In this document: piece after piece, positions 1-64,000 of the stretch | How positions within the stretch are numbered: position 1 is the stretch's first letter | Layout: each line of letters opens with the position of its first letter | Source of the DNA: an uncultured Gammaproteobacteria bacterium | GTDB taxonomy: Bacteria; Pseudomonadota; Gammaproteobacteria; Ga0077536 | Length of the DNA stretch: 64,000 bases | NCBI GenBank assembly: GCA_938082545.1 | Contig: CALKCL010000021.1 | Span: forward strand, 1 to 64,000 | Reading direction: 5' to 3' | The notes under the pieces: generated by a model | The model's database searches: none | The model's input: only the letters and a program-made list of their open reading frames with translations | Told to the model about the DNA's origin: nothing | Program-made: the position numbers and the translations under genes

Positions 1-409
1 CCCTGCTCTTTTTTGTGGAGATACACTTTTTAATGCTGGAGCAGGAAACTGCCATAACGGTGGTGATCCAGATGATATGTATATGACCTTTACACATCAG
101 CTCTCCGTCCTGCCTGACAGCACCCGAATCTATCCAGGCCATGACTATATCGATAATAATCTGAGATTTACGTTAGACCGTGAGCCTGACAATGAGGCTG
201 CACAACAAATTTTACAGAAAACAGAAATGCAAGACTTGGACAAAGCTTTAATATCCACCCTAGGTTTAGAAAAGGAAATCAACACATTTTTTCGTTTGCA
301 AAATCCGACTGTTATAGCAAGATTGCGCGACAAATTTGAAGAACTTCCTGAGCAGGTCGACGCGAGAACTGTCTTTTTAAAGCTTAGAGAATTACGTAAT
401 ACCTGGTAG
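1..409 (+). CDS. MBL-fold hydrolase, glyoxalase II-like (C-terminal part, 5' end outside window)
   Basis: The reading frame is open from base 2, so the gene enters from the left edge and the ATG at 77 is internal. The visible part starts with an FCGDTLF stretch, the metal-binding Asp motif of hydroxyacylglutathione hydrolases. It continues with a LPDSTRIYPGHDY segment that carries the last metal-binding His and the NLRFTL stretch typical of the GloB C-terminal domain. The expected role is hydrolysis of S-lactoylglutathione or a related thioester in the cytoplasm. The HxHxDH motif lies outside the window, so full function cannot be verified. The C-terminus is somewhat unlike E. coli GloB, so another glyoxalase II-like thioesterase is possible. 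Confidence 0.75.
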   Translation, partial: PALFCGDTLFNAGAGNCHNGGDPDDMYMTFTHQLSVLPDSTRIYPGHDYIDNNLRFTLDREPDNEAAQQILQKTEMQDLDKALISTLGLEKEINTFFRLQNPTVIARLRDKFEELPEQVDARTVFLKLRELRNTW

Positions 410-572
410 TCCCAGCCATGTATAGTAAGATGGGGTTGCGGTGTGCAGAGATTACACTAGAGTGTCGTGTTTTTTAGCGTATAAGGACATGTTCCCACCT
501 CGCGACAGTATAATAAAAACGTACAACACAATATGCAGAACAGAAGTAAAATTCACAATTAGTAGATAAAGA

Positions 573-3185
573 ATGCCAGAGAAAAACTCGTCAATAATAT
601 CCGTGGAAAGTCTGAAGTCTGCGCACGCAAAAATATTGAATACGGCTGAGAAAAGGCTTTATGGACGACAAGGAGGAAGAGCAATCGTGAAAATGCTCAG
701 TTCTTCTGTGGATACTTTTTTAATTGATCTTTGGTCTCAAGTGGGTGGCAGTGATCATGCTAATGTTGACCTTGTAGCAGTAGGCGGTTATGGCCGGTCA
801 GAGCTTTGTCCTCACTCTGACTGGGATATTCTTTTCTTGGTAGCTGAAGGCCGCAACACTAATCTAAATCAAAGAATTCAGTCTTTCATTCAATGTATAT
901 GGGACTCTGGAGCAGTGTTGGGTCACGCCGTAAGGACGCCTAGAGAAGCACGTGAATTCAGTAAGACAGATCATCATAGCCGTACAGCATTGATGGAGAG
1001 CCGACTTCTTAGTGGTTCCGGCATGCTATATAAACAGCTACAAAACTCTATCCATCCCCAACATTGGAGTAAGAAACAACGATTGGACTTTTGCATCACA
1101 AAAATGGAAGAGTGCAAAGTTCGAAGACGCTCTCAGGGCGGGACTGCTTTTGTGATGGAGCCAGACTGCAAGAATGGTCAAGGTGGTTTGAGAGATGTCA
1201 ACACAATTTTTTGGCTTGCTATGGGGTGGTATGGGGTGCCTAAAGCGAGAGAGTTATTGCGAAAAGGGTTGGTAGATGAAGCTGAGTTTAGCGGGTTTGT
1301 GAGTGGAAGAGATTTTTTATGGCGCGTACGCTCAGGTCTACATTTTCTTGCCGGTAGAGAGAACGATCGCTTGCTTTTTAGTTATCAACCAGAATTAGCT
1401 ACGAGCTTTCGTTACCGTGATAGCGAAAAATCTAGTGCGGTCGAGCGTTTTCTTAAGAATTATTTTTTAAATGTAAGACGAATAGACGATCTTACCAGTT
1501 TGTTTCTACAACACTTCGAAGAGGAAATGTCTCCAGCTTCGAGATTTTCGCGGCGTATTTCTTTAGGACGGGGTATGCAACTCAGGAAGAATCAAGTCGG
1601 CGTTTCTGATGTAAGTGAGTTTACCGCAGACCCATTAAATCTCCTCAGTATCTTTAGTCTAGCACAAGAAAAAGAGAGATATTTAGATAGTAAGGCATTG
1701 CGTATCATTAAGAAAAATGCAGCGCTTGTAAATTCTGAAGTCCGTAACTCGCGAGAAGGGAATAGCATTTTTTTAAGCATTCTGCGTTCGGACAGGAATG
1801 TGACTGCGGCTCTGAGTCAAATGCACGAAACTGGAATTCTAGGACAATTTTGCCCGGAGTTTAAGAGAATTACCGGTCACGGGCAGTTTGACCGATACCA
1901 CCATTACACTGTAGATGCTCACACTATCCGCGCTATAGATATCTTACGTGATTTTAGGACAGGGAGTGGTCAATATATCGAGATGCCGTTGGCTTCGCAG
2001 CTTATGAGAGAACTGGAACGTCCAGAATTACTCTATGTAGCTTTGTTATTTCATGACATAGCAAAAGGTCGAGGTGGAGATCACTCGGTTCTAGGTGAGA
2101 GCTTAGCTAAGAAATTTTGTAAAAGACTAAGACTGTCGAGTGATGATCAGGAGATTGTTGGTTGGCTAGTACTACATCACCTTCGTTTATCTAAAACTGC
2201 GCAACATTACGACCTTACTGATCAAGAGGTCATTGTCGATTTTAGCAACTTTGTGGGTGATCGAGAACGGCTCATCTATCTGTTTGTTCTGACTGTGGCG
2301 GATGTAACAGCTGTTGGCCCGGGTACTTGGACGGAATGGAAAGGACATCTTTTTACTCAACTATTTCGCGCTTCAGAATCTTATTTAAGGATGGGCGAGG
2401 CGGCGCCAATAGATGAATTAGAGCGATTGCGTATCAGAAAGGAAAGTGTTTTAAAAAACACAACCTCGGTTGAGAAAAAAATAGTTGGTAGAATATTAGA
2501 CGTTTTGACTAATACGTTGGTTATGCGCTATACCCCTGCTTTTCTTTTGATATTATGCCGCCTGCTTGAGAAGGAATCTGGTGTTCATTTCATCTCTAAT
2601 AAAGAGAGTGGATATACTCAGATACTGACATGGGGAATAGATAGATCAAGATTGTTTTTCGAGCTAACCTCAACACTTGCTGATGCCAGCACTATTGTCC
2701 TTGTGGCTCATGCGTATGCATTGCGAGATGGAAGAGTTTTAGATGAGTTTCAGATTACAGACGCAAAAGGTGCCGCAATTACCGAAAAAGGACAGTTAGA
2801 AAGGATTAAGCAGAGGGTTATCGATGCCCACTCTGGCAGGGTTTATCAGGTCTCTCAGGATTCAGTGAAGTTTGATGTGCTTATGGAGTCTGTACCAGTA
2901 AGTGTTAGATACCATAAAGCCGCCGCATCAAGCGTCACAGCGGTAGAAGTTGTCGCGGCTGACCGAAAAGGATTGTTGTCTCTACTGGCAAAAGCAATTT
3001 CTGATGTGGGCGTGAGTATTCGCGGTGCGAATATCACTACCTTCGGAGCACAAGCTGTTGATGTTTTTTTCTTAACCGATCAAGATGGCAAGAAGCTAGA
3101 CAAGAGTACCTTGGCTAGCGTGATCACCAGTTTAGATTCTATCGCCCAGCTAGAAAGAACTTACCAGACGAAGCTAGAGGATTAG
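573..3185 (+). CDS. glnD: Bifunctional PII uridylyltransferase / uridylyl-removing enzyme GlnD
   Basis: This 870-residue protein is close to the usual GlnD length. The nucleotidyltransferase motif GGYGRSEL followed by SDWD lies at about residues 71-85. The HD-domain motif FHDIAKGRGGDHS, for the uridylyl-removing activity, lies near residue 490. The last ~180 residues hold two ACT domains, the final one containing the ADRKGLLSLLAKAI stretch, which sense glutamine. GlnD uridylylates and deuridylylates PII proteins and so sets nitrogen status. The gene stands alone: 163 bases separate it from the upstream hydrolase, and the next gene is convergent. No strong Shine-Dalgarno sequence precedes the ATG. 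This is a housekeeping gene and one of the most secure calls in the window. Confidence 0.97.
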   Translation: MPEKNSSIISVESLKSAHAKILNTAEKRLYGRQGGRAIVKMLSSSVDTFLIDLWSQVGGSDHANVDLVAVGGYGRSELCPHSDWDILFLVAEGRNTNLNQRIQSFIQCIWDSGAVLGHAVRTPREAREFSKTDHHSRTALMESRLLSGSGMLYKQLQNSIHPQHWSKKQRLDFCITKMEECKVRRRSQGGTAFVMEPDCKNGQGGLRDVNTIFWLAMGWYGVPKARELLRKGLVDEAEFSGFVSGRDFLWRVRSGLHFLAGRENDRLLFSYQPELATSFRYRDSEKSSAVERFLKNYFLNVRRIDDLTSLFLQHFEEEMSPASRFSRRISLGRGMQLRKNQVGVSDVSEFTADPLNLLSIFSLAQEKERYLDSKALRIIKKNAALVNSEVRNSREGNSIFLSILRSDRNVTAALSQMHETGILGQFCPEFKRITGHGQFDRYHHYTVDAHTIRAIDILRDFRTGSGQYIEMPLASQLMRELERPELLYVALLFHDIAKGRGGDHSVLGESLAKKFCKRLRLSSDDQEIVGWLVLHHLRLSKTAQHYDLTDQEVIVDFSNFVGDRERLIYLFVLTVADVTAVGPGTWTEWKGHLFTQLFRASESYLRMGEAAPIDELERLRIRKESVLKNTTSVEKKIVGRILDVLTNTLVMRYTPAFLLILCRLLEKESGVHFISNKESGYTQILTWGIDRSRLFFELTSTLADASTIVLVAHAYALRDGRVLDEFQITDAKGAAITEKGQLERIKQRVIDAHSGRVYQVSQDSVKFDVLMESVPVSVRYHKAAASSVTAVEVVAADRKGLLSLLAKAISDVGVSIRGANITTFGAQAVDVFFLTDQDGKKLDKSTLASVITSLDSIAQLERTYQTKLED

Positions 3186-3193
3186 CCGAGTGA

Positions 3194-3580
3194 TTATGGC
3201 TTTTGTTTGCGCATTGAGTTCTTGATTAATATTTTACCGTCTTTGAATGTGTAGACGTCACATCCTCTAGCTTTTACCTTTGTTCCATCTGTCTTTCTCG
3301 TGCCAGTAAAAATCCATTCGCTACAACCGCGGTCACCCAAAATTATGTCTTCTCCGACTGCTTCAAAGTGAGCATCTGGGTAACCAATCCAGAGACTCGC
3401 AAATCCCTCTCGTACTTTTTCAGTTCCCGTCCATAACGCGCCTTCAGTTTCTAAACCTACTGATGCCATAAATACGCAGTCGTCGGCCATATGACTCATT
3501 AATTTATCTATATCCTTGTCATTCCAGGCTTGTGTAAATGATGCGAGGAATTCTGGAGTGACTTGATTTTCTTGTGCCAT
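3194..3580 (-). CDS. NTF2-like / SnoaL-like domain protein
   Basis: The 128-residue product has the shape of an NTF2-like fold. An N-terminal helix with FTQAWNDKDIDKLMSHMADDC is followed by strands ending in DVYTFKDGKI, as in SnoaL and ketosteroid-isomerase-like proteins. The frame is open further upstream to 3712, but I place the start at the ATG ending at 3580. An AAGGAAAG ribosome-binding site lies just upstream and the family homology begins there. The last 8 bases before glnD separate the two convergent genes. The substrate is unknown; members of the fold isomerise, hydrolyse or simply bind small molecules. Confidence 0.75.
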   Translation of the reverse strand: MAQENQVTPEFLASFTQAWNDKDIDKLMSHMADDCVFMASVGLETEGALWTGTEKVREGFASLWIGYPDAHFEAVGEDIILGDRGCSEWIFTGTRKTDGTKVKARGCDVYTFKDGKILIKNSMRKQKP

Positions 3581-3779
3581 GACGTGGTTGCTTTCCTTAT
3601 TCGATTTAAAATAAAGTATGTAGCCAGAAGTATGGCTAAATCCTAGTGCTGTTCTGTTTGCTGATAGGTCTTCCCTAAGTATAAAATATTGTTGTGCGAT
3701 CCAGCAAGGCAATTTCTTACAATCTTGGTGTGATTGGCAGCGTCTACAACGTCATAGTTAGAATAAGAGGATAAGGTTT

Positions 3780-5285
3780 ATGACAGTAAAGCGACCGAAT
3801 TTGGACGAGATACAAGCCATTGGTAAGCAAATACATATGCAGCTGGATTCGGAAGAAGCGAAAACTCTGAAAGGGCTGCTTGAGAGCAACCTCGCCGTTT
3901 ACGATGTGTTAGATAGTATTCCAGAAGATGTGCCGCCGATACTCTATCCGAGAGATTCGGGTTTTGAACCAGATAAAGAAGACAACTCGTATAATGCCTG
4001 GTATTGGAAGACGGAGATACAAGGTGAATTAACAGGTCCGTTACGGGGTAAGCGGATTGCGTTCAAAGATAATATTATGGTGGCGTCCACTCCGATGATG
4101 AACGGCTCTTCGACCTTAGAAGGGTACATTCCTGAAGTAGATGCGACTGCAGTGACGCGAGTACTCGCATCTGGAGGCACAGTAGTAGGAAAGGCGCATT
4201 CAGAATATTTCTGCACTTCTGGAGGAAGCCACACGAATGCGAAAGGACCTGTGTTAAATCCGCATGACATCAGTCGTACTGCAGGAGGATCGTCGAGTGG
4301 TTGTGGGGCGCTGTTAGCAGCTGGTGAGATCGATATGGCAGTTGGTACCGATCATGGGGGTTCATGCCGAATTCCCGCTTCTTTCTGCGGTGTCGTGGGG
4401 CTGAAACCAACCTTTGGCTTGGTTCCATACACTGGAGTCATGCCTATCGACATGACCATTGACTACGTCGGGCCTATGACTAAAAGTGTTGAAGATAACG
4501 CTTTGCTTTTGGGTGTTCTGGCTGGTGCAGATGGCGTTGATAACAACCAGGCTAGAATCCAGGTCAGTAATTATTTAGATGGTTTGGACGAAGGGGTCAG
4601 CGGTTTGAGGATCGGTGTGGTGAGAGAGGGCTTTGGGCACGACAACTCTGATCCTCAGGTAGATCTATGTGTTCGCAATGCTGCCGCTAGATTGAAAAGT
4701 TTAGGAGCAGAGGTTGAAGAAATTTCAATTCCTATGCATTCGGTTAGCACGGCTATATGGACACCTATCTATATAGAAGGGTTAGTCGATTCTATGATGC
4801 ATGATAATGGCTATGGTAAGAACAGAAGAGGTGGGTATGTGGCGAGTTTGATGTCCTACCATTCGAATTGGAGAACTCAAACTCATAAATTCGGTCCACA
4901 AACTAAGCTGGTTATGCTGACCGGTGAGTATATGAGCCAGACTTATGGTGGAAAGTATTATGCCAAAGCTCAGAACTTGCGTTCTCGTCTGACGGCAGCT
5001 TACGATGAAGCGCTTTCAAAATGTGATATTTTATTGATGCCAACACTGCCTATCACAGCACCACCTATCCCTGCGTCTTCGGCATCGCCCGAGGAGATCG
5101 TCTCTCGAGCTCTTGAAATGGTGCCTAATACCCCAGCGACAGATTTGACTGGACACCCATCCATTTCGATACCCTGCGGAGAAGTAGAGAACCTACCCGT
5201 TGGATTAATGTTGGTTGGGCGTCATTTTGAAGAGAAGTTGGTCTATAAAGCTGCCTACGCTTTTGAGCAATCCGAAAGTAATTAA
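3780..5285 (+). CDS. Amidase signature-family amidase (nitrile-pathway amidase type)
   Basis: This 501-residue amidase-signature enzyme should hydrolyse an amide to acid and ammonia through a Ser-cisSer-Lys triad. The residues are visible: Lys96 in FKDN, Ser171 in GGSSSGCG and Ser195 in DHGGSCRIPA. These are the numbers I recall for the Rhodococcus N-771 amidase that works after nitrile hydratase. The N-terminal ~90-residue extension with a DVLDSIPED segment and the C-terminal TDLTGHPSISIP and VGRHFEE stretches also match that subgroup. No nitrile hydratase is present in the window. The gene is followed after 18 bases by an alpha/beta hydrolase and the two probably form one transcript. The substrate is unknown. 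Confidence 0.9.
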   Translation: MTVKRPNLDEIQAIGKQIHMQLDSEEAKTLKGLLESNLAVYDVLDSIPEDVPPILYPRDSGFEPDKEDNSYNAWYWKTEIQGELTGPLRGKRIAFKDNIMVASTPMMNGSSTLEGYIPEVDATAVTRVLASGGTVVGKAHSEYFCTSGGSHTNAKGPVLNPHDISRTAGGSSSGCGALLAAGEIDMAVGTDHGGSCRIPASFCGVVGLKPTFGLVPYTGVMPIDMTIDYVGPMTKSVEDNALLLGVLAGADGVDNNQARIQVSNYLDGLDEGVSGLRIGVVREGFGHDNSDPQVDLCVRNAAARLKSLGAEVEEISIPMHSVSTAIWTPIYIEGLVDSMMHDNGYGKNRRGGYVASLMSYHSNWRTQTHKFGPQTKLVMLTGEYMSQTYGGKYYAKAQNLRSRLTAAYDEALSKCDILLMPTLPITAPPIPASSASPEEIVSRALEMVPNTPATDLTGHPSISIPCGEVENLPVGLMLVGRHFEEKLVYKAAYAFEQSESN

Positions 5286-5303
5286 AAAAAGAAGGATACT
5301 ACA

Positions 5304-6068
5304 GTGATTTTAGGACACGAACTTTACGGCTCAGGATCAGAAGGTGTCATCGTAATGCATGACTTCTATGGTTGCCGAGACACTTGGGAATTTGCGCGTA
5401 ATTTTTTTGATACCTCTAGATTCACTTATGCTTTTGTCGAGGTTCGAGGCTATGGAGAGTCCCGCAATATTCTAGGAGACTATACACCTGTGGAAGCGGC
5501 GGCCGATATTCTCGCTTTAGCTGACAATGTAGGATGGGAGAAATTCCATATAGTAGGACATTCGATGAGTGGGATGCTAGCTCAGAGAGTAGTATTAGAC
5601 GGTGGCTCACGTATCAAATCCGCGATACTAAATACCCCTGTAGCTGCCTCTGGGTTAAGTTTTACTCCTGAAGGTTTTGAGATTATTAAAGGCTCGATTG
5701 TTAGCAATGAGATGTTAGAGCAAGCCTTCGATGCTTTGACTGGAGAGCGACTGTGTGATGAATGGATAGCATTTAAGGTTCGACAGACCCGCGCTTCTAG
5801 ATTAATGAAGGCGCAACATGGCTACCTTGAAAGTCTTTCGAATCAGGGGTTTTTAGATGAAATTGAGGGGAATACCACTCCGATGTTAGTTATTGGAGGA
5901 GAGTATGATATGGAACCCTTTACACCAAAGATATTGGAAGAGACTTTTTTGAGTTGGTACCCTAACGCAGAACTTGTTATTTCTGGAAATGCTGCTCACT
6001 ATCCGCAACAGGAGACTCCTGTTTACGTAGCTACGGTAATGAATGAGTTTCTTGCTCGGCAGATTTGA
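5304..6068 (+). CDS. Alpha/beta hydrolase
   Basis: This 254-residue alpha/beta hydrolase fold protein has the nucleophile elbow GHSMSG (Ser87), an acidic residue in GGEYDME and the catalytic His in the AAHYPQQE segment. The start is a GTG at 5304 preceded by GAAGGA at 5291-5296, a well-placed ribosome-binding site. It lies 18 bases after the amidase and on the same strand, so both are likely co-transcribed and may act in sequence on an ester or amide substrate. No signal peptide is seen, so it is cytoplasmic. Substrate and precise class (esterase, lactonase, C-C hydrolase) cannot be assigned from the sequence. Confidence 0.85.
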   Translation: MILGHELYGSGSEGVIVMHDFYGCRDTWEFARNFFDTSRFTYAFVEVRGYGESRNILGDYTPVEAAADILALADNVGWEKFHIVGHSMSGMLAQRVVLDGGSRIKSAILNTPVAASGLSFTPEGFEIIKGSIVSNEMLEQAFDALTGERLCDEWIAFKVRQTRASRLMKAQHGYLESLSNQGFLDEIEGNTTPMLVIGGEYDMEPFTPKILEETFLSWYPNAELVISGNAAHYPQQETPVYVATVMNEFLARQI

Positions 6069-6131
6069 GGCTGAGATCTGACCGCAACATAGGAAGACGT
6101 TTCCCTAGGTATTTCGATGGCTTGAGATATT

Positions 6132-6545
6132 TCAGGCGGGTTTGAAAAAAGGAAGTGTCAACTCTTTATCTATAAGCTCGAAGCCTGCTCGTACAGGAAG
6201 TCCTAACCGAATATTGAGAGTAGTTGAATGTCTGAAGGGAGCTACTAGGCGAGGGCCTTCTTCAAGCTGAACTGTTAACAAGGTATATGGGGCATCGTCA
6301 GAAAATGCAGGGTGAAAAGTATGATGGCAGACTGTCCAGCTGTATATGAGACCTGCCCCAGAAACTTCCTTCCAATCGAACTGCATTGAGTGACAAGCAT
6401 CACACATTGGTCGAGGATAATGCCGCAGGAGTAAGCAGCTCTTACAGCGCTGAATTAAAAGCTTATGAGATTTCAGACCTGTCCAATAGGGCTCGCTCAA
6501 TGTTGTAATGAGTGGGCGTGGTCGGGAGGATATCGTGCTGTTCAT
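6132..6545 (-). CDS. Zn-ribbon / OB-fold (DUF35) protein, thiolase partner
   Basis: This 137-residue protein has an N-terminal rubredoxin-like zinc ribbon (CKSC then CDAC, about residues 34-51) followed by an OB-fold with the GLIYSWTVCHHTFHPAF and DDAPYTLLTVQLEEG stretches typical of DUF35 proteins. Members such as ChsH2 of steroid side-chain degradation bind thiolase-like partners and form hydratase-aldolase complexes, or help acyl-CoA condensing enzymes. The gene starts 5 bases after the stop of the thiolase at 6551-7708 on the same strand, the standard genetic pairing. Here it has no fused MaoC hydratase domain. Role: accessory or structural subunit of the thiolase encoded upstream. Confidence 0.88.
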   Translation of the reverse strand: MNSTISSRPRPLITTLSEPYWTGLKSHKLLIQRCKSCLLLRHYPRPMCDACHSMQFDWKEVSGAGLIYSWTVCHHTFHPAFSDDAPYTLLTVQLEEGPRLVAPFRHSTTLNIRLGLPVRAGFELIDKELTLPFFKPA

Positions 6546-6550
6546 TTTCT

Positions 6551-7708
6551 CTACCGATGTAATATGGCGATGGAGCCATCGCCTAGATCACCAAATCCAG
6601 TCACGAGCCCAACTTCTGCGCCTTTTATTTGGCGTTCACCACAGTGCCCCCTAAGTTGCCGAACAAGTTCATTTATATGGTTCATCCCGGCCATATGTGC
6701 CTCAGACAGCAGGCCACCGTGAGTATTTATCGGTAAACACCCGCTACGCTTTAGAGCTCCACTGGCAACAAAATCACCACCTTCTCCTTTTTTACAGAAA
6801 CCTAAGTCTTCGAGCTGGCACAACACAATATAGGTGAAGCAGTCATAAATTTGGGCGACATCGATATCAGACAGTTCCACGCCAGCATTTTTAAATGCAA
6901 TGGGCGCGGCTTTAGAAATCCCCAAAGTGGTCATCAAAGGACGTTGCGTAATCGCACTAGGAGAGTCTGGATGTCCCTCAGCAACCCCTCCTATATAAAT
7001 TGGTATATGTTTCATGTCACGAGCAGACTCCGCACTACTTACTATGACCGCAGCTGCTCCAAAGCTCTCGAGAGAGCAATCAAATAGTCTCAGGGGATCG
7101 GCGATCATGCGTGAGTTCTGATGGTCATCTATTAGCATTGGCTTGCGCATGATTGCACGGTCGTTTAGTTGCGCGTTTGCTCTACAGACCATTGCTATTT
7201 CCGCAAAATGTTCGCTTTTTGTGCCGTATAATTCCATGTGGCGTCTCGCCATAGGAGCATAAAACTGTGCCGGAGCATTTGCTCCAACCGGCATTTCAAA
7301 TTCTGCAACCACATGCATTTGTGGCATTTCCGCTAGACGCGAAGTTATCCGTCCTTCGTTGCCCATAGCGTTGCTTCGCCCTAGACATACCAGTACATTA
7401 TTTGCCACACCAGTTGTTACAGCCATTGCCGCTGTTTGCAACGCGGCCACTGGACTGGCTCCTCCTAGTGGAGTTGTCGCAGAGTATCTTAGATCGTCGA
7501 TTCCAAAATTTGTGGCGATAGCTTCGGCTGTGACTCCTTGAGAGCTGTAAGGAATAATGCCATCTATATCTTTAGGCGTTAAGCCCGCGTCATTTACCGC
7601 CGATAAAGAAGCCTCTAAAACCAGTTCCAGAGCACTTTTTTCAGTGGACTTATAATACAAGGTCTCTCCCACTCCCGTTATTGTCGAACTGTCTTTAAGA
7701 GAAGCCAT
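6551..7708 (-). CDS. Thiolase-fold acyl-CoA enzyme (Ltp2/SCP-x-like, probable non-thiolytic aldolase)
   Basis: The 385-residue protein has thiolase-superfamily architecture, with an N-terminal DAGLTPKDIDGII segment and a C-terminal NTHGGLLSEAH motif that keeps the catalytic His. The position of the thiolase nucleophilic Cys is occupied by Gly-Gly-Ala at about residues 82-84 (TPLGGASP), so classical thiolysis is unlikely. This pattern occurs in lipid-transfer-protein-like thiolases such as Ltp2, which act as retro-aldolases with a DUF35 partner; that partner is the next gene. An SDR lies 9 bases upstream on the same strand. Likely role: C-C bond cleavage or formation on an acyl-CoA side chain. 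Aldolase activity is inference. Confidence 0.85.
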   Translation of the reverse strand: MASLKDSSTITGVGETLYYKSTEKSALELVLEASLSAVNDAGLTPKDIDGIIPYSSQGVTAEAIATNFGIDDLRYSATTPLGGASPVAALQTAAMAVTTGVANNVLVCLGRSNAMGNEGRITSRLAEMPQMHVVAEFEMPVGANAPAQFYAPMARRHMELYGTKSEHFAEIAMVCRANAQLNDRAIMRKPMLIDDHQNSRMIADPLRLFDCSLESFGAAAVIVSSAESARDMKHIPIYIGGVAEGHPDSPSAITQRPLMTTLGISKAAPIAFKNAGVELSDIDVAQIYDCFTYIVLCQLEDLGFCKKGEGGDFVASGALKRSGCLPINTHGGLLSEAHMAGMNHINELVRQLRGHCGERQIKGAEVGLVTGFGDLGDGSIAILHR

Positions 7709-7717
7709 TTTATGCTT

Positions 7718-8380
7718 TTATGATAGCCCGACGACTGGAATAAGTGCGCCATGAATGTCTTTCGCTTTGTCAGACGCTAAAAAGCACATAAGTTCTGCAA
7801 CACTGACGGGCGAAACCCATGCGCTGAAATCGGCATCAGGCATATCAATTCGGTTTGTGGGGGTATCTATTATGCTAGGTAGTATTGCATTTACATTTAC
7901 GTCAAATGACCGGACTTCTTGAGAAATAGTTTCTGTGAGTCGCATGACTGTATTTTTTGCTGTGATATATGCCCCCATCATTGCTTGCCCTTGAATAGCG
8001 GCGCTTGCCCCAATATTAATTATGGAGCCATTCCTGTTCTCAATCATCTGGGGAAGGGTTGCCGTCACCATGTTGCGCATAGTTTTAACATTCACATTAT
8101 TCATGTGTTCCCATTCCTCTTCACTGGTCATCGCCACTGAGTTGCCCATACTAAAGGCTCCAGCGATATTAAAGATGGCATCAATTTTGCCTTGAGATGC
8201 AAGGCAGGTTTCTACAGCTGCTAAGTCAGTAAGATCAACACAAAATTGAGAAATGCTTTTGTTTGTAAAATCGATGTCTAATTCAACAACTGCCGCACCA
8301 TAGCCTTTCGCAATTTGGGTTGCGGCTTTTCCAAGTGTTCCGTTAGCACCGGTTATTAATATATTTTTCCCGTCGAGCAT
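7718..8380 (-). CDS. Short-chain dehydrogenase/reductase (SDR)
   Basis: This 220-residue classical SDR has the nucleotide-binding motif ITGANGTLG at residues 9-17, a NIAGA segment near 71, catalytic Ser126 (INIGAS) and Tyr138/Lys142 in the YITAK motif. It should interconvert a carbonyl and an alcohol with NAD(P)H in the cytoplasm. It is the first gene of a minus-strand set with the thiolase and the DUF35 protein (gap of 9 bases), which fits a role as a hydroxyacyl-CoA or side-chain alcohol dehydrogenase in the same pathway. The substrate is not evident. The upstream HD gene ends only 22 bases away and may share the transcript. Confidence 0.88.
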   Translation of the reverse strand: MLDGKNILITGANGTLGKAATQIAKGYGAAVVELDIDFTNKSISQFCVDLTDLAAVETCLASQGKIDAIFNIAGAFSMGNSVAMTSEEEWEHMNNVNVKTMRNMVTATLPQMIENRNGSIINIGASAAIQGQAMMGAYITAKNTVMRLTETISQEVRSFDVNVNAILPSIIDTPTNRIDMPDADFSAWVSPVSVAELMCFLASDKAKDIHGALIPVVGLS

Positions 8381-8402
8381 GCCGTCTCTCTTTATTGTTT
8401 TT

Positions 8403-9002
8403 CTATTTGATGGTTGTATAAATCGTATTTTTTGCTTCCGAAAATATTTTTTTAACCATAGGAATAAATAGTTCGATGTCTAACAAGGGTTTTTCTGAGT
8501 CGAATGCAGGCCCATCGTATTTACTAATGAATTCTTCTGTATGGTCATAGTAGGGGGAGCTTTTATATCTGTCACGCATATTTCGGTCCATCCCTAGATG
8601 GTGGAAAAATTGGTACCCCTGAAAAATTCCATGATGTTTTACCATCCAATGATTCTTTTCCGAGACAAAAGGAAATAATATCGCAGCAGCAATATCTGGA
8701 TGATTTGCGCTGCCAAGAGTATCCCCTATATCGTGGAGCAGTGCGCAAACCACATATTCTTCATCTCTCCCGTCATTCGCGGCAAGCTCAGCGGTTTGTA
8801 GGGAATGCTGCAGCCTATCAATGGGGAAACCTCCATAGTCATTCTGCAGTAGCATAAGATGATTTATGACCCGCTCTGGCAAACCAGCGAAAAATTTCCT
8901 GTGTTCTGCCCGTATGATTTCCCAATCATCGGCTGTACTTTTATCCATCGATTTGAAACGCGACTTACTAACATCAGCCGCCGGATGATTTAATGTGCTC
9001 AT
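8403..9002 (-). CDS. HD-domain protein, PhnZ-like putative diiron oxygenase
   Basis: This 199-residue protein has the core RLQHSLQTAELA then ALLHDIGDTLG, the first His and the HD pair of the HD superfamily, with further His residues in VKHHGIFQGY and FFHHLG. A YGG tripeptide just before the first motif, the overall size and the order of motifs resemble PhnZ and TmpB-type mixed-valent diiron oxygenases that cleave organophosphonates. The Glu I recall following YGG in PhnZ is Phe here (YGGFP), so the substrate may differ. No PhnY-like partner is adjacent. The gene faces the thioredoxin-fusion gene across a 187-base divergent intergenic region. A plain HD phosphohydrolase is the alternative. Confidence 0.7.
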   Translation of the reverse strand: MSTLNHPAADVSKSRFKSMDKSTADDWEIIRAEHRKFFAGLPERVINHLMLLQNDYGGFPIDRLQHSLQTAELAANDGRDEEYVVCALLHDIGDTLGSANHPDIAAAILFPFVSEKNHWMVKHHGIFQGYQFFHHLGMDRNMRDRYKSSPYYDHTEEFISKYDGPAFDSEKPLLDIELFIPMVKKIFSEAKNTIYTTIK

Positions 9003-9189
9003 CAGTTAATTCCTTCTAGGTGGGTTTTTTCTCAAAACATGATCTCTCCACCTATTCAAAGATACCTATATTTGGACAAGAAATTAAGGCCTAAGTTGCT
9101 TTCACCTCTTTTTTTACAAGTAGGTGTCTTTATTTGGTTGCGTGGCATAATCATAGTTGGCTGGTTCCAGTAATTTCGATGGAGGTTAG

Positions 9190-10620
9190 ATGAAGTTTAA
9201 AGACGGGGTAATTGTCGTGGTAAAAAAGGACTGTCCTACATGCCTGCTTATAGCTCCAGTACTTGAAGAGTTGGAACAGTCAGGTAAGGAAATAAGTGTC
9301 TATTATCAAGACACATCAGATTTTTTATCAGTTACCAATGTGATCGACGATCGAGAATTAGAGTTGTCTTATAGACTTAATATCGAGATAGTTCCGACAC
9401 TACTAATGTTTTCCGGTGGGAAAGAATCCAGTCGTTTAACTGGATGGGAGCGAGAAGAGTGGCGAAGCTGCCTTGAGCTTGAGTCTTTGGGGGAAGATCT
9501 TCCTGATTGGCGACCTGGATGCGGTTCTCGTTCTGTAGAGCCTGAGATAATTGATGTTCTGGAAGCTAAGTTCGGGAACTTTGATTTTTCTGCGCGAAAA
9601 ATTCCCTTGCCATTACTAGCTGACGACATTGAGTATTGCTTTGAGAATGGATGGACTGACGGATTTCCGGTAGTCCCACCGACTCAAGAGCGGGTGCTGC
9701 GAATGCTTAAAGGGACCTCACGAGCACCGAACGAAGTACTAGGGGTCTTACCGCCGTATTCCATTCAATGTACCGTATCTAAAGTTGCTATAAACGCGGT
9801 GTTAGCCGGGTGTAAGCCAGAATATTTTCCGGTTGTGCTTGCTGCAGTAGAAGCAGCATTAGAACCGGCATTTTGTTTACACGGGTTGTTAGCCACAACT
9901 TGGTTTTCTGGTCCTATGGCGATCGTAAACGGGCCAATACGCAGTGAGATTAATATGAACTGGAGTGGCAATGTGCTGGGCCAAGGTAGTAGGGCGAACT
10001 CTACTATCGGAAGGGCGCTGCAGTTAACCGTGCGTAATGTTGGAGGAGGCGAGCCTCAAAAAACTGATCAGTCTACTTTTGGCTCTCCTGTTAAATACGG
10101 ATTTTGCTTTGCCGAAGATGAAAGTACTTCCTGGACCACGTTGTCTGAAGAACGCGGGTTAGATCGGGGTGTCTCCGCGGTGACACTATTTAGTGCTGAT
10201 GGACCGATCGGTTGCGTTGACCAAAAGTCCCGAGAGCCAGAGGGTTTAATCTACTCACTTGCAGGGACATTAAAAGGCATCAATCATATCGATATGGCTA
10301 ACGGTTCTGATGCTGTAGTCATTATTGGCCCAGAGCACGGAAGAGTATTTGACAATGCTGGGTGGAGCAAAGAAAGAACGGTTGATGCTCTCCAATCAGC
10401 TCTTTTGATACGCGGGGAAAGCCTTGGAATGGGCACAGACCTCGAAGTAGCGAGCAAAGAACAATCGAGCCAGTCTGAAAAAATTGCAAAGTTCCGTGAA
10501 GGTGGCTTGACTCTGGTTAGAGCAGGCGGACAAGCGGGTCTTTTTTCAGCAATAATTCCGGGATGGATCATGAAAGGTGCACCAGGGACAGACCCTATAA
10601 CTAAGGAGATTAAACTATGA
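9190..10620 (+). CDS. Thioredoxin-like domain fused to an unrecognised C-terminal domain; partner of the UGSC protein
   Basis: The 476-residue product starts with a thioredoxin-fold segment carrying CPTC at residues 15-18 and a IVPTLLMFSGG stretch (the cis-Pro loop), ending near residue 110. After a linker, about residues 145-470 form a second domain, starting GWTDGFPVVPPT and rich in Gly motifs such as VNGPIRSEINMN and GSRANSTIGRALQL, whose family I cannot name with certainty. The ATG has a GGAGG site 5 bases upstream. Its stop overlaps the start of the UGSC protein by four bases (ATGA), so the two are translationally coupled. I infer that the CxxC domain may act as electron donor to the selenocysteine protein. 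Confidence 0.75.
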   Translation: MKFKDGVIVVVKKDCPTCLLIAPVLEELEQSGKEISVYYQDTSDFLSVTNVIDDRELELSYRLNIEIVPTLLMFSGGKESSRLTGWEREEWRSCLELESLGEDLPDWRPGCGSRSVEPEIIDVLEAKFGNFDFSARKIPLPLLADDIEYCFENGWTDGFPVVPPTQERVLRMLKGTSRAPNEVLGVLPPYSIQCTVSKVAINAVLAGCKPEYFPVVLAAVEAALEPAFCLHGLLATTWFSGPMAIVNGPIRSEINMNWSGNVLGQGSRANSTIGRALQLTVRNVGGGEPQKTDQSTFGSPVKYGFCFAEDESTSWTTLSEERGLDRGVSAVTLFSADGPIGCVDQKSREPEGLIYSLAGTLKGINHIDMANGSDAVVIIGPEHGRVFDNAGWSKERTVDALQSALLIRGESLGMGTDLEVASKEQSSQSEKIAKFREGGLTLVRAGGQAGLFSAIIPGWIMKGAPGTDPITKEIKL

Positions 10621-11135
10621 CTTCTGTTTTACTCGACCCTACGGGCGAATTACAACCTATCGAAAGGTACCCCATAAAGAAAGTTAAGTCTCTATCGGGA
10701 TTGAAACTTGCTCTTTTAGACATATCTAAAGCGCGTGGTGATGTGTTCTTAGATCGGCTGGACGGCCTATTTTCTGAGGCTGGAGCTACTGTTTTTAGAT
10801 ATAAAAAACCTACATTTGCAAGACCAGCGCCTATCGGCCTGATTCAAGAGATTGTTGGGAATGTAGATGCTGTTATAGAAGGTCTCGCTGACTGAGGTTC
10901 TTGTACGTCGTGCAGTTTGCAAGACATAAAAGAATTAGACAGTAGGGGTATTCCCGGAGGCTTTATTGCTTCTAGTGTTTTTGAAAATGCAGCGATAGCT
11001 CATGGTGAAGCTGTGGGCTTTGCGGCAGATAGCCTTTTCGTAGCCCATCCTATTCAAGATAGAACTGATGAGGAAATGAAGTTGTTGGCCGAGACTGCAT
11101 TTGAGCGAGCAGTGGCCTTGATTTGTCATGGTTAG
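10617..11135 (+). CDS. UGSC-family selenoprotein (in-frame TGA read as selenocysteine at residue 93)
   Basis: An in-frame TGA at 10893-10895 splits what would otherwise be one 172-residue protein. The residues around it read AD-U-GSCTSCSLQD, the defining motif of the UGSC family, a selenoprotein family known from marine metagenomes in which Cys homologues also exist. Protein-like sequence continues for 80 residues after the TGA in the same frame, with no start codon or ribosome-binding site for a second gene. A stem-loop directly after the TGA fits a bacterial SECIS element. Sec93, Cys96 and Cys99 could form the redox site. The function of the family is unknown. It requires SelA, SelB, SelC and SelD encoded elsewhere. 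A nonsense mutation is the alternative, but the motif makes it unlikely. Confidence 0.88.
10904..10928 (+). promoter_or_regulatory. Candidate bacterial SECIS hairpin
   Basis: An 11-position stem (10904-10914 with 10918-10928) pairs at 9 of 11 positions around the three-base loop GTT and starts 8 bases after the TGA. The top of the stem is TGCA-GTT-TGCA at +16 to +26 from the TGA. From memory, the E. coli fdhF SECIS has TGCA-GGTC-TGCA at nearly the same distance, with a loop G and U contacted by SelB. The pairing is read directly from sequence; its function is inferred. Confidence 0.75.
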
Positions 11136-11165
11136 TTCGCTGGAAGAATATAGGGTTGGTCAGAG

Positions 11166-12353
11166 TTAAGTAAAAATAGGAAGTGGTTGGAATTTTCCTT
11201 TCAAGATGTCATCAGCTTTTTGTGACTCCAGCCAACCTTCAATCGCAGTCGCATATACGCGCCTGAAATCTGTGGTGAATTTTAAATTGTCTGTATCGTT
11301 AAGATCTGAAAGGTTAGGCGTTTTTCCGTAATGCCCTCCCTTTACAGGTTTGCCTGCGAAGAACATTGTGTTCGCTGTTCCGTGATCGGTACCTAGGTTG
11401 GCATTTTCGCCTGCGCGCCTGCCAAATTCAGAAAACATCATAAGGGAAACATTGTCAGCCATACCCAGACGTTCCATATCATCGAGAAAGCCTCTTACTG
11501 CATCGGCAGCATATGTTAATAACCGTTCATGGAGATTCACTTGATGCACATGAGTGTCGAAGGCATTGTTTCGAAAGGCGACATAATAAATCTGAGTAGG
11601 GAACTCTGCAGCGATACAAGCTGCAACTTTATCGAGTTGACTGGAGAATACGCCATAATCAACAGGAGAGCTATATTTTTCCCATGCTTTCCTGACTTTC
11701 AACGATGAGGCGGTAGCGCTTCTGGCTATATTATTTAAGAAGTTGAGTGATAGATTCGCTTGGCTACTTTCTATTTTTATCTCTGGGATTGCCGCGAGTT
11801 GCTCGTTTCGTATTATTCTTCGAAACTCCGACGGATCGTCGAACACAATCGGGGTGTGATATTTACTTTGCACAGCTAAAGATTGAGAAGAATCAATATT
11901 GATAATATAGTTTTCTGGCGCATGGGGCGCTAGGGCATCAGCTGTTCTACCAACCCAGCCATATGGATCTCCGCTGTTAGGAGCAGCCGTATGCCAATAA
12001 GCCATAGAAGTGAAGTGCGAATATGACGGTCTTTCATAACCACAACCATGTATGATCGCCAGATCCCCACGGTCCCAGATCTGTTTCATTCCCGCGAGTC
12101 CTGGATTCATTCCCCATTCATCATCAATTTTTAGTATTTTGTTTTTGGGTAGTGCAATTGAAGGGCGCAGCTTGTAATACTCATCATCCCTATAGGGGAC
12201 AATTGTATTTAGCCCATCATTTCCTCCAGATAATTCGAATATCACGAGCACTCGCGGCTTGGGTGCGATGAGAGGCGCCCCGATCGACATCGCCGGCTGC
12301 AACGCGACTCCTGCGAGTGCTGCTGCCTGCTTTAGTAGTTGGCGTCTGTCCAT
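11166..12353 (-). CDS. DUF1501 secreted protein (Tat-type signal)
   Basis: The 395-residue product begins MDRRQLLKQAAALAG, a twin-arginine-like signal, then VLVIFELSGGNDGLNTIVPY, the hallmark start of DUF1501 proteins. Later it has SEFGRRAGEN and a GTDHGTANTMFFAG segment, which resemble the metal-binding His/Asp residues of the alkaline-phosphatase/sulfatase superfamily to which DUF1501 is related. It follows the DUF1800 gene after 6 bases, the usual pairing across many bacteria. The biochemical role of the pair is not established. Both proteins are predicted to be exported. Confidence 0.93.
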   Translation of the reverse strand: MDRRQLLKQAAALAGVALQPAMSIGAPLIAPKPRVLVIFELSGGNDGLNTIVPYRDDEYYKLRPSIALPKNKILKIDDEWGMNPGLAGMKQIWDRGDLAIIHGCGYERPSYSHFTSMAYWHTAAPNSGDPYGWVGRTADALAPHAPENYIINIDSSQSLAVQSKYHTPIVFDDPSEFRRIIRNEQLAAIPEIKIESSQANLSLNFLNNIARSATASSLKVRKAWEKYSSPVDYGVFSSQLDKVAACIAAEFPTQIYYVAFRNNAFDTHVHQVNLHERLLTYAADAVRGFLDDMERLGMADNVSLMMFSEFGRRAGENANLGTDHGTANTMFFAGKPVKGGHYGKTPNLSDLNDTDNLKFTTDFRRVYATAIEGWLESQKADDILKGKFQPLPIFT

Positions 12354-12359
12354 AGTATA

Positions 12360-14153
12360 TTATCCCAATTGATATTCTGGGAGGCTCAAAATAAGATGGA
12401 GTAACATCCTAAGAGGGTACTCCAAAGAGCCGGCCACTTGCGAAATTTGTCGAGTGCCAATTTCGTTTTGAAGAAATTCGCTTAGCGATTTTTGAGCAGA
12501 CACGTCAAGATGAACGGACAGAAATCGGTCAACGAAGTAGCTAACCACTTCTTCAGTGTTTTCTATCCCGTTGTTTAAGATCATGTCGGTCAGGTTTATG
12601 TCTGGAAGATCCCGCTCTATGGGTTTAACTCTTTCTATCGCCATTTGCCAACCGCGATAACTTCCAAATCGAGTATTGAATTCTTCGTTTCTGTCTGGTT
12701 GATTTGAAAGCGCGGCCTCGCCGTAGTCGACATCTGCTTTAGTGGCGTCAGTTATCGTTAATCCTTCCCTGAGCTTTTTATGTACACTTAAGATACTGTA
12801 GCTATTATCCCCGTCCGGGTAACGATCCCATGGGATAAAGGCTATGTCAGGGAAAAGCATATCATGGATGAAATTGCTTCTTTGTATAATTAGGCTGGGT
12901 GTGATCCACGATCTTCCGTAACTCCAACCAGCGACAGTAGGAGGATGCATTAGCCTTTGCCCTAAGCGGCCTGTTGTGTAGTTGAAATCTGGAGTACCTG
13001 GCAGGTTATCCAGCCCAAGCTTACGGTATGTTGATACGACTAACTCAACTGGACTTTTTATGCGGGTTGCTACTACCGGGCTTGAATAAAATATTTGAGA
13101 TGAAAGTATGTCCTTCAGAAAAGGTTTCAGTTCGTATTTTTTGCTTTTTAAAGAAACGCCTAATTCCGCTTTTAAATCATCAGTGATTTTTTGACTTGCG
13201 AGAAAACCATAGATTTTCCCAGCAATAAATTCAGAAGTTACTTTTTGTTCAAGGATGATGTCGATAACATCAATACCGTCCAGATTTCCGGAGTGACCCA
13301 AAAATGTCTTACTATCGTTATCGTGTTCTAAGGCATTAATCTCAAAATCCAGTCCCTTGAAATTCCAACCAGTAAAGGTTCTCGCAGCTTCTCTTACATC
13401 CTGTTCTGTGTAATGACCAACACCCATCGTAAAAATTTCAACAATCTCTCTTGCAAAATTCTCATTGGGAGCTGATTTTATATTGACTCCAGCATCCAGA
13501 AACATCAGCATTGCGGGGTTTTGCGATACAGCTATCATTAACGTTCTAAAATCGCCAAGCCCTTCACTTTGGAACAATTTTAACTGCTGAAGCATTTTGC
13601 GGTAGTCTCTTACTTTGTCTTCATTCGTTGCAAAGTGTCCGTGCCAAAAAAGAGCCATTTTTTCCTGTAAGGGATAGTCTGAAACCAGCATTCTTTGGCC
13701 CCACCACTGCGTCACCCTGTCGGTTTCAAGTCGACTAGCTCGTAGCCAATAGAAGAATTTGTCTACTATGGGTTGTAGCGGACGGTTGCCATCAGGCCTA
13801 ACTTTTATACCTAAAGCTGCACCAGTTTCCTTGGCTAAATTGGTAGTAGCCGGCCTGCTGGGAGGGAAAGGATCTAACCCAACATCAAAAACGCCAGAAT
13901 GCACAAAGTCGTCGAATTCTATCGAGCGGTTTTTTGGTCCATCTACGATTAGATCCACGGCATCTTTGAGAGAGAGTTGCGAGAATTGGTGAATTTCTTC
14001 AGGGGTGGGGCCGAATCCAGTGCGCTCGAGTAGGTGTTTTGCATTGCTGGCATTCCAGTTTTCTACTGTTAAGCGCTCGAGTGCCACTCCCTCATTAATA
14101 GTGCCGAGGAAAGCTAACAGCAGGACTGAAAATCTGTATTTAACCCTAGGCAT
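12360..14153 (-). CDS. DUF1800 secreted protein
   Basis: The predicted 597-residue protein starts MPRVKYRFSVLLLAF, a Sec-type signal peptide, followed by the DUF1800 opening HLLERTGFGPTPEEI. LFWHGHFATNEDKV, RDYRKML and EIVEIFTMGVGHYTE are further family landmarks. An in-frame ATG seven codons upstream (14174) is possible, but the start at 14153 puts the signal peptide at the N-terminus and gives an 8-base overlap with the upstream amidohydrolase stop. It is co-transcribed with the DUF1501 gene downstream. Function of the family is unknown; the link to the preceding amidohydrolase is by operon position only. Confidence 0.9.
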   Translation of the reverse strand: MPRVKYRFSVLLLAFLGTINEGVALERLTVENWNASNAKHLLERTGFGPTPEEIHQFSQLSLKDAVDLIVDGPKNRSIEFDDFVHSGVFDVGLDPFPPSRPATTNLAKETGAALGIKVRPDGNRPLQPIVDKFFYWLRASRLETDRVTQWWGQRMLVSDYPLQEKMALFWHGHFATNEDKVRDYRKMLQQLKLFQSEGLGDFRTLMIAVSQNPAMLMFLDAGVNIKSAPNENFAREIVEIFTMGVGHYTEQDVREAARTFTGWNFKGLDFEINALEHDNDSKTFLGHSGNLDGIDVIDIILEQKVTSEFIAGKIYGFLASQKITDDLKAELGVSLKSKKYELKPFLKDILSSQIFYSSPVVATRIKSPVELVVSTYRKLGLDNLPGTPDFNYTTGRLGQRLMHPPTVAGWSYGRSWITPSLIIQRSNFIHDMLFPDIAFIPWDRYPDGDNSYSILSVHKKLREGLTITDATKADVDYGEAALSNQPDRNEEFNTRFGSYRGWQMAIERVKPIERDLPDINLTDMILNNGIENTEEVVSYFVDRFLSVHLDVSAQKSLSEFLQNEIGTRQISQVAGSLEYPLRMLLHLILSLPEYQLG

Positions 14154-15324
14154 CGCTGACCGCCAAATGAGCACCTATGGGGACTTCAACCCGATAAAGT
14201 TTCGCAGCATTTCCCCATAAGATTTTTTCTTTAACTTCTCGAGCACAGTCTCCCAGGCCCTCACTGATCCTATCGTTTATTTCAGAGCCAAAGAGGGAGG
14301 TGGGATGAGGAAAGTCTGTTTCAAATAAGATATTGTCAATGCCGACCTTATCTAACAGTCTTTTAGGAGCGACTTGCTCGAACCAGTAACAACTGTATAC
14401 GTTCCTGCGAAAGTATTCGGATGGAAGCATATCAAGATCAGGCCGCTCGCTTTGCACGCTATTCCCCTCAAATTGATAATCTAAAGCCTCTAGCATAAAC
14501 GGTATCCACCCTATTCCCGACTCTACCGATACAAACTTGATTGTAGGAAATTTGGCCAAGACTCCTGACAGGAGTAAGTCACTGAGTTGAACGCCGTTGC
14601 GCATAAAAAATTCCACTGAAAGCTCTGCAAATGCAGCCATTTTTCCGACAACAGCCGATTTCTCTTTAGTAAGACCGGTTTCCATATTTCCAGAGCCAAT
14701 ATGAAAACTAATTGGTAAGTGGTATTCACACGCGACTTCCCATAGCGGGTCCCAATGCGGGTCACCTAGGAAGGGGTGGCCAAATGATTGAGGGTCACCA
14801 GTGAATAAAATCCCTTTATGTCCAAGTTTGGCGCAACGATGTATTTCAGAGACCGAAGCTTCTACGTCCCAAAATGGGATAGATGTGATAGGTAGCAAGC
14901 GTCTCGAGTCAGCCGACGCCCATTCGGTTTGCCAATCATTATAGACTTTAACGCAAGTAAGCATGAGCTCAGGGTCTTTGAGTTTCAGAAATGCTTGGTT
15001 CCCAAAGCCTCCGACATTTGGGTACATTACCATGGCCCAGATATTGTACTTGTCCATATATTTGAGGCGCTCAGCAGCATCCCACGCACCCGGGTGCATA
15101 TCATCATAGCCATTAGGTGGATTCAGCATACTGCCGACTCCGGCGGTGGCACTATAGCCGAGACGGGCAATAGGTGTCTTTCCTATGTACCAAAGATAGC
15201 GACCATGTTTGTCTTTTCTGACTGTTGGGACAGCATCTTTCATCTTTGCTGGGACTCGTTTGGTCCAGAGATCAGCACTTTCGGTAACATGAGTGTCTAC
15301 GTCAATAATCGAATACTGTTGCAC
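14146..15324 (-). CDS. Amidohydrolase-2 family (ACMSD-like) metal-dependent hydrolase
   Basis: The 392-residue protein belongs to the amidohydrolase_2 family. It has an N-terminal IDVDTHV metal motif, an ISFHIGSG segment, FVSVESGIGWIPF and the C-terminal ILFETDFPHPTS motif with the catalytic Asp. Such enzymes decarboxylate or hydrolyse substrates such as ACMS, resorcylates or tropolone-type acids. The start is a GTG at 15324 with a strong GGGGGAG site 5 bases upstream. It is the first gene of a three-gene minus-strand unit with DUF1800 and DUF1501 and diverges from the deacylase-like gene at 15424 across 99 bases, which should hold both promoters. The substrate is unknown. Confidence 0.88.
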   Translation of the reverse strand: MQQYSIIDVDTHVTESADLWTKRVPAKMKDAVPTVRKDKHGRYLWYIGKTPIARLGYSATAGVGSMLNPPNGYDDMHPGAWDAAERLKYMDKYNIWAMVMYPNVGGFGNQAFLKLKDPELMLTCVKVYNDWQTEWASADSRRLLPITSIPFWDVEASVSEIHRCAKLGHKGILFTGDPQSFGHPFLGDPHWDPLWEVACEYHLPISFHIGSGNMETGLTKEKSAVVGKMAAFAELSVEFFMRNGVQLSDLLLSGVLAKFPTIKFVSVESGIGWIPFMLEALDYQFEGNSVQSERPDLDMLPSEYFRRNVYSCYWFEQVAPKRLLDKVGIDNILFETDFPHPTSLFGSEINDRISEGLGDCAREVKEKILWGNAAKLYRVEVPIGAHLAVSDA

Positions 15325-15423
15325 AGTGCTCCCCCTGCGTATAGCTTATATGAAGTTAGTAATAGACTAACCGGAGACAGAGGATATTGCCAAGTAAAAT
15401 GTGTCGAATTTGGAGGGGATTTC

Positions 15424-17127
15424 ATGACTTATGATTTATTAATTAAGAACGGTTTTGTAGTTGATGGAACGGGAGCATCAAGGTTTCGAGCGGATGTGGG
15501 TGTGAAAAATGGAAAAATCGCTCATATAGGGAAAATAAACGAGAGCGCGTTAGAGAGGATTGATGCCGAAGGACAAGTTGTTACCCCCGGCTTTGTTGAT
15601 GGGCACACACATATGGATGCCCAAATTTTCTGGGATCCTTTAGGTCAGTGCTCCTGCTTCCATGGTGTGACTACAGTCATGATGGGTAATTGTGGATTCA
15701 CACTTGCACCTTGTGCTGAAAAGGATGCTGATCTTGTTTTCAGAAATCTTGAAAGAGCGGAAGATTTGCCTCGCGATGCGATGAAGGAAGGAATCAATTG
15801 GCAGTGGGAGACTTTCCGAGAATACTTGGCGGTTATTGATGCACTACCAAAAGGAATTAACTATGGCAGTTATATCGGACATTCCGCCCTCAGAACCTAT
15901 GCTATGGGCGAGCGCGCGTTTACAGAATTAGCTACGCCAGATGATCTGAAAAAAATGCAACTGGAACTCGAAGATGCTATGCGTGCCGGTGCTATTGGTT
16001 TTTCTACTTCCCGCACGGTCAATCACTTGACGGCAGACGATCGACCAGTCGCCAGCCGCATTGCAGACTGGGCAGAAGTAACGTCGCTCGTTAAAACAAT
16101 GGGTAATGTGGGTGGCGGTATTTTTGAATTAGCCAGTGAAGAACCTGGTCGCAGCCCGCAGCGAAGAAAAGATTATTTTAATCGGCTAAAAAATTTGGCA
16201 GTTGAGTCTGGGTGCCCAGTTACTTACGGTATGCCAAGCATCCGAGTGGCGCCAGAGCTGTGGCCTGCTTTTTATGATTTGGGTGATGAAGTCGCTGAGG
16301 CGGGGGGCACTTTATTCATTCAAGCGCATAGTCGGTCCATCTCGACGATGCTGTCTTTTCGTTCACAGACGCCTTTTGACGCATGGGATGTGTGGCGTGA
16401 TGTGCGAAACAAACCGATAGAAGAACAGATGGTTTTAATGCGCGATCCTGAAGTTAGACGCAAGCTAATTGACGTGGCTTCAAGGCCGTATGAAGGGCCG
16501 AAAGCAGCAGGTGCTGAGGCTAGACCTCCTGAATGGGATTGGGTCTATTTATTTAACGGTGTGGGTGATGAACAGTTGATGTCTGAAGTTGCCAAAGAGC
16601 GAGGAGTCCATCCGGTAGAAGCAATGATAGATATTGCCTTGGAGCGTAACTTTGATGTTTTTTTTCGTCAACCTTTGGCTAATGAAGACCAAGAGTCAGT
16701 GCTAAAAATGATGAAACATCCTAGAAGTGTGGTTACTTTCTCTGACTCTGGCGCACATGTTGCGCAGATAATGGATTCATCTTTACAAACACACTTATTG
16801 AGCCACTGGGTAAGAGAAAAAGAGGCTTTCACGCTTGAAGAAGCGGTAAAATTAATAACATCTGACACAGCAAAGGCTTGGGGATTAAAGGATAGAGGAG
16901 TCATTAAAGAAGGGATGAATGCCGATATATTGGTTTTCAATCCAGACACTATAATGCCTAACATGCCTGAACTTGTTAATGATTTGCCTGCCGGAGCGCA
17001 ACGCTTAAAGCAGACATCGACTGGGATTTCAAACACTATTGTAAATGGTTCAATACTGCTGAAAAACGATAAGCCGACGGGTGCACTTCCAGGACGATTA
17101 GTTAAAGGGATGAGTGCTAAGCTATAG
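15424..17127 (+). CDS. N-acyl-D-amino-acid deacylase-like amidohydrolase
   Basis: The 567-residue protein opens LLIKNGFVVDGTGASRF and has the metal-binding VDGHTHMDAQIFWDP motif of D-aminoacylase-type amidohydrolases. VVTFSDSGAHV near the C-terminus supplies the catalytic Asp. The frame is open for a further ~165 codons upstream, but that part lies antisense to the divergent amidohydrolase. A GGAGGGG site directly before the ATG at 15424 fixes the start. The enzyme should hydrolyse N-acyl amino acids or a cyclic amide in the cytoplasm. The aldehyde oxidoreductase family gene follows 102 bases downstream on the same strand. D-aminoacylase relatives have broad and often unknown specificity. Confidence 0.9.
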   Translation: MTYDLLIKNGFVVDGTGASRFRADVGVKNGKIAHIGKINESALERIDAEGQVVTPGFVDGHTHMDAQIFWDPLGQCSCFHGVTTVMMGNCGFTLAPCAEKDADLVFRNLERAEDLPRDAMKEGINWQWETFREYLAVIDALPKGINYGSYIGHSALRTYAMGERAFTELATPDDLKKMQLELEDAMRAGAIGFSTSRTVNHLTADDRPVASRIADWAEVTSLVKTMGNVGGGIFELASEEPGRSPQRRKDYFNRLKNLAVESGCPVTYGMPSIRVAPELWPAFYDLGDEVAEAGGTLFIQAHSRSISTMLSFRSQTPFDAWDVWRDVRNKPIEEQMVLMRDPEVRRKLIDVASRPYEGPKAAGAEARPPEWDWVYLFNGVGDEQLMSEVAKERGVHPVEAMIDIALERNFDVFFRQPLANEDQESVLKMMKHPRSVVTFSDSGAHVAQIMDSSLQTHLLSHWVREKEAFTLEEAVKLITSDTAKAWGLKDRGVIKEGMNADILVFNPDTIMPNMPELVNDLPAGAQRLKQTSTGISNTIVNGSILLKNDKPTGALPGRLVKGMSAKL

Positions 17128-17229
17128 CATACGATTTCCTTGATCTTTTTCATTGAAGTTCGTATCTAAATCTTTAAAATACATACCGATAAAAGTCGTA
17201 GTAACGAATTAAAACTAGGTGAAATTTGA

Positions 17230-18951
17230 ATGAGAAAGTATCTCCACATTGACGTAGATGATAAATCAACGAGGGAAGAACAGTTTGTTGGGGAACAGAT
17301 AGCTAGAGCAGGCAGATATTTCATCGCTAAGACTTTGGTGGACTTAGATGTTGCAAAGGTTGACCCGTTGGGGCCCGACAATCCTCTTATATTTTCGGCA
17401 GGCCCTTTTGCGGGAAGTAATTTTTCTAATGCTAACCGGACCAGTGTCGGGTGTAAAAGCCCACTTACTGGAGGGATAAAAGAAGCCAATGCAGGCGGTT
17501 CCTTTGGATTGGCTATGGGACAGCTTGAAATTGCAGGCTTTACTCTTTATGGCATCAGTGAGGAATGGCAGGTCATTCATTTGAAAAAAGATGGTTCTAT
17601 AGGATGGAGTTCTGCAGATGCCTTTTTGGGTAAAGGGACTGTTGAATGTGCGGCGATGTTACATGAGAAGTTTGGATCAAAAGTCAGCCTGGCAATTTGT
17701 GGCCCTGTTGGTGAGTATGGCGGATTAATTTCCGGTATTTCAATGAGCGACACAGATCAGCGCCCATCCAGAATTGCCGCGAGAGGCGGAGTGGGTGCCG
17801 TCATGGGTTCGAAGAAAATCAAGGCAATTGTGATTGACTTGCATAAAATGCCAGGTTTTGCTGATCGAAAAAGGCTGTTGAAAGGGATTAAAGAATATGG
17901 ACGTATGATCCGAGAAGATGATGCCACTATGGCTCTTAAGGACTACGGCACCGCGATGATGGGCGATTACACCAATTATGTAGGTGGCCTGCCGACAAAC
18001 AACTTTAGTGCAGGTAGTCAGGCTGCGGGTGAGGGCGACATATTCGAAATGGGTGGACAGCATATCCGCGAACGAAATATGGAAAGAGGAGGCGAAACGT
18101 CGCATGCATGTATGCCTGGATGTATGATCGAATGCAGTAATGTGTACGTGGATGAGAAAGGGGAAGAGATAACTTCGCCAGTCGAATACGAGACATTAGG
18201 GATCATGGGTACTAACTGTGGAATCACTGATCCTGATGATTTGGCTCGACTCAATTGGCATGCAAATGATCTCGGGATAGATACCATCGAGACCGGTGCT
18301 GCGATGGGTGTTCTTTTGGATGCTGGCCTAGCAGAGTTTGGCGATGTTGATTTCCTGACCTCAGTAATGCAAGAAATACGGGAAGGGACCGAAAATGGAA
18401 AGCTTTGGGCCCAAGGGACAGGCGCTGTGGGGAAACATTATAAGGTCCACAGAACTCCAGTCATCAAAAACCAAAGTATCAGCGCATATGATCCAAGAGT
18501 TATTGAGGTTACTGGGCTTTCAATGATGCTGACGGCGCAAGGAGCAGATCATACTACGGGAAACGCGGCAAAATATGAATGCAGTGGAAAAGGGGTGAAA
18601 GAGTTAGTAGCTGTAAGTATGGATGCCCAAGTAATATGCGCTACCGCGGACTCTCTCGGTTTATGCTTGTTTGGACGGTCGGTTACAAATACAAACGTAG
18701 AAATGATAGTTGGCTTGATTAACGACGCGCTAGGAACAGACCTTGAGCCTGAGTTCTTCTATGAGATCGGGAAAGAAACTTTGCTCTTGGAAGACGAATT
18801 CAATAAAGGAGCTGGTTTTACTGAGATTGATGATGAACTACCCGAGTTCTTTTATGAGGAAGCTCTAAGCCCGAGTAATCAAGTTGCCCGCTTCCATGCG
18901 CAGGAGGTTAATGAGGCACTGCGCGAGTGGTGGTCAGAAAACGCTGCATAA
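17230..18951 (+). CDS. Aldehyde ferredoxin oxidoreductase family (tungsten/molybdenum bis-pterin) protein
   Basis: This 573-residue AOR-family protein has the N-terminal DPLGPDNPLIFSAGPFAG and KSPLTGGIKEANAGG segments that bind the bis-pterin cofactor. Cys294, Cys298 and Cys302 (ACMPGCMIECSN) with Cys479 (GLCLFG) are the likely [4Fe-4S] ligands. The first spacing is CX3C rather than the CX2C of Pyrococcus AOR; I recall the CMPGC form from other AOR-like paralogues. The family oxidises aldehydes, or reduces acids, with ferredoxin and is usually associated with anaerobes. No ferredoxin partner gene is adjacent. Substrate unknown. A ribosome-binding site AGGTG precedes the ATG. Confidence 0.92.
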   Translation: MRKYLHIDVDDKSTREEQFVGEQIARAGRYFIAKTLVDLDVAKVDPLGPDNPLIFSAGPFAGSNFSNANRTSVGCKSPLTGGIKEANAGGSFGLAMGQLEIAGFTLYGISEEWQVIHLKKDGSIGWSSADAFLGKGTVECAAMLHEKFGSKVSLAICGPVGEYGGLISGISMSDTDQRPSRIAARGGVGAVMGSKKIKAIVIDLHKMPGFADRKRLLKGIKEYGRMIREDDATMALKDYGTAMMGDYTNYVGGLPTNNFSAGSQAAGEGDIFEMGGQHIRERNMERGGETSHACMPGCMIECSNVYVDEKGEEITSPVEYETLGIMGTNCGITDPDDLARLNWHANDLGIDTIETGAAMGVLLDAGLAEFGDVDFLTSVMQEIREGTENGKLWAQGTGAVGKHYKVHRTPVIKNQSISAYDPRVIEVTGLSMMLTAQGADHTTGNAAKYECSGKGVKELVAVSMDAQVICATADSLGLCLFGRSVTNTNVEMIVGLINDALGTDLEPEFFYEIGKETLLLEDEFNKGAGFTEIDDELPEFFYEEALSPSNQVARFHAQEVNEALREWWSENAA

Positions 18952-18986
18952 GCGAAATCCCCAGTGCTAAAGATCAAGGATAATAA

Positions 18987-19535
18987 ATGGGTAGAGTGAA
19001 ACTAGTCGTCTTGTTACTGACGGCATTTTTATTTCCTGCCGATATTTTGGCATCATTACCTGATACCCAAAAGAATTTCTCTCTAGAAAAATATATGGGA
19101 GATTGGTTTCAGATTGCTCTGATTCCAAATCGCTTTCAAAAGAAATGCGTAGGACAAGCGCGGGCCAACTATAGGCTTTTACTGTCTGGAGATGTGGCGA
19201 TTGTGAATCAATGCATTGAAAGGGATTTGAAACTAAAACGCGCTGACGGGATTGCTAAGATCAATAAGACGTTTAATGATAATGCTCGGCTAATGGTGCG
19301 CTTCGCACCAAAATGGTTGTCTTTATTATCCTTTGTTTGGGGTGATTACTGGGTATTGGCTATCGAGTCAGATTACTCTGCAGTGCTCGTGGGTTCGCCT
19401 GACAGAAAGTATCTATGGGTTTTGGCCCGAACCCCCACGATTTCTAAAAAAGTCTATAGACGACTTACCAGTATTGGCTTGGCACAAGGATTCAATATAT
19501 CGGAACTAGTACTGGAAGGCGCGCTTCTTGATTAG
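18987..19535 (+). CDS. Lipocalin (Blc-type), exported
   Basis: The 182-residue product begins with a Sec signal peptide (VKLVVLLLTAFLFPADILAS). It then shows the lipocalin GxW signature at YMGDWFQIALIPNRFQ (Trp40) and the later strands DYWVLAIESDYSAVLVGSP and YLWVLARTP that are characteristic of bacterial Blc proteins. No lipobox Cys is visible at the cleavage site, so it is probably periplasmic rather than a lipoprotein. Blc-type proteins bind fatty acids or lysophospholipids at the envelope. It follows the AOR gene by 35 bases. Its stop codon overlaps that of the convergent broken NTF2-like gene. Confidence 0.9.
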   Translation: MGRVKLVVLLLTAFLFPADILASLPDTQKNFSLEKYMGDWFQIALIPNRFQKKCVGQARANYRLLLSGDVAIVNQCIERDLKLKRADGIAKINKTFNDNARLMVRFAPKWLSLLSFVWGDYWVLAIESDYSAVLVGSPDRKYLWVLARTPTISKKVYRRLTSIGLAQGFNISELVLEGALLD

Positions 19536-19921
19536 CTGAACACTGAAGTGACATGCTCTGTATCTAAGTATTCCCTTACGGCAATTATTTTTCCTTTATT
19601 GATGACCATCATGAAGTGATAAATATTCTTATAAGTCTTTCCATTACTTATTTCTCCATAAGATGTAGCTTCTGCTGAAACTCGATCATCTTCGGCGGTC
19701 ATCAAGTTAGGCGTAACCGTTAATCCATTGGGTGCTAAAGGGACCACTTTCTCTAATAGGGTAGAAAATTCGCTTTTCGAATAAGTGCCTGACAGGCTTG
19801 TTGAGCCAGCAACCCACCAAGTAGCATCATGACTTAACATGTCGAGAGCTGAGGAATAATCGCCAGCAGAAAAATTTTCTCAGAACTGTAGGACTATCTT
19901 TTTGTTACTTTCAGCATCCAT
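19532..19921 (-). pseudogene. NTF2-like / SnoaL-like gene interrupted by an in-frame TGA at codon 14
   Basis: Reading from an ATG at 19921, which has an AAAGGGAT ribosome-binding site, gives MDAESNKKIVLQF, a TGA at 19880-19882, then ENFSAGDYSSALDML and a normal NTF2-like domain to the stop at 19532. The residue replaced is where relatives carry Trp or Phe, so TGG to TGA is the simple explanation. The rest of the frame is intact, so decay is recent, or translation restarts at the ATG at 19838-19840 to give 102 residues lacking the first helix. A sequencing error is possible. I see no convincing SECIS after the TGA. Confidence 0.7.
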
Positions 19922-20099
19922 ATCTCTATCCCTTTAAACACTAAACTTGAGCCTCTAGAGCTTAACTGAAAGGTACTTCATAGAATAGCCTTGTGAGTAT
20001 TCACGCCCTACGTTGGTAGAGTAATCGCAACATTGATTTTTCTGTCTGAATAAACCAAGCTCTCACCCCAACATCTAAAATATTTGAAAGGACTGGAAG

Positions 20100-21671
20100 A
20101 TGAGGCCGATAGACTACTTTGAACGGGGAGTTAGATTGGATCCCGACCGCACTTTTTTGGCGAGCGAGGATATTAAATACTCCTACCGGGATGCCAAAAA
20201 GTTGATTGATGCGGCTACTAAAGGTTTATATGCAGCTGGGTTTGAGATCGGAGACTCGATAGCCGTGTACTCTCATAACCATGCAAGTGCTGTTTTGGGA
20301 GTGTTCTCTAGTATGAACGCTGGCGGGGCATGGATTCCTGTAAATGTTCGCAACAGTGCTGCTACAAATGCTGAGTACATGTCGTATACACGAACGAAGT
20401 GGCTCTTCTACCACTCCCAAGTCTCTGAACAGGTTTCAGAATGTATTCCATTACTGCCAGAGCTTAAAGGGGTGATTTGTTTGGATAGGAAGGATAACGG
20501 TCACCCTTCCTTAGTAGATTTTTCTGATGCTGGGAAAATGGTTGATATCCCTGATTGGTCTGATCCGTTTGGAGCTCCAAATATGGTCTTTTCTCGTTGG
20601 CCGACAGGCGGGACTACAGGGCCTTCGAAAGGCGTAGAGATAAGTAATGCAAATATTTTGACGATGTTCGAACTAGGCTTGAAACACTATGTGGGCGAGG
20701 ACACAAAAGATGTCGTCCATTTGGCTGTTGCGCCCATCACCCATGCAGCGGGTGTTATTATTGGTATCTTTTCTGCGGTCGCGGGAACTACTATTGTGCA
20801 TCCGGTATTTGATCCTAAGAAAGTACTTGAGAGTATCACTCGTGACAAAGTGACACATATATTTCTTCCACCGACTGCTTATTACGCTCTACTTGAGTAC
20901 CCTGATGTCAAATCATATGACTGTTCAAGTTTGAGGCAAATTTTGATCGCCGCCGCACCAGTTTCGCCTGATAAATTTCGAAGAGGGGTTGAGGTTTTTG
21001 GAGATGTGATATGTCAGTGTTATGGACAAGCAGAAGCTCCGATGTTGATTTCAATGCTGGCACCTGAGGTTGTGTCTGCCGCGGCCTCAGGATACAAACC
21101 GGAGCGACTGAAAAGTTGTGGGAAGGTGACTTCCTGTACTGAGGTAGCCATTTTAGATGACTCTGGTAATGTGTTGTCGGTTGGTGAGCGAGGAGAAATT
21201 TGTTGTCGTGGACCACTAGTTACTCTTGGATACTTTGAAAAGCCCGAAGCTACAGCAGAGGCGCGCTTATATGGCTGGCACCACACGGGTGATGTCGGTT
21301 ATCTGGATGACGATGATTATCTTTACATAGTCGATCGCAAGAAAGACATGATCATCACTGGTGGATTTAATGTTTTCGCGACTGAGGTCGAATCGCCAAT
21401 CTTAGAAATACCTGGCGTCTTAGAATGCGCTGTAATCGGCGTGCCCGACGAGCGTTGGGGAGAGTCTATTAAGGCAATAGTTGTGCTAAATCCGGGTATA
21501 GAGATGTTACCTGAACAAATAGTGGACAGCTGTAAAGACAAACTTGGAGGGGTAAAAACTCCTAAATCTGTCGAGGTCTGGGACGAGATCCCCAAAACAG
21601 CAGTCGGTAAAACTGATAAAAAAGCGATCAGAGCTAAATTTTGGGGTCAATCTGATCGGCTGGTAAATTAA
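20100..21671 (+). CDS. Acyl-CoA synthetase / AMP-dependent ligase
   Basis: This 523-residue ANL-superfamily enzyme carries the ATP-binding loop TGGTTGPSKGVEIS (about residues 168-181). CYGQAEAPM is the adenine-binding A5 motif, and GWHHTGDVGYLDDD with DRKKDMIITGGFNV are the A7/A8 hinge motifs. The catalytic Lys near the C-terminus lies in KTAVGKTDKKAIR. It activates a carboxylic acid to its CoA thioester via an acyl-AMP. An AAAGGA site precedes the ATG. The stop and the start of the following SDR share one base (TAATG), so both form one unit. Chain length or aromatic preference cannot be read. Confidence 0.93.
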   Translation: MRPIDYFERGVRLDPDRTFLASEDIKYSYRDAKKLIDAATKGLYAAGFEIGDSIAVYSHNHASAVLGVFSSMNAGGAWIPVNVRNSAATNAEYMSYTRTKWLFYHSQVSEQVSECIPLLPELKGVICLDRKDNGHPSLVDFSDAGKMVDIPDWSDPFGAPNMVFSRWPTGGTTGPSKGVEISNANILTMFELGLKHYVGEDTKDVVHLAVAPITHAAGVIIGIFSAVAGTTIVHPVFDPKKVLESITRDKVTHIFLPPTAYYALLEYPDVKSYDCSSLRQILIAAAPVSPDKFRRGVEVFGDVICQCYGQAEAPMLISMLAPEVVSAAASGYKPERLKSCGKVTSCTEVAILDDSGNVLSVGERGEICCRGPLVTLGYFEKPEATAEARLYGWHHTGDVGYLDDDDYLYIVDRKKDMIITGGFNVFATEVESPILEIPGVLECAVIGVPDERWGESIKAIVVLNPGIEMLPEQIVDSCKDKLGGVKTPKSVEVWDEIPKTAVGKTDKKAIRAKFWGQSDRLVN

Positions 21672-22414
21672 TGACCTCGCCCAAAACAGCAGTTATTACT
21701 GGCGCTGGAAGTGGTATCGGCAGACAAACCGCTCAGTCGTTCTTGGACAATGGCTATCGCGTGGCTCTATTAGGGCGAAGAGAAGACCAGCTCCGAGAAA
21801 CAGCTGATGGGAGAGATGATATTATTCTTCTTCCTTGTGACGTGGGTCGCCCTGACTCCGTCGTAGCCGCTTTTGAAGAGGTTTATAGTCGATGGGGATA
21901 TTTGAATGTTCTCTTCAACAATGCAGGTATAGGATCGCCGTCTAATTTAATCGATGAAACTTCAGTAGACACATGGCTTGCGATGGTCAATACAAATTTG
22001 ACAGGTTCATTTTTGTGCGCGCGCGAGGCCTTTCGAATAATGCGTAATCAAAGACCACAAGGCGGTCGTATAATCAATAATGGGTCTATATCTGCACACA
22101 CTCCTAGACCAGGGTCGGTACCTTACACGACTACAAAACACGCGATAACTGGATTGACAAAAAGCTTGTCGTTGGACGGACGTCCGTTTGATATTTGTTG
22201 CAGCCAGATTGATATAGGGAATGCTTTGACTGGGATGGCGACTCCAATGACACAAGGGGTTCCTCAAGCTGATGGCTCTGTAAGAGCGGAAGCGACAATG
22301 GATGTCACCCTAGTTGCAGATGCTGTGCTACAGATCGCAAATCTCCCGCTGCAGGCAAATATTCAATTTATGACACTTATGGCAAATAGAATGCCTTTTG
22401 TAGGCCGCGGATAA
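21671..22414 (+). CDS. Short-chain dehydrogenase/reductase
   Basis: This 247-residue classical SDR has VITGAGSGIG (residues 8-17), NNAG near 83, catalytic Ser139 in NNGSIS, and Tyr152/Lys156 in PYTTTK. It should act on a hydroxy- or ketoacyl compound with NAD(P)(H). It overlaps the acyl-CoA synthetase by one base, so the two are translationally coupled and likely consecutive in one pathway. The tandem LLM genes follow 118 bases downstream on the same strand. Confidence 0.92.
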   Translation: MTSPKTAVITGAGSGIGRQTAQSFLDNGYRVALLGRREDQLRETADGRDDIILLPCDVGRPDSVVAAFEEVYSRWGYLNVLFNNAGIGSPSNLIDETSVDTWLAMVNTNLTGSFLCAREAFRIMRNQRPQGGRIINNGSISAHTPRPGSVPYTTTKHAITGLTKSLSLDGRPFDICCSQIDIGNALTGMATPMTQGVPQADGSVRAEATMDVTLVADAVLQIANLPLQANIQFMTLMANRMPFVGRG

Positions 22415-22532
22415 GGGCTGCATCAGTAGCGATAGTCTCGTATATTTCTTGCAATAAACCCTATTAGTGTTAATGTTTTTAGACATGGTTGTATTTCAGA
22501 ATCTGTTCTAGAAGCCAAGTAGGGTAGCCGTT

Positions 22533-23615
22533 ATGAGGTTTTCTGTCACGATTGACCCAAATATCAATGATTGGGATATAGTTCGATACGCTGAGGAACT
22601 TGGTTTTGATCGCGCCTGGGTCCCTGACTCACAAATGATCTGGTCCGATTGCTATGCTCTTATGGCCTTAGCTGCGACGAATACTAAACGAATCGAGATT
22701 GGCACAGGTGTAGCAATAGCGGGAACTCGTATTGCGCCCGTTACCGCGCATTCTATCGCGACGATTAATCAGTTAGCTCCTGGAAGAATATTTTTGGGCA
22801 TCGGTACTGGTCATACAGCGATGCGGGTCATGGGGCAGAATCCGCTTCCTGTCGGAGAATTTAGAGAGTACTTGCGTGTGCTTCGAGGACTGTTGAGTGG
22901 TGAGGCAGTTGATTATACCTATCGAGGACGGACTAAAGAGATCCAGTTTTTACATCGAGACAGATATTACTTAAATTTAGACAATAAAATACCAATTTAC
23001 GTTGCAGCTAATGGACCAAAAGCGTGCGAAGCTACGGGTGCGTATGGGGATGGTTGGATAACTATTGGTGATGCGGGAGATGAAATCTCAAGCCGACTGG
23101 AGCAGATTCATGGCGGAGCACAGGCTTCGGGTCGGACATTAGATGACAGCTTTCAAACATCATTTTTGACAGCACCATGTATTTTGCGAAACGGAGATAA
23201 GTTAACGGATGACCGAGTCATTAACGAAGTAGGATCATGGGTGACAACTGAGCTGCATTTCTTCTACGAGATCTGGAAAAAAGCAGGTAAGAAAAATGAC
23301 ATGATTCCCAAACATTTCGAGAACATATGGGACGATTACTTAGAGAGGGTAAATAAATTTAGTCTTCCTGAAAATGCTAGATTTCGGCAGGTCCATCTCG
23401 ATCATGCTACTCACATCGTACCTGAAGAGCGTCGGTTTGTGACGCCTGAGGCGATCAAGGCTTGCTGTTTCGTTGGGACTCCTGACGAGATCATAGAGCG
23501 GATCAAGGAAAAGGAAAAAAATGGCGTGAAAGAAATCAACATCATGCCCTCGTCAGAATCTCAGCGGAAAGTTTATCGAGACTTTATGGAACTGGTGATA
23601 CCCACGTTTAGATAA
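22533..23615 (+). CDS. LLM-class flavin-dependent oxidoreductase, tandem copy 1
   Basis: The 360-residue luciferase-like (TIM-barrel) protein begins RFSVTIDPNINDW and contains TKRIEIGTGVAI, GTRIAPVTAHSIATI and FLGIGTGHTAMRVMG. This pattern is common to F420-dependent reductases of the methylenetetrahydromethanopterin reductase type and to some FMN monooxygenases. The cofactor cannot be settled from sequence. The next gene encodes a gapless paralogue of identical length. No strong ribosome-binding site precedes the ATG. Likely role: redox step on the substrate activated by the synthetase and SDR upstream. Confidence 0.88.
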   Translation: MRFSVTIDPNINDWDIVRYAEELGFDRAWVPDSQMIWSDCYALMALAATNTKRIEIGTGVAIAGTRIAPVTAHSIATINQLAPGRIFLGIGTGHTAMRVMGQNPLPVGEFREYLRVLRGLLSGEAVDYTYRGRTKEIQFLHRDRYYLNLDNKIPIYVAANGPKACEATGAYGDGWITIGDAGDEISSRLEQIHGGAQASGRTLDDSFQTSFLTAPCILRNGDKLTDDRVINEVGSWVTTELHFFYEIWKKAGKKNDMIPKHFENIWDDYLERVNKFSLPENARFRQVHLDHATHIVPEERRFVTPEAIKACCFVGTPDEIIERIKEKEKNGVKEINIMPSSESQRKVYRDFMELVIPTFR

Positions 23616-23632
23616 GATCACAACTAGGTCGT

Positions 23633-23677
23633 CAACCTTATACTTTATTGCTAATAAGGTTGGTATCAAAATATAAT
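23633..23677 (+). promoter_or_regulatory. Promoter with overlapping dyad before LLM copy 2
   Basis: A perfect 9-base inverted repeat, CAACCTTAT at 23633-23641 and ATAAGGTTG at 23654-23662, flanks a 12-base centre. TTGCTA at 23648-23653 (a 4 of 6 match to the -35 box) is followed after 18 bases by TATAAT at 23672-23677, a perfect -10 box. The dyad therefore straddles the -35 region, the position expected of an operator; it could also be a weak hairpin ending the transcript of copy 1. Nothing comparable precedes copy 1. Confidence 0.5.
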
Positions 23678-23734
23678 ATGCTTTCTTGTAGAGTCATGTC
23701 TCTGTTGAAAGCTTTTATTAAAAGGAATTTTTTC

Positions 23735-24817
23735 ATGAAATTTGCCGTTACTATCGATCCGAATATTAATCGTTGGGACCTCATTCGATATGCTGAGGAG
23801 TTGGGCTATGACCGCGCGTGGGTTCCAGATTCTCAGATGATTTGGTCTGATTGCTATGCAACCTTAGCGTTGGCCGCGGTGAATACCAAACGCATAGAAA
23901 TTGGAACCGGTGTTGCGATTCCAGGTACTAGAATTGCACCAGTGACTGCTCACTCGATCGGTACGATAAATCAGTTGGCGCCTGGGCGCACATTTTTAGG
24001 GATAGGTACTGGTCACACTGCGATGCGTGTTATGGGTCAAGATCCCATGCCAGTGAAGGAGTTCCGAGAATACCTAAGAGTACTGCGTGCTTTGCTCGAT
24101 GGGGATGCCGTTGATTATACCTATCGAGGAAGAACTCAAGAAATACAGTTCTTACATCGTGATCGTTATTACTTGAATTTAGATAACAAAATACCTATTT
24201 ATGTGGCAGCTAATGGACCTAAAGCTCTTGAGGCGACGGGTGCTTACGGGGATGGTTGGATAACTATAGGAGGAGCTCCGACAGAGATCTCTGATAAGTT
24301 AGAACAAATCCATGGTGGCGCTTCTGCAGTTGAAAGGACTATCGGTGAAGATTTTCAAACTTCCGTTTTGACTGCAGGCTGCGTGCTCCGTCCAGGTGAA
24401 AAATTGACCGATGAGCGAGTGATTGATGAAGTTGGCTCGTGGGTAACATGTGAACTACATTTCTTTTATGAGATCTGGAAAAAATCTGGCGAAAATAATG
24501 AAATGGTTCCTGCCCATTTCGCTAACGTCTGGGATGAATATGTCGAACGAGTAAGTAAATACTCTCTTCCAGAGGATGCTAGATTTAGACAAATTCATGA
24601 TGGGCACTGCACCTATATGCAGCCCGATGAAAGAAAATTTGTGACTCCAGAAGCTATCAAAGCCACATGCTTGGCTGGGACACCGGACGAGATTATCGAA
24701 GAGCTAAAGCAGAAAGAAAAATCGGGATTAAAGGAATTGAATATTCTTCCTGATGCAGACCAAGCGCACAAGGTATACAGAGATTTTGCCGAGTTGGTAA
24801 TGCCTGCCTTTCGATAA
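23735..24817 (+). CDS. LLM-class flavin-dependent oxidoreductase, tandem copy 2
   Basis: This 360-residue paralogue of the preceding gene aligns with it end to end without gaps and is about three-quarters identical by eye. The long shared block DYTYRGRT through KIPIYVAANGPKA is almost unchanged. The frame is open 29 codons upstream, but the ATG at 23735 has an AAAGGAA site and aligns with the start of copy 1. A -35/-10 promoter just upstream suggests independent control. Differences cluster in the 180-230 region and the C-terminal third, which may reflect altered substrate use. The gene ends 12 bases before a strong terminator hairpin. Confidence 0.88.
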   Translation: MKFAVTIDPNINRWDLIRYAEELGYDRAWVPDSQMIWSDCYATLALAAVNTKRIEIGTGVAIPGTRIAPVTAHSIGTINQLAPGRTFLGIGTGHTAMRVMGQDPMPVKEFREYLRVLRALLDGDAVDYTYRGRTQEIQFLHRDRYYLNLDNKIPIYVAANGPKALEATGAYGDGWITIGGAPTEISDKLEQIHGGASAVERTIGEDFQTSVLTAGCVLRPGEKLTDERVIDEVGSWVTCELHFFYEIWKKSGENNEMVPAHFANVWDEYVERVSKYSLPEDARFRQIHDGHCTYMQPDERKFVTPEAIKATCLAGTPDEIIEELKQKEKSGLKELNILPDADQAHKVYRDFAELVMPAFR

Positions 24818-24829
24818 AGTCTAATTGTG

Positions 24830-24858
24830 TTGGGTCGTCTTTTCCGTGGACGACCCAA
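24830..24858 (+). terminator. Bidirectional hairpin terminator between convergent genes
   Basis: A perfect 10-base stem, TTGGGTCGTC at 24830-24839 and GACGACCCAA at 24849-24858, with a 9-base loop, is followed by TAATCCTTTTAT. It lies between the LLM gene (+) and the exonuclease gene (-), so it probably serves both. Confidence 0.75.
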
Positions 24859-24866
24859 TAATCCTT

Positions 24867-25421
24867 TTATACATCTGGTTGCCAACCTTTCTCTTTTGCA
24901 ATGAAAACCATTTCAGCTACCGCGCGAGCATCGGATAGGGCTTCATGATGGGAAAGCTGTATTCCTAAATAATGGCATAAAGTATTAAGTTTGTGATTAG
25001 GAACAATATTTGGTTTCGGCCAGATCTTGGCGGCAATATGTCTATAGGTGCATACCCAGGGTGTATCCGGCATGAGCAACCCGTAATGAGTGCAACAGGA
25101 TTTTAAGACGGACTTATCAAATGAGGCATTATGCGCGGCAATAAAAGAAGCTTTGCTGAGTAAGGGTTGAATCCTTGGCCAGATCTGTAAGAAGGTTTCT
25201 TCATCTTTTACATCGTTCCAAGAGATCCCATGTATCTGCATGTTCTGAAAAGAAAACTCTGAGGTTGGAGGTTTAATTTTAATATGCATTGACTCTATAA
25301 TTTCTGAGTCACAGCAAATAATAATTCCGAGTTCGCACGCGCTATTTCTTTTCGCGTTAGCAGTTTCGAAGTCTATAGCAACGAAAGTAACAGAATTTTT
25401 CAGAGGGTTAGGTACGTTCAA
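24867..25421 (-). CDS. DEDDh 3'-5' exonuclease (DNA polymerase III epsilon-like)
   Basis: The 184-residue protein is a DEDDh exonuclease domain. Exo I is AIDFETA (Asp17, Glu19), Exo II is AAHNASFDKSVL, and Exo III is HHEALSDARAVAEM with the His-x4-Asp pattern. It resembles stand-alone exonucleases of the DnaQ group rather than the full epsilon subunit, since the C-terminal polymerase-binding part is missing. The start is a TTG at 25421 with AAGGAT upstream. It lies 9 bases after the acetoacetate-decarboxylase-like gene on the same strand. Its placement at the end of a catabolic operon seems incidental. Likely role: trimming single-stranded DNA or RNA ends. Confidence 0.88.
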   Translation of the reverse strand: MNVPNPLKNSVTFVAIDFETANAKRNSACELGIIICCDSEIIESMHIKIKPPTSEFSFQNMQIHGISWNDVKDEETFLQIWPRIQPLLSKASFIAAHNASFDKSVLKSCCTHYGLLMPDTPWVCTYRHIAAKIWPKPNIVPNHKLNTLCHYLGIQLSHHEALSDARAVAEMVFIAKEKGWQPDV

Positions 25422-25430
25422 TTACAATCC

Positions 25431-26195
25431 TTAGGGAGTTATTTTCTTCGCGCCTCCTTCTTCTGCAGGCTTGTCTAAAGAAACTTGAAAGCGGGGAGGC
25501 ATAAGATGGATGTCAACCGCAGCATAGGTTCCTGCGATCGGATATTTAGTAGTCATTGCTTCATGACCAAGAGATTTCGAGTTAAAAATTTTCTCAGCTG
25601 GTTCGCCCCGTATAACGTTCTTGAAATCATAGTTAGCCTCAAACTGCACTAGTGTTGGCGCATCATTTATTAAGCAACCATTTAATGTCGGAGAGTATTT
25701 TATTATACCGCCTGCACCTACTAGAGGGGTGCAGTTCCCTATACTCATATCGACGATAACGACATCTTTAGTTTCAATTTTCCCATGCACTTGATCATAA
25801 GATTCTTTGCAAGTGACTTTAGCTGGGCAAATTGAGAATCCGTACCGTTGTTCAAGTATTGAGCTTGCTTGTGGATTATCGCAAAAAGCTTTCATGACTA
25901 GATGTCTAGGCTTGATACCGGTCCGGCAAGCAATTCCAGTATAGGCCAGAGTGAAATCACCCATTGAGCTATCATTGCCTCGAATGAAAGTTAGACTAAA
26001 TAGGGCAGGAATACTTGGATGCAAGCTAGGAGGCAATATGCTCTCAGCAGCACTCATTTTCATTTCATAAAGCACGTAAAATATGTGAGCACCTTTCAGG
26101 GTAATTTCTGAGGTATCTTCCAAATTAAGTGGTATCTTACTAACAGCAATATCTTTCCCGTCTCCATGACCATAAAGCAATTCTATTTCGCTCAT
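25431..26195 (-). CDS. Acetoacetate decarboxylase-like protein
   Basis: The 254-residue protein resembles the acetoacetate decarboxylase superfamily. The segment AAESILPPSLHPSIPALFSL is the ADC beta-strand that positions the substrate, and EQRYGFSICPAKV parallels the region that carries the Schiff-base Lys in true ADC. I cannot confirm that Lys, and many family members are enzymes of other chemistry (ADC-like aldol/dehydratases) or of unknown role. It overlaps the LLM gene upstream by four bases (ATGA), so the two are translationally coupled and likely act on linked substrates. Confidence 0.6.
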   Translation of the reverse strand: MSEIELLYGHGDGKDIAVSKIPLNLEDTSEITLKGAHIFYVLYEMKMSAAESILPPSLHPSIPALFSLTFIRGNDSSMGDFTLAYTGIACRTGIKPRHLVMKAFCDNPQASSILEQRYGFSICPAKVTCKESYDQVHGKIETKDVVIVDMSIGNCTPLVGAGGIIKYSPTLNGCLINDAPTLVQFEANYDFKNVIRGEPAEKIFNSKSLGHEAMTTKYPIAGTYAAVDIHLMPPRFQVSLDKPAEEGGAKKITP

Positions 26196-27298
26196 GCGTT
26201 TACTGCCACTGTTGATTCTTTCTGATTAAAATGAGGCATCACTTCTTTAGCAAACAGTCTCAGACTTTCAAGGACTTTTTCTTGCGGAAGATGTTCCCTA
26301 GCTTGTACCATGAAAATCATTTGGTCTGCGCCTGCCGCCTCCCATCTCGATATAGTGTCAATCAAGGTATCAGGATCGCCAAAGCAAAGGCCACTTGCCG
26401 GGGCTGCTTTTTTGTCTCCTGGAGCATTGGGGTCTTGTCTTAAAGATCCTAATAGTCCCAAAGCTTTGTAACTATTAGCTGGATAGGCTTCTGAAACCTC
26501 GACAGTTTGGCCCGCCATATATCCGAAGGTGTTTATCAGTTCGGAACCTTTTTGTTTCGCTAATTCTGCATCTTCGTGGCAGTACATCCAGTTTGCGATA
26601 GCGACTTGATCGTTAATAAATGATCCTACTGGGTCACAAGTTTTTATGTGTTCTCTGTATTCTTTAATACGGGGAATATTTCGTTCCACATCTGATATGG
26701 ACAAGATGAGCGCACCCATTCCTCTGTCTGCTGCATCGAGTTCTGTGCCCGGAGCCGTTACCGCCACCCACATTGGTGGGTGAGGATCTTGGACCGGTTT
26801 AGGTAATATGCACCGTTCCGGCATACTAAAATAATTTCCCTCATACGAGAAGCGCTCTTGTGTCCACATCTTCGGTATGACTCTGCAGTACTCGTCCCAG
26901 CTTTTCTTTGTATCGTCTACGTTAGCATTGAAACCACCTAATTCATTCCATGTCGATGAACGACCGGTTCCAAATTCGACACGGCCATTGCTGAGCATAT
27001 CGAGATAAGCCGCTTTTTCTGCCCATCGAATAGGCGAATGCATCGCGGGAACACAAGTGCCGATCCCAAAGCAAACTCTAATATCTTTAGTTTCCCTTGC
27101 TATTGCCGCCAGGAACATGTCTGGACAGCTTGAATGGCTATATTCTTCGAGGAAATGATGTTCAACACACCAAACGCTTGAGAAGCCCAACTTATCCGCG
27201 AGGACGGTTTGTTCGATCGCATTTTCGATAACCATTCTCTGATTCTCAGTACTGAAAGGTCGTGGTGTAGAAAGTTCGTAAAATAGACCAAATTTCAT
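26192..27298 (-). CDS. LLM-class (bacterial luciferase-like) flavin monooxygenase
   Basis: The 368-residue protein begins KFGLFYELSTPRPF, typical of the bacterial luciferase group of FMN-dependent monooxygenases. It contains SVWCVEHHFLEEYSHS and the EFGTGRSSTW segment, then HPPMWVAVTAPGTE. These are common to luciferase-type oxygenases using reduced FMN supplied by a reductase. An ATG with GAGGAAATGG upstream starts the gene. It sits in a minus-strand set with DUF3237 upstream (27 bases) and the ADC-like gene downstream (ATGA overlap). It is distant from the tandem LLM pair at 22.5-24.8 kb. The substrate is unknown. Confidence 0.9.
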   Translation of the reverse strand: MKFGLFYELSTPRPFSTENQRMVIENAIEQTVLADKLGFSSVWCVEHHFLEEYSHSSCPDMFLAAIARETKDIRVCFGIGTCVPAMHSPIRWAEKAAYLDMLSNGRVEFGTGRSSTWNELGGFNANVDDTKKSWDEYCRVIPKMWTQERFSYEGNYFSMPERCILPKPVQDPHPPMWVAVTAPGTELDAADRGMGALILSISDVERNIPRIKEYREHIKTCDPVGSFINDQVAIANWMYCHEDAELAKQKGSELINTFGYMAGQTVEVSEAYPANSYKALGLLGSLRQDPNAPGDKKAAPASGLCFGDPDTLIDTISRWEAAGADQMIFMVQAREHLPQEKVLESLRLFAKEVMPHFNQKESTVAVNA

Positions 27299-27325
27299 TC
27301 CATTTCCTCGCGTAATAAGGGTTTT

Positions 27326-27784
27326 CTAATCGTTCATCGCTTGATACACATCGTATTCCACTCTGCCTGGAAGTATTCTTCCTTGCCCAACACAGATAAT
27401 GTTATTTACCCATTTGTATCTTGGATCGCCTGTTTGCATTCTCACTTGAGTGAAAAAATACTGATCGCCGATTTCTGTGGAGCCTTCACCAGTGGTAAGA
27501 GCTGCCTGCACTGCGGGGGTCATTTCCAACTTGCCTGTATACTCTACATATATATAAGCACCATCGTGTGTTTCGAAAGTAGCGCGTACGTCAAGATGTC
27601 CGAAATCATCACACACTGTTAACCAGTCCGCGCAACCAGATTTTCTTAATGTCCCTTTTAGCTTTGCCCCTTCAAACTCGCCGCCGTCTACTTCAACGAT
27701 TAATCGTTTACCGAAAGGTCCTTCTCCTACATCGAGTCCTTCTTTTAAAATCGCGTGGTAGGATAGTAGTTTTTCCATCTTCAT
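27326..27784 (-). CDS. DUF3237 family protein
   Basis: The 152-residue protein matches the DUF3237 family. It has a RLIVEVDGGEFEGAKLKGTL strand pair, a GCADWLTVCDDFGHLDVRATFETHD region and the C-terminal WVNNIICVGQG stretch. It is a small all-beta protein of unknown biochemical function that often sits beside catabolic oxidoreductases. Start at the ATG ending at 27784 with a GGAAAG site. The next gene downstream is the LLM monooxygenase; upstream the acyl-CoA dehydrogenase is 161 bases away, a gap in which I see no gene. Confidence 0.82.
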   Translation of the reverse strand: MKMEKLLSYHAILKEGLDVGEGPFGKRLIVEVDGGEFEGAKLKGTLRKSGCADWLTVCDDFGHLDVRATFETHDGAYIYVEYTGKLEMTPAVQAALTTGEGSTEIGDQYFFTQVRMQTGDPRYKWVNNIICVGQGRILPGRVEYDVYQAMND

Positions 27785-27945
27785 ATTTGCTTTCCTAAAA
27801 TTTGAATTGTCATAAATGATTTTCGACTGAACCTAAAGTAAGACGTTCGCCTGCGATATCTCGGTGCAGGGATGATTACGTTCGCGCCATACCTCGTTAG
27901 ATCCCCTCTTCTCTAGCTTCTTTGGATTGTAAGGGACTTCTGCAA

Positions 27946-29103
27946 TTATGCAATTTCTTTGAGGAGCTCACGCGCGATAATGACGCGTTGAATTTCACTG
28001 GTCCCTTCATAGATAGTCGTTACTCGGGCATCTCTCGCAAACCGCTCAAGTGGGTAGTCACTGGTATATCCTGCACCACCCATTAGTTGTAGCGCCGTGT
28101 AGCAAGCCTTGTTGGCTGCTTCTGTACAGAACAGTTTCGCCATAGATGCGTTCTTCATATAAGGGTGATTATTTTCTTTTTTCCATGCGGCATTAAGGAC
28201 TAGTAGTTTGGCCGCTTCTAGCTCCGTATAGGTGTCCGCCATCATGAATTGTAAGCCTTGGAAATTACTAATTTTCTGGCCAAATTGCTCTCGTTCCGTC
28301 GTATATTGCCGAGCAAAATCGATAGCAGCGGTTCCTATGCCAAGAGCGAGTGATGCTATTCCTATACGGCCTCCAACTAATTCACTCACAGCAATTTTAA
28401 AGCCTGCATTTTCTTCTCCTAGCATTGCGTCATGTTTGACTCGACACTCTTCAAAAATAACAGAGTTTGTGCTGGAGGCTTTTTGCCCCATTTTTGTTTC
28501 TGCAGGACCAATCGATACCCCAGGATTATTCGCTTCGACAAGAAAGCAGCTAATTCCCTTGCCAGGTTTCGCTGTAGGATCTGTAACAGCCCAAACTACG
28601 AAAAATCCTGCATACTCTGCGCTACTGATCCACATTTTCGTGCCATTTATAACCCACTCGTTCCCATCTTTTTTAGCTTGCGTAGCTAGTCTTGACGGGT
28701 CTGATCCCGCGACTGTTTCAGACAAACAGAATGAAGCGCAGGAGAACTCGCCGCTGCAAAGCTTTGGAATATAATATTTTTTTTGCTGGTCAGTGCCAAT
28801 AGATTGCACAACCTCGCCCACCAGATTGTTTACTGACATCGCCACCGCTGTGGATGCGCATGCTTTTGCAACTTCGGTAATGGCGAGACTAAAAGGAATG
28901 ACTCCTGCCTCGGAGCCTCCAAACGTTGCATCTATATTGAGCCCCATGAAGCCAAGATCAGCGAGGCCTTTAAGATTTTTTAGATAAGTATCTCTTCCGC
29001 TCGGTTCTTCTATTAAGGAAGCTACTGGCGCAAGTTCGCTATCTGTAAACCTTCGGGCGGTTTCCTGTATGAGCGCTTGTTCTTCACTAAGACCAAATTC
29101 CAT
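27946..29103 (-). CDS. Acyl-CoA dehydrogenase (short/medium-chain type)
   Basis: The 385-residue flavoprotein has the family motifs CLSETVAGSDPS (flavin/substrate domain), INGTKMWISSAEYAGFFVV, and the C-terminal RDARVTTIYEGTSEIQRVII with the catalytic Glu in YEGT. This fits a short/medium-chain acyl-CoA dehydrogenase that makes trans-2-enoyl-CoA and passes electrons to ETF. The frame runs 22 codons upstream, but I choose the ATG at 29103, which has GAGGGAAAAT before it and aligns with the family start MEFGLSEEQ. The NUDIX gene diverges from it after 107 bases. Confidence 0.95.
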   Translation of the reverse strand: MEFGLSEEQALIQETARRFTDSELAPVASLIEEPSGRDTYLKNLKGLADLGFMGLNIDATFGGSEAGVIPFSLAITEVAKACASTAVAMSVNNLVGEVVQSIGTDQQKKYYIPKLCSGEFSCASFCLSETVAGSDPSRLATQAKKDGNEWVINGTKMWISSAEYAGFFVVWAVTDPTAKPGKGISCFLVEANNPGVSIGPAETKMGQKASSTNSVIFEECRVKHDAMLGEENAGFKIAVSELVGGRIGIASLALGIGTAAIDFARQYTTEREQFGQKISNFQGLQFMMADTYTELEAAKLLVLNAAWKKENNHPYMKNASMAKLFCTEAANKACYTALQLMGGAGYTSDYPLERFARDARVTTIYEGTSEIQRVIIARELLKEIA

Positions 29104-29210
29104 TCTATTTTCCCTCAAAAAATTTTTTTTGTGTGATGCGGGCACCTGACAAGAGTAGACCAACAACAATGGTCTATACTACATAACAAAAAGTGCCTAG
29201 TCCTCCATAA

Positions 29211-29930
29211 ATGAGAGGCTATGCTGATGTCAGTTTATTGTTTTCTTCAAGGAGAGTGAATATTAAGAAGCATTTCAACTGTGATTCTACTTTTCGCGAG
29301 GTCGTCAGTAAAAATTTAGAGTCCTTCCAGCTGCAATCTGCAGCAAGTGATGGAGCCAGCTCGGCTTCGGTGGCGGTTACTATTGTGGACAGTGGGATGG
29401 GTTCAGCACTCAGTGGGATGCCTGAGTATCAGACGTGGCAAAAGTCGGCATCATTAATTTTGACGAGACGGTCGAGTCGTTTGAAAAACCACCCAGGACA
29501 GTGGGCTTTTCCAGGAGGGCGAATTGAAAATGGAGAGTCTCCTGAAGATGCTGCATCGAGAGAGATGGAAGAAGAAATAGGATTGGTGCTGGAGAGCAAG
29601 TCGATACTAGGTCGCTTAGATGATTTCGTTACACGCTCGGGATTTCATATCACGCCTGTTGTCTTTTGGGGAGGCGGGATAAGCGAGTTCTTCCCGAATC
29701 CTGATGAAGTTGATTCTGTCCACCGCATTCCAGTAATCGAGCTTTTAAGGGAAGATGCGCCGATTCTAGATCAAGGAGAGGGTCCCGAGCCAGTGCTTAA
29801 AATGCCCGTTGGCGACGACTGGATCGCCGCACCGACAGCGGCTATTCTCTACCAATTTAGGGAAGTTTGTCTGCTAGGGAAGGATACTCGTGTCGCCCAC
29901 TTCGACCAGCCTAAATTTGCTTGGTCATAA
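29211..29930 (+). CDS. NUDIX hydrolase, CoA-pyrophosphatase type
   Basis: The 239-residue protein contains the NUDIX box GGRIENGESPEDAASREMEE followed by EIGL, with the upstream HPGQWAFPGG segment typical of NudL-like coenzyme A diphosphatases. It should hydrolyse CoA or acyl-CoA to 4'-phosphopantetheine products, fitting the CoA-rich gene neighbourhood. The start is uncertain: the ATG at 29211 lacks a good ribosome-binding site, whereas AAGGAG at 29249-29254 lies too close to an in-frame GTG at 29256, so translation may start near 29256-29262. Five bases separate it from the convergent crotonase gene. Confidence 0.88.
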   Translation: MRGYADVSLLFSSRRVNIKKHFNCDSTFREVVSKNLESFQLQSAASDGASSASVAVTIVDSGMGSALSGMPEYQTWQKSASLILTRRSSRLKNHPGQWAFPGGRIENGESPEDAASREMEEEIGLVLESKSILGRLDDFVTRSGFHITPVVFWGGGISEFFPNPDEVDSVHRIPVIELLREDAPILDQGEGPEPVLKMPVGDDWIAAPTAAILYQFREVCLLGKDTRVAHFDQPKFAWS

Positions 29931-29935
29931 CACGC

Positions 29936-30733
29936 TTACTCTACTTTGAAGCAAGCTTTTCTCTTCTCAATGAATGCAGTCACGCCTTCTTTGAAATTTG
30001 GTTTTGAAGCACAGTCGGCAAACATTTCCGCCTCCATTTGAAGTTGCGCTTCGAATTCGTTGTCAAGAGAGCGGTAAAGCAGTTTTTTGGTATTGCCGTA
30101 AACGTTAGTGGGGCCGCTAGCCAGACGAGTCGCAAGTTTTTTTGTTTCATCCTCTAATGCTCCAGCCTCGGCGACAAAATTTACCATGCCTAGTCCTTGG
30201 GCCGTTCTCGCATCAAACCGGTCGCCCAGAAGAGCAATTTCCATTGCTTTTTTTGTGCCAACAATTCTGGGCAATTGGAAAGACGCGCCTCCATCTGGGC
30301 TAGTGCCGATGTGGCAGTATGCGAGAGTGAAAAAGCTATCAGGATCAGCGATTACTAGGTCGCATGCCAATGCCATACTAACGCCGGCTCCTGCAGCGGC
30401 TCCAGATACACTTGCTATGATAGGCTTTGGCATTTTTTGCATCGCTAGCATGATTGAGTTTATGCCTTCGTAGATTCTATTCTGAAAGTCGTTTCGAATC
30501 TCATCAGGCGCTTTATCTAGCATCGGCCCCATCGATTTTACGTCGCCTCCTGCCATAAAGTGATCTCCTGCCCCTTTTATGATGAGGCAGCGAACATTGT
30601 CATCTGTTGCAAGTTCCTGCATTGAAGTTCTCAGCAGTTCTCGCATTTCTGGGCTTAATGCATTGCGTGCTTCAGGTCGATTGAGAGTTAAAGTTGCAAT
30701 ATTGTCTTTAACTGAAACGAGTAAGTCTGGCAT
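29936..30733 (-). CDS. Enoyl-CoA hydratase/isomerase family protein
   Basis: This 265-residue crotonase-fold protein has ATLTLNRPEARNALS and a HFMAGGDVKS oxyanion-hole segment, plus SVSGAAAGAGVSMALACD. The two Glu residues of true hydratases appear replaced (Ser in the AGAGVS segment, and no Glu before the IGTSPDGGAS segment). An Asp in SPDGG suggests isomerase- or dehalogenase-like chemistry. The frame is open to 30763, but the ATG at 30733 has GGAG at a proper distance. The gene is convergent with the NUDIX gene and divergent from the next crotonase. Confidence 0.88.
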   Translation of the reverse strand: MPDLLVSVKDNIATLTLNRPEARNALSPEMRELLRTSMQELATDDNVRCLIIKGAGDHFMAGGDVKSMGPMLDKAPDEIRNDFQNRIYEGINSIMLAMQKMPKPIIASVSGAAAGAGVSMALACDLVIADPDSFFTLAYCHIGTSPDGGASFQLPRIVGTKKAMEIALLGDRFDARTAQGLGMVNFVAEAGALEDETKKLATRLASGPTNVYGNTKKLLYRSLDNEFEAQLQMEAEMFADCASKPNFKEGVTAFIEKRKACFKVE

Positions 30734-30889
30734 ATGAGAGCTCCGTATAGCCTTGAGAGGCAATTAGAGTAATAAATCGCGCGGGTTCGTGTCTAGTTAT
30801 ATGTAGACTACCTTGTCCGAGCACAGGGTGTCATTATAGACTACTGGATTAAGACTTCTTTTTTCAAATAGAACATTTAAGGAACACGC

Positions 30890-31699
30890 ATGCTGGAACG
30901 ATACAGTAAGTACAAGGCTCTAAAGCTTGATAGCCCAAGCGATCGAATTTTACGTATTAGCTTGGATAACCCTAAGTCTCTCAATTCACTAGATGCCGAG
31001 GGGCATAGAGAGCTTACTTATATCTGGCGTGACATTGATGAGGATGACGAGATTAATGCGGTCATCTTGACAGGCAAAGGTCGTGCATTTTCTGCAGGCG
31101 GCGATTTCGGGCTGATAGAAGACATGATCGATGATCATAAAATTCGCGCTAAAACGTGGAAAGAAGCCCGCGATTTAGTTTACAACATAATCAATTGCTC
31201 TAAGCCAATTGTCTCGGCTATAAATGGCGTTGCTGTAGGTGCGGGGCTTGTTGCAGGGTTGTTGGCAGATATCTCGATTGCAGGTAAGTCTGCGAAGATA
31301 GTTGATGGCCATACGCGCTTAGGTGTTGCAGCTGGAGATTCGGCTGTCATCAACTGGCCACTTCTATGCGGTATGGCGAAAGCGAAGTATCACCTTTTAC
31401 TGTGTGAGCCGATGGATGGCACGGAAGCTGAGCGAATTGGAATGGTCTCACTTTGTGTAGAAGATGATGAGCTCCAAGACAAAGCGCTGAATATCGCTGA
31501 ACGGCTCAGGGATAGTGCTCCGGCGGCGACACGTTGGACAAAGTATGCTTTAAACAATTGGTACCGTATGGCAGGTCCTAGTTTCGATGCCTCGACTGCG
31601 TTAGAGATGTTGGGGTTTGCCTCTCCTGAAGCTGTTGAGGGAGTGAAGGCTCATCGAGAGAAGCGTGCGCCAAAATTCGATTTGGATTCGCCGACATAA
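30890..31699 (+). CDS. Enoyl-CoA hydratase/isomerase family protein (atypical)
   Basis: The 269-residue crotonase-fold protein has ILRISLDNPKSLNSLD and a AFSAGGDFGLIED oxyanion segment, then SAINGVAVGAGLVAGLLADI and RLGVAAGDSAVINWPL. Neither of the Glu residues used by hydratases is visible; Asp replaces the second one. An AAGGAA site precedes the ATG. It diverges from the previous crotonase across 156 bases and precedes the PQQ dehydrogenase set by 59 bases, possibly in one transcript. The reaction is unassigned. Confidence 0.87.
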   Translation: MLERYSKYKALKLDSPSDRILRISLDNPKSLNSLDAEGHRELTYIWRDIDEDDEINAVILTGKGRAFSAGGDFGLIEDMIDDHKIRAKTWKEARDLVYNIINCSKPIVSAINGVAVGAGLVAGLLADISIAGKSAKIVDGHTRLGVAAGDSAVINWPLLCGMAKAKYHLLLCEPMDGTEAERIGMVSLCVEDDELQDKALNIAERLRDSAPAATRWTKYALNNWYRMAGPSFDASTALEMLGFASPEAVEGVKAHREKRAPKFDLDSPT

Positions 31700-31758
31700 A
31701 GTTTTGGATTGCGGTAAACTGGATAGATATAGTAGGAACTCAGAAAAGGGGAGACTAA

Positions 31759-33492
31759 ATGAACAAGAATATTTTTTTAATTGCTAGTGCTGCTGTCGCT
31801 ATGCTAGTGAGCCTATTGGCTTTTGCAGACTCAGTCGAATTAGAGTTTAGCTATACCGGCGAGCCTGTAAGTACCGAAGACCTGTTACAAGGGACGGATA
31901 AGACCGATGGGTGGTTAATGTATGGCGGTAACTACAATAACTGGCGTTATAGCCCTTTAGATGGAATTAACAAAGAAAACGTTGACAAGTTAACTCCAGT
32001 TTGGATGTTTCAGACAGGCCTAACAGGGCAATTATCAGGTTCCCCCATCGTTGCTGATGGAGTCATGTACGTCAGTGCTCCTTACAATAATTTATGGGCT
32101 TTGGATGCACGGACAGGCGAAGTGATATGGCACTTCGAGCACGATATGCCGAGCGATCTAATTTTATGTTGTGGTCCGTCTAACCGCGGCGTGGCTATAA
32201 AAGACGATTTACTTTTTATGGCTACTCTTGATGCAAAGCTTTTAGCTATTCAGCGCTCTAATGGTGAAGTTGCTTGGACTGTCAAACTAGAAGATTATAA
32301 AAAAGGTTACAGTGGAACAAGTTCTCCACTTATCGTCGGTGACATGGTGGTAACTGGCATAGCTGGTGGAGAATATGGCGCACGAGGATTTGTGGACGCA
32401 TATGATACGGATACAGGCAAGATGTTGTGGCGCCGTTACACTGTTCCAAGTGAAGGCGAAAAAGGCGTAGAGACTTGGGCAGGTGATTCGTGGAAAACTG
32501 GCGGTGGTCCAACTTGGGCAATTGGTACTTACGATCCACAGTCCAACACACTCTACTGGCCTGTAGGGAATCCAAGTCCCGACTGGAATGGTGATGTGCG
32601 AGAGGGAGATAATCTATACACGAATTCAGTACTTGCCCTAGAGCCTGAGACAGGCGAGATGAAGTGGTATTTCCAATTTACGCCTCACGACATGTGGGAC
32701 TACGATGCTACAAATGGTTTGATTATTGACGATATAGTCGTCGACGGGAAAACTGTTCGCGCTCTGATGCAGCCCAACCGCAATGGTTACGTATACGTTC
32801 TTGATGCTACGACAGGAGCTTATATCAAGGCCTTTCAGTACACTGATCGTTTGACCTGGAGTACAGGTTTAGACGGCGATGGTCGACCCCAAGTTAACCC
32901 TGAGGCTGTACCCAAAGCTGGTGCGGCTGGCGACCCAGTCTGTCCTGGTTTGAGTGGAGGTCACAATGGATCTTGGAGTTACTCGTACAGTAAATCATCG
33001 GAGCTTATGTATGTGCCTTCAGTTGAATCCTGTATGGGGGTATTCAAGGAAGATATGGTTTATATACAAGGGATTCCTTTTTGGGGTGGTGGTCCCACGA
33101 CTCCTGAGACCGATGACGGATCCAGTTATGGTATTTTAGCTGCAATTGACCCAGTGGCAGGCGAGGTCAAATGGAAGTATCGCAGCGAGTATCCTTTTGT
33201 TGGAGGCGCGTTAGCAACCGCTGGAGGCGTCGTTTTTAGTGGCGATCAAGAAGGCTACGCATTTGCTCTTGATGATGCTACAGGCGATGAACTCTGGAAA
33301 TTCCAAACGGGGTCTTCGGTACGTAGTCAGCCAATCACCTGGCAAATAGACGGCACACAGTATGTTGCGATAGGCAGTGGAATGGGAGGCTTGGTGCCTG
33401 GATTGTCGGGTGCTCCGGAAAAAGGGACTAATGGTAATACATTACTCGTTTTTGCTGTACCGGAAACGGAAACGAAATGGTTCTGGCAATAG
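31759..33492 (+). CDS. PQQ-dependent alcohol dehydrogenase, copy 1 (lanthanide-type Asp motif)
   Basis: The 577-residue quinoprotein starts with a Sec signal peptide (LIASAAVAMLVSLLAFADS). It forms an eight-bladed propeller with Trp-dock repeats such as ALDARTGEVIWHF and ALDDATGDELWKF. The vicinal disulfide Cys137-Cys138 (LILCCGPS) and the catalytic Asp314 in TPHDMWDYDATN are visible. Asp316 two residues later matches the extra ligand of lanthanide-dependent XoxF/PedH enzymes, where MxaF has Ala. No cytochrome-c domain is fused. Periplasmic; substrate unknown, likely an alcohol or aldehyde. The last 16 bases overlap the next gene. Confidence 0.93.
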   Translation: MNKNIFLIASAAVAMLVSLLAFADSVELEFSYTGEPVSTEDLLQGTDKTDGWLMYGGNYNNWRYSPLDGINKENVDKLTPVWMFQTGLTGQLSGSPIVADGVMYVSAPYNNLWALDARTGEVIWHFEHDMPSDLILCCGPSNRGVAIKDDLLFMATLDAKLLAIQRSNGEVAWTVKLEDYKKGYSGTSSPLIVGDMVVTGIAGGEYGARGFVDAYDTDTGKMLWRRYTVPSEGEKGVETWAGDSWKTGGGPTWAIGTYDPQSNTLYWPVGNPSPDWNGDVREGDNLYTNSVLALEPETGEMKWYFQFTPHDMWDYDATNGLIIDDIVVDGKTVRALMQPNRNGYVYVLDATTGAYIKAFQYTDRLTWSTGLDGDGRPQVNPEAVPKAGAAGDPVCPGLSGGHNGSWSYSYSKSSELMYVPSVESCMGVFKEDMVYIQGIPFWGGGPTTPETDDGSSYGILAAIDPVAGEVKWKYRSEYPFVGGALATAGGVVFSGDQEGYAFALDDATGDELWKFQTGSSVRSQPITWQIDGTQYVAIGSGMGGLVPGLSGAPEKGTNGNTLLVFAVPETETKWFWQ

Positions 33493-34334
33493 CTTCCTAC
33501 CCAAGGACACGTCTCTTACTGCTTTTGTTCGGGGCGCTTATATCCTTTGCAGCGCTTGCATTGGAGGGTGAGCGGCTTGCCATTTGTTTTTTAGAAGACA
33601 ACATGCCTTACTCGGACCGAGCCTCGAGTAGTGGTTTCGATTATGAATTAGGCATGAGGGTAGCCGGACTACTAGAAAAAGAATTTAAGCCAGTTTGGAT
33701 ATCTAATAACACTCAGATCCAAGAGATTGAGAGTGACTATCCGTTCAAGCGTCTAGCTCGAGGAGAATGCAGTGTCATCTTAAGTGTGCCTGGTACCTCT
33801 GAGTCTTTTGAAGAAGATGGTGCGGCGATTGTGCTCGGGTCAGCATATTATGCAGCAGCCTTTGAATTAGTCTCGAATAAAACACAGACCAGTCGTAATT
33901 TGCGAAAACTCCGTGGGAAGGAAGTGGCTATTCAATCCCAAACCGTGGCGCATTTTGCATTAAAGATGCTCGGTGCAAAATCTACCACTTACTTCTCAAC
34001 TATAGCTGCGGTAGATGGTGTCGCTCGTGGAGAAGCTGCTGCTGGTCTGTTGTGGGGCCCTACGGTGGGTTGGGTGCTACAAGGGCTGGAGGGAGAGAAC
34101 AAACCAACGTTTGTTGATGATTATGAGCCGCCAGTTGCTTTGCGTTGGAACGTACACTTTGTGACTCGATCGGGTGATGAGAGTCTGCGAAAGCTTGTGA
34201 CTGAAAGCTTAGCTACCATTGACGCTCAGGGCGAACTCAGTGCGTTGATGAAGAAATATAATCTTCCTGATAGGCGACCCTATGACAAGACCTACACTCT
34301 TGGAGCGCTTAACGAATTGCAGTTGGTGCGCTAA
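33477..34334 (+). CDS. Periplasmic binding protein family 3, MxaJ/XoxJ-like
   Basis: The 285-residue product has a signal peptide (RLLLLLFGALISFAALALEG), then LAICFLEDNMPYSD, and a family-3 solute-binding core with LRGKEVAIQSQTVAHFALK and AAGLLWGPTVGWVL. Proteins of this type next to quinoprotein dehydrogenases correspond to MxaJ/XoxJ, which assist PQQ dehydrogenases. The start overlaps the first PQQ dehydrogenase by 16 bases in another frame, and the second PQQ gene follows by 68 bases, so all three likely form one transcript. No transport permease is nearby, which fits an accessory rather than a transport role. Confidence 0.85.
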   Translation: MVLAIASYPRTRLLLLLFGALISFAALALEGERLAICFLEDNMPYSDRASSSGFDYELGMRVAGLLEKEFKPVWISNNTQIQEIESDYPFKRLARGECSVILSVPGTSESFEEDGAAIVLGSAYYAAAFELVSNKTQTSRNLRKLRGKEVAIQSQTVAHFALKMLGAKSTTYFSTIAAVDGVARGEAAAGLLWGPTVGWVLQGLEGENKPTFVDDYEPPVALRWNVHFVTRSGDESLRKLVTESLATIDAQGELSALMKKYNLPDRRPYDKTYTLGALNELQLVR

Positions 34335-34402
34335 TTAAGCGTGCAGCATAAACAACTATTGTGAGTGCCAGATTTACTTAGTTAAAACTTCAGGGGAGTG
34401 TC

Positions 34403-36103
34403 ATGAGAACGAACTGTTTGGTCTTATTAATACTAGCTGCTTCAATTGTTGTCTGCTCTGCATCCGCTGAGGAGAACAGCCCTGTAACTACCGAGCGTCT
34501 CTTAGAGGGGACAGATAACACAAATGGCTGGACCATGTATGGCGGTAATTATGGCAACTGGCGGTATAGTCCTCTTGAAGATATAGATAAAAACAACGTT
34601 GATGAGCTAACACCTGCTTGGATGTTCCAAACAGGGATCGTCGGTCAGCTTTCCGGCTCTCCTATCGTGGTCGATGGCGTGATGTATATGAGCGCACCTT
34701 ATAATAATTTGTGGGCTTTAGATGCTAAGACAGGCGCTGTGATCTGGCACTTTGAGCATGAGATGCCAAGTGATTTGATTCTCTGTTGTGGTCCATCAAA
34801 CCGGGGAGTAGCGATTAAAGGTGACTTACTCTTCATGGCTACATTGGATGCCAAGATACTGGCGATCGATCGCGCGACAGGAGAGGTACGGTGGACTACA
34901 ACGATGGAAGACTACAAGACAGGATATAGCGCGACCAGCGCGCCTTTGATTGTGGGTGATATGGTCATCAGTGGTATTGCTGGCGGAGAATATGGTGCGC
35001 GGGGGTTTATCGATGCATATGACACTATCACAGGAAGGAGGGTGTGGAGACGATATACCATCCCTGCTGCAGGAGAGGTCGGTATTGAGACGTGGGCTGG
35101 GGATTCATGGAAGACAGGTGGTGGTCCGAGCTGGTCAACTGGGACTTATGATCCACAAACGAATTTGCTTTATTGGCCGATAGGGAATCCGAGCCCTGAC
35201 TGGAATGGTGACTTACGCTTAGGTGATAATCTTTATACGAATTCAGTGGTAGCGTTAGAGCCTGAAACGGGGGAAATGAAGTGGCACTTTCAATTTACGC
35301 CTCATGACGTATGGGATTACGATGCCACAAACGGTTTGGTGGTTGCCGATATTGATGTTGACGGGGAAACTGTTCGCGCTCTGATGCAGCCTAACCGCAA
35401 TGGCTATGTTTACACGTTGGACGCGGCGACGGGGGCCTTTCTTAAAGGTTTCCAATATACCGACCGCTTGAATTGGTCTAAAGGTCTTGATACGAACGGC
35501 CGGCCTCAGGTTGATGAAAAGTACACACCAAAAGTTGGAGGCGCTGAAAAATTTATTTGTCCTGGCAATGTGGGCGGGAATAATGGGGCATGGACTTATG
35601 CGTGGAGTCAGGCAACAAAGTTGATGTATGTCCCTTCAGTTGAGTCTTGCGGGAAAATGGTGAAAGAGCATATGACTTTTATGCAGGGAGTACCATTTTG
35701 GGGCGGTGGTCCAGGAGAGACTGAGGGTCAGGTTGGAGATGCGTATGGCACGGTAACAGCTGTCGAGCCTACGACAGGTATCATTCGTTGGAGTTATAAA
35801 AATGATTATCCGATTCTGGCTGGAGCGTTAGCGACAGCGGGTGGTTTGGTTTTTAGCGGGGATCTAGAAGGACACGCGTTTGCATTAGATGATTTAACGG
35901 GTAAAGTATTGTGGAAATTTCAGACAGGCTCCTCGATACGAAGTCAGCCGATTACTTGGAAAGTAGATGGAGAGCAATTTGTTGCCGTTCCCAGTGGCGG
36001 AGGTGGCATTATCGGATCGATCGTTGGAGCTCCAGAGGGTGTTACCCATGGCAGTACAGTGGTAGTTTTTTCTGTACCCAAGTCGAAATGGTTTTGGGAA
36101 TAA
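34403..36103 (+). CDS. PQQ-dependent alcohol dehydrogenase, copy 2 (lanthanide-type Asp motif)
   Basis: The 566-residue paralogue of the first PQQ dehydrogenase has a signal peptide (LVLLILAASIVVCSASAEE), vicinal Cys128-Cys129 (LILCCGPS), catalytic Asp305 and the +2 Asp307 in TPHDVWDYDATN. Both copies end in a KWFW-type C-terminus (SKWFWE versus TKWFWQ), a shared feature. Good GGGGAG ribosome-binding site. Function as for copy 1, with possible different substrate range. No cytochrome or PQQ biosynthesis gene lies in the window, so electron acceptor and cofactor supply are encoded elsewhere. Confidence 0.93.
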   Translation: MRTNCLVLLILAASIVVCSASAEENSPVTTERLLEGTDNTNGWTMYGGNYGNWRYSPLEDIDKNNVDELTPAWMFQTGIVGQLSGSPIVVDGVMYMSAPYNNLWALDAKTGAVIWHFEHEMPSDLILCCGPSNRGVAIKGDLLFMATLDAKILAIDRATGEVRWTTTMEDYKTGYSATSAPLIVGDMVISGIAGGEYGARGFIDAYDTITGRRVWRRYTIPAAGEVGIETWAGDSWKTGGGPSWSTGTYDPQTNLLYWPIGNPSPDWNGDLRLGDNLYTNSVVALEPETGEMKWHFQFTPHDVWDYDATNGLVVADIDVDGETVRALMQPNRNGYVYTLDAATGAFLKGFQYTDRLNWSKGLDTNGRPQVDEKYTPKVGGAEKFICPGNVGGNNGAWTYAWSQATKLMYVPSVESCGKMVKEHMTFMQGVPFWGGGPGETEGQVGDAYGTVTAVEPTTGIIRWSYKNDYPILAGALATAGGLVFSGDLEGHAFALDDLTGKVLWKFQTGSSIRSQPITWKVDGEQFVAVPSGGGGIIGSIVGAPEGVTHGSTVVVFSVPKSKWFWE

Positions 36104-36104
36104 A

Positions 36105-36545
36105 TTAGCTTCGGATAGGCCAAATGACTTCTTCGGTATTTTCGCCGATTTCAGGATGCAGAGTTACACTCTCAGTTTTTTCTCGAACTAAAGTGAATGA
36201 TAACTTTAGACTGTCGTCGAAAAAAACTTGAAAGTGATCGTGCGATTCTATTTCTCGTAGAGAAGGATATTTCTGTAAAAGGTATCTTTCATTGAGCCCA
36301 ATAGGGTTAAAACCGAGCACCAGCGTTCCCGGGTGCCGGGATATAATTTTTGATAACCTGAAGTCATGCAGGGCATAAAATTCAAGTTCGAGTCGCATTA
36401 AGCGATAAGTCCAGATGTCAGCAATGGTCTCTCGTTGGTCTACCCTTTTTTTTATCTTATCTGGTTTACCAAGAATTTTTTTGATCTCTGAGCGAGTATC
36501 TCCTAGCTTTGTATTGTCTATCCCCCAATAAGGAACCATCTCCAT
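36105..36545 (-). CDS. Hypothetical protein
   Basis: The 146-residue product is not recognised. It starts EMVPYWGIDNTKLGDTRSEI and continues KKILGKPDKI, a motif reminiscent of small proteins with a LG.TR.E+...LG.P pattern (as in SmpA/OmlA-type domains), but without signal peptide or lipobox. The remainder is mixed alpha/beta with no clear motif. It starts 2 bases after the stop of the alpha/beta hydrolase at 36548-37498 and so is co-transcribed with it. It could modulate or be co-regulated with that enzyme, but nothing visible fixes its role. Confidence 0.65.
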   Translation of the reverse strand: MEMVPYWGIDNTKLGDTRSEIKKILGKPDKIKKRVDQRETIADIWTYRLMRLELEFYALHDFRLSKIISRHPGTLVLGFNPIGLNERYLLQKYPSLREIESHDHFQVFFDDSLKLSFTLVREKTESVTLHPEIGENTEEVIWPIRS

Positions 36546-36547
36546 AG

Positions 36548-37498
36548 TTATTTCTGATCTTCTTCGATTGAATCCCAGTCACTTAGGATTTTTTTCACAG
36601 CCTGTATAAAACGAAATGGTTGATCAAGCATGATATGGTGATGTGAATCTTTGATTGTAATCATCGGAGATTCTGAACCCATTAAGTCGGACATGTACTG
36701 TGCAGTGACCTTGCTGACTATTGCGCTATTCTCAGCCACTATAAGTGCCGAACGACATTTCATGTTATGTAAATGCTCTGCAAATGGTTCTGCCCATCTT
36801 TTTGATCCCATTGCAGCGACATCAAATTTCCAAGTCCATCCAGATGTTGTTTCACGTAATGAGTGGCGCGCAATGAACTCTACAATAAATTGATTTTTAC
36901 ATTCTTGCGCAGGTAATAATCGAAAACGCTCCAAGCCTATTTCAAAAGTAGGGTAATGTCGTGACATACTAAGCGCTCGCCTAGGTGCTGCACTACTTTT
37001 TTCACTTTCCGGCAAAACAGGGCTATCCACAATAACGACACCAGCAACTTCTTCGCCATGATACGCCGCGAAGCGCATGGTCATTAATCCTCCAAAAGAG
37101 TGACCAATAATAATTGGGTTGGCTCCTAAATTAGCGTCTTTCAACACGGCTGAAATTTCTTTGGAGCGATGTTCCGCAGTGTATTCTTCTCGCGTGCCAC
37201 TATCCCCCATTCCTGAGAGGTCAATGGCCGCAACTTTATGCGTCTCTAAAAAGCTCGGTGCAATAAATCGCCACCAATTTGCGTGTGCGCCTCCTCCATG
37301 AATAAGCAGCAAGCCAGGTTTTATTTTATCGACGGGCGAGCTTTTCGATTCCCATGTCAAATAATGGATAAGACAGTTATTAACATCAATATAGTGAGAT
37401 GAGATAGGATGATTGATAGATGCTTTAAACCAATCAGGCGATTCTTCTCTTATCACGAGGTAGGGTTCATTCCAGTTTGGAGCTGTTCTGTTAATCAT
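36548..37498 (-). CDS. Alpha/beta hydrolase
   Basis: The 316-residue protein is an alpha/beta hydrolase with LLLIHGGGAHANWW, VAAIDLSGMGDSG, and the nucleophile elbow IIIGHSFGGL. The acid lies in VIVDSPV-type context and the His is in the KDSHHHIMLDQP segment near the C-terminus. The overall form resembles epoxide hydrolase/haloalkane dehalogenase-type lipases and esterases of general metabolism. No signal peptide. It is co-transcribed with the unrecognised gene downstream. Substrate unknown. Confidence 0.87.
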   Translation of the reverse strand: MINRTAPNWNEPYLVIREESPDWFKASINHPISSHYIDVNNCLIHYLTWESKSSPVDKIKPGLLLIHGGGAHANWWRFIAPSFLETHKVAAIDLSGMGDSGTREEYTAEHRSKEISAVLKDANLGANPIIIGHSFGGLMTMRFAAYHGEEVAGVVIVDSPVLPESEKSSAAPRRALSMSRHYPTFEIGLERFRLLPAQECKNQFIVEFIARHSLRETTSGWTWKFDVAAMGSKRWAEPFAEHLHNMKCRSALIVAENSAIVSKVTAQYMSDLMGSESPMITIKDSHHHIMLDQPFRFIQAVKKILSDWDSIEEDQK

Positions 37499-37620
37499 TC
37501 TTTTACTACTTTTTTATATCATCAAAATTGTACTAAAACTTAGTTAGATTCTTCATTAATAGTTGCCGATCTTTTTACTATGTGTAGACTGGTTTTTAAA
37601 CAGTAGGGAGGATAGATACT

Positions 37621-38418
37621 ATGGCAGTTGTTGATTATATCATTGATGGACATGTTGCTACGATTACAATTAATAGACCTAAGTCTAGAAATGCGATCAA
37701 CTCTGAGGTTGCGGTGAGACTCACGGACGCCTGGCGAGATATCAGGGATAACAATAATATTCGAGTAGCTATATTGACTGGAACGGGGAGTGTGTTTTGT
37801 GCAGGGGCAGATCTAGGTCAACTAATTCCATTGATTGCGGGGAATCGAGGTGCAGAAAATGAATGGGATGAAAAATTTTTAGCAGACAAAACTATAATTG
37901 AATCTGCGCTTCTGAGAGAGTTTGATACTGAAAAGCCAGTTATTGCGGCAATAAATGGTCATGCAATTGCAGGTGGAATGGAAATTGTTCAAGGGACAGA
38001 CATTAGAGTTTGTGTTCCGACAGCAAAATTTGGCGTTCAAGAAGTTAAACATGCCATATTTCCCGCTGGAGGATCGACTGTGCGCTTACCAACCCAGCTG
38101 CCTTTTGCTAAAGCTATGGAGCTTTTGTTAACGGGTGACTTAATTACTGCTGAAGAAGCTTTAGGTTTTGGATTCGTTAATTATGTGAGTGAAAATATTT
38201 TAGAGAAAGCTAACGAAATTGCTAACAAAATTGCTGCAAACGGACCGATTGCTGTGCAGGCAATCCGGAAATCAGCTAGAGCCTGTCTTGGTGTCCCTGA
38301 AATGGATGCTCTGAAAATCGAAACATTGATATCGGCACCGGTTTTTAAATCTGAAGATGCAGCGGAGGGGCCACGTGCTTTCATGGAGAAGAGGAAACCT
38401 ATTTATAAAGGACGATAG
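37621..38418 (+). CDS. Enoyl-CoA hydratase (with both catalytic Glu residues)
   Basis: The 265-residue crotonase has the segments TITINRPKSRNAIN and VFCAGADLGQL (oxyanion hole). Glu121 in GGMEIVQG and Glu141 in FGVQEVKH are 20 residues apart, as in rat mitochondrial hydratase. It is therefore the one crotonase of the three here that keeps both hydratase Glu residues. GGGAGG precedes the ATG. It lies alone between the minus-strand hydrolase and the Rieske operon, with 289 intergenic bases after it, which hold a possible promoter and repeats. Confidence 0.9.
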   Translation: MAVVDYIIDGHVATITINRPKSRNAINSEVAVRLTDAWRDIRDNNNIRVAILTGTGSVFCAGADLGQLIPLIAGNRGAENEWDEKFLADKTIIESALLREFDTEKPVIAAINGHAIAGGMEIVQGTDIRVCVPTAKFGVQEVKHAIFPAGGSTVRLPTQLPFAKAMELLLTGDLITAEEALGFGFVNYVSENILEKANEIANKIAANGPIAVQAIRKSARACLGVPEMDALKIETLISAPVFKSEDAAEGPRAFMEKRKPIYKGR

Positions 38419-38586
38419 ACACTACTTTTAAATGACTAGTGAAAGTTATAGCAACTTTGCCAGCTCCCTGTAGTTGTACAATCTATTTTTTCCCATAAAA
38501 GGATAAATGCCCTGTCTAGGCTTTACGCGCCAGTTATTGTGTCTTGTACCATTCTTTTTTATTCTCAAATTAAGATTTAATGCTTG

Positions 38587-38636
38587 TATAGTAAAAGCCT
38601 CACCATCAGGCAGTGCTCAACTGTTCAAGCAGTGCT
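38587..38636 (+). promoter_or_regulatory. Possible promoter and direct repeats before the Rieske operon
   Basis: Within the 289-base gap before the operon a TATAGT at 38587-38592 is a fair -10 box, but I see no good -35. Two identical GCAGTGCT repeats at 38610-38617 and 38629-38636, 19 bases apart start to start, lie just downstream and could be a regulator site. The rest of the gap contains an AT-rich inverted repeat (AAAGTT and AACTTT at 38442-38458) and no gene. Evidence is weak. Confidence 0.3.
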
Positions 38637-38707
38637 AGCCACAAGGGCCTTGCTGGGTTACAGTTCGAAAATAATATTTTAATGGGGCGCAGGGAGGCTC
38701 ATACATC

Positions 38708-39871
38708 ATGTCAGCAAACTTAGAAGAAAAACCAATATTGCGCTACGACCCTAAAACCTTCGGTTATAGCGTCATATCTGACGCACCAGAAGTTGACCAG
38801 ACGCACAAGCCGGGAGAAGTTTATTTTTCTGAAGATGTGATGAAGACCGAGATAGAAGAGATTTTCATGAAAGAATGGCTCCTCGTTGGACGGGTAGAGG
38901 AAGTGGAGAAGTCTGGGGATTACTTTACTCATCAAGTAGCGGATGAACCGGTAGTTGTCGCTAGAGACAAAGCTGGGAACATTCAAGCTTTTGCAAACGT
39001 GTGCAGACATCGCGGAGTAAAGGTCGCCTGGGGGGAAGGCAATACCAAGTATTTCTCATGCCCATATCATGGTTGGGTTTATGGCACTAATGGGGAATTG
39101 GTAGATGCTCAGTATCTAGACAAATCTAAAAGCTTCGATAAAAAGAATTGTTCGCTCCCAAAAATCCGCACTGAAATGTGGGAAGGTTTCATCTTCATAA
39201 ATTTTAATGATGATGCGCAACCACTCATGCATAGTTTGGAAGCGTGGGATTTTCCGAAGACGTATGAACCCTACCAAATGGGTAGATTGAAACTGGCAAA
39301 CAAATTTGCGATGGACATTCCCAGTAATTGGAAATTCCTAAATGAAAATTTAACTGATATTTATCATATAGCTGTTCTCCATGCCGCAACTTTTGGGCCG
39401 GCTCAACCATTAGAAGGGTATAGATATAAAACTTTCGATGGCGGATACCATGGACGCTTTACGGGTGGTACCTTAGTTCCAGAGGGGAAATCCTTATTTG
39501 GTCCCATTCCATGGTTGCCGGAGGAACTTCATAGTGGTGGATTTTCCAGTCATCTCCCTCCAAATGTTGCTTGGTTCCCTCGCTTTGACTATGTGTCAAT
39601 CGGTACGAATTGGCCTATATCGGCAGATAAGAGTGTGTCTATCACCTATCAATTATTCCCAGAAGACCATTTTTCTCAGCCTGACTTCAAGGAAAAAGCT
39701 CAGCAGTATGTTGATTTCTATAGAGCATTTATGGATGAGGATACGGAGATGATCGATGCCTTACAGAAAGGCATGAAATCCCGCTTCTACAAGCCCGGCC
39801 CTGTTTCTCCATTTGAAGCTGGGGTCATGGGTACTATCAAGCATGCTGTTGATGATCTTGGACACGGGTAG
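38708..39871 (+). CDS. Rieske non-heme iron oxygenase, alpha subunit
   Basis: This 387-residue oxygenase has a Rieske centre Cys99-x-His101 (VCRHRG) and Cys118-x2-His121 (CPYHGW). It also has a mononuclear iron site with Asp217, His220 and His225 in DIYHIAVLH. It should hydroxylate an aromatic or heteroaromatic ring, or demethylate a substrate, using electrons from the ferredoxin encoded at 43272-43589. A GGGAGG site precedes the ATG. It is the first gene of a seven-gene operon with a NicX-like dioxygenase 8 bases downstream. No beta subunit or reductase is present. The substrate is not readable; a pyridine-type compound is inferred from the following genes. Confidence 0.95.
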   Translation: MSANLEEKPILRYDPKTFGYSVISDAPEVDQTHKPGEVYFSEDVMKTEIEEIFMKEWLLVGRVEEVEKSGDYFTHQVADEPVVVARDKAGNIQAFANVCRHRGVKVAWGEGNTKYFSCPYHGWVYGTNGELVDAQYLDKSKSFDKKNCSLPKIRTEMWEGFIFINFNDDAQPLMHSLEAWDFPKTYEPYQMGRLKLANKFAMDIPSNWKFLNENLTDIYHIAVLHAATFGPAQPLEGYRYKTFDGGYHGRFTGGTLVPEGKSLFGPIPWLPEELHSGGFSSHLPPNVAWFPRFDYVSIGTNWPISADKSVSITYQLFPEDHFSQPDFKEKAQQYVDFYRAFMDEDTEMIDALQKGMKSRFYKPGPVSPFEAGVMGTIKHAVDDLGHG

Positions 39872-39879
39872 GAAATATA

Positions 39880-40926
39880 ATGCCCCGAGTTACAGATTTG
39901 AGCCCAGAGCTATCTAGTTCGGCACTTATTCTGATGCGCGACATGATGTGTGTTGTTGCCTCTGAGCACGTGTTAATTACCGCTGACGTGAATACTGAAA
40001 AGAGGGCGCTCGATGCATTAGTCAATGCATCGCATAGTTTAGGGGCCAAAGTCGCGAGCATGATATTGGCGCCACCCTTGCCTTTTCAAGGAGGGCTTGC
40101 AGATCCGTACCTACCAGATCCTGTGATAGCCGCTGCGCAGAACTGTGATGCGTGGGTAGATCTTTGCATGCCCTACATGGCTGGTTCGGGCGTTTATGAT
40201 GCAGCCATGAAGAATGGTCGCACGCGTTATTTCCTGGCTGCCGACATCGGTGCGGAAGGTATCATTCGGATCTTCAGCAAGGCTGATCTGGACCAGGTTT
40301 TCTTGGTGTCCGACCTCTTTAATCAGTTATTAGCAGATTCAGCTGGAAAGCATTGTCGGTTCACGACGAAGCTAGGTACTGATGTGAGTTTTACATTAGC
40401 AGATCCTGAGGGCTTGGCAATCGAGCGGGCTACTAAACCTGGTGGCTACTTTGTTCCTGGCACAGTGATGGTCATACCGGAGTTAGATAGTGTTAAGGGG
40501 ACGGTTGTTTGTGAATCTACCTTTCATGAGTATTACACCGTGTTGAATGAGCCATATGTCTTCGAGGTGGATGGTAAAATTCAGGAAGTTACAGGTGGCG
40601 GTACCGAATTACGAGCTATACGCCGCTCGTTACGACGAGCTGGTAACGGCGACTATGGAAATATTGTGCATTTCACTTGTGGTTATCATCCTTCTGCGCG
40701 TTTTACAGGTAAGTCCTTTATCGAGGATCAGCGGGTAATTGGTTGCAATGCGGTGGGGCTTGGATTGCCTCAGTGGATTGATGGGGGTGGCGAAAATCAT
40801 CCTGATTGCGTAATGACAAATCAGTCGTTTTGGATAGACGGGCAGCAGATTATTTCTGAAGGCGACATAGTCGGGCCTTTGGCTTTAGCAGAGGCCGTTA
40901 CCCGATTACAACCGACATACGGATAG
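39880..40926 (+). CDS. NicX-like ring-cleavage dioxygenase (2,5-dihydroxypyridine 5,6-dioxygenase family)
   Basis: The 348-residue protein belongs to the family of 2,5-dihydroxypyridine dioxygenase NicX, which shares its fold with M29 aminopeptidases. His307 and Asp309 in ENHPDC form the HxD pair. With His264 or His270 (HFTCGYHPSA), they fit the 2-His-1-carboxylate iron site I recall for P. putida NicX (His265, His318, Asp320, 350 residues). It would open a hydroxylated pyridine ring to an N-acyl maleamate. It lies 8 bases after the Rieske oxygenase. M29-type aminopeptidase is the alternative; the neighbours favour NicX. Confidence 0.8.
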   Translation: MPRVTDLSPELSSSALILMRDMMCVVASEHVLITADVNTEKRALDALVNASHSLGAKVASMILAPPLPFQGGLADPYLPDPVIAAAQNCDAWVDLCMPYMAGSGVYDAAMKNGRTRYFLAADIGAEGIIRIFSKADLDQVFLVSDLFNQLLADSAGKHCRFTTKLGTDVSFTLADPEGLAIERATKPGGYFVPGTVMVIPELDSVKGTVVCESTFHEYYTVLNEPYVFEVDGKIQEVTGGGTELRAIRRSLRRAGNGDYGNIVHFTCGYHPSARFTGKSFIEDQRVIGCNAVGLGLPQWIDGGGENHPDCVMTNQSFWIDGQQIISEGDIVGPLALAEAVTRLQPTYG

Positions 40927-40976
40927 GTCTTCGAAGTATTTGATAACTAACATCCTCAATTATAAAGCCAACGCAT

Positions 40977-41981
40977 ATGATTCAAACTAGTTATACGGAC
41001 TATCAGCCGGACAAATTTATACTGTCCTCTGGGGAGCCTTTGTTGCAGCCTCGACTAGCGTATACGACCTTTGGCGAGTTGAATCCGGAGGGAGACAATG
41101 CCGTCCTAGTACTGACGCACTTCGGGGGAACTCACGCTCAGAGTCAATACCTAATAGGATCGGAGTTGGCCCTTGACCCCGGGAAATACTTCATTGTAGT
41201 GGCCAATTTATTGGGAAATGGAATGTCCTACTCCCCCAGTGACGGTCTTCGCGCAAGGTTTCCTGTGGTTTCTATGACTGACAATGTTCATTTGCAATAC
41301 CGACTTCTTACTGAGTCATTGGGAATAAAAAAACTGGCTTTGGTGACAGGGCATTCCATGGGAGGGGTAGCGACTTATCATTGGGCGGCTCTTTATCCTG
41401 AACTTGTTTTACGGGCAGCTCCCATTTGTGGCGCCGCTAGAATTTCTGATCATAACTGGGTGTTTTTAGAGGGCATGCGGTCTATCTTAACTTCTGATCC
41501 CGCTTGGAATGAGGGCAACTACGAGACGCCACCAATTCAAGGACTGAAGAATATCGCCCGAGCTTGGGCCGCCTGGCCACCATCGGCACACTTTTATAGG
41601 GATAAATTGTATACCTCTATCGGCTATGAGTCCTTGGAAGAGTATCTCGTGAGCTACTGGGAGACGACTTATTTGGGGATGGATGCGAACAACATCTTGG
41701 CTCAGATTGATACTTGGGAGTCGGCTAATATTTCCGACAATGCGCTATATGGGGGTGATTTTCACAAAGCATTGGCTTCCATTCAAGCGAAAGTCTATGT
41801 AATGCCGTCCACTAGTGATGCATATTTCCCTGTGGAGGACAGTAGCGTAGAGGTGAGCTTTATATCTGATGCGGAATTGAGACCGATAGATTCAAAATGG
41901 GGCCATTGGGCCGGTTCAGGAAGGAATATTGCGGATACAAATTTTATTAACAAGCAACTTGAAGAACTACTTAGATTATGA
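40977..41981 (+). CDS. Alpha/beta hydrolase, homoserine-acetyltransferase-like (candidate N-acylmaleamate hydrolase)
   Basis: The 334-residue protein has the start KFILSSGEPLLQPRLAYTTF and TFGELNPEGDNAVLVLTHFGG, typical of MetX-like alpha/beta hydrolases. The nucleophile elbow is VTGHSMGGVA and the catalytic His lies in SKWGHWAGSG. It replaces the smaller NicD deformylase of the nicotinate pathway, which is also an alpha/beta hydrolase. Here it could remove the N-formyl or other acyl group. Its stop overlaps the start of the amidase by 4 bases (ATGA), so the two are coupled. A role in methionine synthesis is unlikely because of context. Confidence 0.75.
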   Translation: MIQTSYTDYQPDKFILSSGEPLLQPRLAYTTFGELNPEGDNAVLVLTHFGGTHAQSQYLIGSELALDPGKYFIVVANLLGNGMSYSPSDGLRARFPVVSMTDNVHLQYRLLTESLGIKKLALVTGHSMGGVATYHWAALYPELVLRAAPICGAARISDHNWVFLEGMRSILTSDPAWNEGNYETPPIQGLKNIARAWAAWPPSAHFYRDKLYTSIGYESLEEYLVSYWETTYLGMDANNILAQIDTWESANISDNALYGGDFHKALASIQAKVYVMPSTSDAYFPVEDSSVEVSFISDAELRPIDSKWGHWAGSGRNIADTNFINKQLEELLRL

Positions 41982-43285
41982 AGTTGGAAACTCTTACCGC
42001 ATCCCAGGCCGCTAAGCTTTTAGAGAATAAAGAAGTTAGTTCTGTTGAATTAACGCAAGCATGTCTTGACAGGATTGAACTACGCAATGGCGAAGTGGGC
42101 GCATTTGCGCATATAGATCCGGAATTTTCTTTGAAGCAGGCAGCATTGGCCGATTCCGAGCCGCGCCGCTCTAGCTTCCAAGGGGTCCCTTTTGGAGTAA
42201 AAGATGTAATAGATACCAAAGACTTCTTGACTGAGCGAGGCACTCCTATACACGCGGGAAGACAGCCTGTAGCCGATGCAAAGTGTGTGCAATTAATGCG
42301 AGAAGCTGGTGCTGTTTTGTTAGGTAAACTAGTTAGCACTGAATATGCAATGTTCACTCCCAACGAGACGAGACATCCCTTAGATTTAACTCGAACAGCG
42401 GGTGGTTCTTCTAGCGGCACTGGAGCTGCGGTAGCTGATAATATGGTTCCTCTAGCTTTTGGAAACCAGACAGCCGGTTCATTGATTAGACCCGCGGCTT
42501 ACTGCGGGGTTTACGGTCTCAAACCTACGCATGGAACAACGGATGGTGCAGGGATCCTGCCACTTCAGCTTTATTTCGATACTCTAGGTTACATGGCTAG
42601 AAGTGTTGAGGATCTTCAGTCTTTCTATTCGATAGTCAGCCAAGACCAGCAACGTCAGGTATGGAGTGAGAAAAAACGGCCAAAGATTGGGTTATGCCGA
42701 ACGTTTCACTGGAGTTCTGCTGAGAAAGATAGCCAGGCCATGCTACTGAAGACGGGCGAACAATTTGAGCAGTTGGGCTATGAAGTGACCTCTTTTGAAT
42801 TGCCAGAGTCATACTCTAATTTAGTGGCTGTACACCGGAGAATTCTTTACAAAGGGATCAGTGATTCCCTAGCAAAAGATTATGAGTCCTCGGCAGGAAA
42901 AATGAGTGAGGGGTTACTTGAAGTTGTTCGAGAAGGACAAAAGTGCACTGAAGAGGCTTTTATGACTGCTTTTCGTATAGCGGACGCATGTCGTACTGAG
43001 GTCAATGAAATGTTTGGAGATTTAGACGCTATCATTTGTCCCAGCACGCCTAGCGAAGCTCCGGAAGGGTGGGGTACAGGGAGTCCAATTTTCCAAGTAA
43101 TGTGGACCTTGTTAGGGGTTCCATGTTTGAATTTGCCAGTCGGTTTTGGCCCTAACCAAATGCCCTTAGGCGTTCAATTGATTGGCAGAAGATATGACGA
43201 TGCTAACTTGCTTGCTCTGGGCGATTATTTAATGAGAAATTTTAAAAGTATTCAAATAGAGAGTTTTTCAAATGCAAAAAGTTAG
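41978..43285 (+). CDS. Amidase signature-family amidase (candidate maleamate hydrolase)
   Basis: The 435-residue amidase has the triad Lys75 (FGVKD), cis-Ser144 in AGGSSSGTG and nucleophile Ser168 in NQTAGSLIRP. It would release ammonia from a carboxamide. In the nic pathway maleamate is hydrolysed by NicF, an isochorismatase-fold enzyme, so this would be a non-orthologous replacement. It begins inside the previous gene (ATGA overlap) and ends 14 bases inside the ferredoxin gene, showing tight coupling. It is only distantly related to the amidase at 3780-5285. Confidence 0.85.
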   Translation: MKLETLTASQAAKLLENKEVSSVELTQACLDRIELRNGEVGAFAHIDPEFSLKQAALADSEPRRSSFQGVPFGVKDVIDTKDFLTERGTPIHAGRQPVADAKCVQLMREAGAVLLGKLVSTEYAMFTPNETRHPLDLTRTAGGSSSGTGAAVADNMVPLAFGNQTAGSLIRPAAYCGVYGLKPTHGTTDGAGILPLQLYFDTLGYMARSVEDLQSFYSIVSQDQQRQVWSEKKRPKIGLCRTFHWSSAEKDSQAMLLKTGEQFEQLGYEVTSFELPESYSNLVAVHRRILYKGISDSLAKDYESSAGKMSEGLLEVVREGQKCTEEAFMTAFRIADACRTEVNEMFGDLDAIICPSTPSEAPEGWGTGSPIFQVMWTLLGVPCLNLPVGFGPNQMPLGVQLIGRRYDDANLLALGDYLMRNFKSIQIESFSNAKS

Positions 43286-43589
43286 TTTATTCCCAACCTC
43301 GGAACTATCTGAAAATGAAGTCAGGTTGGTTGAAATTGATGGTTACCCACCGATAGCAATTTATAATTTAGCTGGGGATTTTTTCGCCACTGACGATACA
43401 TGCACGCACGGGAATGCATCTATGTCGGAGGGAGATATAGATGGTGACGAGATCTATTGTCCATTTCATATGGGTGCTTTCGACATTAGAACGGGAGAAG
43501 CTACTGTGCCGCCATGCGCGACTCCTTTGAAAACTTACCAAACCGAAGTGGTTGATCAGATGGTTTCTATTTTGTTGGAAAAAGCATGA
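43272..43589 (+). CDS. Rieske-type [2Fe-2S] ferredoxin
   Basis: The 105-residue protein has the Rieske ligands Cys-x-His in DDTCTHGNASMSEG and Cys-x2-His in YCPFHMGAF, plus the C-terminal PLKTYQTEV stretch typical of small oxygenase ferredoxins. It should pass electrons to the Rieske oxygenase encoded by the first gene of the operon. It starts 14 bases within the amidase gene and its stop overlaps the isomerase start by ATGA. A reductase gene is absent from the operon and the window, so electrons must come from a shared reductase. Confidence 0.92.
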   Translation: MQKVSLFPTSELSENEVRLVEIDGYPPIAIYNLAGDFFATDDTCTHGNASMSEGDIDGDEIYCPFHMGAFDIRTGEATVPPCATPLKTYQTEVVDQMVSILLEKA

Positions 43590-44341
43590 ATAAGCGCACT
43601 TATCGGATTGGACAGATAGTTCCTAGCTCAAATATTACCATGGAGACCGAGGTCCCCCTGATGCTATCTAGGGCTGTTGTTCCTAATGATGTTACTTTTA
43701 CTTTTCACTCATCTAGGGCTCCGATGAAAAATGTTTCAGCACCAGAGCTAGCGGCAATGAATGGGCATATGGAACGCTGCGCGCGGGAGCTAAGCGATGC
43801 ACGGATGGATATTATCGCATCGGCATGTTTGGTGGCGATTATGTCACAAGGAGCAGGATACCATAGGAAGACTCAAGCAGAGCTTGAAGCCGTTTGTCAT
43901 GTTGAGGCTCCTGATACTCAGGTGATTACAAGTGCAGGTGCATTAGTAGATTCTTTGAAAGCGATAGGTGCAAAACGTGTTTCATTTATCACTCCGTATA
44001 TGAAAGGTTTGACGGAACTAGTAGCTGGATATATAGAGAATGAGGGGATTAAGGTAAAAGATACGATCTCTTTGGAGATTCCAAACAATCTTGATGTAGG
44101 TGCTCAGGATCCCAAAAATCTGATAGAAATAGTTAAAAGATTAGATACTTCTAAAGTCGACGCAGTTGTTTTGTCCGCGTGCGTTCAAATGCCGTCTCTA
44201 TCCGCATTAGCGGAAGTACAGAAAAGTTTTGATGTCCCTGTTCTTTCAACGGCGGCGGCTACAGTCTTTCAAATACTCAAGGCATTAAACTTGCCCACTG
44301 TCGTGCCTGACGCGGGAGAACTGCTGTCTGGGAAATACTAG
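43586..44341 (+). CDS. Maleate cis-trans isomerase (NicE-like)
   Basis: The 251-residue protein belongs to the Asp/Glu racemase superfamily, in the maleate isomerase branch. It has two catalytic Cys: Cys81 in ASACLVAIMSQG and Cys199 in LSACVQMPSL, the motif pair of maleate isomerase and arylmalonate decarboxylase. It opens YRIGQIVPSSN, as maleate isomerases do. It would turn maleate into fumarate, the end of the nicotinate pathway. It overlaps the ferredoxin by four bases and is followed after 46 bases by an MFS gene. Arylmalonate decarboxylase-like chemistry is the alternative; the presence of both Cys favours isomerase. Confidence 0.87.
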   Translation: MNKRTYRIGQIVPSSNITMETEVPLMLSRAVVPNDVTFTFHSSRAPMKNVSAPELAAMNGHMERCARELSDARMDIIASACLVAIMSQGAGYHRKTQAELEAVCHVEAPDTQVITSAGALVDSLKAIGAKRVSFITPYMKGLTELVAGYIENEGIKVKDTISLEIPNNLDVGAQDPKNLIEIVKRLDTSKVDAVVLSACVQMPSLSALAEVQKSFDVPVLSTAAATVFQILKALNLPTVVPDAGELLSGKY

Positions 44342-44387
44342 TAGCCAGTATCAACACACCATTAGTTATTAAAACATAAGGTATCTC

Positions 44388-45674
44388 ATGTCTCTTTCTC
44401 CAAACGTCTACTCACGACGATCCTCGCGATATTACGCTTTAGGCTTGTTGACTTTGGTGTACACGTTTAATTTTGTGGATCGCCAACTACTGGCTATTTT
44501 GCAGGAGTCGATCAAAGCAGACCTTCTCCTTTCTGACTCTCAATTGGGTTTACTTACTGGGTTTGCCTTCGCGGTTTTCTATGTGCTCGCTGGTATTCCG
44601 ATTGCCCGTTGGGCAGATAGATCAAATAGAAAAAATATTATTGCTCTTGCTATCGGTTGTTGGAGTTTTATGACAGCAATAAGTGGGTTAGTCCAGAGCT
44701 ATACTCAGTTACTGTTGGCACGGATTGGTGTCGGCGTTGGAGAGGCCGGAGGCAGTCCGCCAGCACATTCGATTATTTCTGATATTTTTCCTCCTGAGAA
44801 TCGAGCAAGCGCGCTTGCATTCTATTGTACCGGTATAAATATAGGAGTCTTGGTGGGCTTTTTGTTTGGAGGTTGGCTAAACGAAGTTTTTAGCTGGAGA
44901 GTAGCATTTTTTGTAGTCGGAGCTCCCGGTTTAATAATAGCCTTAATCGTTGGCTTTACATTACGCGAGCCTATTAGAGGATTTTCTGAAAATAAATCTA
45001 CTCCTACCGGTCCACAAGTGTCTTATGGCGTGGTATTTAGTACGCTATGGAATCGCAGATCATTTAGGCATATAGCCGCAGGTGCGGCATTAAATGCTTT
45101 CGCTACATATTCAACGAGTAGTTGGATCGCCTCTTTTATGATTAGAAGCCACGGATTGAGCACTGGGGAGATAGGCACCTGGCTGGCCGCTATTATGGGG
45201 CTAGGAGGTGCATTTGGCGTTTTCTTTGGTGGTTATATAGCAGAGCGATTGGCATTAAAAGATGTTCGATGGTACGTTTGGCTACCTAGCCTCACCGGCG
45301 TCGTGTGTATTCCTTTCTTAGTAGCAACATATTTGGTAAGTGATCCATATCACTCATTTTACCTCCAAATTATTCCAGGTATACTTTTTAACGTTTATAT
45401 AGGAAATGCTTTAGCGATGACGCACGGCCTGGTCGGACTAAGGATGCGTGCTCTATCTTCTGCCATTTTGTTTTTTATATTAAATATTATTGGTTTAGGC
45501 TTGGGGCCTTGGCTTGTGGGAGTTTTAAGTGATGCACTTGCGCCGACTTTTGGAATCGAGTCTCTTCGTTACGCGATGGTGTTTTTGATCCCTCCAGTTA
45601 TGTGTTGGTCAGCCTTACATTTTTATTTAGGGGCAAACTCCCTCGCTTCTGACCTTAAGCAAGCTCCTGACTAG
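44388..45674 (+). CDS. MFS transporter
   Basis: The 428-residue membrane protein has about twelve hydrophobic segments. Motif-A-like GIPIARWADRSNRKNI follows the second helix and LARIGVGVGEAGGSPPAHSII follows the fourth, as in sialate/hexuronate-type (ACS and related) MFS permeases. It is the last gene of the operon after a 46-base gap with AAGGTATC before the start. It likely imports the organic-acid or pyridine substrate of the operon, though the direction of transport is inferred. Confidence 0.92.
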   Translation: MSLSPNVYSRRSSRYYALGLLTLVYTFNFVDRQLLAILQESIKADLLLSDSQLGLLTGFAFAVFYVLAGIPIARWADRSNRKNIIALAIGCWSFMTAISGLVQSYTQLLLARIGVGVGEAGGSPPAHSIISDIFPPENRASALAFYCTGINIGVLVGFLFGGWLNEVFSWRVAFFVVGAPGLIIALIVGFTLREPIRGFSENKSTPTGPQVSYGVVFSTLWNRRSFRHIAAGAALNAFATYSTSSWIASFMIRSHGLSTGEIGTWLAAIMGLGGAFGVFFGGYIAERLALKDVRWYVWLPSLTGVVCIPFLVATYLVSDPYHSFYLQIIPGILFNVYIGNALAMTHGLVGLRMRALSSAILFFILNIIGLGLGPWLVGVLSDALAPTFGIESLRYAMVFLIPPVMCWSALHFYLGANSLASDLKQAPD

Positions 45675-45729
45675 GGAATTACTTTACTTATTTTTATTAA
45701 CAAGAACCAATAACATTTTATCGTTGAAC

Positions 45730-45756
45730 CTGACTTATATTGAGGGTCAGTTTTAT
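45730..45756 (+). terminator. Weak hairpin after the catabolic operon
   Basis: A 5-base stem, CTGAC at 45730-45734 and GTCAG at 45746-45750, is followed by TTTTAT at 45751-45756. It lies in the 138-base gap between the operon and the convergent acyl-CoA dehydrogenase. The short stem makes it uncertain. Confidence 0.3.
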
Positions 45757-45812
45757 CTCTAAAATCTGATTGAAGGTGTGACTTCTAAGTTTATCCATGT
45801 CTTCTCTTCTAA

Positions 45813-46949
45813 TTAGAGAGTCCTAGAAATTATTTCTTTCATGATTTCACTTGAACCGCCGGCGATCCGTGCGATCCGTTGGCCAGCCCACATTCTAGCA
45901 ATCGGATATTCCCACATATAGCCGTAGCCTCCATACATCTGGAGGCAATCATCCAGCACTTTGCACATCGTTTCTGTAGCGAAAAGCTTTGCCATAGCCG
46001 CATCGTTAGCATCCAGTGATTGCATCATATGAAGGCTAGTACATTGATCGATGAAGCTACGGACTACTGTAGCGTTGGTTTTCGCTTCCGCAAGTTTGAA
46101 TCTTGTGTTTTGGAATGAAAATAATGGTTTTCCAAAGGCTTCTCTACCTTTGGTATATTTTATAGTTTCCTCCAGGGCTGCTTCGATGGTGGTAGCTGCT
46201 CTGATAGCAACAATGAGCCGCTCTTGGGCTAGCTCCTGCATCAAGTAGGTGAAACCCTTGTTTTCTTCTCCAATCATCCGATCGACAGTTACTTCTACGT
46301 CGCTATAGAAAAGTTCTGCAGTGTCTTGTGCATGCCAGCCGATTTTTTCTAAGTTTCGCCCTCTTGAAAAGCCTTCGTCGTCTCTGAGTACTACTAGTAA
46401 GCTGATGCCTTTAGCACCTACATCCGGAGTTGTCTTACAGGCGGTTATTACGAGATCGGAAATATGTCCATTTGATATAAACGTTTTTTGTCCATTAATG
46501 AGAAACTTGTCTTTGTTCTGTTTAGCCGAAGTTTTGATGTTTGCCAGATCACTTCCTGCACCTGGTTCGGTCATGGCAATAGCACCGATGATCGTTCCGG
46601 AGCACATTCCCGGTAACCAGGCACGTTTTTGCTTTTCGGTTCCATGATTGAGGATATATGGAGCCACAATGCCCGAGTGCAAATGAAAAGCGACGCCACT
46701 CGCATCGACCCTCGCGAGCTCTTCTGTGACGATGGCGGTGTGCAGAAAGTCTCCTCCTGGCCCACCGTATTCTTCAGGGACAAAAGAGCAAAGAAACCCA
46801 TTGTCGCCGGCGGCTTTCCAAACCGCTCTACTCACTATTCCATCACGCTCCCACTGCGCATGCTGAGGTACTATTTCTTGTTCAACGAACTTCCGAACAC
46901 TTGCCCTAAATATTTCATAGTCATCAGAGTAAAGCGTTCTACTAATCAT
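45813..46949 (-). CDS. Acyl-CoA dehydrogenase (long-chain type active site)
   Basis: The 378-residue flavoprotein has AMTEPGAGSDLA and INGQKTFISNGHISDLV motifs and the C-terminal YGYMWEYPIARMWAGQRIARIAGGSSEIMKEII. The Glu found at the end of short/medium-chain enzymes is Gly here (AGGSSEI), as in long-chain-type enzymes where the base sits elsewhere. Start at the ATG with AGGAAAC upstream. It is a single-gene unit; the next genes are in the opposite orientation. The 240-base gap after its start shows no gene. Confidence 0.93.
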   Translation of the reverse strand: MISRTLYSDDYEIFRASVRKFVEQEIVPQHAQWERDGIVSRAVWKAAGDNGFLCSFVPEEYGGPGGDFLHTAIVTEELARVDASGVAFHLHSGIVAPYILNHGTEKQKRAWLPGMCSGTIIGAIAMTEPGAGSDLANIKTSAKQNKDKFLINGQKTFISNGHISDLVITACKTTPDVGAKGISLLVVLRDDEGFSRGRNLEKIGWHAQDTAELFYSDVEVTVDRMIGEENKGFTYLMQELAQERLIVAIRAATTIEAALEETIKYTKGREAFGKPLFSFQNTRFKLAEAKTNATVVRSFIDQCTSLHMMQSLDANDAAMAKLFATETMCKVLDDCLQMYGGYGYMWEYPIARMWAGQRIARIAGGSSEIMKEIISRTL

Positions 46950-47189
46950 TTTTGTTTCCTAAGGCTTCGAGCTAAATCACGAACCAATTAAGTGTGCAGT
47001 TCAAAGGTTGAGTATATAACCCAAATTGTAAATGCTTATTAGGGTGGGGGCTAATCCATTATTAATATCTGAGCTAATCACAGGCTTGCTGAGAGATACA
47101 CATCGAGTATATGGCCACCCTATTTATAATCTACCTTTATTCCTCCGCAAGCGTTATGATTTGTTTTTAAATCTAGAGGGGACTAAGAG

Positions 47190-48059
47190 ATGGAACTTGG
47201 TAAATATGGTGTATTTACGTTCACCGACATTTTAGATGAAGAAGCGTTGAGTGAATTGGCTAGGCGTGTCGAAGGATTGGGATATTCTACGTTATGGTAC
47301 CCTGAAGCGTTTAATTATGAGACTTTTGCCTTGGGTGGGTTTCTCCTGAGTAATAGCAAGAAATTAATCGTTGCGAGTGGTATCGCAAACATGTACGCCC
47401 GAGATCCTGCAGCCTCTGTTATGGGCTGTAATAGTTTGAATGCCCTTTATGGTGGACGATTTGTTCTGGGTCTTGGCGTGTCCCACGCTCCACTAGTTTC
47501 TGATGTACGCGGACATGAATATAAGAAGCCCGTTGCGACGATGCGTAAGTACTTAGAGGATATGGACCTCGCATGGACTGCTTTGGGAGGAGCGCCGCCT
47601 GAAAAACAGACGATGCTAGCCGCACTTGGCCCGAATATGTCAGCTCTCGCAGCTGAGAAAACAATGGGAACATTCCCCTACAACATAACTCCTGCGCAGG
47701 TGGCACTGAGTCGTGCTGCAATGGGCCCAGAAGGTAAGATTGTTTGCGAGCAAAAAGTTTGTTTGACAACAGATCCCGTCATGGCGCGTGCCGCTGCCAG
47801 AGGTGCGTTAGCGCCCTACCTGCCGCTACCGAATTATTTCAAGAACTGGTTTCGATTAGGTTTTAATGAAAGCGATCTTGAAAATGGAGGTAGTGACCGG
47901 TTGATGGATGCTATGGTGGTTTGGGGATCTTCAGAACAGATAGCCGAAACATTGTCTAAGTATTTAGAAAACGGCGCAGACCAAGTGGTTATTCAACCTA
48001 TTCGTCCGGACGGGCAACCAGGCATTGATTGGGAAGCGTTAGAAGCGCTCGCTAAATAG
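47190..48059 (+). CDS. LLM-class F420-dependent oxidoreductase (TIGR03620-like)
   Basis: The 289-residue luciferase-like protein has GVFTFTDILDEEALSELA, LGYSTLWYPEAFNYETFA, and FVLGLGVSHAPLVSD with GHEYKKP, which match the TIGR03620 group of probable F420-dependent oxidoreductases. GAGGGGA upstream of the ATG gives a good site. It is followed by a GTP cyclohydrolase II gene 97 bases later on the same strand. It differs clearly from the other three LLM proteins of the window. Substrate unknown, and F420 use is inferred from family only. Confidence 0.87.
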   Translation: MELGKYGVFTFTDILDEEALSELARRVEGLGYSTLWYPEAFNYETFALGGFLLSNSKKLIVASGIANMYARDPAASVMGCNSLNALYGGRFVLGLGVSHAPLVSDVRGHEYKKPVATMRKYLEDMDLAWTALGGAPPEKQTMLAALGPNMSALAAEKTMGTFPYNITPAQVALSRAAMGPEGKIVCEQKVCLTTDPVMARAAARGALAPYLPLPNYFKNWFRLGFNESDLENGGSDRLMDAMVVWGSSEQIAETLSKYLENGADQVVIQPIRPDGQPGIDWEALEALAK

Positions 48060-48156
48060 CTAGGAAGCTTATTAGAAATGTATCTGGTCTAATTTTGGAC
48101 AAAAATGGCAGAACTAACAGTTCTGTCATTACGGTCTTACTTTAAGGAAATATAGT

Positions 48157-48942
48157 GTGTTTAGTTATGTGGATAGCTCAATAAGAGAGAGCTTAGAAAG
48201 CGAAAATTTAATTAGAACCTTAGATAGAAACGGCGCTATTGTTAACTCTAGTGGAGATCAAGCATACATCTCTATTTTAGGGCCTGTACCCATGCCTAGA
48301 GTAATTGATGGCGAAGAAGTAACTTTGCATTGGTTCCCTTTTGTCCGAAGGACTGAATTGTCAACTGTACTTGATTCAGCAGCTGGAGTGGTGCATGGCG
48401 GGGAGGAAGCTTTTCGTGATCTGGTGAACAGTTCAATGCAGGTGAACTCGGTCTTTGCCTTTCCTGGTTTTGATAAAGCTGAAGAACCATTAGTAAGAGT
48501 GCATTCATGCTGCATGACTGGAGATGTAGCTGGATCGCTTCGTTGCGACTGCGGCCCTCAGCTTGACGTCGCTTTCGAAACAATTAATTCTTCAGGTAAT
48601 GGCGCAGTAGTATATATGGCTGGTCATGAAGGCAGAGGAATAGGGTTATGGGCGAAAGCCGTCACGTACCTACTTCAAGATCGTGGACATGATACGTATG
48701 AGGCGAATACCGCATTAGGCTTACCCGAAGACTCGCGTGATTTTAGTGATGCGGCCTTTGTTTTAAAATTTCTACTACAAGGACGACCCATAAAACTACT
48801 GTCTAATAATCCTGAGAAGAAAGTCCAACTGGAGCAAAACGGTCAAAAGGTGTCCGAACAAGTATCGTTAATCGCGGGTATTTGCCAGCATAACAAACGA
48901 TATCTTGAAGCAAAAAAAGATAGAGGGCATAAAATTGATTAG
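48157..48942 (+). CDS. GTP cyclohydrolase II family protein
   Basis: The 261-residue protein carries the zinc-binding Cys of GTP cyclohydrolase II in VHSCCMTGDVAGSLRCDCG and the YMAGHEGRGIGLWAK loop. The Tyr in KAVTYLLQD and Arg in SRDF align with catalytic Tyr105 and Arg128 of E. coli RibA, so the enzyme looks active. The start is a GTG at 48157 with AAGGAAA upstream. The N-terminal ~110 residues are divergent and longer than in RibA. It stands outside a riboflavin operon, next to an F420-type oxidoreductase gene, so it may feed a flavin or deazaflavin branch. That is inference. Confidence 0.88.
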   Translation: MFSYVDSSIRESLESENLIRTLDRNGAIVNSSGDQAYISILGPVPMPRVIDGEEVTLHWFPFVRRTELSTVLDSAAGVVHGGEEAFRDLVNSSMQVNSVFAFPGFDKAEEPLVRVHSCCMTGDVAGSLRCDCGPQLDVAFETINSSGNGAVVYMAGHEGRGIGLWAKAVTYLLQDRGHDTYEANTALGLPEDSRDFSDAAFVLKFLLQGRPIKLLSNNPEKKVQLEQNGQKVSEQVSLIAGICQHNKRYLEAKKDRGHKID

Positions 48943-49099
48943 GGAACCTAGTCTCATCGCTTGTTTAGGGGACTATTGCCAGTTGGCATTAGGAGCCTTT
49001 TGAAGAGTAGAATAGCAGATAACGATAACTGGACCGGTTTGGTGTCAGATAACTTGGTACTAACGTCATGGGGCGAAGAAAATTTATAGAGGTTTGATT

Positions 49100-49969
49100 A
49101 TGAAATATCTTGGAAAACGTTGGGTACTGTCTGTCGTCTTAATTGCAGTTGCGTGCTTTATGAGTTCGGTAAATGCAGGCCATCATGAAGAGAAAACCAC
49201 CAAGCTTTATCAAGTGACGAGTGGTTATCTGCAACTTGATAAAGGTTGGCTGACCGCCATGAAAGATGTTGGTACATTAATAAACGTTCCTGTGGCGATG
49301 TACATCATTGATCACCCGCGTGGATTGGTCTTATATGATACCGGTATTAATGTCGCAACGGCTGATGGTAACTGCGAAAGCTATTGGGGAAAGTTGTGCG
49401 GCTATTTCTTACCTGATCAAAAGCGTAACCAAGTTATTGATAAATGGTTAGAGAAGTTTGGTTATACCGTTGCAGATGTTAAATATGTAGTCAGCTCTCA
49501 TATGCATTTAGATCATGCGGGTAATATCGAGATGTTTCCGGATGCTACGCATGTCGTCCAAAAAGCTGAATTGAAAACCGCATGGTGGCCTGAGAAGTGG
49601 CAACGAGCTGCTTTCGTAATGGGTGATTATGACGACACTCGTGACTTTGATTTCTTAGAACTAGATGGTGACTATGATTTATTCGGAGATGGTTCTCTCG
49701 TCATCCTTGATACTAAAGGCCACACCCAAGGTCACCAGTCCGTTATGGTACAGCTAGAAAATACTGGCACCCTCTTTTTGGCGGGTGATGCGGTCTACAC
49801 ACCAGAAAATGAGAACGGTTCCATTCCCGGTATCACCTGGAATACGCAGGAATCAATGAACTCTATAGCGAAGCTCAAAATGCTTCGTGATACGCACCAA
49901 GGACAAATTTGGTATTCTCATGGCAGAGCGCAATATAAGTCTCACAAACATGACAGCGCCTACGACTAA
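49100..49969 (+). CDS. Exported MBL-fold hydrolase, N-acyl homoserine lactonase-like
   Basis: The 289-residue protein has a Sec signal peptide (LGKRWVLSVVLIAVACFMSSVNAG). The metal motif SSHMHLDHAGN (HxHxDH) follows, with a third His in TKGHTQGHQS, the bridging Asp in LAGDAVYT and the last His in WYSHGRAQ. This is the AHL-lactonase (AttM/AiiA-like) arrangement. I place the start at the ATG at 49100 with AGAGG upstream. Likely periplasmic or secreted; lactone hydrolysis is plausible, but other ester or beta-lactam substrates cannot be excluded. The GTP cyclohydrolase II gene lies 157 bases upstream. The ABC export operon begins 20 bases downstream. Confidence 0.85.
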   Translation: MKYLGKRWVLSVVLIAVACFMSSVNAGHHEEKTTKLYQVTSGYLQLDKGWLTAMKDVGTLINVPVAMYIIDHPRGLVLYDTGINVATADGNCESYWGKLCGYFLPDQKRNQVIDKWLEKFGYTVADVKYVVSSHMHLDHAGNIEMFPDATHVVQKAELKTAWWPEKWQRAAFVMGDYDDTRDFDFLELDGDYDLFGDGSLVILDTKGHTQGHQSVMVQLENTGTLFLAGDAVYTPENENGSIPGITWNTQESMNSIAKLKMLRDTHQGQIWYSHGRAQYKSHKHDSAYD

Positions 49970-49989
49970 TTGTATTAGCCTGTAGCTGG

Positions 49990-50943
49990 GTGCAAATTGA
50001 GAAAAAATCCGAAGCGCTTTTTGAGATAAAAGGTGTCAAGAAACGGTTCGGCCGTTACTCCGTCCTAGACTCTATTAATTTGGCGATTCAGCCAGGAGAA
50101 ATTGTGGGCCTTTTAGGCCCCAACGGCTGCGGTAAAACTACTACGTTAAGAATTGCTGCAGGGTTCGCTTGGCCAGATACCGGACAAGTGATCTTGAACG
50201 GTTCCCCCATTAGTCCAGATCAACCAAAGAGCCGCAGATCTATTGGCTACCTACCTGAACGCTCGCCTGTCTATGATTCTTTTAACGTTACCCGTTATCT
50301 TTTGTTTGTGGCATCCGCTCATAATATGGATCGGGTACAGGCCTCTGACTCGATTGAATATGTCCTTAACGCATTTGATCTGGAGTTGGTTAAAGACAGA
50401 ACGATCGGGCATCTCTCTAAGGGATATAAGCAACGTATTGGATTGGCACAGGCTCTGATATCCAAACCCAAAGTGCTTTTACTGGATGAGCCAACTAATG
50501 GTTTAGATCCTAGACAGCTAATTGAAGCGAGGAAAATGATTAAATTAGCAGCCCAAGATAAAGCGGTGATTTTCTCGACTCATATTGTGCAAGAGATTGA
50601 AGCGCTATGCACTCGTGTGGTGTACTTAGATAAAGGGATCTTGCATCCAGTCCCTTTAAAAAAATCTCTGCCTCGAGATTGTGTATCAATAACAGTAGAC
50701 ATTGTTTGCGCAAAGATTGAAGTTCTTCGCAAGCTCTTACCTCCTCTCAGCCGTGAGTCCAAAGTCACTATTGTTCCCTTGGGTGACGAGAAGTTTAATG
50801 TTTCGATGACTATTAGGAAGGAAAAACAATCTGACTTGATCCATCTTTTTTCAAAGCACAGCTTATTGGAGTCACTCCAAGTTGATGGAAGCAGCTTAGA
50901 AGAGACGCTAATAGAGTTGATAGGCGAGGGCGGTAAGCTGTGA
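49990..50943 (+). CDS. ABC transporter ATP-binding protein (GldA-like)
   Basis: The 317-residue protein has Walker A GLLGPNGCGKTT, signature LSKGYKQRIGLAQA, Walker B VLLLDEPTNGLD and the H-loop FSTHIVQEIE, with a C-terminal ~90-residue extension. It is an ABC-2-type exporter ATPase of the GldA/NosF group. The start is a GTG at 49990 with no clear ribosome-binding site. It overlaps the permease start by four bases. With the next three genes it forms a Gld-like export system whose substrate is unknown. Confidence 0.93.
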   Translation: MQIEKKSEALFEIKGVKKRFGRYSVLDSINLAIQPGEIVGLLGPNGCGKTTTLRIAAGFAWPDTGQVILNGSPISPDQPKSRRSIGYLPERSPVYDSFNVTRYLLFVASAHNMDRVQASDSIEYVLNAFDLELVKDRTIGHLSKGYKQRIGLAQALISKPKVLLLDEPTNGLDPRQLIEARKMIKLAAQDKAVIFSTHIVQEIEALCTRVVYLDKGILHPVPLKKSLPRDCVSITVDIVCAKIEVLRKLLPPLSRESKVTIVPLGDEKFNVSMTIRKEKQSDLIHLFSKHSLLESLQVDGSSLEETLIELIGEGGKL

Positions 50944-51650
50944 TCGGGTTTTGGTCAGTTTTTGTACGCGAATTACAACATTATTTTGTCACGCCAATTG
51001 CGTATGTCGTGATTTCAACTTTTTGGTTACTTAGCGGGTTCTTTTTTAGTTTTAACCAGCTGTTTGTCAGCGCTATAGATATGGTAAGTGCCTTCCATAA
51101 TATGAGTTTGCTTTTAATGCTGATGATCCCTTTATTGACAATGCGATCCTTTGCCGAAGAGAAACAAGCGGGAACGTTAGAGCTCCTTATGACTCTTCCA
51201 ATTAGTGACGGGGCTATTATCTTGGCGAAGTATTTATCCTTAATGATGCTTGTTTTTTTTATGTTACTGGGTAGTTCTGTAGCAGTCATGGTCTTAATTT
51301 ATTTTGGCGAACCTGATTTAGGTCCGATCGTTGGAGGGTATACGGGAATATTTCTGCTAGCCTCGAGCTTTAGTGCTCTTGGTCTTTTGATATCAAGCCT
51401 CTCTGCCAATCAAGTCGTTGCAGCGACTGCTACATGGTCACTGCTTTTAGTATTATGGTTTATCGATTATGCCTCGGCCTTATTCCCTGCAAGCGACTTA
51501 ATTAATTTGTTTCAGCATATTTCTTTCTCTGTGCAGTACCTCGATATTATTAGAGGGGTGGTAACCGGAGGTGGATTCATTTACTTCTTTGGCTTGGTCT
51601 TATTTTGTCTTGTGAGTGCAACTCAAGTTTTGCGGATGAAACGGTTTTGA
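50940..51650 (+). CDS. ABC-2 permease (GldF-like)
   Basis: The 236-residue integral membrane protein has six hydrophobic segments and the opening FWSVFVRELQHYFVTPIAYV, then MRSFAEEKQAGTLELLMTLP, a hallmark of GldF-type ABC-2 permeases. The start is a GTG in the ATPase stop (ATGA-like overlap, GTGA). It acts with the GldA-like ATPase and the GldG-like protein encoded 2 bases downstream. The family is named from gliding motility but occurs widely outside gliding bacteria, where the role is unknown. Confidence 0.92.
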   Translation: MIGFWSVFVRELQHYFVTPIAYVVISTFWLLSGFFFSFNQLFVSAIDMVSAFHNMSLLLMLMIPLLTMRSFAEEKQAGTLELLMTLPISDGAIILAKYLSLMMLVFFMLLGSSVAVMVLIYFGEPDLGPIVGGYTGIFLLASSFSALGLLISSLSANQVVAATATWSLLLVLWFIDYASALFPASDLINLFQHISFSVQYLDIIRGVVTGGGFIYFFGLVLFCLVSATQVLRMKRF

Positions 51651-51652
51651 AG

Positions 51653-53020
51653 ATGGATAGTTCTCGTCAAAAGAAATATTGGTCGATCTTTCTTCCAATA
51701 ATGTCAACATTTATAATTGTGTTCGCACTTAATCTGTGGATTCTAGAGAACCCACATCGGGTCGATTTAACTGCGGAACGTGTCTATAGTCCTGATGAAA
51801 AAGCCATAGCAATCTTAAATGCTCTAAAGGAACCGATTACGATCACTTTTTTTTATGATGCTCGCAGTCGTATGATGCAAGATGCCAAATATCTACTGAC
51901 ACAATATAGTCAAATATCTCCATTCATTACTTTCAATTCTTACGACCCTGCCCTAGAGCCATCGGTTGCAGAAAAATACCAAGTCAAGTTTGCAGGTAGT
52001 GCGATATTCCAAACGAAAGACAGAAAGATTTTAGTGAACAAACCGAATGAAACAGAATTTCTTAATGCTATTATTCGCGTCGCCAGCGATGCGATGGGTA
52101 CCGTTTGTTTCTCAGACGGTCACGTAGAAAGCAACCCACTTAGCTTGCAATCTCACGATCACTACGAGAATCAAGCTCATGGGCATGATCATGCTAGCGG
52201 AGGAAAGCTGCTATTGCTTCACGAGAGGCATGGTATGGGCATGGCCCGAAATGCATTAGAAGTGCTGGGTTATAGTGTTGAGCAACGTCAATTAACGCGA
52301 CAGTCAAATTCGTTAGAACAATGTTCTCTAGTAGTGGTGGCTTCTCCTCAGACTGCATTTTCAGAAAAAGAACGGGTGCAATTAGAAAATTTTTCTGAAG
52401 AAGGCGGGGCACTGTTGCTTCTCCTCGAACCAGGTGTCACTACTGGTTTAGAACCTATGCTGGCGGCGCGTGGTATAGCAATTAGCAAGGCTCGCGTGAT
52501 CGACCCAGAACGATACTATTGGACTGACAAAGCGACGCCGGCTATTAGTGACTATGAGCGGCACAGGATAACTAGAAACCTGCCTATGACCTTTTTTCCT
52601 GGGGTGGCCGAATTATCTCCTCTTCCAAGGACTAAGAATACAATAAATGCTACTACACCTTTGGCTTTCACGAGCAGCTCAGGAGTTCTCGAATTGTCCT
52701 CAAGTTCTGAAGGAAAGCGTCGCGCATTAGCAGTGCTCGCAAGTAATGCTGATAAACACGGAAATATGGTTGTGGTTGGCGACGGCGATTTTGCAACAAA
52801 TTCTTTTTATGGAGCGGTAGGTAACAGTCAGTTTTTTTTGAATATAGTGAGTGAGCTCTTAGCTCATGAAAATTTAGTCAATCTTTCTCCCCGAAATTAT
52901 CAGGTTGCTACTTTGAGGCTGACCAATAATCAAATGCAAATAGTATTTTTTATGACCACGGTTCTGGGGCCATTATGTTTAATGTTGATTGGGTTGCTGA
53001 TCTGGCGCAGTCGTCGCTGA
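51653..53020 (+). CDS. GldG-like ABC-type transport system accessory protein
   Basis: The 455-residue protein has an N-terminal membrane anchor (YWSIFLPIMSTFIIVFALNLWI), then VDLTAERVYSPDEKAIAIL and ITFFYDARS, typical of the GldG ABC-transport-associated domain, and a C-terminal membrane helix (VFFMTTVLGPLCLMLIGLLIW). The soluble part faces the periplasm. A His-rich stretch (HDHYENQAHGHDHASG) near residue 180 could bind metal. The ATG at 51653 lies 2 bases after the permease stop; earlier in-frame codons overlap the permease. Confidence 0.9.
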   Translation: MDSSRQKKYWSIFLPIMSTFIIVFALNLWILENPHRVDLTAERVYSPDEKAIAILNALKEPITITFFYDARSRMMQDAKYLLTQYSQISPFITFNSYDPALEPSVAEKYQVKFAGSAIFQTKDRKILVNKPNETEFLNAIIRVASDAMGTVCFSDGHVESNPLSLQSHDHYENQAHGHDHASGGKLLLLHERHGMGMARNALEVLGYSVEQRQLTRQSNSLEQCSLVVVASPQTAFSEKERVQLENFSEEGGALLLLLEPGVTTGLEPMLAARGIAISKARVIDPERYYWTDKATPAISDYERHRITRNLPMTFFPGVAELSPLPRTKNTINATTPLAFTSSSGVLELSSSSEGKRRALAVLASNADKHGNMVVVGDGDFATNSFYGAVGNSQFFLNIVSELLAHENLVNLSPRNYQVATLRLTNNQMQIVFFMTTVLGPLCLMLIGLLIWRSRR

Positions 53021-53021
53021 T

Positions 53022-53549
53022 ATGAAATATTTTTGGCTGGCGGTCTTGTCAATTGGTTTGATTCTATTAGCCATTCTTTTTGTAAATAAAGATAAGCGAA
53101 GCCAAGAAAATGTTATAGAAGAAGAGCAAGTGACATATCTATTAGGGGGAAAATCAGCCTCATTAAGTAAGCTATCAATTATTGATAATGCAAAACAAAT
53201 TGATATTACAAAAATAAATGACATTTGGTTTCATGAGAGTTTAGAAAGTGGTCTCGCTCAACCCAATGAAAAATTATCTAAGCAGATATCTATGTTGATG
53301 ATCGCAAAAATAGAAAGGGAATTTTTGGTGGCTAGTGAGACTCTTTCTGATTATGGAGTATCCGCTGATTCAAGTAAAATCCTGTTAACTTTTCAGGATG
53401 GTGACGAAAAGCTCGAGTTTCTTATAGGTGCCATCGCTCCTGATAGCTTCGGGCAATATCTTTACCAAGAGAAAAGAAAGAGGATTATTATTATTCCTAC
53501 TTTTCAAGCAGAGAATATACTATCTATGGGAAGCCCTACGCTGCGGTGA
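53022..53549 (+). CDS. DUF4340-like protein of the Gld-like ABC locus
   Basis: The 175-residue protein starts with a membrane segment (YFWLAVLSIGLILLAILFVN) and has a single DUF4340-like periplasmic repeat ending LTFQDGDEKLEFLIGA. DUF4340 proteins commonly follow GldG-like genes; this one is short. It starts 1 base after the GldG-like stop and is the last gene of the set. Function is unknown beyond association with the exporter. Confidence 0.78.
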   Translation: MKYFWLAVLSIGLILLAILFVNKDKRSQENVIEEEQVTYLLGGKSASLSKLSIIDNAKQIDITKINDIWFHESLESGLAQPNEKLSKQISMLMIAKIEREFLVASETLSDYGVSADSSKILLTFQDGDEKLEFLIGAIAPDSFGQYLYQEKRKRIIIIPTFQAENILSMGSPTLR

Positions 53550-53601
53550 AATTGAAATAATCGTTGTTGTAATAAATAGGTCAAGTCTCTAGGCTAGAAG
53601 A

Positions 53602-54957
53602 ATGCGCAACACTACTTTGACACACAAGTTAAAAATGATTTCTCATCGTCTTTTTTCTCATGGCATCACGATAGCATTAATTGCAGTCGCACCACTTGAG
53701 GCTCGCGAATTTTCTGACCGAGACGGTCGCTCTATTACAGCTGAAATACAATTTTTAGGGGGGCTCCAGTACGGGACAGGCATCAACTTTGGTTATGGAG
53801 CGATAGATACACCAGGAGAGACTAAAAGAGCCACGCTATCAGTTGCCGCAAAGCCAAAGATAGGATTGAGTTGGGAGTTAGACGCATTAGAGCTCTATAG
53901 CGATTTTTCTATGGTCGCTGCAACAACTACGCTCGATGGTGAGCTGTCTGGTGCAATCGTTCGATCTGGGGATCAAGCGGTGGAGACAGACTCGACGAAA
54001 ATCGGACTGCGTTATGGTGTTTTTGACTTCTCCGTGGGAGGGCAGGAATTCACGGTAGGTGATGGATTTGTCATTGGAGATGGGAATTTCAACAAAGGTG
54101 GCGCTGACGGGCAGTACTGGATAGGGGCATTCTCAGCTTGGCGTAATAGTGCTGTTTTGCGGGTTGACACAAGCCCAATAAAAGCAGATTTCTTCTGGTT
54201 GAGAACAGACGATGACCTTGGTGACGCTCGGGTCGCTGGTATTAATATTGAAACCTCCGCACAAGTGTCTCGAAGAGGAACTCTAGGATTGATGTATGCC
54301 TCTATTTTCGATGAAGAGGGTTTGTCCCTAGAGGGGATGAAGGTCTTTAGCGTAAGAGGCGCTGATATTCGAATACCAGGTGTACGCCATATGAAGTTTT
54401 TTGGCGAATATGTAATGGAGCGTGGTCGTAGTGATCTGACTGGAAAGAAAAATCAGGGGAATGCGTGGTACATCGAAGGCAATTACCAGTGGGCGAATTT
54501 TTCTTGGCGTCCTACTCTTTTCTATCGTTATTCTCGCTTTTCTGGAGAGAAATCGGAGACGAATGCTACTGAGGAATATCGAGGTTTGTTTTTTACTATC
54601 TTTAAAAGAGATTGGGATACTTGGTATCAAGGCGAAGTGGCTGGTGAATTCCACCTTTTCAACCAGAACCAAATCAGCCAGATGGCTAAAGTTAAAGTTT
54701 TTCCTAGATCTGATCTGTCTTTAGGCTTTTGGTATTACTCCCATGACTTAGATACTCCGCATTATTTTGGAAAAAATGTGTCAGATACCGATTGGTCAGA
54801 TGAGATAAATTTAGCTGTGGAGTACTTTCCGACTAAAAATTTATACACATATCTAGGATTTGCCTGGGCTCGACCGCATCAAGCTGCAACTGAGGTTTTT
54901 GAATCTGACGACGATACTTTTGTTATACAGACTTATATATCTTTCACCTATCAATGA
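53602..54957 (+). CDS. Outer-membrane beta-barrel protein (alginate-export-like), unknown substrate
   Basis: The 451-residue protein has a signal peptide ending near PLEAREF, then alternating amphipathic strands with many aromatic residues and a C-terminus TYISFTYQ, which fits an outer-membrane barrel. The repeated pattern FWLRTDDDLGDARVAGINIE and FGEYVMERGRSDL is reminiscent of alginate-export-family porins, but I do not recognise a specific member. The start is the ATG at 53602 or the ATG at 53635, 11 codons later. It lies 52 bases after the ABC locus and may provide its outer-membrane channel; that is inference. Confidence 0.7.
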   Translation: MRNTTLTHKLKMISHRLFSHGITIALIAVAPLEAREFSDRDGRSITAEIQFLGGLQYGTGINFGYGAIDTPGETKRATLSVAAKPKIGLSWELDALELYSDFSMVAATTTLDGELSGAIVRSGDQAVETDSTKIGLRYGVFDFSVGGQEFTVGDGFVIGDGNFNKGGADGQYWIGAFSAWRNSAVLRVDTSPIKADFFWLRTDDDLGDARVAGINIETSAQVSRRGTLGLMYASIFDEEGLSLEGMKVFSVRGADIRIPGVRHMKFFGEYVMERGRSDLTGKKNQGNAWYIEGNYQWANFSWRPTLFYRYSRFSGEKSETNATEEYRGLFFTIFKRDWDTWYQGEVAGEFHLFNQNQISQMAKVKVFPRSDLSLGFWYYSHDLDTPHYFGKNVSDTDWSDEINLAVEYFPTKNLYTYLGFAWARPHQAATEVFESDDDTFVIQTYISFTYQ

Positions 54958-54979
54958 GAGCTAAAGGTAGTCTTTGAAA

Positions 54980-55014
54980 TTCGCGCACCCAATGGATGTC
55001 ATTAGGTGCACGAA
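54980..55014. terminator. Hairpin between convergent genes
   Basis: A 10-base stem with one mismatch (54980-54989 with 55005-55014), then after a single mismatch an inner 4-base stem (AATG with CATT) around the loop GATGT, lies between the barrel gene and the aldehyde dehydrogenase gene. No U-run follows on the plus strand; a short one (TTTC) follows on the minus strand. Terminator function is likely. Confidence 0.6.
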
Positions 55015-55033
55015 TAAGAATACTCGCTTATAG

Positions 55034-56509
55034 TTAAACTGACATGCAGAGGTACTTCATTTCAAGATAATCTTCGATGCCGTGGTGGCTACCTTCACGT
55101 CCCAGTCCTGATTGTTTGACGCCACCAAATGGCGCGACTTCGGTTGAGATTAGTCCGGTGTTTATACCTACCATCCCATACTCTAGTGCCTCAGCGACTT
55201 TATAAACACGGGAAAGATTGTTTGCATAAAAGTAGCTTGCCAGACCGAAGATTGTATCGTTAGCTAGAGCAATCACTTCATCCTCGTCTTTGAATCTAAA
55301 TAAAGGAGCAAAAGGTCCGAAGGTTTCCTCGCTTGAGCAAGCCATATCTTTAGTAGCACCGGTTATAATAGTAGGTTTCAAGAAGTTCCCTGAATCTTCT
55401 TCAGCAGTGTCGCCTAAGACAACGATTGCTCCTTTAGCCTTAGCATCAGCTATATGCTCATGCACTTTCACCACTGCATCATGATTAATCAATGGTCCAA
55501 GCACCGTGCCCTCTTCTAATCCATCACCAACTTTCATTTCTTTCACAGCAGCAATCAGCTTTTGGGTGAACTCTTCATATACACCATCTTGTATATAGAT
55601 TCGATTGGCACACACACAAGTCTGACCATTGTTACGGAATTTACACATGATGGCACCCTCAACAGCAGCATCCAAGTCTGCATCATCGAAGACGATGAAC
55701 GGTGCATTACCACCCAACTCCATGGAGCATTTCATAACCTGAGCTGCTGCTTGACGCAATAAGATTCGACCCACTTCTGTGGAGCCGGTAAAGGTTAATT
55801 TACGGACTATAGGATTCTCGCAGAATTCTTTACCGATTTCAGAGGCTTTAGATGAAGGGATGAACGACAAAACACCTTTTGGAATTCCTGCCCTGTCAGC
55901 TAGTACACCCATTGCTAACGCTGACAGCGGCGTTTCAGTAGCTGGTCGGGCAACGAAAGCACATCCTGCAGCAAGTGCTGGAGCGGCTTTACGGGTTATC
56001 ATAGTATTCGGGAAGTTCCACGGCGTAATTGACGCAGCGACTCCTATGGGTTGCTTAATAACTGTGATCCTCTTATCAGGCAGATGACCAGGGATGGTTT
56101 CTCCATATATACGTTTGGCTTCTTCCGCATAAAATTCTATAAAAGACGCTCCGTAGTCAATTTCGCCTCTTGCTTCTGCTAGTGGTTTGCCTTGCTCTGT
56201 AGTTAGGATGATGGCTAGATCTTCCCGATTCTCCATCATGAGATCAAACCATCTTCTTAAGATCTTGGCACGATCTTTCCCTGTGAGTTTGGCCCACAAT
56301 TTTTGGGCGTCATTCGCTTTTTCGATTGCTTGATTTGCCTGCGCACGACTCATGTCGGCTACTTTGGCGATGACATCACCTTTTGATGGATTTATAACAT
56401 CAAAAGTTGCGTTATTTTGGCCGTCAGTCCATTCCCCTGCTAGATAGCCTTTCGTGACGAGCAAACTTGGATCTTTTAACTTTGATTGCAAGTTTGCCAG
56501 TTTAGTCAT
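55034..56509 (-). CDS. gabD: NAD(P)-dependent succinate-semialdehyde dehydrogenase
   Basis: The 491-residue ALDH has FTGSTEVGRILL, MELGGNAPFIVFDDADLD with the catalytic Glu, GQTCVCANR with the nucleophilic Cys, and the C-terminal EVAPFGGVKQSGLGREGS, all typical of GabD-type succinate-semialdehyde dehydrogenases. The frame is open 21 codons further, but the ATG ending at 56509 has AGGAG 9 bases upstream and gives the family length. A broader aldehyde dehydrogenase role remains possible. It is a single-gene unit, with a long intergenic stretch upstream that holds a MoaD-like pseudogene. Confidence 0.92.
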   Translation of the reverse strand: MTKLANLQSKLKDPSLLVTKGYLAGEWTDGQNNATFDVINPSKGDVIAKVADMSRAQANQAIEKANDAQKLWAKLTGKDRAKILRRWFDLMMENREDLAIILTTEQGKPLAEARGEIDYGASFIEFYAEEAKRIYGETIPGHLPDKRITVIKQPIGVAASITPWNFPNTMITRKAAPALAAGCAFVARPATETPLSALAMGVLADRAGIPKGVLSFIPSSKASEIGKEFCENPIVRKLTFTGSTEVGRILLRQAAAQVMKCSMELGGNAPFIVFDDADLDAAVEGAIMCKFRNNGQTCVCANRIYIQDGVYEEFTQKLIAAVKEMKVGDGLEEGTVLGPLINHDAVVKVHEHIADAKAKGAIVVLGDTAEEDSGNFLKPTIITGATKDMACSSEETFGPFAPLFRFKDEDEVIALANDTIFGLASYFYANNLSRVYKVAEALEYGMVGINTGLISTEVAPFGGVKQSGLGREGSHHGIEDYLEMKYLCMSV

Positions 56510-56816
56510 TTCGCGGTTGCTCCTAACTTCGAGATCGTCGGTATGGAGGGCACAGTAATTGCCTTTAGCCACTAGACGACTCGAGTTTTTGTAAAGCCAT
56601 TACCCAGAGGAATGGACGTTTTGATTATAAAATTTAAGGTATATCTGTATTTGCGCGCACATATCACCATAGGATTTGTTGTTTGGCAACTGATATTTAA
56701 TACGATAGAAAACTGGTGTGAACGACAGCGATGGACTCACCTCCAGCCTGGCGTTTTCATATCTAGTGCAATTAATTTATAGCGAGGGAATATTTTTCGA
56801 AAAATGTTTTAACTAT

Positions 56817-57003
56817 CCTATCAATAGAGGACAAGAAACATACTTCGCTAGTAGGTTCTACGTCTTGTAATTTCTATTCTTGGAATATTTTGCCATCAAC
56901 TGCAACAGCTAATCCATGATTTAGACGGTCGCCTAACCCTGGAAATTACAGCTCTAACGTCTTAACTATTTCCCGTATACCGGTCCCAGCTATGTTGCGC
57001 AGT
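56817..57003 (-). pseudogene. Decayed MoaD-like gene, paralogue of the gene at 58085-58333
   Basis: In minus-strand reading this stretch translates as GIREIVKTLEL, stop, FPGLGDRLNHGLAVAVDGKIFQE, stop, KLQDVEPTSEVCFLSSIDR. It aligns residue by residue with the intact MoaD-like protein 1.3 kb away (DIREIVKKLELQFPGLRERLNQGL onward), with Gln changed to TAA and Trp to TAG. The N-terminal third and the terminal Gly-Gly are lost. The remaining 56510-56816 contains only the upstream region of the aldehyde dehydrogenase; I see no other gene there. Confidence 0.85.
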
Positions 57004-57075
57004 CTTTTATCTCTGTAACAAATGTTCTTTATGACATATGATGCGCCGTTGAGATCACAACGGACGCTGACAGCA

Positions 57076-57975
57076 ATGCCATTTCATAAAGACAGACACG
57101 AGAGCCGAAAATCCCTCCTGTTATTAACCCTCGCTTTTCTTTTACTGTTTGGGGGATATGCGGAAGCGCGCGTATGGGCAACAGCAGCCGCATGTGGAAA
57201 AGTTATCACAGGCGGTGCTGGTGGGATGTGTCAGCTAACCCCCGAAGCTTATTACACTACTATTTATGAAATGTCAGTATGCACGCTTGATCCAATGGAT
57301 GAAGATGTTTTGGACAGAAGCACGTGCGAATTGATATGGAGTAAAACGGCTGGCCAAGAAGTCGATCCCGTCGCGATGAGGTCTGGGGCGCAAACGTTGC
57401 CTGGAACGGTGTCTAGGCCAAAGAACGGAACATACGGATTTATGATGGCGGTGTTGAGTAAAAAAATTGGAACTAAGTTCTCCTTAGAGATAGAAGGCTC
57501 ATCTGGAACAGATGGAACATACTATACTACTGCCACTAAGTTTCGAGATAATGGTTTGGGGACAACGGATGTGGCCAGCTATGCAACGACCACAGATGAT
57601 GTTTATAATTTTGATCAGACCAGCGATAAAGTGTGCGACCCCAAGATCGAAGTTGATATGGGAGCTCTCGGCTATGTAACAGCATGGCTAGTGGATAGTT
57701 CTTTGGCGGTCACGGAGACTTTTGAAGAGGTAGAAATAATAGGGAATGCTGCAGAAGGCACATACACTGCGCACCGCTGCGCAAACGCAGCGAAGTTACT
57801 TGGTGTTACAGAGCTTAAAAAGGCAATTACCGTTTCCAATAAAACCTCGTCAATTAACCTTGCATTGAAAGTTACCGACAACGCAGGACTAGCAATAGAT
57901 ACCGATGGGGATGGAGATCCCGATGCACTACAGACAGGACCCTGGGTAGGATATATCACGGCAACTGAGGAATAA
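57076..57975 (+). CDS. Secreted hypothetical protein
   Basis: The predicted 299-residue protein starts MPFHKDRHESRKSLLLLTLA, a charged N-terminus then a hydrophobic Sec signal core ending near GGYAEARV. The mature part is Thr/Ser/Gly-rich with Cys pairs (AACGKVITGGAGGMCQL, CTLD, CELIW) and ends with a calcium-binding-like DTDGDGDPD. I do not recognise the family. A start at 57022, 18 codons earlier, is also open. It lies between the MoaD-like pseudogene and the molybdoenzyme operon and is convergent with the latter. Function unknown. Confidence 0.6.
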   Translation: MPFHKDRHESRKSLLLLTLAFLLLFGGYAEARVWATAAACGKVITGGAGGMCQLTPEAYYTTIYEMSVCTLDPMDEDVLDRSTCELIWSKTAGQEVDPVAMRSGAQTLPGTVSRPKNGTYGFMMAVLSKKIGTKFSLEIEGSSGTDGTYYTTATKFRDNGLGTTDVASYATTTDDVYNFDQTSDKVCDPKIEVDMGALGYVTAWLVDSSLAVTETFEEVEIIGNAAEGTYTAHRCANAAKLLGVTELKKAITVSNKTSSINLALKVTDNAGLAIDTDGDGDPDALQTGPWVGYITATEE

Positions 57976-58004
57976 TTACTGTCGAGCTAGGTAGTTTCGG
58001 CTGC

Positions 58005-58027
58005 AAGAAAAAGCATCTCTGGGATGC
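58005..58027 (-). terminator. Rho-independent-type terminator of the molybdoenzyme operon
   Basis: On the minus strand GCATC and GATGC (5-base stem, loop CCAGA) are followed by TTTTTCTT. It lies 58 bases past the stop of the MoaD-like gene. The stem is short but the T-run is typical. Confidence 0.45.
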
Positions 58028-58084
58028 CTGCTTGGGTAGAACTGTCAGGAATGTTTGTCCGATAGAAGAATCACCGTTGACTAA

Positions 58085-58333
58085 TTATCCTCCTTCTATA
58101 GCAGGCAAGAAATATACTTCGCTATCGGTTTCCACTTCTTGTAATAGCCAGTCTTGGAATATTTCACCGTCAATCGCGACAGCCAGACCTTGATTCAATC
58201 GTTCCCTAAGCCCAGGGAATTGCAATTCTAGCTTCTTCACTATCTCGCGGATATCGCTTCCAGAGACATCGTGGCCTCTCTCGCCATGGCAATGTGAGCG
58301 AGCGACCTCGATGGGAAGAGTTACTTTGGCCAT
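58085..58333 (-). CDS. MoaD/ThiS-family sulfur-carrier-like protein
   Basis: The 82-residue protein shows the ubiquitin-like MoaD pattern: an IREIVKKLELQFPGLRERL helix, AVAIDGEIFQDWLLQEV, a VYFLPAIEGG end, and the C-terminal Gly-Gly that is thiocarboxylated. It is the last gene of the molybdoenzyme operon, 15 bases after the molybdenum-binding subunit gene. It could supply sulfur for cofactor or protein maturation; which acceptor is inference. A disabled paralogue lies at 56817-57003. Confidence 0.85.
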   Translation of the reverse strand: MAKVTLPIEVARSHCHGERGHDVSGSDIREIVKKLELQFPGLRERLNQGLAVAIDGEIFQDWLLQEVETDSEVYFLPAIEGG

Positions 58334-58348
58334 ACGCGCTGCTCGCCG

Positions 58349-60637
58349 TTAATCAGCTGCGTCTATAGTGGCCAGTATTTTTGGTGGGGACATCGGAAGA
58401 TCTGCCATCCGGATCCCGATTGCATGTGATACTGCATTCGCCACCGCGCCTAGAGGAGGTACGATAGGTACCTCGCCGACACCTCTGACTCCATAAGGAT
58501 GCCCTGGGTTGGGGACCTCAACTATAACGGTATCTATCATTGGCATGTCAGAAGCCACGGGAACCCTGTAATCAAGAAACCCAGTATTTTGGAGTTGCCC
58601 ATCTTTACTGTAGACATACTCCTCATTAAGCGCCCAGCCTATCCCTTGTACTGCACCACCTTGCATTTGACCTTCTACGTAGGCTGGGTGTATTGCAGTT
58701 CCCACATCTTGGACCGCTGTATATCGGAGAACCTGGACATAGCCAGTTTCTGGGTCGACCTCTACGTCACAAATATGCGTCGCGAAGGCTGCTCCAGCAC
58801 CTTTTGCATTGATATTTGCTTTACCACTAATTGCACCGCCGGTTTTCCCAGCCATTGCCGCAATTTCAGCAATGGTCATCGGCTTGTGAATATCAGTCTC
58901 AATACAAGTCGCAATACCATCCTTCCACTCTACCTGATCTATATCCACGTCCCAGACTTTAGCAGCCCGGCGCTTCATATCGTTAACGGCATCTTCTGCA
59001 GCCTCGACGACAGCTTTTCCCGTAGCAAACGTGACTCGACTTCCGCCTGTCAGATCTGAGAAGGGGACCGATTCTGTATCGGCGACTAAGGGTTTTATGT
59101 TGTCGTAATCTATGCCTAGTACTTCAGCTGCCATCAGTGCCATCGATGCTCTTGAGCCGCCAATGTCAGGGCTGCCGGTTGCAACAATGACGGTACCATC
59201 GGGGTTCACCATTACGGATGCTGAAGATTGTCCACCTATATTGAACCAAAACCCTGATGCGACTCCTCGTCCCTGATTGGGACCTAGTGGCATATTGTAG
59301 TGCTCGGTCGCCTTCGCTTGACGTAACGTCTCAAGGCAACCTATTTTAGGAAATTTGACGCCATAAGGTGCTTGTGTCCCTTCTACAGCGGCATTTTTTA
59401 TCCTGAGTTCAAGCGGATCGATACCTAGTGTGTCCGCCAATTCGTCCATAGCAGATTCTACTGCGAAAGCGGCAACGGGTGCACCCGGAGCGCGGTATGC
59501 GGCTGCTTGTGGACGATTAACTACGACGTCCCAACCAATGCATGAGACATGCTTTAAGTTGTAAGGTGCGAATCCAGTCATACAACCTAGTTTGACCGGT
59601 GAGCCTGCGAAGGCTCCGGCTTCATATTCCATTTCAAGTTCAGCGGCTACAAGTGTGCCATCTTTTTTAGCACCAATTTTTGCTCGAGCATGGCCACCTG
59701 ATGTCGGGCCAGTTGCCCGAAGGACTTCTTCACGAGTCATCACCATTTTAACTGGTCGACCAGATTGTCGAGATAAGAGTAGGGCAAGAGGTTCGAGGTA
59801 AACTTTAGTTTTTCCGCCAAATCCGCCACCAATTTCTGAAGGTATTACTTTGATTTTGGATGCATTCATTGCGCATAGCTTGGCCACGAATGCTCGTACC
59901 ATAAATTGTCCTTGGCTAGAACTCCAAATAGTCGCCATACCATCTGCTGAAACTTCTGCAACACAGGCATGAGGTTCTATATAGCCTTGGTGAACTGTTT
60001 GAGCTGTATAGTCACGCTCTACAATCACATCTGCATCTTTGAATGCTTCTGCAGCATTCCCCAGTTTAAGTTCGGCTCTACTGGCTACATTTGAAGACCG
60101 TTTAGGAACGGGATCCATGCCTTCTGTTTTCATTCCTTTGTGCAAAACAGGGGCATTTTTTTTCATGGCGTCAATTACGGTCATTACAGCTGGCAACACT
60201 TCGTATTCGATTTCGATTAATGCTGCAGCCTCCTCAGCAATTTTTATAGAGGTTGCCGCTACTGCCGCGACCGCATGGCCGTCGTAGAAAACTTTGTCGC
60301 GTGCAATTACATTCTGTGACATGTCATAAAAGCTAACAACGACTTCGCCTACCACTTTGTCAGACGGATCAATTTTCGGGAAATCTTGTCCCGTCACGAT
60401 TGCTTTTACGCCCTTCATTTTCAAGGCTTTTTCTATGTTGATACTTTTGATTTTTGCGTGGGCATGAGAGCTTCTAACGACTCGTCCGTGTATCATCCCA
60501 TTCGCAGTAAAATCTGCACCAAAATTAGCACGACCTGTCACTTTGTCGACGCCATCAGGGCGAATCGGGGATGTGCCGATGTAGCGGAATTTTTCCTTTC
60601 CTTCTATTGCTTCCAAGTGGTCCTTTTCGTTGCCCAT
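58349..60637 (-). CDS. Xanthine dehydrogenase-family protein, molybdenum-binding subunit
   Basis: The 762-residue subunit has the N-terminal GTSPIRPDGVDKVTGRANFG, IGGGFGGKTKVYLEPLALLL, and the C-terminal GVRGVGEVPIVPPLG with the conserved Glu that activates water. The active-site loop reads AYRAPGAP, so it is not a form I CO dehydrogenase (AYXCSFR) and differs from AYRGAGR of form II. It likely hydroxylates an aldehyde or N-heterocycle. It shares no intergenic base with the [2Fe-2S] gene upstream and has a GGAGAA site. Confidence 0.95.
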   Translation of the reverse strand: MGNEKDHLEAIEGKEKFRYIGTSPIRPDGVDKVTGRANFGADFTANGMIHGRVVRSSHAHAKIKSINIEKALKMKGVKAIVTGQDFPKIDPSDKVVGEVVVSFYDMSQNVIARDKVFYDGHAVAAVAATSIKIAEEAAALIEIEYEVLPAVMTVIDAMKKNAPVLHKGMKTEGMDPVPKRSSNVASRAELKLGNAAEAFKDADVIVERDYTAQTVHQGYIEPHACVAEVSADGMATIWSSSQGQFMVRAFVAKLCAMNASKIKVIPSEIGGGFGGKTKVYLEPLALLLSRQSGRPVKMVMTREEVLRATGPTSGGHARAKIGAKKDGTLVAAELEMEYEAGAFAGSPVKLGCMTGFAPYNLKHVSCIGWDVVVNRPQAAAYRAPGAPVAAFAVESAMDELADTLGIDPLELRIKNAAVEGTQAPYGVKFPKIGCLETLRQAKATEHYNMPLGPNQGRGVASGFWFNIGGQSSASVMVNPDGTVIVATGSPDIGGSRASMALMAAEVLGIDYDNIKPLVADTESVPFSDLTGGSRVTFATGKAVVEAAEDAVNDMKRRAAKVWDVDIDQVEWKDGIATCIETDIHKPMTIAEIAAMAGKTGGAISGKANINAKGAGAAFATHICDVEVDPETGYVQVLRYTAVQDVGTAIHPAYVEGQMQGGAVQGIGWALNEEYVYSKDGQLQNTGFLDYRVPVASDMPMIDTVIVEVPNPGHPYGVRGVGEVPIVPPLGAVANAVSHAIGIRMADLPMSPPKILATIDAAD

Positions 60638-61117
60638 TTAGGATTCTCCTCTCATTTCTGCGGCCGCTTTTTGTACAGCTGTAATTATTTTATCGTAACC
60701 TGTGCATCGACATAGATTTCCCGCTAACCAGTATCGTATTTCAGTCTCAGTCGGGTGTGGATTTTCTTTAAGTAGCGCTTTAGCTGCGACGATAAACCCT
60801 GGGGTACATATGCCACATTGTAGCGCTGCTTCTTGGAGGAAATGTTTTTGCAAAGGGTGGAGATCATCCCCTTTAGCCACTCCTTCAATGGTTTCAACTT
60901 TCTTTCCATTCACTTCAACTCCGAGCACGAGACAAGCACAGACAAGTCGTCCATCAAGTATGACGCTACATGCTCCACAGTCTCCTGACGAGCAGCCTTC
61001 TTTACTCCCTGTCAAACTTAATTCATCTCGAAGACAGTCTAGGAGTGTTTGTTCAGTTCCGCACAAGAACTCGGCAGGGTCTCCGTTTATTATTGCTTCT
61101 ACATGATGTTTAGCCAT
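60638..61117 (-). CDS. Xanthine dehydrogenase-family [2Fe-2S] subunit
   Basis: The 159-residue protein has both iron-sulfur domains: the plant-type GCSSGDCGACSVILDG with a later Cys in CACLVLG, and the C-terminal LQCGICTPGFI then LCRCTGYDKI. It passes electrons from the molybdenum centre to FAD. It begins directly after the FAD-subunit stop and ends at the molybdenum-subunit start. A GAGGAAAA site precedes the ATG. Confidence 0.96.
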   Translation of the reverse strand: MAKHHVEAIINGDPAEFLCGTEQTLLDCLRDELSLTGSKEGCSSGDCGACSVILDGRLVCACLVLGVEVNGKKVETIEGVAKGDDLHPLQKHFLQEAALQCGICTPGFIVAAKALLKENPHPTETEIRYWLAGNLCRCTGYDKIITAVQKAAAEMRGES

Positions 61118-61987
61118 TTAATTTTTCCTCGCGCGCTTAAGTGCGATAACGGTGGCTCGTCGCGCGAGCACCCCCGCAACTTTAGTTCTATATTTGATGG
61201 TTCCTCTCTTATCATCGATTGGATTGCAGGCTGAACTAGCTGCCTCAGAAAGCGCGTTCAGGGCATCTTCATCGATATTGGTACCAATAAGAGCATTGGC
61301 GCAATTCTTTACCAAGAGCGCCGTCGGCGCTACTGCACCTAACGAAACGCGAGCATCGGTGCACATCCCCTTTTTATCTAAGGTTAGACTCACCCCAACG
61401 CCTACCACTGCGATGTCCATTTCAGTTCTCGGGATGAACCGCAGATAAGCATCTCCAGATTTTTTAGGCCTATTGGGCAGAAAGAAACTAACGAGAAACT
61501 CCCCTGACTTTAGTGATGTTCTTCCTGGACTAACGACTATCTTTTCAACTGGTACAGTCCGTGTTCCTTTAGGACCAGCAATTAAGCAGGTCGCTCCTGC
61601 TGCAATCATTCCTGGTACGCCATCTGCAGCGGGAGAGCCATTACATAGGTTACCACCTAGTGAGGCTCTGCCTTGAATTTGAGTTGAACCAATTAATTCC
61701 AGACCTTCTACTACTCCTGGCCAAGCCTTGTTGACTGCCTTATGGGCACCGAGCTCGGCTCCTGAGACTGCAGCTCCAATAGTGAAGCCATTTTTTTCTT
61801 TTTTGATAGTACGCAGCTCAGAGATATTTTTCACGTCAACTATTGTTGATGCCTTAAGCCTGCCGGCCCTTAATTGAACGAGGAGATCTGTTCCCCCAGC
61901 CATTACTTTCGCTTTCCCTTTGGCTGTAGTAAGAATTTTGACCACTTCTTTAACTGAAGATGGTGAGCTGTAATCAAGGTTGGCCAT
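61118..61987 (-). CDS. Xanthine dehydrogenase-family FAD-binding subunit
   Basis: The 289-residue CoxM-like subunit has the FAD-binding segments VMAGGTDLLVQLRAG and GSTQIQGRASLGGNLCNGSPAADGVP, and a FIPRTEMDIAVVGVG stretch. It is the first gene of the four-gene minus-strand operon, with AGGGGGC upstream of the ATG. Together the subunits form a hetero-oligomer that oxidises an aldehyde or heterocycle with FAD-mediated electron transfer. A 133-base gap separates it from the acyl-CoA dehydrogenase gene upstream. Confidence 0.94.
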   Translation of the reverse strand: MANLDYSSPSSVKEVVKILTTAKGKAKVMAGGTDLLVQLRAGRLKASTIVDVKNISELRTIKKEKNGFTIGAAVSGAELGAHKAVNKAWPGVVEGLELIGSTQIQGRASLGGNLCNGSPAADGVPGMIAAGATCLIAGPKGTRTVPVEKIVVSPGRTSLKSGEFLVSFFLPNRPKKSGDAYLRFIPRTEMDIAVVGVGVSLTLDKKGMCTDARVSLGAVAPTALLVKNCANALIGTNIDEDALNALSEAASSACNPIDDKRGTIKYRTKVAGVLARRATVIALKRARKN

Positions 61988-62120
61988 ATTGCCCCCTAAA
62001 GTTTAAATTCGAAATCGTCTTTAAACACTAGTTTACCCTTGTTCTTCGCTCAGGTGGAGCGTTCTATAGCTTTTTTTTACACCGTTTCAACGACTGTCTT
62101 GTTTCAGCAATCCAACGAGC

Positions 62121-64000
62121 CTATTTACTGGGTAATTTCAGCACTCCTTTGGCAATAATATTTCTTTGAATTTCATTCGAACCACCATAAATCGTTGCTG
62201 GACGTGCATTATAGAATTGGCTCATCACATCAATTTCAACATCTTGAAAAGGGATCTTTCCAATTATAGCGCCTTGCGGGCCTGCCACCTCTACCATGAG
62301 CTCTGAGAGCCGAGCGAAGGTTTCGGTTCCCCAGATCTTTAGTAAAGATACGTCTGGACCTAGAGTATCACCACGTTTAACGATCTCAGCGAAACTTTGA
62401 TAGGTTGACTCGAGGTCGAGGACGTTGAGCTTGAGGCGGGTGAGCTTGTCCCAGAATATGGCATTTTCGGACAAGTTTGTATTTGATGCCAGTAACTCGA
62501 GCCGTTTGAGCACATATTGCGACTGCTTAGGACTACCGATGAAAATACGCTCAAAACTTAATAAAGCTTTTGCAATTCCCCAGCCTTCATTTATTTCTCC
62601 GACTAGACAGTCAGCTGGGACAGTGACGTTTTCCAGAAAAACCTCGCAAAACTCTTCATCTCCGGCTAAGTTCTTTATCGGCCTGATCGTAATCCCTGGT
62701 TGATCGAGATCAATTAAGAAAAAGCTAATTCCAGCCTGTGGTTTACCCTCTTTGGATGTTCTGGCTAGGCAGAACATGTGCGTAGCATCTTGGGCTAAAG
62801 TAGTCCAAGTTTTTTGTCCGTTAATAACGAATTCGTCACCAGTAAGTAGTGCTTCTGTTTTCAAGCTGGCCAGATCTGATCCAGCATTAGGCTCTGAATA
62901 CCCCTGGCACCAAACCTCTTCTCCTGCCAGGATTTTAGGTAGATACCGAGACCTTTGCTCTTCAGTCCCATGCTTGATGAGCAGAGGACCGACCATTTGT
63001 ATTCCCATATCGGGCGATCTGCCGATACCACAGCTTTCCTGCTCATCTATAAAGATCAGCATTTTCGCAGGAGACAATCCCATTCCGCCGTGCTCCGTTG
63101 GCCATGCAGGGGCTACCCAACCTTTTTCAGATAAACGTAGGTACCAGAATTTAATTTCTTTCCATCGTGGTCGTTTAGATGGGTAACGCATTTCAGTGGG
63201 ATACTCTGTTTCAAAAAAATGGCGAACCATTTTTCGGAAGTCATCATCTCCCATGTCGTTCCAGTTCCCATCATGTTCTTCACCTACGAGAGATGGAGTT
63301 TTCTGATGATTATCACTAGTGGCTATTGGACGGAACACTAGCTCTGATTGACCGAATCGTGCAGCATGATATGAGCTTGTCCCTAAGCGACTTACCATCA
63401 CTAAGGCTCTATTAAGGAAAAGCCCTACATTACATTCTTCTGTATAACCCATTCCACCGTGCATCTGCACAGCTTCTTTGCCTAAAAGAAGGGCTGCTTC
63501 GTTCGCCCGATATTTTGCTCTGCAACTTAAGTGATGCCTAACTGCTTCAGAATTTTCCTGATCGAAATTCTTTAAAGTTTCATCTAAGACAGACACGGCA
63601 ATTGTTTTTTGGATGAATAGATCAACAGCTCGGTGTTGCAGTGCTTGGAAGCTTCCAATAGCTTGACCAAATTGTGTTCGGGTTTTGAGGTAATCAAGAG
63701 TGGTGTCAAAAACACTCTCTGATAAACCTACCAGATAGGAGCTAATGGAAATTCTAGTTAGGTCTCTAGCATAGTTGAGAGCCTGGTCAGCTTCTTCGCC
63801 GGAGCTCAGAAAATCACTGGCAGAAACGACAACATTAGAAAGAGTCACTGTGGATTGGTTAGAGCCATCCGCTAAGGTTGCAGTTGAAATTTCAAGGGCT
63901 TCTTTTGGCACTAGAAATAGGGCGGTGTGCCCTTTGAGATTAGCGGACAAGATAAATTGGTCCATGTCTGCGGCACAACTGATTCCGCGAACACTCCCGT
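62121..64000 (-). CDS. Fused double acyl-CoA dehydrogenase (N-terminus outside window)
   Basis: The frame is open to the right edge, so the ATG at 63965 is internal and the gene continues past 64000. The visible 626 residues hold the end of one acyl-CoA dehydrogenase module (GKEAVQMHGGMGYTEECN motif) and a complete second module beginning near DDDFRKMVRHFF, with YSEPNAGSDLASLKTEA, INGQKTWTTLAQDATHMF and IYGGSNEIQRNII. Paired modules occur in steroid-type heteromeric dehydrogenases, usually as separate genes, so this is a fusion. The Glu of short-chain enzymes is Gly in the second module. Confidence 0.9.
   Translation of the reverse strand, partial: GSVRGISCAADMDQFILSANLKGHTALFLVPKEALEISTATLADGSNQSTVTLSNVVVSASDFLSSGEEADQALNYARDLTRISISSYLVGLSESVFDTTLDYLKTRTQFGQAIGSFQALQHRAVDLFIQKTIAVSVLDETLKNFDQENSEAVRHHLSCRAKYRANEAALLLGKEAVQMHGGMGYTEECNVGLFLNRALVMVSRLGTSSYHAARFGQSELVFRPIATSDNHQKTPSLVGEEHDGNWNDMGDDDFRKMVRHFFETEYPTEMRYPSKRPRWKEIKFWYLRLSEKGWVAPAWPTEHGGMGLSPAKMLIFIDEQESCGIGRSPDMGIQMVGPLLIKHGTEEQRSRYLPKILAGEEVWCQGYSEPNAGSDLASLKTEALLTGDEFVINGQKTWTTLAQDATHMFCLARTSKEGKPQAGISFFLIDLDQPGITIRPIKNLAGDEEFCEVFLENVTVPADCLVGEINEGWGIAKALLSFERIFIGSPKQSQYVLKRLELLASNTNLSENAIFWDKLTRLKLNVLDLESTYQSFAEIVKRGDTLGPDVSLLKIWGTETFARLSELMVEVAGPQGAIIGKIPFQDVEIDVMSQFYNARPATIYGGSNEIQRNIIAKGVLKLPSK

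Follow-up and report, generated by a model that had tools for sequence, protein, structure and literature searches.

Which ring does a gene cluster degrade that joins a Rieske oxygenase to enzymes resembling the lower part of nicotinate catabolism, and what leaves the ring with its nitrogen? The question is raised by positions 38,708–45,674 of the window, a 64,000-nucleotide stretch of contig CALKCL010000021.1 from an uncultured marine gammaproteobacterium. A preliminary description had proposed a Rieske-initiated, nic-like operon taking a pyridine ring to fumarate, and had speculated on N-methylated pyridine carboxylates, such as homarine or trigonelline, as its substrates. The reading favoured here, to which we assign a probability of about 58%, is that the operon degrades an N-methylpyridine (a pyridone or pyridinium) to central metabolites with release of methylamine.

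An ORF check of the window found all seven reading frames open and co-oriented, and the coordinates, strand and three overlaps originally claimed were verified throughout. The overlaps measure 4, 14 and 4 bases and the gaps 8, 50 and 46 bases; the amidase gene (41978) overlaps the preceding hydrolase gene by 4 bases, and the ferredoxin gene (43272) overlaps both of its neighbours, the amidase and isomerase genes. The features are:

38708..39871, + strand: Rieske non-haem iron oxygenase alpha subunit, 387 aa (PF00355 and PF00848); proposed ring hydroxylase
39880..40926, + strand: NicX-like non-haem Fe(II) dioxygenase, 348 aa (NicX profile match); predicted to open the ring; separate clade
40977..41981, + strand: MetX-like alpha/beta hydrolase, 334 aa (PRK07581, E 1e-126); proposed N-formyl maleamate deformylase
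41978..43285, + strand: amidase-signature hydrolase, 435 aa (PF01425, E 1.7e-75); proposed N-methylmaleamate amidohydrolase in the NicF role
43272..43589, + strand: Rieske-type [2Fe-2S] ferredoxin, 105 aa (PF00355, HcaC/AndAb-like); proposed electron donor to the oxygenase
43586..44341, + strand: maleate cis-trans isomerase, 251 aa (PDB 4fq7, E 4.3e-79)
44388..45674, + strand: MFS permease, 428 aa (PF07690); possible substrate uptake; lineage-specific

The 39880–40926 protein by itself matched nothing in Pfam or NCBIfam. A profile of its family searched against the PDB (hmmsearch) returned only NicX (7cn3, E 1.5e-5), and alignment of the two families to one another (hhalign: 99.4%, E 6e-22, 300 columns) indicated full-length homology with NicX, at about 25% identity. 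The iron-binding triad is kept, His264, His307 and Asp309 corresponding to NicX His265, His318 and Asp320, and is invariant in 10 sequences. NicX relatives are frequently annotated as ‘leucyl aminopeptidase’, and were this protein an M29-type aminopeptidase the cluster would become a peptide or amide salvage operon; we give that reading almost no credence, as Peptidase_M29 (PF02073) matched neither the protein nor anything else in the window genome, and the PDB profile search, which retrieved NicX, retrieved no M29 peptidase. Aminopeptidase identity was accordingly ruled out, the clustering with aminopeptidases that would have undone the original assignment not being seen.

That assignment, of a NicX-like dioxygenase, held as to enzyme type but not as to close kinship. 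In a phylogenetic tree the protein fell outside the NicX clade, on a separate deep branch together with two plasmid relatives (support 100/100). NicX Ser302 is a fourth iron ligand (PMC7910607); it has no equivalent in the window protein, where the aligned residue is Pro or Leu, varying with the alignment, and NicX Glu177 and His189, which bind the C2 oxygen of dihydroxypyridine, align with Ile181 and a gap. An AlphaFold2 model built from a nine-row alignment was of poor quality (mean pLDDT 55.6). Since Ser302, Glu177 and His189 lack a clear counterpart, the ring substrate may differ from that of NicX in more than an N-methyl group, and ‘NicX-like’ is to be understood as the same kind of enzyme rather than the same enzyme. 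On sequence comparison, then, a ring-opening dioxygenase of the NicX kind, representing a new clade with a changed active site, is supported.

The 43586 protein is, judged by its residues and closest relatives, a true two-Cys maleate isomerase, as first described: it matches maleate isomerase 4fq7 (E 4.3e-79, compared with 1.6e-8 for arylmalonate decarboxylase, an identity that was rejected), carries the cysteine pair C81 and C199 in 6/6 sequences, and shares 56% identity with its counterpart in a Pantoea nic cluster (56–60% with nic-cluster isomerases). No aldehyde dehydrogenase is encoded in the operon, which, together with the presence of a maleate isomerase, would fit a ring that has already reached the oxidation level of dihydroxypyridine. 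The alpha/beta hydrolase matches MetX-like PRK07581 above cut-off, with S127, D281 and H310 conserved in 7 sequences; BLASTP against a nic-cluster hydrolase gave nothing significant, and the protein shows no resemblance to NicD-type hydrolases. In Paraburkholderia FT54, a relative of this hydrolase neighbours genes for an amidase, a cytosine permease and a member of the formamidase family. In the window amidase, Lys75, the Ser in GGSSSG and Ser168 are conserved in 6 sequences.

For the Rieske oxygenase, the closest solved structure is carnitine monooxygenase CntA (E 1.5e-39) and the best-scoring curated model is GbcA, although the score lies far under the cut-off (158 vs 670 bits). The cluster ligands C99, H101, C118 and H121, the bridging residue D217 and the iron site H220, H225 and D345 are conserved in 9 sequences. 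Unlike CntA, in which the bridging position aligns with Glu, the window protein has Asp217, and its operon encodes a Rieske ferredoxin, whose ligands C44, H46, C63 and H66 are intact and conserved in orthologues. Betaine-demethylase identity was rejected on the missed GbcA cut-off and the Asp in place of the Glu bridge. The operon has no ferredoxin reductase gene; the best candidate in the window genome is unlinked and only 36% identical to the reductase of Pseudomaricurvus alkylphenolicus, discussed below.

Compared with nic clusters (NicAB, NicC, NicX, NicD, NicF and NicE of the maleamate pathway; L100 and L101 were used for comparison), the operon shares a dioxygenase with the same iron triad, an isomerase of 56–60% identity, and the combination of a hydrolase with an amidase. 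It differs in having a Rieske oxygenase and ferredoxin where nic has a molybdenum hydroxylase and an FAD monooxygenase, a MetX-like hydrolase and an amidase-signature enzyme where nic has NicD and the isochorismatase-like NicF, and a dioxygenase of a separate clade. Pfam and NCBIfam searches placed no member of the NicAB, NicC, NicD or NicF families in the operon, bearing out the claim that its front end and amidase depart from the nic pathway. Of the nic-like lower pathway put forward earlier, a maleamate-type route behind a Rieske front end stands; its hydrolase is not NicD-like and its dioxygenase lies outside the NicX clade.

The first six genes keep their order and strand in four further loci (L022, L023, L025 and L031), and a fifth (L030) contains five of the six, reaching its contig end; in the window, as in every close orthologous locus that spans both, the Rieske gene immediately precedes the NicX-like gene. 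L022 and L023 lack the MFS gene behind maiA, and in L025, L030 and L031 another gene takes its place. The conserved unit is therefore six genes, not seven: the permease, listed at first as an operon member, is specific to the window lineage, and the expected synteny extends to the first six genes only. In P. alkylphenolicus the six are still together, although rearranged, and the operon there includes its own AndAa/HcaD-like ferredoxin reductase. Clustering of the six genes exceeds chance, and their order is conserved across gammaproteobacterial genera. More distantly, a plasmid of Variovorax sp. SRS16 carries an adjacent NicX-like (44%) and Rieske (36%) pair with an alpha/beta hydrolase, but has an M20 hydrolase for the amidase, separate nic-type genes about 7 kb off, and no match to the window maleate isomerase in the stretch compared. 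A relative in Agrobacterium T29 had no Rieske match in the stretch compared and was left out of the pathway argument. Second Rieske–NicX copies at L027 and L028 have no amidase or isomerase alongside, that at L027 neighbouring CoA ligase, MaoC-like and CitE-like genes.

Such a setting, taken with the deep split from NicX (100/100) and the three missing functional residues, would suit a dioxygenase that opens some other, non-pyridine hydroxylated ring, the amidase and isomerase then handling the monoamide of a different cis-enedioic acid, or a substituted analogue. We consider this improbable: a NicX-type dioxygenase accompanied by methylamine genes and by an isomerase that shares 56–60% identity with nic-cluster isomerases points instead to an N-methyl N-heterocycle.

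It is in P. alkylphenolicus that the methylamine genes adjoin the operon, which runs on, on the same strand and with a largest gap of 72 bases, into VOC-ridA-gmaS-mgsA-mgsB-mgsC; upstream lie purU-folD-mgdABCD-like genes. The closest solved structure to the operon-linked gmaS product is glutamate–methylamine ligase 9qur (E 1.8e-199). Within the family of this species, a close mgsC was found in only 3/144 genomes, P. alkylphenolicus having two copies, and the NicX-like gene in P. alkylphenolicus alone. Direct physical linkage of operon and methylamine genes was seen in this one species. The window genome encodes mgdABCD-mgsABC-gmaS (GmaS vs 7cql, E 1.2e-190) and also methylamine dehydrogenase (mauB/mauA), on contigs other than that of the operon. 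As mgs genes occur commonly across the family to which the window genome belongs, operon-free genomes included, their presence in the window genome is weak evidence, and co-occurrence of mgs and operon in that family was set aside. One operon carrier (G028), the sole carrier without Mgs, lacks both mgs and gmaS and has mauB/mauA. The earlier speculation on an N-methylated ring has thus gained independent support, from the gmaS-mgsABC linkage in P. alkylphenolicus and the methylamine-oxidising genes of the window genome.

The same linkage bears on whether the ring nitrogen might be unsubstituted, in which case the Rieske enzyme would form 2,5-dihydroxypyridine, or something closely similar, and maleamate would be the substrate from which the amidase liberates ammonia, as NicF does. 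A NicX-like enzyme and a maleate isomerase suit plain maleamate equally, amidase-signature enzymes hydrolyse primary amides, and the FT54 gene neighbourhood is compatible with such a route; nevertheless, the second set of gmaS-mgsABC genes that continues the P. alkylphenolicus operon would go unexplained, as would the changed NicX pocket residues, and we regard an unsubstituted nitrogen as unlikely.

For the N-methylpyridine route, we infer the reactions, their order and the substrate class as follows. The Rieske oxygenase, with the operon ferredoxin and a reductase from elsewhere in the genome, would convert the ring to N-methyl-2,5-dihydroxypyridine (5-hydroxy-1-methyl-2-pyridone), which the NicX-like Fe(II) dioxygenase would open to N-formyl-N-methylmaleamate. 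The alpha/beta hydrolase would split this to formate and N-methylmaleamate; the amidase, replacing NicF, would yield maleate and methylamine; and the isomerase would take maleate to fumarate. Methylamine would pass to GmaS/Mgs/Mgd or to methylamine dehydrogenase.

A narrower form of this explanation makes the substrate specifically homarine or trigonelline, N-methylpyridine carboxylates of marine and plant origin, with the Rieske enzyme both hydroxylating the ring and removing the carboxylate. The abundance of homarine (up to 3% of surface-ocean particulate carbon; PMC8269262) and the betaine substrate of CntA, the closest solved relative, speak for it. Set against these are the double demand made on one enzyme, the Asp217 bridge in place of the CntA Glu, the known trigonelline route, which begins with ring opening by TgnA/TgnB (PMC8269262), and a homarine pathway reported in 2026 that, according to its mention in PMC13390433 (ref. 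55), uses N-methylglutamate dehydrogenase (Mgd). Either compound is thus a doubtful candidate; of the substrates first suggested, the N-methyl ring class has drawn support from the methylamine-gene linkage, and neither compound specifically. The homarine route of Ferrer-Gonzalez and colleagues reportedly forms N-methylglutamate, not methylamine and maleate. With the trigonelline and homarine (Ferrer-Gonzalez et al. 2026) pathways the proposed route would have in common the N-methylpyridine class and downstream methylamine/N-methylglutamate metabolism; trigonelline degradation differs in its ring-opening enzymes.

No description of the route turned up in the papers searched for NicX–Rieske pathways, homarine genes and the catabolism of N-methylmaleamate, a set that did not extend to Ferrer-Gonzalez et al. 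2026. The chances are about even that it constitutes a previously undescribed aerobic N-methylpyridine pathway, combining a Rieske oxygenase with a new NicX-type clade, and a new natural source of methylamine, horizontally spread among marine and other bacteria. Pseudomaricurvus alkylphenolicus KCTC 32386, a cultured carrier, makes direct testing possible. N-methylpyridines abound in the sea, homarine reaching the share of particulate carbon noted above, and methylamine is important there as a nitrogen and trace-gas compound (PMC7948447); if the reading is true, the cluster would join N-methylpyridines to methylamine and allow a flux so far unseen to be followed by a sequence marker, and its dioxygenase clade, in which the active site is altered, would represent a further solution to the opening of the pyridine ring.

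The operon lies on the forward strand between positions 38708 and 45674 and consists of seven intact ORFs in a single orientation, with overlaps of 4 bases between genes 3 and 4, 14 between genes 4 and 5, and 4 between genes 5 and 6. Its G+C content (0.454) is like that of the window (0.448), and the genome containing it (G000, with the window on contig C21; 2.03 Mb, 88.5% complete) carries one copy of the NicX-like gene.

Genes of the operon (38708-45674, forward strand), as assigned by Pfam and NCBIfam
Gene 1: Rieske oxygenase alpha subunit
Gene 2 (39880-40926): no Pfam or NCBIfam match
Gene 3: MetX-like alpha/beta hydrolase, PRK07581
Gene 4: amidase signature
Gene 5: HcaC-like Rieske ferredoxin
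Gene 6: maleate isomerase/AMDase superfamily
Gene 7: MFS

Some 2.6 kb upstream (31759-36103), a MoxJ-like binding protein is flanked by a pair of PQQ-dependent alcohol dehydrogenases, of which the second belongs to the methanol/ethanol family; similar genes are also upstream of the operon at locus L023.

The product of gene 2 matched nothing in the PDB as a single sequence. A profile of nine orthologues matched only NicX (2,5-dihydroxypyridine 5,6-dioxygenase, 7cn3; E = 0.0019), and addition of two plasmid relatives brought NicX to E = 1.5e-5, with no other match up to E = 5. Comparison of the clade by hhalign with six NicX-type sequences, including the L085 protein, which itself matches 7cn3 at 1.3e-96, gave 99.4% (E = 6e-22). 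Three Fe ligands of NicX, His265, His318 and Asp320, aligned with His264, His307 and Asp309; NicX also has a fourth Fe ligand, Ser302, and substrate residues Glu177 and His189 (PMC7910607), for which these alignments showed no counterparts. In a tree, the window clade, together with relatives on Agrobacterium T29 and Variovorax SRS16 plasmids, split from NicX and other NicX-like proteins with support of 100/100. Identity as an M29 aminopeptidase was rejected, no match to that peptidase family being found, and the preliminary description of a NicX-kind ring dioxygenase is upheld. Elsewhere, plasmid NicX genes are frequently labelled ‘leucyl aminopeptidase’, and L085:8577-9632 matches solved NicX (E = 1e-96) yet has no Pfam-A match at E 0.001. 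Cupriavidus metallidurans pMOL30 (L089:6001-6320) and three other Cupriavidus records hold a NicX-like C-terminal remnant (49% identical, two pieces) adjoining split nitronate monooxygenase genes, a picture suggestive of gene decay.

Scanning 84,980 species genomes with the NicX-like protein, an approach sensitive to close relatives only, gave 11 distinct loci. Further members of the window's genus, and one other genus of the family, have the gene in the same operon: the six-gene order is complete at L022, L023, L025 and L031 and interrupted by contig ends at L024, L030 and L032, the MFS gene being found in the window only among the compared loci. A Longimicrobiales genome (Gemmatimonadota) retains Rieske-NicX-hydrolase near a contig end. 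In Pseudomaricurvus alkylphenolicus (L029) the order is maiA-Rieske-nicX-reductase-hydrolase-amidase-ferredoxin, rearranged yet clustered, so linkage has outlasted rearrangement. L027 and L028 have the Rieske-NicX pair alone, which makes these two genes the tightest unit. We regard the conserved, coherent gene set, with its separate dioxygenase clade, as real. The pairs at L027:8793-11029 (G027:C71) and L028:380-2636 are second copies (69-74% identical) lacking amidase or isomerase; CoA ligase, MaoC-like, CitE-like and PanB-like neighbours at L027 could suit conversion of a ring-methylated substrate to citraconate/mesaconate. At L074:699-3032, in operon carrier G028 (contig C73), a NicX-side protein adjoins a Rieske oxygenase 36-39% identical to that of the operon, so Rieske and NicX-type genes may have come together, or spread as a pair, on more than one occasion. 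Variovorax sp. SRS16 plasmid 3 (L088:12805-17053) has consecutive M20 hydrolase, NicX-like (44%), Rieske (36%) and alpha/beta hydrolase genes, with a separate nic-type set on the opposite strand about 7 kb away.

Annotated nic clusters (L100, L101) have, in place of the operon's enzymes, a molybdenum hydroxylase, an FAD monooxygenase and an isochorismatase-family amidase. The Rieske subunit has carnitine monooxygenase as its nearest solved structure (E = 1.5e-39), although the bridging residue is Asp217 rather than the Glu of CntA. A catalytic triad is present in the alpha/beta hydrolase, which showed no resemblance to a nic-cluster hydrolase, and Ser-Ser-Lys residues are present in the amidase. 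The isomerase, 56% identical to a Pantoea nic-cluster isomerase, matched maleate isomerases (4fq7, E = 4e-79; 2xec) far better than arylmalonate decarboxylase (1e-8) and keeps both Cys, in agreement with its first assignment. No reductase gene occurs in the window operon, whereas that of P. alkylphenolicus carries its own; the best G000 match to it is 36% identical and unlinked to the operon.

NicX forms N-formylmaleamate from its substrate in nicotinate degradation (PMC7910607). For the operon we infer every reaction of a comparable scheme: the Rieske oxygenase would hydroxylate the ring to N-methyl-2,5-dihydroxypyridine, the NicX-type dioxygenase would cleave this to N-formyl-N-methylmaleamate, the hydrolase would deformylate it, the amidase would release methylamine from N-methylmaleamate, and the isomerase would convert maleate to fumarate. 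In the nicotinate pathway NicD, NicF and NicE stand behind the later steps. The chemistry would be the same, with the N-methyl group carried along; N-methylmaleamate is a secondary amide, which would account for replacement of NicF. The pyridine-to-fumarate route first proposed gains in strength.

Possible entry substrates are trigonelline, homarine, N-methyl-2-pyridones and pyridones derived from N-methylnicotinamide. For trigonelline, a route by way of TgnA/TgnB is known (PMC8269262), and homarine degradation with Mgd is the subject of a 2026 paper, as that paper is cited in PMC13390433. Were the 2026 homarine operon to contain the present genes, the pathway proposed here would already be known. 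That operon is reportedly homABCDER and forms N-methylglutamate; such a route would differ from the present one.

The predicted product may be judged from methylamine genes. In P. alkylphenolicus the operon runs on, on the same strand, into VOC, ridA, gmaS, mgsA, mgsB and mgsC (largest gap 72 bases), and the gmaS product has glutamate-methylamine ligase 9qur as its nearest solved structure (E = 1.8e-199). Upstream of the operon, in the same orientation, lie purU, folD and four genes of sarcosine-oxidase-like type, consistent with mgdABCD; between these and the operon stand an OYE-family gene, genes for TonB receptors and a sigma-factor-like/anti-sigma-like pair. A close mgsC occurs in only 3 of the 144 genomes of its family; P. 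alkylphenolicus holds two copies and is the sole carrier of the NicX-like gene. G000 has a complete mgd-mgs-gmaS cluster on a contig other than the window's (GmaS nearest to RhGmaS 7cql, E = 1.2e-190) and encodes mauB and mauA; G028, which carries the operon, has mauB and mauA, whereas neither a close mgsC nor a close gmaS was found there. Methylamine dehydrogenase (mauB, mauA, mauD/E-like) and N-methylglutamate pathway genes, at G000:C20:1565-4433 (L119) and G000:C29:27-36 kb (L067), place two methylamine routes within a 2-Mb genome. Because mgs genes are frequent in the window's family, also without the operon, a methylamine reading leans on P. alkylphenolicus. Given the gmaS, mgs and mau genes in these three genomes, methylamine is, from sequence, the most likely product of the operon, and the N-methylpyridine substrate originally offered as speculation is strengthened by the continuation of the P. 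alkylphenolicus operon into gmaS-mgsABC.
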